Positions 1-13,667 of a DNA stretch of 13,667 nucleotides are shown here, piece by piece. Source of the stretch: Strigomonas culicis (taxonomy: Eukaryota; Euglenozoa; Kinetoplastea; Trypanosomatida; Trypanosomatidae); NCBI GenBank assembly GCA_000482145.1, contig AUXH01000524.1, positions 1 through 13,667 of the forward strand, written 5' to 3'. Numbering within the stretch: the first letter of the stretch is position 1; every line of letters starts with the position of its first letter. The position numbers were made by a program, and so were the translations under genes. The notes under the pieces were generated by a model. It was not told the origin of the DNA. It ran no database searches and was given only the letters and a program-made list of their open reading frames with translations.

Positions 1-17
1 AGAGAGAGAGAGAGAGA
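1..17. repeat. (AG)n microsatellite at the left edge
   Basis: This is a pure AG dinucleotide run cut by the window edge. On the minus strand it reads (CT)n, a pyrimidine tract of the kind that directs trans-splicing. It may belong to the acceptor region of the next gene in the cluster, beyond the left edge. That role is inference. Confidence 0.6.
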
Positions 18-452
18 AGTGAGAAGTACGTTGTAGAGACAATACCACTTTTGTAGTTTGCAACCTTCTTGGTCGCCTGTTTCACTGTCATACACAGTAA
101 AGCACTAGTATTTCGAAGAACAACAACAAAAAACATTTCCGTGTATATGTGTATATAGAGCAAACCGATTTGTTCTTTGTTAGGCTATTGCACTGGAATC
201 AAGAGAAGAAAGACTTTTGGCAAAATTAAAACCAATGATAACCGCTAAAACAATTAAATTACGCAAAAGCAATACAATAAAACAGTGATACTATAGAGCT
301 TTACGGATTCCTTTAGGTGCAAAAAAAAAAAATCTATAAGAAGAAAGGAAAAGAAAAGTTCTCTGCGAATTACCGGAAGCTGCGAGACGCCATTCAATGC
401 AAAAGAGTGCTGCGCATGTTATACGTGCAATCCGGCCCGCCGACCAATATGT
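1..452. other. Region downstream of G6PD, no gene seen
   Basis: This stretch lies downstream of the G6PD stop codon on the minus strand, so it should hold that gene's 3' UTR and the intergenic sequence before the next gene, which is off the left edge. It is AT-rich with A runs (for example 322-333). Short frames on the plus strand, such as 317-502 and 397-696, have no recognisable content and the second is antisense to G6PD. I see no RNA gene. Confidence 0.7.
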
Positions 453-2135
453 TTATAGTTTATTACTTGGCGGTGCCCACGTGTATTCGGGATTGTACTT
501 GAACCCATTCGCGGCAGAGAAGTCATCCGCCTCCTTGGGACCGCGCGACCCCGCCTTGTACGGGATGACGCTCACCTCCCCCTTATCGATCTTGTGCAGG
601 AGCGGCGTGAAGATGCGCCACGCGGCATCGAGCTCGTCCTTGCGCACAAAGTTGGTCGAGTTGCCCAGCACCGCCTCGTTGATGAGACTCTCGTAGGCAT
701 CCGGCAGCTGCGTGCTGTAGCGCGCCCGGTAGGTGAGATCGAGCTCCGTCTGGTGCGTGTTGCGCAGATCCTCCATAATGCCGGGCACCTTGTTCGTGAT
801 CTTGATGTACATGGCCTCGGAGGGCTGCGCGCGAATCACGAGTTCGTTGCGCTGCGCCGCGCTGCCGTAGGGGCGGGTCTCCTCCTTGAACTGGATGCGG
901 ATGCCCACGTGCTTGTCCTCAAGCGCCTTGCCGGCCTTCAGAATGAAGGGTATTCCGTCCCACCGATCGTTATCGATCTTCAGGCGGATCATGGCAAATG
1001 TGGGGCACTTGCTGTTCTTGGGCACGGTCGGGTCCTCCAGGTACCCGGGGATCGAGCCGTCCTCCGAGGCTGTGTACTGCCCGAGAACGCAGTCCTCCAC
1101 ACGCACAGCGCTGATGCAGCGGAGCGCCGCGACCTTCTCGTCGCGGATGTTCTCCGCGTCGAGGCTCTGCGGCTTCTCCATCGCGACCAGCGCGAGAATC
1201 TGTGTCAGGTGGTTCTGTATCACGTCACGGATGATGCCGAAGCTGTCAAAGTAGCCACCGCGGCCCTCCGTCCCGATGGTCTCCTTGAAGGTGATCTGGA
1301 TGCATGCGATGTTCTGGGCGTTCCACAGAGAGGAGAAGATGCGGTTTGCAAAGCGCACAGTCAATAGGTTCTGGACCATTTCCTTCCCGAGGTAGTGGTC
1401 GATACGGAAGATCTGGGACTCGTTGAAGAGCGGCTCCAGCTGCGAGGACAGCTGCGCAGACGTTTCCGTGTCACGGCCGAATGGCTTTTCAATGACGACG
1501 CGCACCCACCCACCGACCGGCTGCGGCATGGCGCCGTTGCGGATGCCGGTGGCGGCGGACACGAACGCGGTGGGCGGGAGGGCGAGGTAAAACAGACGGT
1601 TCCCCCCCGGTAACTTGCCCGTGAAGGCCTTCTCCTTCTCACAGATGACATGATGCAGCTTTTGGAAGTCCTCCACCTTGTCGTACTGCCCGGAAACGTA
1701 TGATATGCGGTCAAAGAAGGAGGCAACATGACAGCCTCTTTCGGACAAACGGGTGAGGTACTTCTTCAGCACCTCCTTTTTCCACTTTTCGACGTCATCG
1801 ATGCTCGTCCTGGCATAGCCGACGATGTTCACTTTGGGCGGGAGCATGCCGTTGCAGTACAGCTGGAACAGCGCGGGGAACGTCTTCTTCTTCGCCAGGT
1901 CGCCGCTCGCACCCAACACGACGATGGTCAGCGAGCGGTCCAGCAGCTCCTGCGGGACTTTTAATACGATCCGCTCACATGTCTCAAAGGCCGTGGCGTC
2001 GTGCGATAGGTCGTTCGCTGACTGGACAAGGAAGGACAGCACATCGGTGGGCTTCTTCTCAAGCACCTTGGTGCGGAGCACCTTGAGGATGGTGTCCACA
2101 TCCTCCACGTAGGTATCGGTGTTGGGCTGCGCCAT
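453..2135 (-). CDS. G6PD: Glucose-6-phosphate 1-dehydrogenase
   Basis: This enzyme oxidises glucose 6-phosphate to 6-phosphogluconolactone with NADP+, the first oxidative step of the pentose phosphate pathway and the main NADPH source for trypanothione-based defence. The NADP-binding motif GASGDLAKKK is at residues 75-84. EKPFGRD is at 216-222, the substrate motif RIDHYLGKE at 244-252, and the presumed catalytic base is His309 in IRDVIQNH. The protein is 560 aa with an N-terminal extension of about 60 residues before the Rossmann fold, as in trypanosomatid enzymes. The ATG at 2133-2135 is the first in frame. Cysteines sit at 53, 94 and 135, but positions 8 and 34 are Thr and Ser, where I recall T. 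cruzi having redox-active cysteines. The C-terminus is NKL, a degenerate type 1 peroxisomal/glycosomal signal. In other trypanosomes the enzyme is mostly cytosolic with a glycosomal fraction. No frameshift is seen. Confidence 0.98.
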   Translation of the reverse strand: MAQPNTDTYVEDVDTILKVLRTKVLEKKPTDVLSFLVQSANDLSHDATAFETCERIVLKVPQELLDRSLTIVVLGASGDLAKKKTFPALFQLYCNGMLPPKVNIVGYARTSIDDVEKWKKEVLKKYLTRLSERGCHVASFFDRISYVSGQYDKVEDFQKLHHVICEKEKAFTGKLPGGNRLFYLALPPTAFVSAATGIRNGAMPQPVGGWVRVVIEKPFGRDTETSAQLSSQLEPLFNESQIFRIDHYLGKEMVQNLLTVRFANRIFSSLWNAQNIACIQITFKETIGTEGRGGYFDSFGIIRDVIQNHLTQILALVAMEKPQSLDAENIRDEKVAALRCISAVRVEDCVLGQYTASEDGSIPGYLEDPTVPKNSKCPTFAMIRLKIDNDRWDGIPFILKAGKALEDKHVGIRIQFKEETRPYGSAAQRNELVIRAQPSEAMYIKITNKVPGIMEDLRNTHQTELDLTYRARYSTQLPDAYESLINEAVLGNSTNFVRKDELDAAWRIFTPLLHKIDKGEVSVIPYKAGSRGPKEADDFSAANGFKYNPEYTWAPPSNKL

Positions 2136-2208
2136 CGGTAAATGTATATAATCGGTAGTCGGAGACCCAAGTGACTCTTAATATGGAATTCCGGTGATGC
2201 GTTGTGCG

Positions 2209-2232
2209 CTCACAGAAGAAAAAGAAATAAAG
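2209..2232 (-). promoter_or_regulatory. Candidate proximal trans-splice acceptor for G6PD
   Basis: On the minus strand the pyrimidine-rich run at about 2214-2232 is followed by an AG at 2209-2210. Splicing there would leave a 5' UTR of about 73 nt before the G6PD ATG at 2135. It competes with a much longer tract upstream, so either or both may be used. The assignment is from sequence pattern only. Confidence 0.5.
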
Positions 2233-2288
2233 CAAGGTAAAACTAATAGCTATGATGATAGTGGAACTTTCTCGTGCACAGGGAACTA

Positions 2289-2327
2289 CTTGAGGTAACG
2301 AATTGTGTGGAAGAAGAGGAGGGTGAT

Positions 2328-2360
<33 letters not shown>

Positions 2361-2368
2361 AAGAGAGG
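2289..2368 (-). promoter_or_regulatory. Candidate distal trans-splice acceptor for G6PD, (TC)n tract
   Basis: The plus-strand (GA)n array at 2327-2368, plus purine-rich sequence down to about 2307, reads on the minus strand as one very long pyrimidine tract. The first AG beyond it is at 2289-2290. Use of this site would give a 5' UTR of about 153 nt. Strong pyrimidine tracts normally favour acceptor use in trypanosomes, so this may be the major site. Confidence 0.5.
2327..2368. repeat. (GA)n microsatellite
   Basis: About 42 bases of GA dinucleotides interrupted by two AAGAGA variants. It is the core of the pyrimidine tract proposed for G6PD trans-splicing on the other strand. Such arrays are prone to length change. 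Confidence 0.9.
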
Positions 2369-2407
2369 TAAGAGGGGACACTGTAACACACACAACTATA
2401 CTGTATG

Positions 2408-2425
2408 CACACACACACACACACA
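2408..2425. repeat. (CA)n microsatellite
   Basis: A run of nine CA units in the peroxidase-G6PD intergenic region. No function can be read from it. Confidence 0.9.
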
Positions 2426-2869
2426 TCACCCCTATTTGAAGAAGCACAAATTATGACAATATCAATTATACTAAATGCCCGAAGCTAATACGAAATGCGA
2501 AGCGCAATGTTGGAACAGAGTCCTTCGTATTATGCTTGGTCAAATGTGTAATCATAAAGAAAAAAATATATACGATATATCCCCGATGAAGAAAAAGCTA
2601 AAGAACTAAGGTATATGAGAACTTTTCTTTTGAGCTGGACGCTGTTGGCAGAGGTGGTCATTGAATCGAAAGAAGCTACAATGCGACGACAACAACAACA
2701 ACAGAGTTTGCGCCTGCTTCTTCGATTCGACAGAACCACAATCAATGATTATAATGGCCAACTGGAGCTGAGGCTACGCCGGATGTATGAGGTCTAGTGC
2801 CCTCTAACATCCACAGTTGCAGAAGCAATTATGTTTTTTTTCCCTTGTATAATAAAAGCTCTTGCATAA

Positions 2870-2870
<1 letters not shown>

Positions 2871-2900
<30 letters not shown>
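2871..2900. repeat. (ATA)n microsatellite
   Basis: Ten perfect ATA units in the probable 3' UTR of the peroxidase gene. No function can be read from it. Confidence 0.9.
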
Positions 2901-3036
2901 TAGTAAGCTAAAAGAGAAAAACAAACGGAAGTAAGAATCGACTAAGTAATTGTAAGTTATTTTTCTTTTGAAAGTAAAGCAATGTTTTTTTTTTTTTTGT
3001 CAGTTGCTGTTATTGTTCTCTTTTGGACCTTTTCGA

Positions 3037-3987
3037 TTACTGCACTGGCGTTAGGTTCTTGGTGCCGAGCTCCGTCAGCTTCTTAAAAGCCGCGGAGAAG
3101 TCCTCGCAGAACTTGTCGTTATCCTTCGCGTATATATCCACGTACTTTTTGTAAGACGCGTCCAACAGCAGTGCCATGTCAGAAGGAAGCATCATGGCGC
3201 CCTTTGTCTTGTCGTCCATGAACTGCAGCTTTGCATTGTTGGGATTGAACACCCATTTTTCATCCAACAGCGCTATGAAAAATGAGTTGTCAAAACCGTT
3301 CTTGTCGTACGTCCACGGGCCGACAAAACCGCTGTTCTTCACGCGGCACTCGCCACACGTGTGCGCGCCGATGAGCGCCACGGTCTCCTTGTCGTTGAAG
3401 CCAAGACGCGTGAACACCTCGCGCACGTGGTCCTGCGTCTTGGCGCCGTCAGGGAGGCGGCCGTCGGGGCCACACACGGAGCCGTCCTTGGCGTCGGCGC
3501 GTCCCCAGCTGAAGGGAATGTTCGGCCCGCCCATGGCCTCGATGGCAACGTAGGCGGCCAGCACCCACAGGTCCGCGTAGGAGATCTGCGGGTACTTCTT
3601 CTTGAGGGGCTCGAGGGACTTGCGCGCGGTGTCCAGGCCCTTGTTGCCGCCGTAGTCGCACTCGGGGCGGAAGCGCATGGACGCCGAGTTGGGGGCTCCG
3701 TCCTTCTTCTTGCAGTCCCAGGACGCGGCCTCGTGCCACGCCAGGCGCACGAGCGTAGGCCCGAGGGACATGTTGTCCAGCAGCAGCTCCTCAATGTCAC
3801 TGCGGAGGCCTTCGATATCAAACGGGGGCGCCTTGGGCGCGCAGCACACAAAGGTGACCCCGCCCACAAAGACGCCCGCGGCAACACCACTGAAAACCGC
3901 AGTCGTGCGACGGAAGTGCGGGGCACTGGCGCGCGCGCGCGCTCCAAAGGCGCGCATCGCGACTTTTTGGGAGATGCGAGAAAACAT
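3037..3987 (-). CDS. APX: Membrane-anchored class I haem peroxidase (APX/CcP hybrid)
   Basis: This enzyme reduces H2O2 with ascorbate and/or ferrocytochrome c. The T. cruzi counterpart is a hybrid type A peroxidase. The distal pocket is Arg81, Trp84 and His85 in VRLAWHEA. The proximal His209 lies in LIGAHTCGE, with Asp270 as its probable hydrogen-bond partner. Trp225 in GPWT matches the radical-forming Trp191 of yeast CcP. Thr210 and Thr226 suggest an APX-like cation site. Residues 29-49 form a hydrophobic segment after a basic, Ala-rich N-terminus, consistent with a signal anchor. The ATG at 3985-3987 (MFSRISQK, 316 aa) is chosen because a strong acceptor AG lies at 4025-4026. The frame does run on upstream to 4212, but only from a TTG and across the splice tract. 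The positions of the canonical ascorbate ligands Arg172 and Lys30 are Asn218 and Met73. The T. brucei group lacks this gene. Confidence 0.95.
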   Translation of the reverse strand: MFSRISQKVAMRAFGARARASAPHFRRTTAVFSGVAAGVFVGGVTFVCCAPKAPPFDIEGLRSDIEELLLDNMSLGPTLVRLAWHEAASWDCKKKDGAPNSASMRFRPECDYGGNKGLDTARKSLEPLKKKYPQISYADLWVLAAYVAIEAMGGPNIPFSWGRADAKDGSVCGPDGRLPDGAKTQDHVREVFTRLGFNDKETVALIGAHTCGECRVKNSGFVGPWTYDKNGFDNSFFIALLDEKWVFNPNNAKLQFMDDKTKGAMMLPSDMALLLDASYKKYVDIYAKDNDKFCEDFSAAFKKLTELGTKNLTPVQ

Positions 3988-4477
3988 GGGAAAATCGAGT
4001 TTCACAAATAAGAAAAAGCAATGACTGTGAGTGAAAGAGGAAAGAAAAATAAAGATAATAAGGGAAAAAAAAGAAGTGATCGTCTCATAAAGGACACCAA
4101 ACAACAACAAAAAAGAAAAAAGAAAAAAATCAGGAGCAACCGCGTTGTGGAGGATACTAACGATCCTAGCAAGTGTTATACCTGTATGCAAGTGACGTGT
4201 GATAGTACACAAAAAGCAAGAACATTAATAAACAAATCAGTCCATCATAAACAAAGTAATTTACAACGTGAAGGAAGACTGTCCTCACAGGGAGGTGAAC
4301 ACGCAAACATGACAGTTAAATTGGACGACAAACATATCTACTGAAAAACAGGAAGCGTGTTATCGTAAAGTGATGCTGCTGCACATAGCAGCTCGCACCT
4401 GCTTACTGTCGACAGCACATTCTGTATGCGTATCGCTGCGCTTGTAAAGACGACTGTCGATGCTGCTGAGACTATGC
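3988..4477. other. Intergenic region before the peroxidase
   Basis: This 490-base gap contains the peroxidase 5' UTR (about 37 nt) and splice tract near its low end, then the presumed 3' UTR of the 983-aa gene at higher coordinates. Plus-strand frame 4021-4344 is Lys/Asn-rich low-complexity translation of the purine side of the tract and is not credible as a gene. Confidence 0.7.
4025..4076 (-). promoter_or_regulatory. Probable trans-splice acceptor for the peroxidase
   Basis: On the minus strand a long pyrimidine-rich tract (about 4030-4076) ends in CACAG, with the AG at 4025-4026. This gives a 5' UTR of about 37 nt before the ATG at 3987. It is the clearest acceptor in the window and decides the peroxidase start, because the longer frame would need translation upstream of the acceptor. 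Confidence 0.75.
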
Positions 4478-7429
4478 CTACTTGTCGGTTGAGGGGGCAG
4501 ATACCTCTTCACTCTTCAGCGGCTTGCAAGAACGATTGTCCGATGGCATATCCAGTGTTAGTGTCTGAGACACCTGTCCTCTCCAGCTGTCATCAGACGC
4601 CTCTTTTACACGGCTGGAGATGCCATGCTGTGTAGCGTGAGCTTCGAATTCCTTCGGTAAGGCCGTTGTGAGAGAGCGGCGGATATCCGAGAGTGTGCCG
4701 TAAGGGACTTGTCGAGCAGCGATCCCCCCACCGTCCGTATGGAAGTTGGCGTGGGTGTTTATCGCTGCGTGTGAAGTGTGGCGCGGCACAGAGAAAGACG
4801 CGAGAACGTTTGACCGTAGGGGCCTTTCGAGGGACACGGTGGGTGAACCGTACATGGTCGGTGGGAGTGAGTCCTTGTAGGTTGCAATAATCTGCAAAAC
4901 GGCGTCCATTGTAAAAACCACGTCCCCCGTGGGCTGTCCGCCACCCATGGTGCCGCGCCATATGTCTTCTAGCGTGCTGAAGAGAGAGGGAGGGCACAGG
5001 TTGCCGTGGGCCTGCCGCTCAATTCGGTCGCTTTCAGGCACCAATGGGATGATGGTGCAGCACATGCCGTGGCTGGAGCTGTAGAGGGAGAGACGGGTCC
5101 CTTGAAGCAGACAGGCAGCGAATAGCGCCAGCGCGCGGGCGTCATCGTTGACTTCTTGGATTTTGGGCAGCTTTCCAATCAGTAAATTGTTCTGACCTGT
5201 TTCGATGATCGTGGCCGTGATGCCATCATCGTCCCCTCTTTCAACAAGCCAAGAGTTGCGAACAAAAATGTCGAGGCGCAAGCAGTTGTCGTGTCTTATT
5301 TTAGCTGAAGAAGAGGAAGGCGCAATGAACGTGTGCATGGTGCACTGGCTGCGTATCATCCGCAGAAAATTAAGCGTATCGGAAAAGTATTTCCTCCGAG
5401 TATCATCCTTGCCCTTCTGCATACTGGCAGCGGAAACCCCTGCGTCGGCCGTGCACATCGCGTTCTCACGGAACTGCTTCACACTCTCCAAGTGCTTCGC
5501 CATTTTTTTCAGAAAGTGGCTATTGAGTGTCTCGCGGCCCGAGGCTGCGGACATGGAAGTGCCCATATCAGCATTCGAGAGGTCATTCTTGAAGCAGATG
5601 ACCGCAAACGACATATGCGAGGCGTAGTGGTTCTGCTGCTTTTCGACGGTCGACATGGCGAAGTTGAGGTCCATCGTGTGCGCACGTCTGTGCTCGATGA
5701 GCGCAGGACGCCCCGCCATGGAGTTGTAAGTGGAGCCCCACTGGAGCGAGGGCGACCGCGACTGGTTTACACAGAGCCCGCCGCGGTCGGAGACGTTGGA
5801 CTTGGGCGTGGCGGTGCGAAAGAAGGATTCATCGGCTCCCTTTGGGGAAACGAGCAGAGACACGTGCACAACGCGGACCACTCGCATCGGGCGGTTAAGG
5901 AGGCAGTTCCGCCAAAGCGACTGCAGCGTGATCGCCTCGTGCCTTTTCTTCCGCTTGAGCGGCGGCATGTGGAGCGAGATCGGGTACACGGTGAAGGTCA
6001 CAAACAAGCTGAAGAGGAGGATCGATTCGACGGACACAATGCACATGGCGACACCGGTAAACAGACCAGCCGCGACAATGGGTCGCTGCAGCTTGCGGAC
6101 GCAGTGAAGCACCAGCACTAGCTCGTAGAAGCTGTCTTGCTGCAGGCCCTGCGAGTAGAAGAGGCGAGCCCGGACCATGGCGTTGAGTAGCACGTTCCGC
6201 TTTCCATACAGGTAGACGTGGAAGCTGCCCTTGCTAGTTTGGGGTGACACAATGGGCATCCCCTTGGCGTTCGCCACGGGCATATGGTAGAGCATCGTCG
6301 CGGTTCGCAGGGACAGCACTAGGCACACAAAGACAGCGATCACTACTGCGACGTCGAGCAGGTCCGCTGCCAGCGTTAAACCAAAGATTAGAAGGAGAAG
6401 CACTGTTTTGAGCGGTCGTCGCCAGGATATAACATCGTTAAAGCGTAAGCACAGGTCCACCAGCGCCATGTAGGGGACCATGATGAAGCGTAGCGCAGCA
6501 TTATCCATTTGCGCTGGCACATCAGAGTCTCGAGCGTCAGACGGCGAGGCTATCTGACTGACATCTTTCGCATTCACCTTTTTCGACGAGGCTGCATGCG
6601 ATACCTCTCTACTGATGCTGCCGGGGTCCTCTTCGTCCAACGCATCAGTTTTACTTTTGTTTGGCCTATACAGGAGCAGCTTTGAAGTGGGTATGGAACC
6701 AAAGGCGTAGGGCAGCACCTGAAATGTGAAGAAGGCACTTCCTCCAATATCGGCACCGAATAACCCTTTTGTCGCGACCGTATTCAGTGTGTGCTCCTCC
6801 ACAGCCTTCATCATAGTTTGCTTGGGCTGCAGCGCAATGCAAATACCACCTCGAATGCTCATTAGCTCCTTCAGTGTTATCTTCGCCACCCCCACGCACA
6901 GTGGCGCCGTGCGCGGCAGCTCGGGTGAGGTCACGAGACCAATCGCGTTGTCCACCTGTCGCTCCATCACATTATCGCTGAGTGGTGGGCTGAGTTGAAG
7001 CAGCCGAATCTTCACCACACAGTCTGCAGCAGCGAGGGGAAGCGAGGCGAGCACCACCTCTTGAGGAACAACGTGGTATCGCTTTGTTCGAATGTCGCTA
7101 TCATCCCAACGAGTAGTTTTCTGCTTTTCGTGCTGCTTTCGATCTAACGTTACACTTATTTCCGAGCTTTCGAATTTCACAATTTTCTCGAAGAGCAACT
7201 GCAACTGTATTTTCGGTTTGTAGTTTTGTTCTAAGTCTTCTAATGTTCCTTTTTTGCTATCCTTGCACAGAGACAGCAAGTCGGGCTTCTTCTCTGGAAC
7301 GGAGAATGCTTCTGTCGTGCCCCCTTTTGTCGTCAGCTGCATCGCCATCAGCTGCTTCATACGGTAAAAGCTTTCACTCTCAAAAAGAGAGATCTGCGAA
7401 ATCTCACTGATACGGAATTCAACGTGCAT
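4478..7429 (-). CDS. Unrecognised 983-aa protein with two hydrophobic hairpins
   Basis: I do not recognise this family. Residues 70-240 look like a beta-rich cytosolic domain; strands around 74-96, 118-145 and 178-200, ending in GVAKITLKEL, faintly resemble a C2 domain, which is inference. A polar, probably disordered linker follows (about 255-310). Two long hydrophobic stretches, about 340-378 and 447-488, are each about 40 residues and each preceded by an arginine-proline pair (SWRRP, KLQRP). The second is closed by the basic PLKRKKR. This resembles the reticulon-like hairpins of MCTP-type C2 proteins. Residues 495-860 look mixed and soluble, and the last 120 are Ser/Thr-rich and probably disordered. 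The ATG at 7427-7429 is used; the frame extends to 7474 only through a TTG. The base composition and lack of breaks support a real gene. Confidence 0.85.
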   Translation of the reverse strand: MHVEFRISEISQISLFESESFYRMKQLMAMQLTTKGGTTEAFSVPEKKPDLLSLCKDSKKGTLEDLEQNYKPKIQLQLLFEKIVKFESSEISVTLDRKQHEKQKTTRWDDSDIRTKRYHVVPQEVVLASLPLAAADCVVKIRLLQLSPPLSDNVMERQVDNAIGLVTSPELPRTAPLCVGVAKITLKELMSIRGGICIALQPKQTMMKAVEEHTLNTVATKGLFGADIGGSAFFTFQVLPYAFGSIPTSKLLLYRPNKSKTDALDEEDPGSISREVSHAASSKKVNAKDVSQIASPSDARDSDVPAQMDNAALRFIMVPYMALVDLCLRFNDVISWRRPLKTVLLLLIFGLTLAADLLDVAVVIAVFVCLVLSLRTATMLYHMPVANAKGMPIVSPQTSKGSFHVYLYGKRNVLLNAMVRARLFYSQGLQQDSFYELVLVLHCVRKLQRPIVAAGLFTGVAMCIVSVESILLFSLFVTFTVYPISLHMPPLKRKKRHEAITLQSLWRNCLLNRPMRVVRVVHVSLLVSPKGADESFFRTATPKSNVSDRGGLCVNQSRSPSLQWGSTYNSMAGRPALIEHRRAHTMDLNFAMSTVEKQQNHYASHMSFAVICFKNDLSNADMGTSMSAASGRETLNSHFLKKMAKHLESVKQFRENAMCTADAGVSAASMQKGKDDTRRKYFSDTLNFLRMIRSQCTMHTFIAPSSSSAKIRHDNCLRLDIFVRNSWLVERGDDDGITATIIETGQNNLLIGKLPKIQEVNDDARALALFAACLLQGTRLSLYSSSHGMCCTIIPLVPESDRIERQAHGNLCPPSLFSTLEDIWRGTMGGGQPTGDVVFTMDAVLQIIATYKDSLPPTMYGSPTVSLERPLRSNVLASFSVPRHTSHAAINTHANFHTDGGGIAARQVPYGTLSDIRRSLTTALPKEFEAHATQHGISSRVKEASDDSWRGQVSQTLTLDMPSDNRSCKPLKSEEVSAPSTDK

Positions 7430-7480
7430 TGCACGAGAGAGTTTCAAAGCCGAAGAAAAAAAAACGACAAACAAGCAAAA

Positions 7481-7516
7481 CTAATGAAAAGAAAAAAGGG
7501 TGAACGAGAGGAAATG
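7481..7516 (-). promoter_or_regulatory. Candidate trans-splice acceptor for the 983-aa gene
   Basis: On the minus strand a pyrimidine-rich run (about 7484-7516) leads to an AG at 7481-7482. The resulting 5' UTR is about 51 nt. This supports the ATG at 7429 over the TTG at 7474. Confidence 0.6.
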
Positions 7517-7553
7517 TTGAGGAATATTGTTACAATTCGATGATGAGAGTTAA

Positions 7554-7572
7554 ACAACAACAACAACAACAA
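7554..7572. repeat. (CAA)n microsatellite
   Basis: Six CAA-type units followed by an A run in the intergenic gap. No function can be read from it. Confidence 0.8.
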
Positions 7573-7703
7573 AAAAGAACTTGTTGTGGCTAATAGAGAA
7601 CACAACTAAAGTCTCTATCACACACACACAAAAAAAAAAGTGAACAAGGAGGTACCTGAAGTAGAAAAGAAATAATCAAAAAGGGATAACATATAAAAAT
7701 ATA

Positions 7704-7726
7704 AGAGAGAGAGAGAGAGAGAGAGA
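7704..7726. repeat. (GA)n microsatellite
   Basis: About 11 GA units. On the minus strand it is a (TC)n pyrimidine tract, about 275 bases upstream of the ATG of the 983-aa gene, and could act as a more distal acceptor tract or mark the poly(A) region of the 191-aa gene. Confidence 0.85.
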
Positions 7727-7983
7727 TAGAGGAGACGAAAGTAGTAGCAATTAAGATCCGAATAAAACCAAAGAGAGTCTTTAAGAAATGTGCATATAAA
7801 AAAATGAAACAATCATGTATACGAGAGGTACATACCGATCGTAATGAAGTGAATAAAGAAAAGGAAATGTGCAAGTTAAGCGGGAAACACTCGCAACACA
7901 GATTAGTTGAAGATTGGCGGTGAGGGGCATACATATCCACAGTTGCATCTTTTTTTCTTTCCTTCTGCCTCTTTTCCATGACA

Positions 7984-8559
7984 CTATTGTGGAGCGCCGC
8001 TGCACCCAATCGACAAATTCAGATATCTGCTCGATATCTCTGTAAACAATATCCGCTCCTCTAGCATGACAGTCTGCCTATCTTGATACTCCTTTTCGAC
8101 CAGAGCAAATGCGCGCATGAAGAAATCGTGCTCGGTCATTTTCTTCGAAGCATCCGGTTCGGGCGGAAATAACTCACTTCTTTGGCTTTGTTCATCTTCA
8201 GCAGAGGACCAAGACGAAGTAGAGAGTGCTTCCACCAGCATATGGATTGTTGTGCTGTGTCCATTGGAAAGCGAACGACCATGAGATTGCGGCAGCGGCT
8301 TATTCTGCGGTGTTGTGTCAGGACTGGGTGATATCAGTCGTCCTCGGTTCTTGTTGCTATTCACACCATTGGGTGCATGTGCGCGCGGCTCCCGCGCGTC
8401 CGGCGCCGCGCCGGTGTCTCTCCCCGAAGAGGTGCACGCCCTTTGATCCAACAGTCCACGAGATTCGCTCTTTTGCAATTCATTTATGATACTTCTCTGT
8501 TCCTTTACTTCCGCCAGTATTTCCCGCCACGAGTTTTCGTGAGAACAAGAGCGACTCAT
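7984..8559 (-). CDS. Hypothetical 191-aa protein with terminal helices
   Basis: The product is not recognised. Residues 9-34 form a charged amphipathic helix with coiled-coil character. Residues 35-137 are Ser/Pro/Asn-rich and look disordered. Residues 138-182 are again helical and charged, around EHDFFMRAFALVEKEYQDR. There is no signal peptide, membrane segment or known motif, so it may be a small scaffold or adaptor. The frame opens with ATG at 8557-8559, ends in TAG and sits on the same strand as its neighbours. Its GC-rich middle contrasts with the AT-rich flanks, which supports coding. Whether it is conserved in other trypanosomes would decide if it is real. Confidence 0.7.
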   Translation of the reverse strand: MSRSCSHENSWREILAEVKEQRSIINELQKSESRGLLDQRACTSSGRDTGAAPDAREPRAHAPNGVNSNKNRGRLISPSPDTTPQNKPLPQSHGRSLSNGHSTTIHMLVEALSTSSWSSAEDEQSQRSELFPPEPDASKKMTEHDFFMRAFALVEKEYQDRQTVMLEERILFTEISSRYLNLSIGCSGAPQ

Positions 8560-8979
8560 TGAAGTACTAAATTAAGTAAAAAAGATTATGTATATTGTAC
8601 ACGTTTTTTTTTCTTTTCCTTTCCTTCTTACATACCTTTTGCAATTGTATGCAACATGGAGAAAAGAACAAAGGAGCAGAGGAGATAACATGGAACGAGT
8701 AAAGGCGCACATATTAAAGTCACTTCACTTCTTATGCTTACGGTATATTGCAGTGAGGGACCAAGCGCAGTATTTCTACCAACGGCCGTGGTAATGAAGC
8801 GTTTATACGTCAAGCTGAATACGTTTGTTGCTGAACACTTCACATTATTACTAATGCAAAGGCGAGTTAGAGGATAATAAGAATATAGAACGTCCTTTGC
8901 GTCTTCAAAAGCCTACTCAAGGGCAGATGAGCACATGACTATATATTTTTCATTATGATCAGTAGCATTCTTATTTATT
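8560..8979. other. Intergenic region between CLPTM1-like and 191-aa genes
   Basis: This 420-base gap should hold the 3' UTR of the CLPTM1-like gene and the 5' UTR of the 191-aa gene. A plus-strand pyrimidine run at about 8604-8629 faces the wrong way for the known genes. On the minus strand, a pyrimidine-rich run at about 8660-8687 and an AG at 8636-8637 are a possible acceptor. No RNA gene was recognised. Confidence 0.65.
8636..8687 (-). promoter_or_regulatory. Candidate trans-splice acceptor for the 191-aa gene
   Basis: The pyrimidine-rich tract at about 8660-8687 is followed by an AG at 8636-8637, giving a 5' UTR of about 76 nt. An AG closer to the gene (8567-8568, with a weaker tract) would leave only 7 nt. 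The distal choice places an ATG-TAA minimal upstream frame at 8628-8633. Confidence 0.4.
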
Positions 8980-10776
8980 TCACTGCTTTTTCTTTTCCTC
9001 GTCGTTTTCGTCTCGTTGCGTTTCGTTTTCCTTCACAGATTCCAGTGCCTTTTGCTCCTCATTTTCCACAGCATCTTGGTGTTTATTGTCTTCGTCCTGC
9101 CCCTCGTCGTCGTCGTCATCCCCGTCAGCTGATCGGGAAGTGTCTACGGGATAGATCCAGCGCTGATAGAGCAGGATAGCAAAGACGACGTCATCGCGGA
9201 AGCAAGCAATGCGGTGGAGCCACGGCATTTTAATGATAAAAGAGAACAGATCATCGATGACGGTGTTGAGTGACTTATAAATGAACGTGCGCCACGGCAG
9301 CTGACCAACACTCTTGAGCTTGTAGTTAATAAAGATTTGCGGTGTCATCATCACAAAACCGAAGAAGTAGATGAACTGCACCTGCGTGTTGACCAAGAAG
9401 GAGTACCAGCCCTTATGGGTCTCGTAGACGGCAGAATACACGCTGTAGATAATCAGGATGGGGATCATTATATACACAAGATAGCGCACTGCCGTGTCAT
9501 CGTGCTTACGAGTACGCTTGTCGTAGGAGGCGCTGAAGCTAATGGAGTAGCCCAAAACGCGCCATCCGCGGCGTGCGCTGGGCGCCACACTTCCTTCGGA
9601 CTCATTGGATGAAGGCGTCACACGGACGATGCTCATAGTCTGCATAAGCTTCCAGTACTCGGTCAGGACACCGATACCTGAAGGCAGCAGTACCGTCCAC
9701 GATGTTTCCTCACTATCCAGCAGGTAAAGAAAAATGATGGTCTGGCAATAACAGTCAAGCGCAATCGTGCGCAATGAAAGTCCGGTGAAGTCTTTTTTGC
9801 CTTTCCAGAACTTGACGGTGTTGGAGAATGCCAAGTACTCAAACACCATATGCAGAACTGTCACAATTGCCGTGACCGCCAGCAGGATGTGATTGGTCTC
9901 GAGAAAAACGCGCTTTACCTCATCAATATCCACGGAGGCGCCCATTCCCATAGTTGCCTGCTGCCTGAGGCTCTCCTCATACTGTTTGTGCATAAGCACA
10001 CGCCACGCCGCAAGGGGCACAACCTCAACGGTGAAGTTGAAGGCTGACACGACCGTTGTCTCGTTAACCTCTAGCAAGTGGTCATTCAAGACCCAGAAGT
10101 TGTTGATGTAGACGACAGGGGCGTAGAGGGAGTCCTTCATAGGTTGCGTGAACGCCAAGTAGTGAGGGGGTAGAGGATCCGTGACATCGACAACGGGGCT
10201 TAGTGTTAGGACCGGCTGCATGTAAGAAGCGTAGTGCGGCTCCTCGTGCTCCGGCTCCGAGTGGTTTCCGAAGAGATGTACTTCCCTTTTCACTTTCTTC
10301 TCATGGAACCAAATGAGGGGGGTCGAATTGGTGAAGCTTTCCCCGCTCATAGACCACTCAATCATCAAGTTGACACTGCAGTTCGCCTCGAGACACTCGC
10401 TCAGGTTGAGACGGCGAGACGCCTTATGAGCGTCCCTCGTCAGCTCCTTGTGATTGAAACGGAGGTCCTTGAACACAATGGGATCAAAAACAAGTGGCTC
10501 GGGCGTGATGGAGAGATTGAAATACGCGTCCAGCTGAGCAAACGGCTTCAGTGGTTCTTTCGGCACCACCTGTGGCACTACAGGCTTATGTGCACTTTTC
10601 TGGATAGGCGGGTCAGACGCAGTTCTGATTACCACATCACCTTCTTCCGCAAGTTGAGGTGAGAAGGAGCTCATGAGGGACAATACCACCATCATTGCAA
10701 TCCATACGCCCATTTGCCCCATCGCTCCTCCGTTATTATTGTTATTGTTATTGGTTTGCGCATTATTTTGGGCCAT
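8980..10776 (-). CDS. CLPTM1-family multi-pass membrane protein
   Basis: This is a clear member of the CLPTM1 family, eukaryotic ER/Golgi membrane proteins. Human CLPTM1L is reported to scramble GlcN-PI for GPI synthesis, and CLPTM1 to retain GABA-A receptor subunits. The product is 598 aa, between CLPTM1L and CLPTM1 in length. Residues 21-37 are a signal anchor or signal peptide. The domain at 45-290 has several N-glycosylation sequons (N87, N124, N132, N150, N171, N238, N247), so it is probably lumenal. Membrane segments lie near 296-316, 341-371, 432-451 and 459-478, with another at about 528-540. Family signatures include FEYLAFSNTVKFWKGK (312-326), HKGWYSF (454-460), TPQIFINYKLKSV (478-490), DDLFSFIIKMP (508-518), RDDVVF (527-532) and QRWIYPVD (538-545). 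An Asn run at 9-15 and an acidic tail from 551 flank the conserved body. The ATG at 10774-10776 fits an acceptor 30 nt upstream. Confidence 0.96.
   Translation of the reverse strand: MAQNNAQTNNNNNNNGGAMGQMGVWIAMMVVLSLMSSFSPQLAEEGDVVIRTASDPPIQKSAHKPVVPQVVPKEPLKPFAQLDAYFNLSITPEPLVFDPIVFKDLRFNHKELTRDAHKASRRLNLSECLEANCSVNLMIEWSMSGESFTNSTPLIWFHEKKVKREVHLFGNHSEPEHEEPHYASYMQPVLTLSPVVDVTDPLPPHYLAFTQPMKDSLYAPVVYINNFWVLNDHLLEVNETTVVSAFNFTVEVVPLAAWRVLMHKQYEESLRQQATMGMGASVDIDEVKRVFLETNHILLAVTAIVTVLHMVFEYLAFSNTVKFWKGKKDFTGLSLRTIALDCYCQTIIFLYLLDSEETSWTVLLPSGIGVLTEYWKLMQTMSIVRVTPSSNESEGSVAPSARRGWRVLGYSISFSASYDKRTRKHDDTAVRYLVYIMIPILIIYSVYSAVYETHKGWYSFLVNTQVQFIYFFGFVMMTPQIFINYKLKSVGQLPWRTFIYKSLNTVIDDLFSFIIKMPWLHRIACFRDDVVFAILLYQRWIYPVDTSRSADGDDDDDEGQDEDNKHQDAVENEEQKALESVKENETQRDENDEEKKKQ
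10732..10752 (-). repeat. Trinucleotide repeat coding for an Asn run
   Basis: An AAT/AAC-type repeat encodes seven consecutive asparagines (residues 9-15) of the CLPTM1-like protein, just before its hydrophobic signal segment. The run lies outside the conserved domain and probably varies in length between strains. Confidence 0.85.
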
Positions 10777-10805
10777 TTGAAAAGTCAGCTTTGGATAATA
10801 ATACT

Positions 10806-10866
10806 CTGGTTCGCAGAGTTAGAAGCAAACCGAGACGAAGGGAGTAAAGGTAAAAAAGAGGAATGT
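10806..10866 (-). promoter_or_regulatory. Candidate trans-splice acceptor for the CLPTM1-like gene
   Basis: On the minus strand a pyrimidine-rich tract (about 10825-10866) is followed by an AG at 10806-10807 in an ACCAG context. It leaves a 5' UTR of about 29 nt before the ATG at 10776. A second AG directly adjoins at 10804-10805. Confidence 0.6.
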
Positions 10867-11017
10867 TGCCTACTAGCAAACAAGAGCAGAGTTATTTTTT
10901 TTCGTTTTGTGTGTGTATTTGTTATTCTTTTTTTTGTTTTTACCGCTGAGCAGCTATTGAGAGCTGCTAGTTCCATGCCATAATATGCATCACAATTACA
11001 GGTAACAATACTAGTAA

Positions 11018-11034
11018 ATATATATATATATATA
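11018..11034. repeat. (TA)n microsatellite
   Basis: A run of about eight TA units in the 3' flank of the J-domain gene. No function can be read from it. Confidence 0.8.
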
Positions 11035-11081
11035 AAAGAACACATAACAATTGTCATACATAGTGATGCACAATCGCTGTC

Positions 11082-13277
11082 CTAGTGCAGCATCTCCCAT
11101 ACATCAGTGGTAAACAGAATAAAGCTAGTTTTTCTGAGAAGGAGAAGGCCGGCAGGTAAGTAATTCACAATGCTGGTCAATGGAGCAAAATCAGTGTAGC
11201 GGGCGAGCAGCAAAACGCGCTGATGAGCGGGAAACCCCTTTGTTAGACGCGTTGCGTCCCTTTCAGTGGGACAGCAGAGAGCACACATCAGCGAGAGAAG
11301 CAGCAATACCGTAATGCCAGCAGTAAACGAAGGCCAACCATTACTCGACTTTGGCACATCTTTCTTCACGGTGCGACGTCTGTACAGCTCCGATAGGGTT
11401 AGCAATGCTTTTTCTTTTAATTTGGTGTCGTAAGTTGTTGTTGCAAATGCTGCGGTGAAAGAGTTCCGCATCTTTTTTTCCGGTAGCATCGACCCTGGAC
11501 CTGTTTCGATGGCAATTAACTGACTGCAAATGGGGTCATGGACAGCTGCCGTTACCGCCACTTCCATGCTGCCCGTGGCCTCAGACGTGGATTGAACGCA
11601 GACCATAACAGACACCATATCCGACGCGTAGCACAAAGTCACGTGCTTGAATCGCTGCTTTAAGCGGATAATGGCATCCTTGGCCGTGGCCACCAAAATC
11701 AGTTTATACTTGTTACTGGCTATGTCCAACCATTCCACCCCTTCTGAGTCCAGTTGCTGTAGCAGCAGAACCTCTGATTCATCCAGCGGCTTGGGGACAA
11801 TAGTGACACCTTTTCCTTCATGCAGTTTCAAGTTCATGTGGGACTGCTGCGTATCCTCTTCTCCCGTGGTGGGCGATGCGTTTGCAACGTGCTGTTTCTT
11901 CTTCGGTGCGTCCGCCGCTTCAAACAGCGGCGGTGGTGTACTGGCCGTGTTTCGCTTCCGCATCGGTGCTTCCCATGGCAACAGCACAAATTCGCTTAAG
12001 TACATGAAATTGAGCACATAGGCGACAACGCGATATACGGTTGGTATACGGCAAGTGAAAACAAAAAGGTCGTTTACTAAAAAGCCCATCTGCGCCAAGA
12101 GGAACGTGGTTCGACTGAAGCGCGCGCTCTGTCCGTCAATTGACCACATGGGAAGCGAAAACTTCCCCATGGCAACGTTATCCATCAAGTTGGGTGAAAA
12201 GTTGTAAAGAAAGGCCAGCAGATAAAGGATGCCGAAGACCATAGCAGAGATTTCTTCTGCCTTGCTTACAGTAATACCCCAAAGCAGGATCTGTCCAATA
12301 TGAACAATCACAACAGGGGCGACAAAGTAAACTGCTTCACGCAAGCAATCCACGTATGCAGTCTTGGTCAAGGAGCTCACGGCAACAGCTTCTGCAGACA
12401 CCTTCACGACTGAAACACAGTACGCGAAAAAAGACAGGATGGTTGTCAAGTCTAGCCCAGCAACAAAAAACGATTCGTAAGCGGCAAAAAAAAGCATGGC
12501 ACCAAGCACACACGCAATTCGCAGCTTAAACTCTCGCGACGCGTCAAGATTCACGTTCAGCATCCTCTGTATCAAGACACTGATTTCACCCCCTGCGTTG
12601 GCAGCAATACTATAGATGCGAAAAAAGACAAACGAGCGCAGCTGCAACAGCTCTTTCTTGTACTGATTAGCTATTTCAAAACGATGGTCTCCTCGAGATA
12701 GAAGGACATCGTGGGCGTGCTGAATCTTCATGGTCATGATGCGACAGTGATCTGTGCAGTGAGGATTCTGGTCAGGGTGCCACCGTTTGATTTGCTGCCG
12801 GTAAGCCTTCTTGATTTCTGTAGGAGAAGAGGCGTCTGTAATGCCGAGTACTTTATAGTGTTCTTCTACTTCTAAATCAATGAGCACATTCCACAGTGGC
12901 CACCGAAAGTACAGCAGCGCAGCCAAAAACGTAAAAATGACAACCAAGCCAACAGCATATTTTTTGCGCGCGGGTGCTCTGGCCTCGTACTTCCTTTTCT
13001 GTGCCAAATACTCCTTGAAGCAAACATTAAGCCAACCGCCACATGACTCCACATTCTCAAAATTCCCAGGTGCTTGTATACTGCGAATCTTACCATTACC
13101 TTTTTCACGGATAAAATAGCTGCGCCCAACACCTTGCATGCGGCTTGCAAACGTGGCAAATGCTGTGTTTTTCTTCAGCATGGTGAACCCTAGATTTTGC
13201 TCTTGCGCTGTCGTTACGCCGTTGTCTTCATCGACAAGTAAAGAGATCAGCGACAGTGCTTTGAAATTGTCAGACAT
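11082..13277 (-). CDS. Polytopic membrane J-domain protein
   Basis: The 731-aa product carries a J domain at about 138-195 (HYKVLGI, then KKAYRQQIKRWHPDQNP with HPD at 167-169). This identifies it as an Hsp70 co-chaperone that stimulates ATP hydrolysis through HPD. A membrane segment at 107-124 precedes it, after the basic cluster ARAPARKK, so the J domain may be lumenal and work with BiP; this is inference. Further hydrophobic segments lie near 253-274, 277-293, 315-333, 343-360, 392-407 and 415-434. A soluble region of about 483-640 is followed by a segment at 650-669 and a hydrophobic tail. Residues 315-437 align by eye with the C-terminal core of the adjacent CLPTM1-family protein (see findings). 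It lacks the zinc-finger and Gly/Phe regions of type I/II J proteins, so it is type III. The ATG at 13275-13277 is first in frame and lies 71 nt below a good acceptor. A Sec63-like role is possible but unproven. Confidence 0.92.
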   Translation of the reverse strand: MSDNFKALSLISLLVDEDNGVTTAQEQNLGFTMLKKNTAFATFASRMQGVGRSYFIREKGNGKIRSIQAPGNFENVESCGGWLNVCFKEYLAQKRKYEARAPARKKYAVGLVVIFTFLAALLYFRWPLWNVLIDLEVEEHYKVLGITDASSPTEIKKAYRQQIKRWHPDQNPHCTDHCRIMTMKIQHAHDVLLSRGDHRFEIANQYKKELLQLRSFVFFRIYSIAANAGGEISVLIQRMLNVNLDASREFKLRIACVLGAMLFFAAYESFFVAGLDLTTILSFFAYCVSVVKVSAEAVAVSSLTKTAYVDCLREAVYFVAPVVIVHIGQILLWGITVSKAEEISAMVFGILYLLAFLYNFSPNLMDNVAMGKFSLPMWSIDGQSARFSRTTFLLAQMGFLVNDLFVFTCRIPTVYRVVAYVLNFMYLSEFVLLPWEAPMRKRNTASTPPPLFEAADAPKKKQHVANASPTTGEEDTQQSHMNLKLHEGKGVTIVPKPLDESEVLLLQQLDSEGVEWLDIASNKYKLILVATAKDAIIRLKQRFKHVTLCYASDMVSVMVCVQSTSEATGSMEVAVTAAVHDPICSQLIAIETGPGSMLPEKKMRNSFTAAFATTTYDTKLKEKALLTLSELYRRRTVKKDVPKSSNGWPSFTAGITVLLLLSLMCALCCPTERDATRLTKGFPAHQRVLLLARYTDFAPLTSIVNYLPAGLLLLRKTSFILFTTDVWEMLH
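12693..12866 (-). other. J domain within the 731-aa protein
   Basis: The segment covers residues 138-195. It holds helix II (PTEIKKAYRQQIKRW), the HPD loop, and a helix III ending in MKIQHAHDVLLS, where KIQHAHDVL matches the usual (I/K)(N/Q)xAYxxL pattern. Two cysteines, 174 and 178, sit between HPD and helix III, which is unusual. If the domain is in the ER lumen they could form a disulfide. Confidence 0.9.
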
Positions 13278-13348
13278 TTTTTTTTACTGGATTTTGTTAT
13301 ACGAGACTGACAGTATTGTCACCACCACAACTACTACTGCTACTACTT

Positions 13349-13402
13349 CTAACAATGCCAGGAAGGAGAAGTATTAGGGGAGGGGGGGGGAGGAGTAAAG
13401 AG
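13349..13402 (-). promoter_or_regulatory. Candidate trans-splice acceptor for the J-domain gene
   Basis: On the minus strand a C-rich pyrimidine tract (about 13354-13402, including the complement of a nine-base G run) leads to an AG at 13349-13350 in a TTAG context. The resulting 5' UTR is about 71 nt before the ATG at 13277. Confidence 0.6.
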
Positions 13403-13601
13403 TGTCACAGTTTATTGTAAATGAAAAGGCAATTGTGAATGTTCATGCACCGTACATTGATGTTTCTCATTTCTTCTTTTTCGCCTTTTGTTTTTGCTTA
13501 TGGGTATAATTCTGAAGTCAAAAAGAACCAAAAAAAAAAGATCAAAACGTAAAGAAATAAAAGGTATCTATGTTCTTGGAACTAGACAGGATAAACACAA
13601 A

Positions 13602-13605
<4 letters not shown>

Positions 13606-13656
<51 letters not shown>
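13606..13656. repeat. (AT)n microsatellite near the right edge
   Basis: An uninterrupted 51-base AT dinucleotide run. Arrays of this type can extrude as cruciforms and are hard to assemble, so its length in the assembly may not be exact. No function can be read from it. Confidence 0.95.
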
Positions 13657-13657
<1 letters not shown>

Positions 13658-13667
13658 TAGTACTACG

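What the first reader, a model, noticed from the sequence alone, without database searches (positions are those of the whole stretch)
11967..12335. J-domain protein may carry a divergent CLPTM1-like membrane core, next to a true CLPTM1 gene
Residues 315-437 of the J protein align by eye with residues 431-545 of the CLPTM1-family protein encoded next downstream. Landmarks match in order: Tyr then Pro (317/321 versus 435/439); Ser/Thr-Pro 40-41 residues later (361-362 versus 478-479); Asn five after that Pro (367 versus 484); Thr-Phe eleven before the Asp (391-392 versus 497-498); and a shared DLF-x-F-x(3)-(I/M)P-x(3)-R signature (403-416 versus 509-522), then a Trp (435 versus 540). The J copy has about 11 extra residues before this signature and lacks RDDVVF and QRWIY. 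Adjacency plus this similarity suggests tandem duplication followed by gain of a J domain. I know of no described J-CLPTM1 architecture. Hydrophobic composition could mimic some matches, but not easily the polar and proline spacing.
Basis: partly seen in the sequence, partly recalled or inferred. Interest (0 to 1): 0.78.

Follow-up and report, generated by a model that had tools for sequence, protein, structure and literature searches.

The report
J-protein with a CLPTM1-like membrane half
In trypanosomatids (the Leishmania and Trypanosoma group), a catalogued but uncharacterised chaperone helper protein appears to carry, in its membrane part, a highly diverged copy of the second half of the CLPTM1 membrane bundle, and its gene lies right beside a CLPTM1 gene.

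Summary
J-protein residues ~311-443 align colinearly with CLPTM1 residues 429-548: profile-profile score 39.4 against 104 CLPTM1s (0 of 150 hydrophobicity-preserving shuffles reach it; maximum 28.7) and 51.5 (E 7.5e-7, one comparison) against 62 distant ones. Eleven positions invariant in the four J orthologs coincide with conserved CLPTM1 residues. Residues 205-306 show no signal. Pfam cannot show this: its CLPTM1 model stops at residue 451. CLPTM1's core has the PQ-loop/KDEL-receptor fold.

Corrections: J is not a CLPTM1 family member (no PF05602 match, J domain in place of the lumenal domain, PQ changed to PN). It resembles distant CLPTM1s more than its neighbour, so recent tandem duplication is unsupported, though an old one is not excluded (AU p 0.26). 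The gene is very probably Leishmania J62 (LmjF34.0040), catalogued without function.

Best model: an ER-type membrane J-protein whose J domain faces the lumen and recruits BiP to a PQ-loop-like bundle. Homology ~0.9; lumenal J ~0.65; function speculative.

The parts
11082..13277 (-). J-domain membrane protein, 731 aa (very probable ortholog of Leishmania J62)
   Evidence: ORF; orthologs P0002-P0004; J62 listed in PMC9141911 and PMC4488524
12906..12962 (-). TM0 (residues 106-124), preceded by a K/R-rich and followed by a D/E-rich stretch in all four orthologs: N side cytosolic, J side lumenal by the positive-inside rule (inference)
12663..12863 (-). J domain (residues 139-205; HPD at 167-169; C174 and C178 invariant in four orthologs)
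   Evidence: Pfam DnaJ E 7.9e-13 at 139-193; HPD; alignment
12384..12626 (-). first part of membrane region (residues 218-298): one weak and two strong hydrophobic segments; no detectable CLPTM1 similarity
11949..12359 (-). CLPTM1-like half (residues 307-443): linker helix plus second three-helix PQ-loop-type repeat, with P-N-x(3)-N and DLFxF-x(8)-R
11085..11807 (-). C-terminal part (residues 491-731): predicted strands about 543-580, hydrophobic segments 651-669 and 696-714; function unknown
   Evidence: low-confidence model; hydropathy
8980..10776 (-). CLPTM1 (598 aa): lumenal beta domain plus 3+1+3 PQ-loop-fold membrane core 295-545

Best explanation
It is a polytopic trypanosomatid J-domain protein (very probably Leishmania J62) whose membrane region ends in a CLPTM1-related PQ-loop half-bundle. 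SHOWN by computation: J domain with HPD; colinear homology of residues ~311-443 to the linker helix and second repeat of CLPTM1; CLPTM1's predicted core has the KDEL-receptor/cystinosin fold. INFERRED: the J domain sits in the ER lumen between TM0 and the bundle, the place that CLPTM1 gives its own lumenal domain. There it would recruit BiP through HPD and use it on, or hand it to, a membrane or lumenal client that the PQ-loop-like bundle holds. Part by part: homology ~0.9, lumenal J ~0.65, BiP-recruiting client adaptor ~0.35.
For: hhalign 39.4 against shuffle maximum 28.7, 0 of 150; 51.5, probability 92% against 62 distant CLPTM1s, with all four J sequences singly (28.1-45.1) above all 49 multi-TM control ORFs (maximum 23.8); two ortholog pairs separately 0 of 100; eleven positions invariant in the four J proteins and the same residue in 84-100% of 104 CLPTM1s, in the hhalign register; same helix order in the aligned half (J model, low confidence: 307-333, 337-357, 365-370, 389-410, 413-432; CLPTM1: 420-451, 457-476, 478-487, 495-514, 519-541). 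Lumenal J: 7 K/R against 2-3 D/E before TM0 and 0-1 K/R against 3-4 D/E after it in all four orthologs; C174/C178 invariant; the profile match to solved Sec63 spans residues 93-170, TM0 and J domain together (E 1.5e-4).
Against: The J model is poor (pLDDT 42.5, about 30 in the membrane part), so the fold of the J core is not shown. No Pfam CLPTM1 or PQ-loop match. Singly against the full CLPTM1 set, P0001 (25.2) and P0004 (26.15) score below one control ORF (29.7, E. coli MdtO by its length and place) and just below a PQ-loop protein (26.2). The first three helices are undetectable (69 of 100 shuffles as good), and the first is weakly hydrophobic. In one search many soluble J-proteins match better than Sec63, by the J domain alone. 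No localisation or function data were found.
Confidence: 0.6

Rival explanations
1. Tandem duplication of the CLPTM1 gene in a trypanosomatid ancestor, followed by replacement of the lumenal domain by a J domain and rapid divergence.
For: The two genes are adjacent in this window and, by locus tags, in Porcisia, and the J core's recognisable relative is the neighbour's family. TM0, lumenal domain, bundle may be the same plan in both. A tree does not reject J with trypanosomatid CLPTM1s (AU p 0.255).
Against: J scores higher with distant CLPTM1s than with trypanosomatid-type ones, by profile (51.5 against 28.5) and as a trend over single sequences (correlation of score with identity to the neighbour -0.63 over 104, though some distant fungal ones also score low, about 25). 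The branch to J is saturated (about 9.6 changes per column).
Confidence: 0.4
2. The J core is an older PQ-loop superfamily member, fused to a J domain independently of CLPTM1; the neighbourhood is coincidence or old synteny.
For: CLPTM1 is itself a PQ-loop protein (PMC3281891 Table 1; fold); similarity to distant CLPTM1s is higher than to the neighbour.
Against: Two PQ-loop proteins of the same genome score at background with the J profile (16.7, 16.6) while 104 CLPTM1s score 21.6-50.6; only these two PQ-loop proteins were compared, as single sequences.
Confidence: 0.3
3. Chance or convergence: hydrophobic helices and a few prolines mimic CLPTM1.
For: Plain pairwise BLASTP is only 26.6 bits over 30 residues; Pfam silent; some controls overlap single J sequences against the full CLPTM1 set.
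Against: 0 of 150, 0 of 200 and 0 of 100 class-preserving shuffles reach the observed score; ortholog subsets agree; shared invariant polar residues N, D, R and shared prolines.
Confidence: 0.06
4. The J domain is cytosolic and the protein works with cytosolic Hsp70, the membrane core being only an anchor.
For: The weak hydrophobic segment 218-236 carries R and E and may not cross the membrane, which would flip the J domain relative to the CLPTM1-like half.
Against: Charge pattern around TM0 in all four orthologs, the conserved cysteine pair, and the Sec63-like order TM then J.
Confidence: 0.3

Closest known systems
Leishmania J62 (LmjF34.0040 / LINF_340005300), type III J-protein, function unknown
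   Same: 679 aa; J domain 95-161 and hydrophobic segments 66-89, 174-197, 209-232 fit Porcisia P0004 shifted by about 30 residues; gene order with APX LmjF.34.0070 and G6PD LmjF34.0080 as in the window
   Different: No CLPTM1-like core is mentioned: the term CLPTM1 does not occur in PMC9141911. The J62 sequence itself was not compared
CLPTM1 / CLPTM1L (PF05602; CLPTM1L reported as an ER lipid scramblase of GPI synthesis, passages of PMC9997660)
   Same: Linker helix and second PQ-loop repeat, with the Y, F, P, N, DLFxF, R and W..P positions
   Different: J domain instead of the lumenal beta domain; first repeat unrecognisable; 11-residue loop insertion; PQ to PN; RDD and QR lost
PQ-loop superfamily (KDEL receptor, cystinosin, SWEET, MPDU1)
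   Same: Possible 3+1+3 plan, through the likeness to CLPTM1
   Different: No direct profile match of the J proteins to PQ-loop
Sec63
   Same: TM, then J domain, then further TMs; lumenal J by charge pattern
   Different: No Sec63 domain match; J34 is the listed Sec63 counterpart in Leishmania

Membership tests
J-domain proteins (DnaJ, PF00226) | J-domain profile above cut-off with HPD | tested here: met
   48.7 bits against cut-off 27.8; HPD 167-169; 4 of 4 orthologs match DnaJ
CLPTM1 (PF05602) | match to the Pfam family model | tested here: not met
   no match at E<=10 in any of 4 members; but the model ends before most of the similar region
CLPTM1 (PF05602) | large lumenal beta domain between TM1 and the bundle | tested here: not met
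   a J domain lies between TM0 and the next hydrophobic segment; CLPTM1 has a beta domain there
CLPTM1 (PF05602) | C-terminal conserved core PQ..N..K..DDLF.F..KMP..HR..RDD..QRW | tested here: inconclusive
   P, N, DLF.F, R, W kept; K488 faces G/R/R/R371 in the hhalign register; Q, first D (3 of 4), H, RDD, QR changed or lost
PQ-loop superfamily | PQ-loop profile (PF04193) or PQ motif | tested here: not met
   no PF04193 match; PN in all four orthologs
PQ-loop superfamily | seven helices as 3+1+3 | tested here: inconclusive
   seven hydrophobic segments 218-435 in P0001 and P0002, six in P0003 and P0004 at the same cut; J model low confidence
Sec63 | Sec63 domain after the J domain and third TM | tested here: not met
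   no Sec63-domain family among Pfam matches up to E 10
ER-lumenal J-proteins | J domain in the ER lumen, acting with BiP | not testable with these tools
   only charge pattern and conserved cysteines available

The most novel reading that the evidence does not exclude
A J-protein that has taken over a CLPTM1/KDEL-receptor-type membrane bundle and put a BiP-recruiting J domain where CLPTM1 has its lumenal domain: a chaperone-coupled PQ-loop receptor or scramblase of the trypanosomatid ER, born by duplication of the neighbouring CLPTM1.
Probability: 0.25. Interest if true: 0.75.

Novelty: new variant of a known kind. Interest (0 to 1): 0.55.

Why it matters
J-proteins decide what an Hsp70 works on. 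One whose membrane part is related to CLPTM1 (CLPTM1L is reported as a scramblase in GPI synthesis; CLPTM1 is a PQ-loop protein like the KDEL receptor) would link the lumenal Hsp70 to a lipid- or cargo-handling bundle, in cells whose surface depends on GPI anchors. It also gives the uncharacterised J62 a structural hypothesis and a clear list of residues to test.

Full report
WHAT IS THERE. The minus strand of the window reads, in order of transcription, a 731-aa J-domain protein (11082-13277), CLPTM1 (8980-10776), a 191-aa ORF (7984-8559), a 998-aa protein (4478-7474), a haem peroxidase (3037-4212) and glucose-6-phosphate dehydrogenase (453-2135). The genome is 17.7 Mb in 670 contigs, unnamed; orthologs of the J protein were found in Angomonas deanei, Porcisia hertigi and one unnamed source, so I take it for a trypanosomatid (inference). 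In L. major, ascorbate peroxidase is LmjF.34.0070, G6PD is LmjF34.0080 and J-protein J62 is LmjF34.0040 (passages of PMC10163012, PMC3723561 and PMC4488524). J62 of L. infantum (679 aa, J 95-161, hydrophobic segments 66-89, 174-197, 209-232; passages of PMC9141911) fits the Porcisia protein (HPD at 153; segments 93-111, 207-225, 238-256) shifted by about 30 residues. The window gene is therefore very probably the J62 ortholog (inference from spacing and gene order; the sequence of J62 was not compared). The pair is adjacent in Porcisia too, by locus tags JKF63_01604 and JKF63_01605.

CHECK OF THE OBSERVATION. The coordinates and residues are right. A plain BLASTP of the two neighbours gives 30 residues, 26.6 bits, E 0.003, so pairwise comparison could not settle it. 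I made a profile of the four J orthologs (residues 205-445) and one of 104 CLPTM1s of 500-800 aa (of the 121 sequences held; the search found 833 and listed 120). hhalign gives score 39.35, probability 67%, E 5.2e-5 for one comparison, 117 columns. Shuffling J columns only within hydrophobic and within non-hydrophobic columns, which keeps the helix pattern, gives mean 15.8, sd 3.4, maximum 28.7; 0 of 150 reach the real score. Against more distant CLPTM1s the score rises to 45.6 (75 sequences; 0 of 200 shuffles, maximum 25.9) and 51.5 with probability 92% and E 7.5e-7 (62 sequences). Subsets P0001+P0002 and P0003+P0004 each stay above their shuffles (0 of 100 each). As a natural control, 49 multi-TM ORFs (41 from E. 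coli K-12, 8 from this genome, two of the latter PQ-loop proteins) were scored: against the distant CLPTM1s their maximum is 23.8, below all four J proteins taken singly (28.1-45.1). Against the full CLPTM1 set, however, one control (29.7) and a PQ-loop protein (26.2) outscore P0001 and P0004 singly (25.2 and 26.15).

WHERE THE SIGNAL LIES. It is confined to the second half: residues 300-445 alone give 45.5 (0 of 100 shuffles), residues 205-306 give 12.0 (69 of 100 shuffles as good). Positions invariant in the four J proteins that carry the same residue in CLPTM1 (of 104), in the hhalign register: Y352/Y470 (104), F356/F474 (104), P362/P479 (104), N367/N484 (104), D403/D509 (104), L404/L510 (98), F405/F511 (104), F407/F513 (104), R416/R522 (104), W435/W540 (102), P438/P543 (87). 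K488 of CLPTM1 faces G/R/R/R371; K372 is next to it. J lacks the PQ glutamine (N363), the first Asp of DDLF in three of four orthologs, RDD and QR, and has 11 more residues before DLF.

ORIGIN. If the neighbour had been copied recently, J should be closest to trypanosomatid CLPTM1s. It is not: 28.5 against 35 trypanosomatid-type sequences, 44.9-52.7 against 20 random sets of 35 from the distant 62; single CLPTM1s show the same trend (correlation -0.63 with identity to the neighbour over 104), with exceptions such as several Linnemannia sequences at about 25. Lower diversity of the trypanosomatid set can explain part of the profile result, not the trend of single sequences. A tree on 117 columns places J on a saturated branch; J together with trypanosomatid CLPTM1s is not rejected (AU p 0.255), nor J with the wider kinetoplastid-like clade (0.286). 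An old tandem duplication remains possible; adjacency of two homologous genes in a genome with one detected CLPTM1 speaks for it.

HOW IT MAY WORK. In all four orthologs the stretch before TM0 has 7 K/R and 2-3 D/E, the stretch after it 0-1 K/R and 3-4 D/E, which by the positive-inside rule puts the J domain in the lumen; C174 and C178 are invariant, as suits an oxidising compartment; the Sec63 match spans TM0 and J domain, though many soluble J-proteins match better by the J domain alone. If segments 218-236, 254-272 and 280-298 are the first three helices, the plan TM, lumenal domain, 3+1+3 bundle, cytosolic tail is the same as CLPTM1's with the lumenal domain exchanged for a J domain. I infer a membrane J-protein that recruits BiP to whatever the bundle binds. 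CLPTM1L is reported as a lipid scramblase of GPI synthesis (statement in passages of PMC9997660; the original paper is not held). Whether J62 keeps any such activity is unknown, and the loss of PQ, RDD and QR argues for a changed role.

KNOWN OR NEW. J62 is catalogued; no paper in the held library holds both J-domain and CLPTM1 (0 papers), and the 7 that hold PQ-loop and DnaJ look unrelated by title. The CLPTM1-like half of a J-protein was therefore not found described there. I rate it a new variant of a known kind (membrane J-proteins), not a new kind of system.

Noticed in passing
[quoted passage not shown] that part matches PQ-loop (PF04193) weakly here (E 0.0043) and above the cut-off in P0058, an ANDGO-tagged CLPTM1 (24.4 bits, cut-off 22).
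   Followed up: yes
window 8980-10776 (-): The genome holds a single detected CLPTM1, unlike the CLPTM1 and CLPTM1L pair listed for human; which role it plays is open.
   Followed up: no
[not shown]
   Followed up: no
window 4478-7474 (-): 998-aa protein with a central hydrophobic region and no Pfam or NCBIfam match beyond chance; lies where LmjF.34.0060 would be expected by gene order (inference).
   Followed up: no
window 7984-8559 (-): 191-aa ORF between CLPTM1 and the 998-aa protein, no Pfam or NCBIfam match.
   Followed up: no
G000:C488:2126-2302 (-) and C630:4963-5463 (+): Two proteins of the same genome above the PQ-loop cut-off; they rank second and third of 49 controls against CLPTM1's C-terminal core but at background against the J core.
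   Followed up: partly
window 11085-11807 (-): The C-terminal part of the J protein has predicted strands (543-580, low confidence) and two more hydrophobic segments; its last stretch is well conserved with the nearest ortholog by eye; no known family.
   Followed up: no
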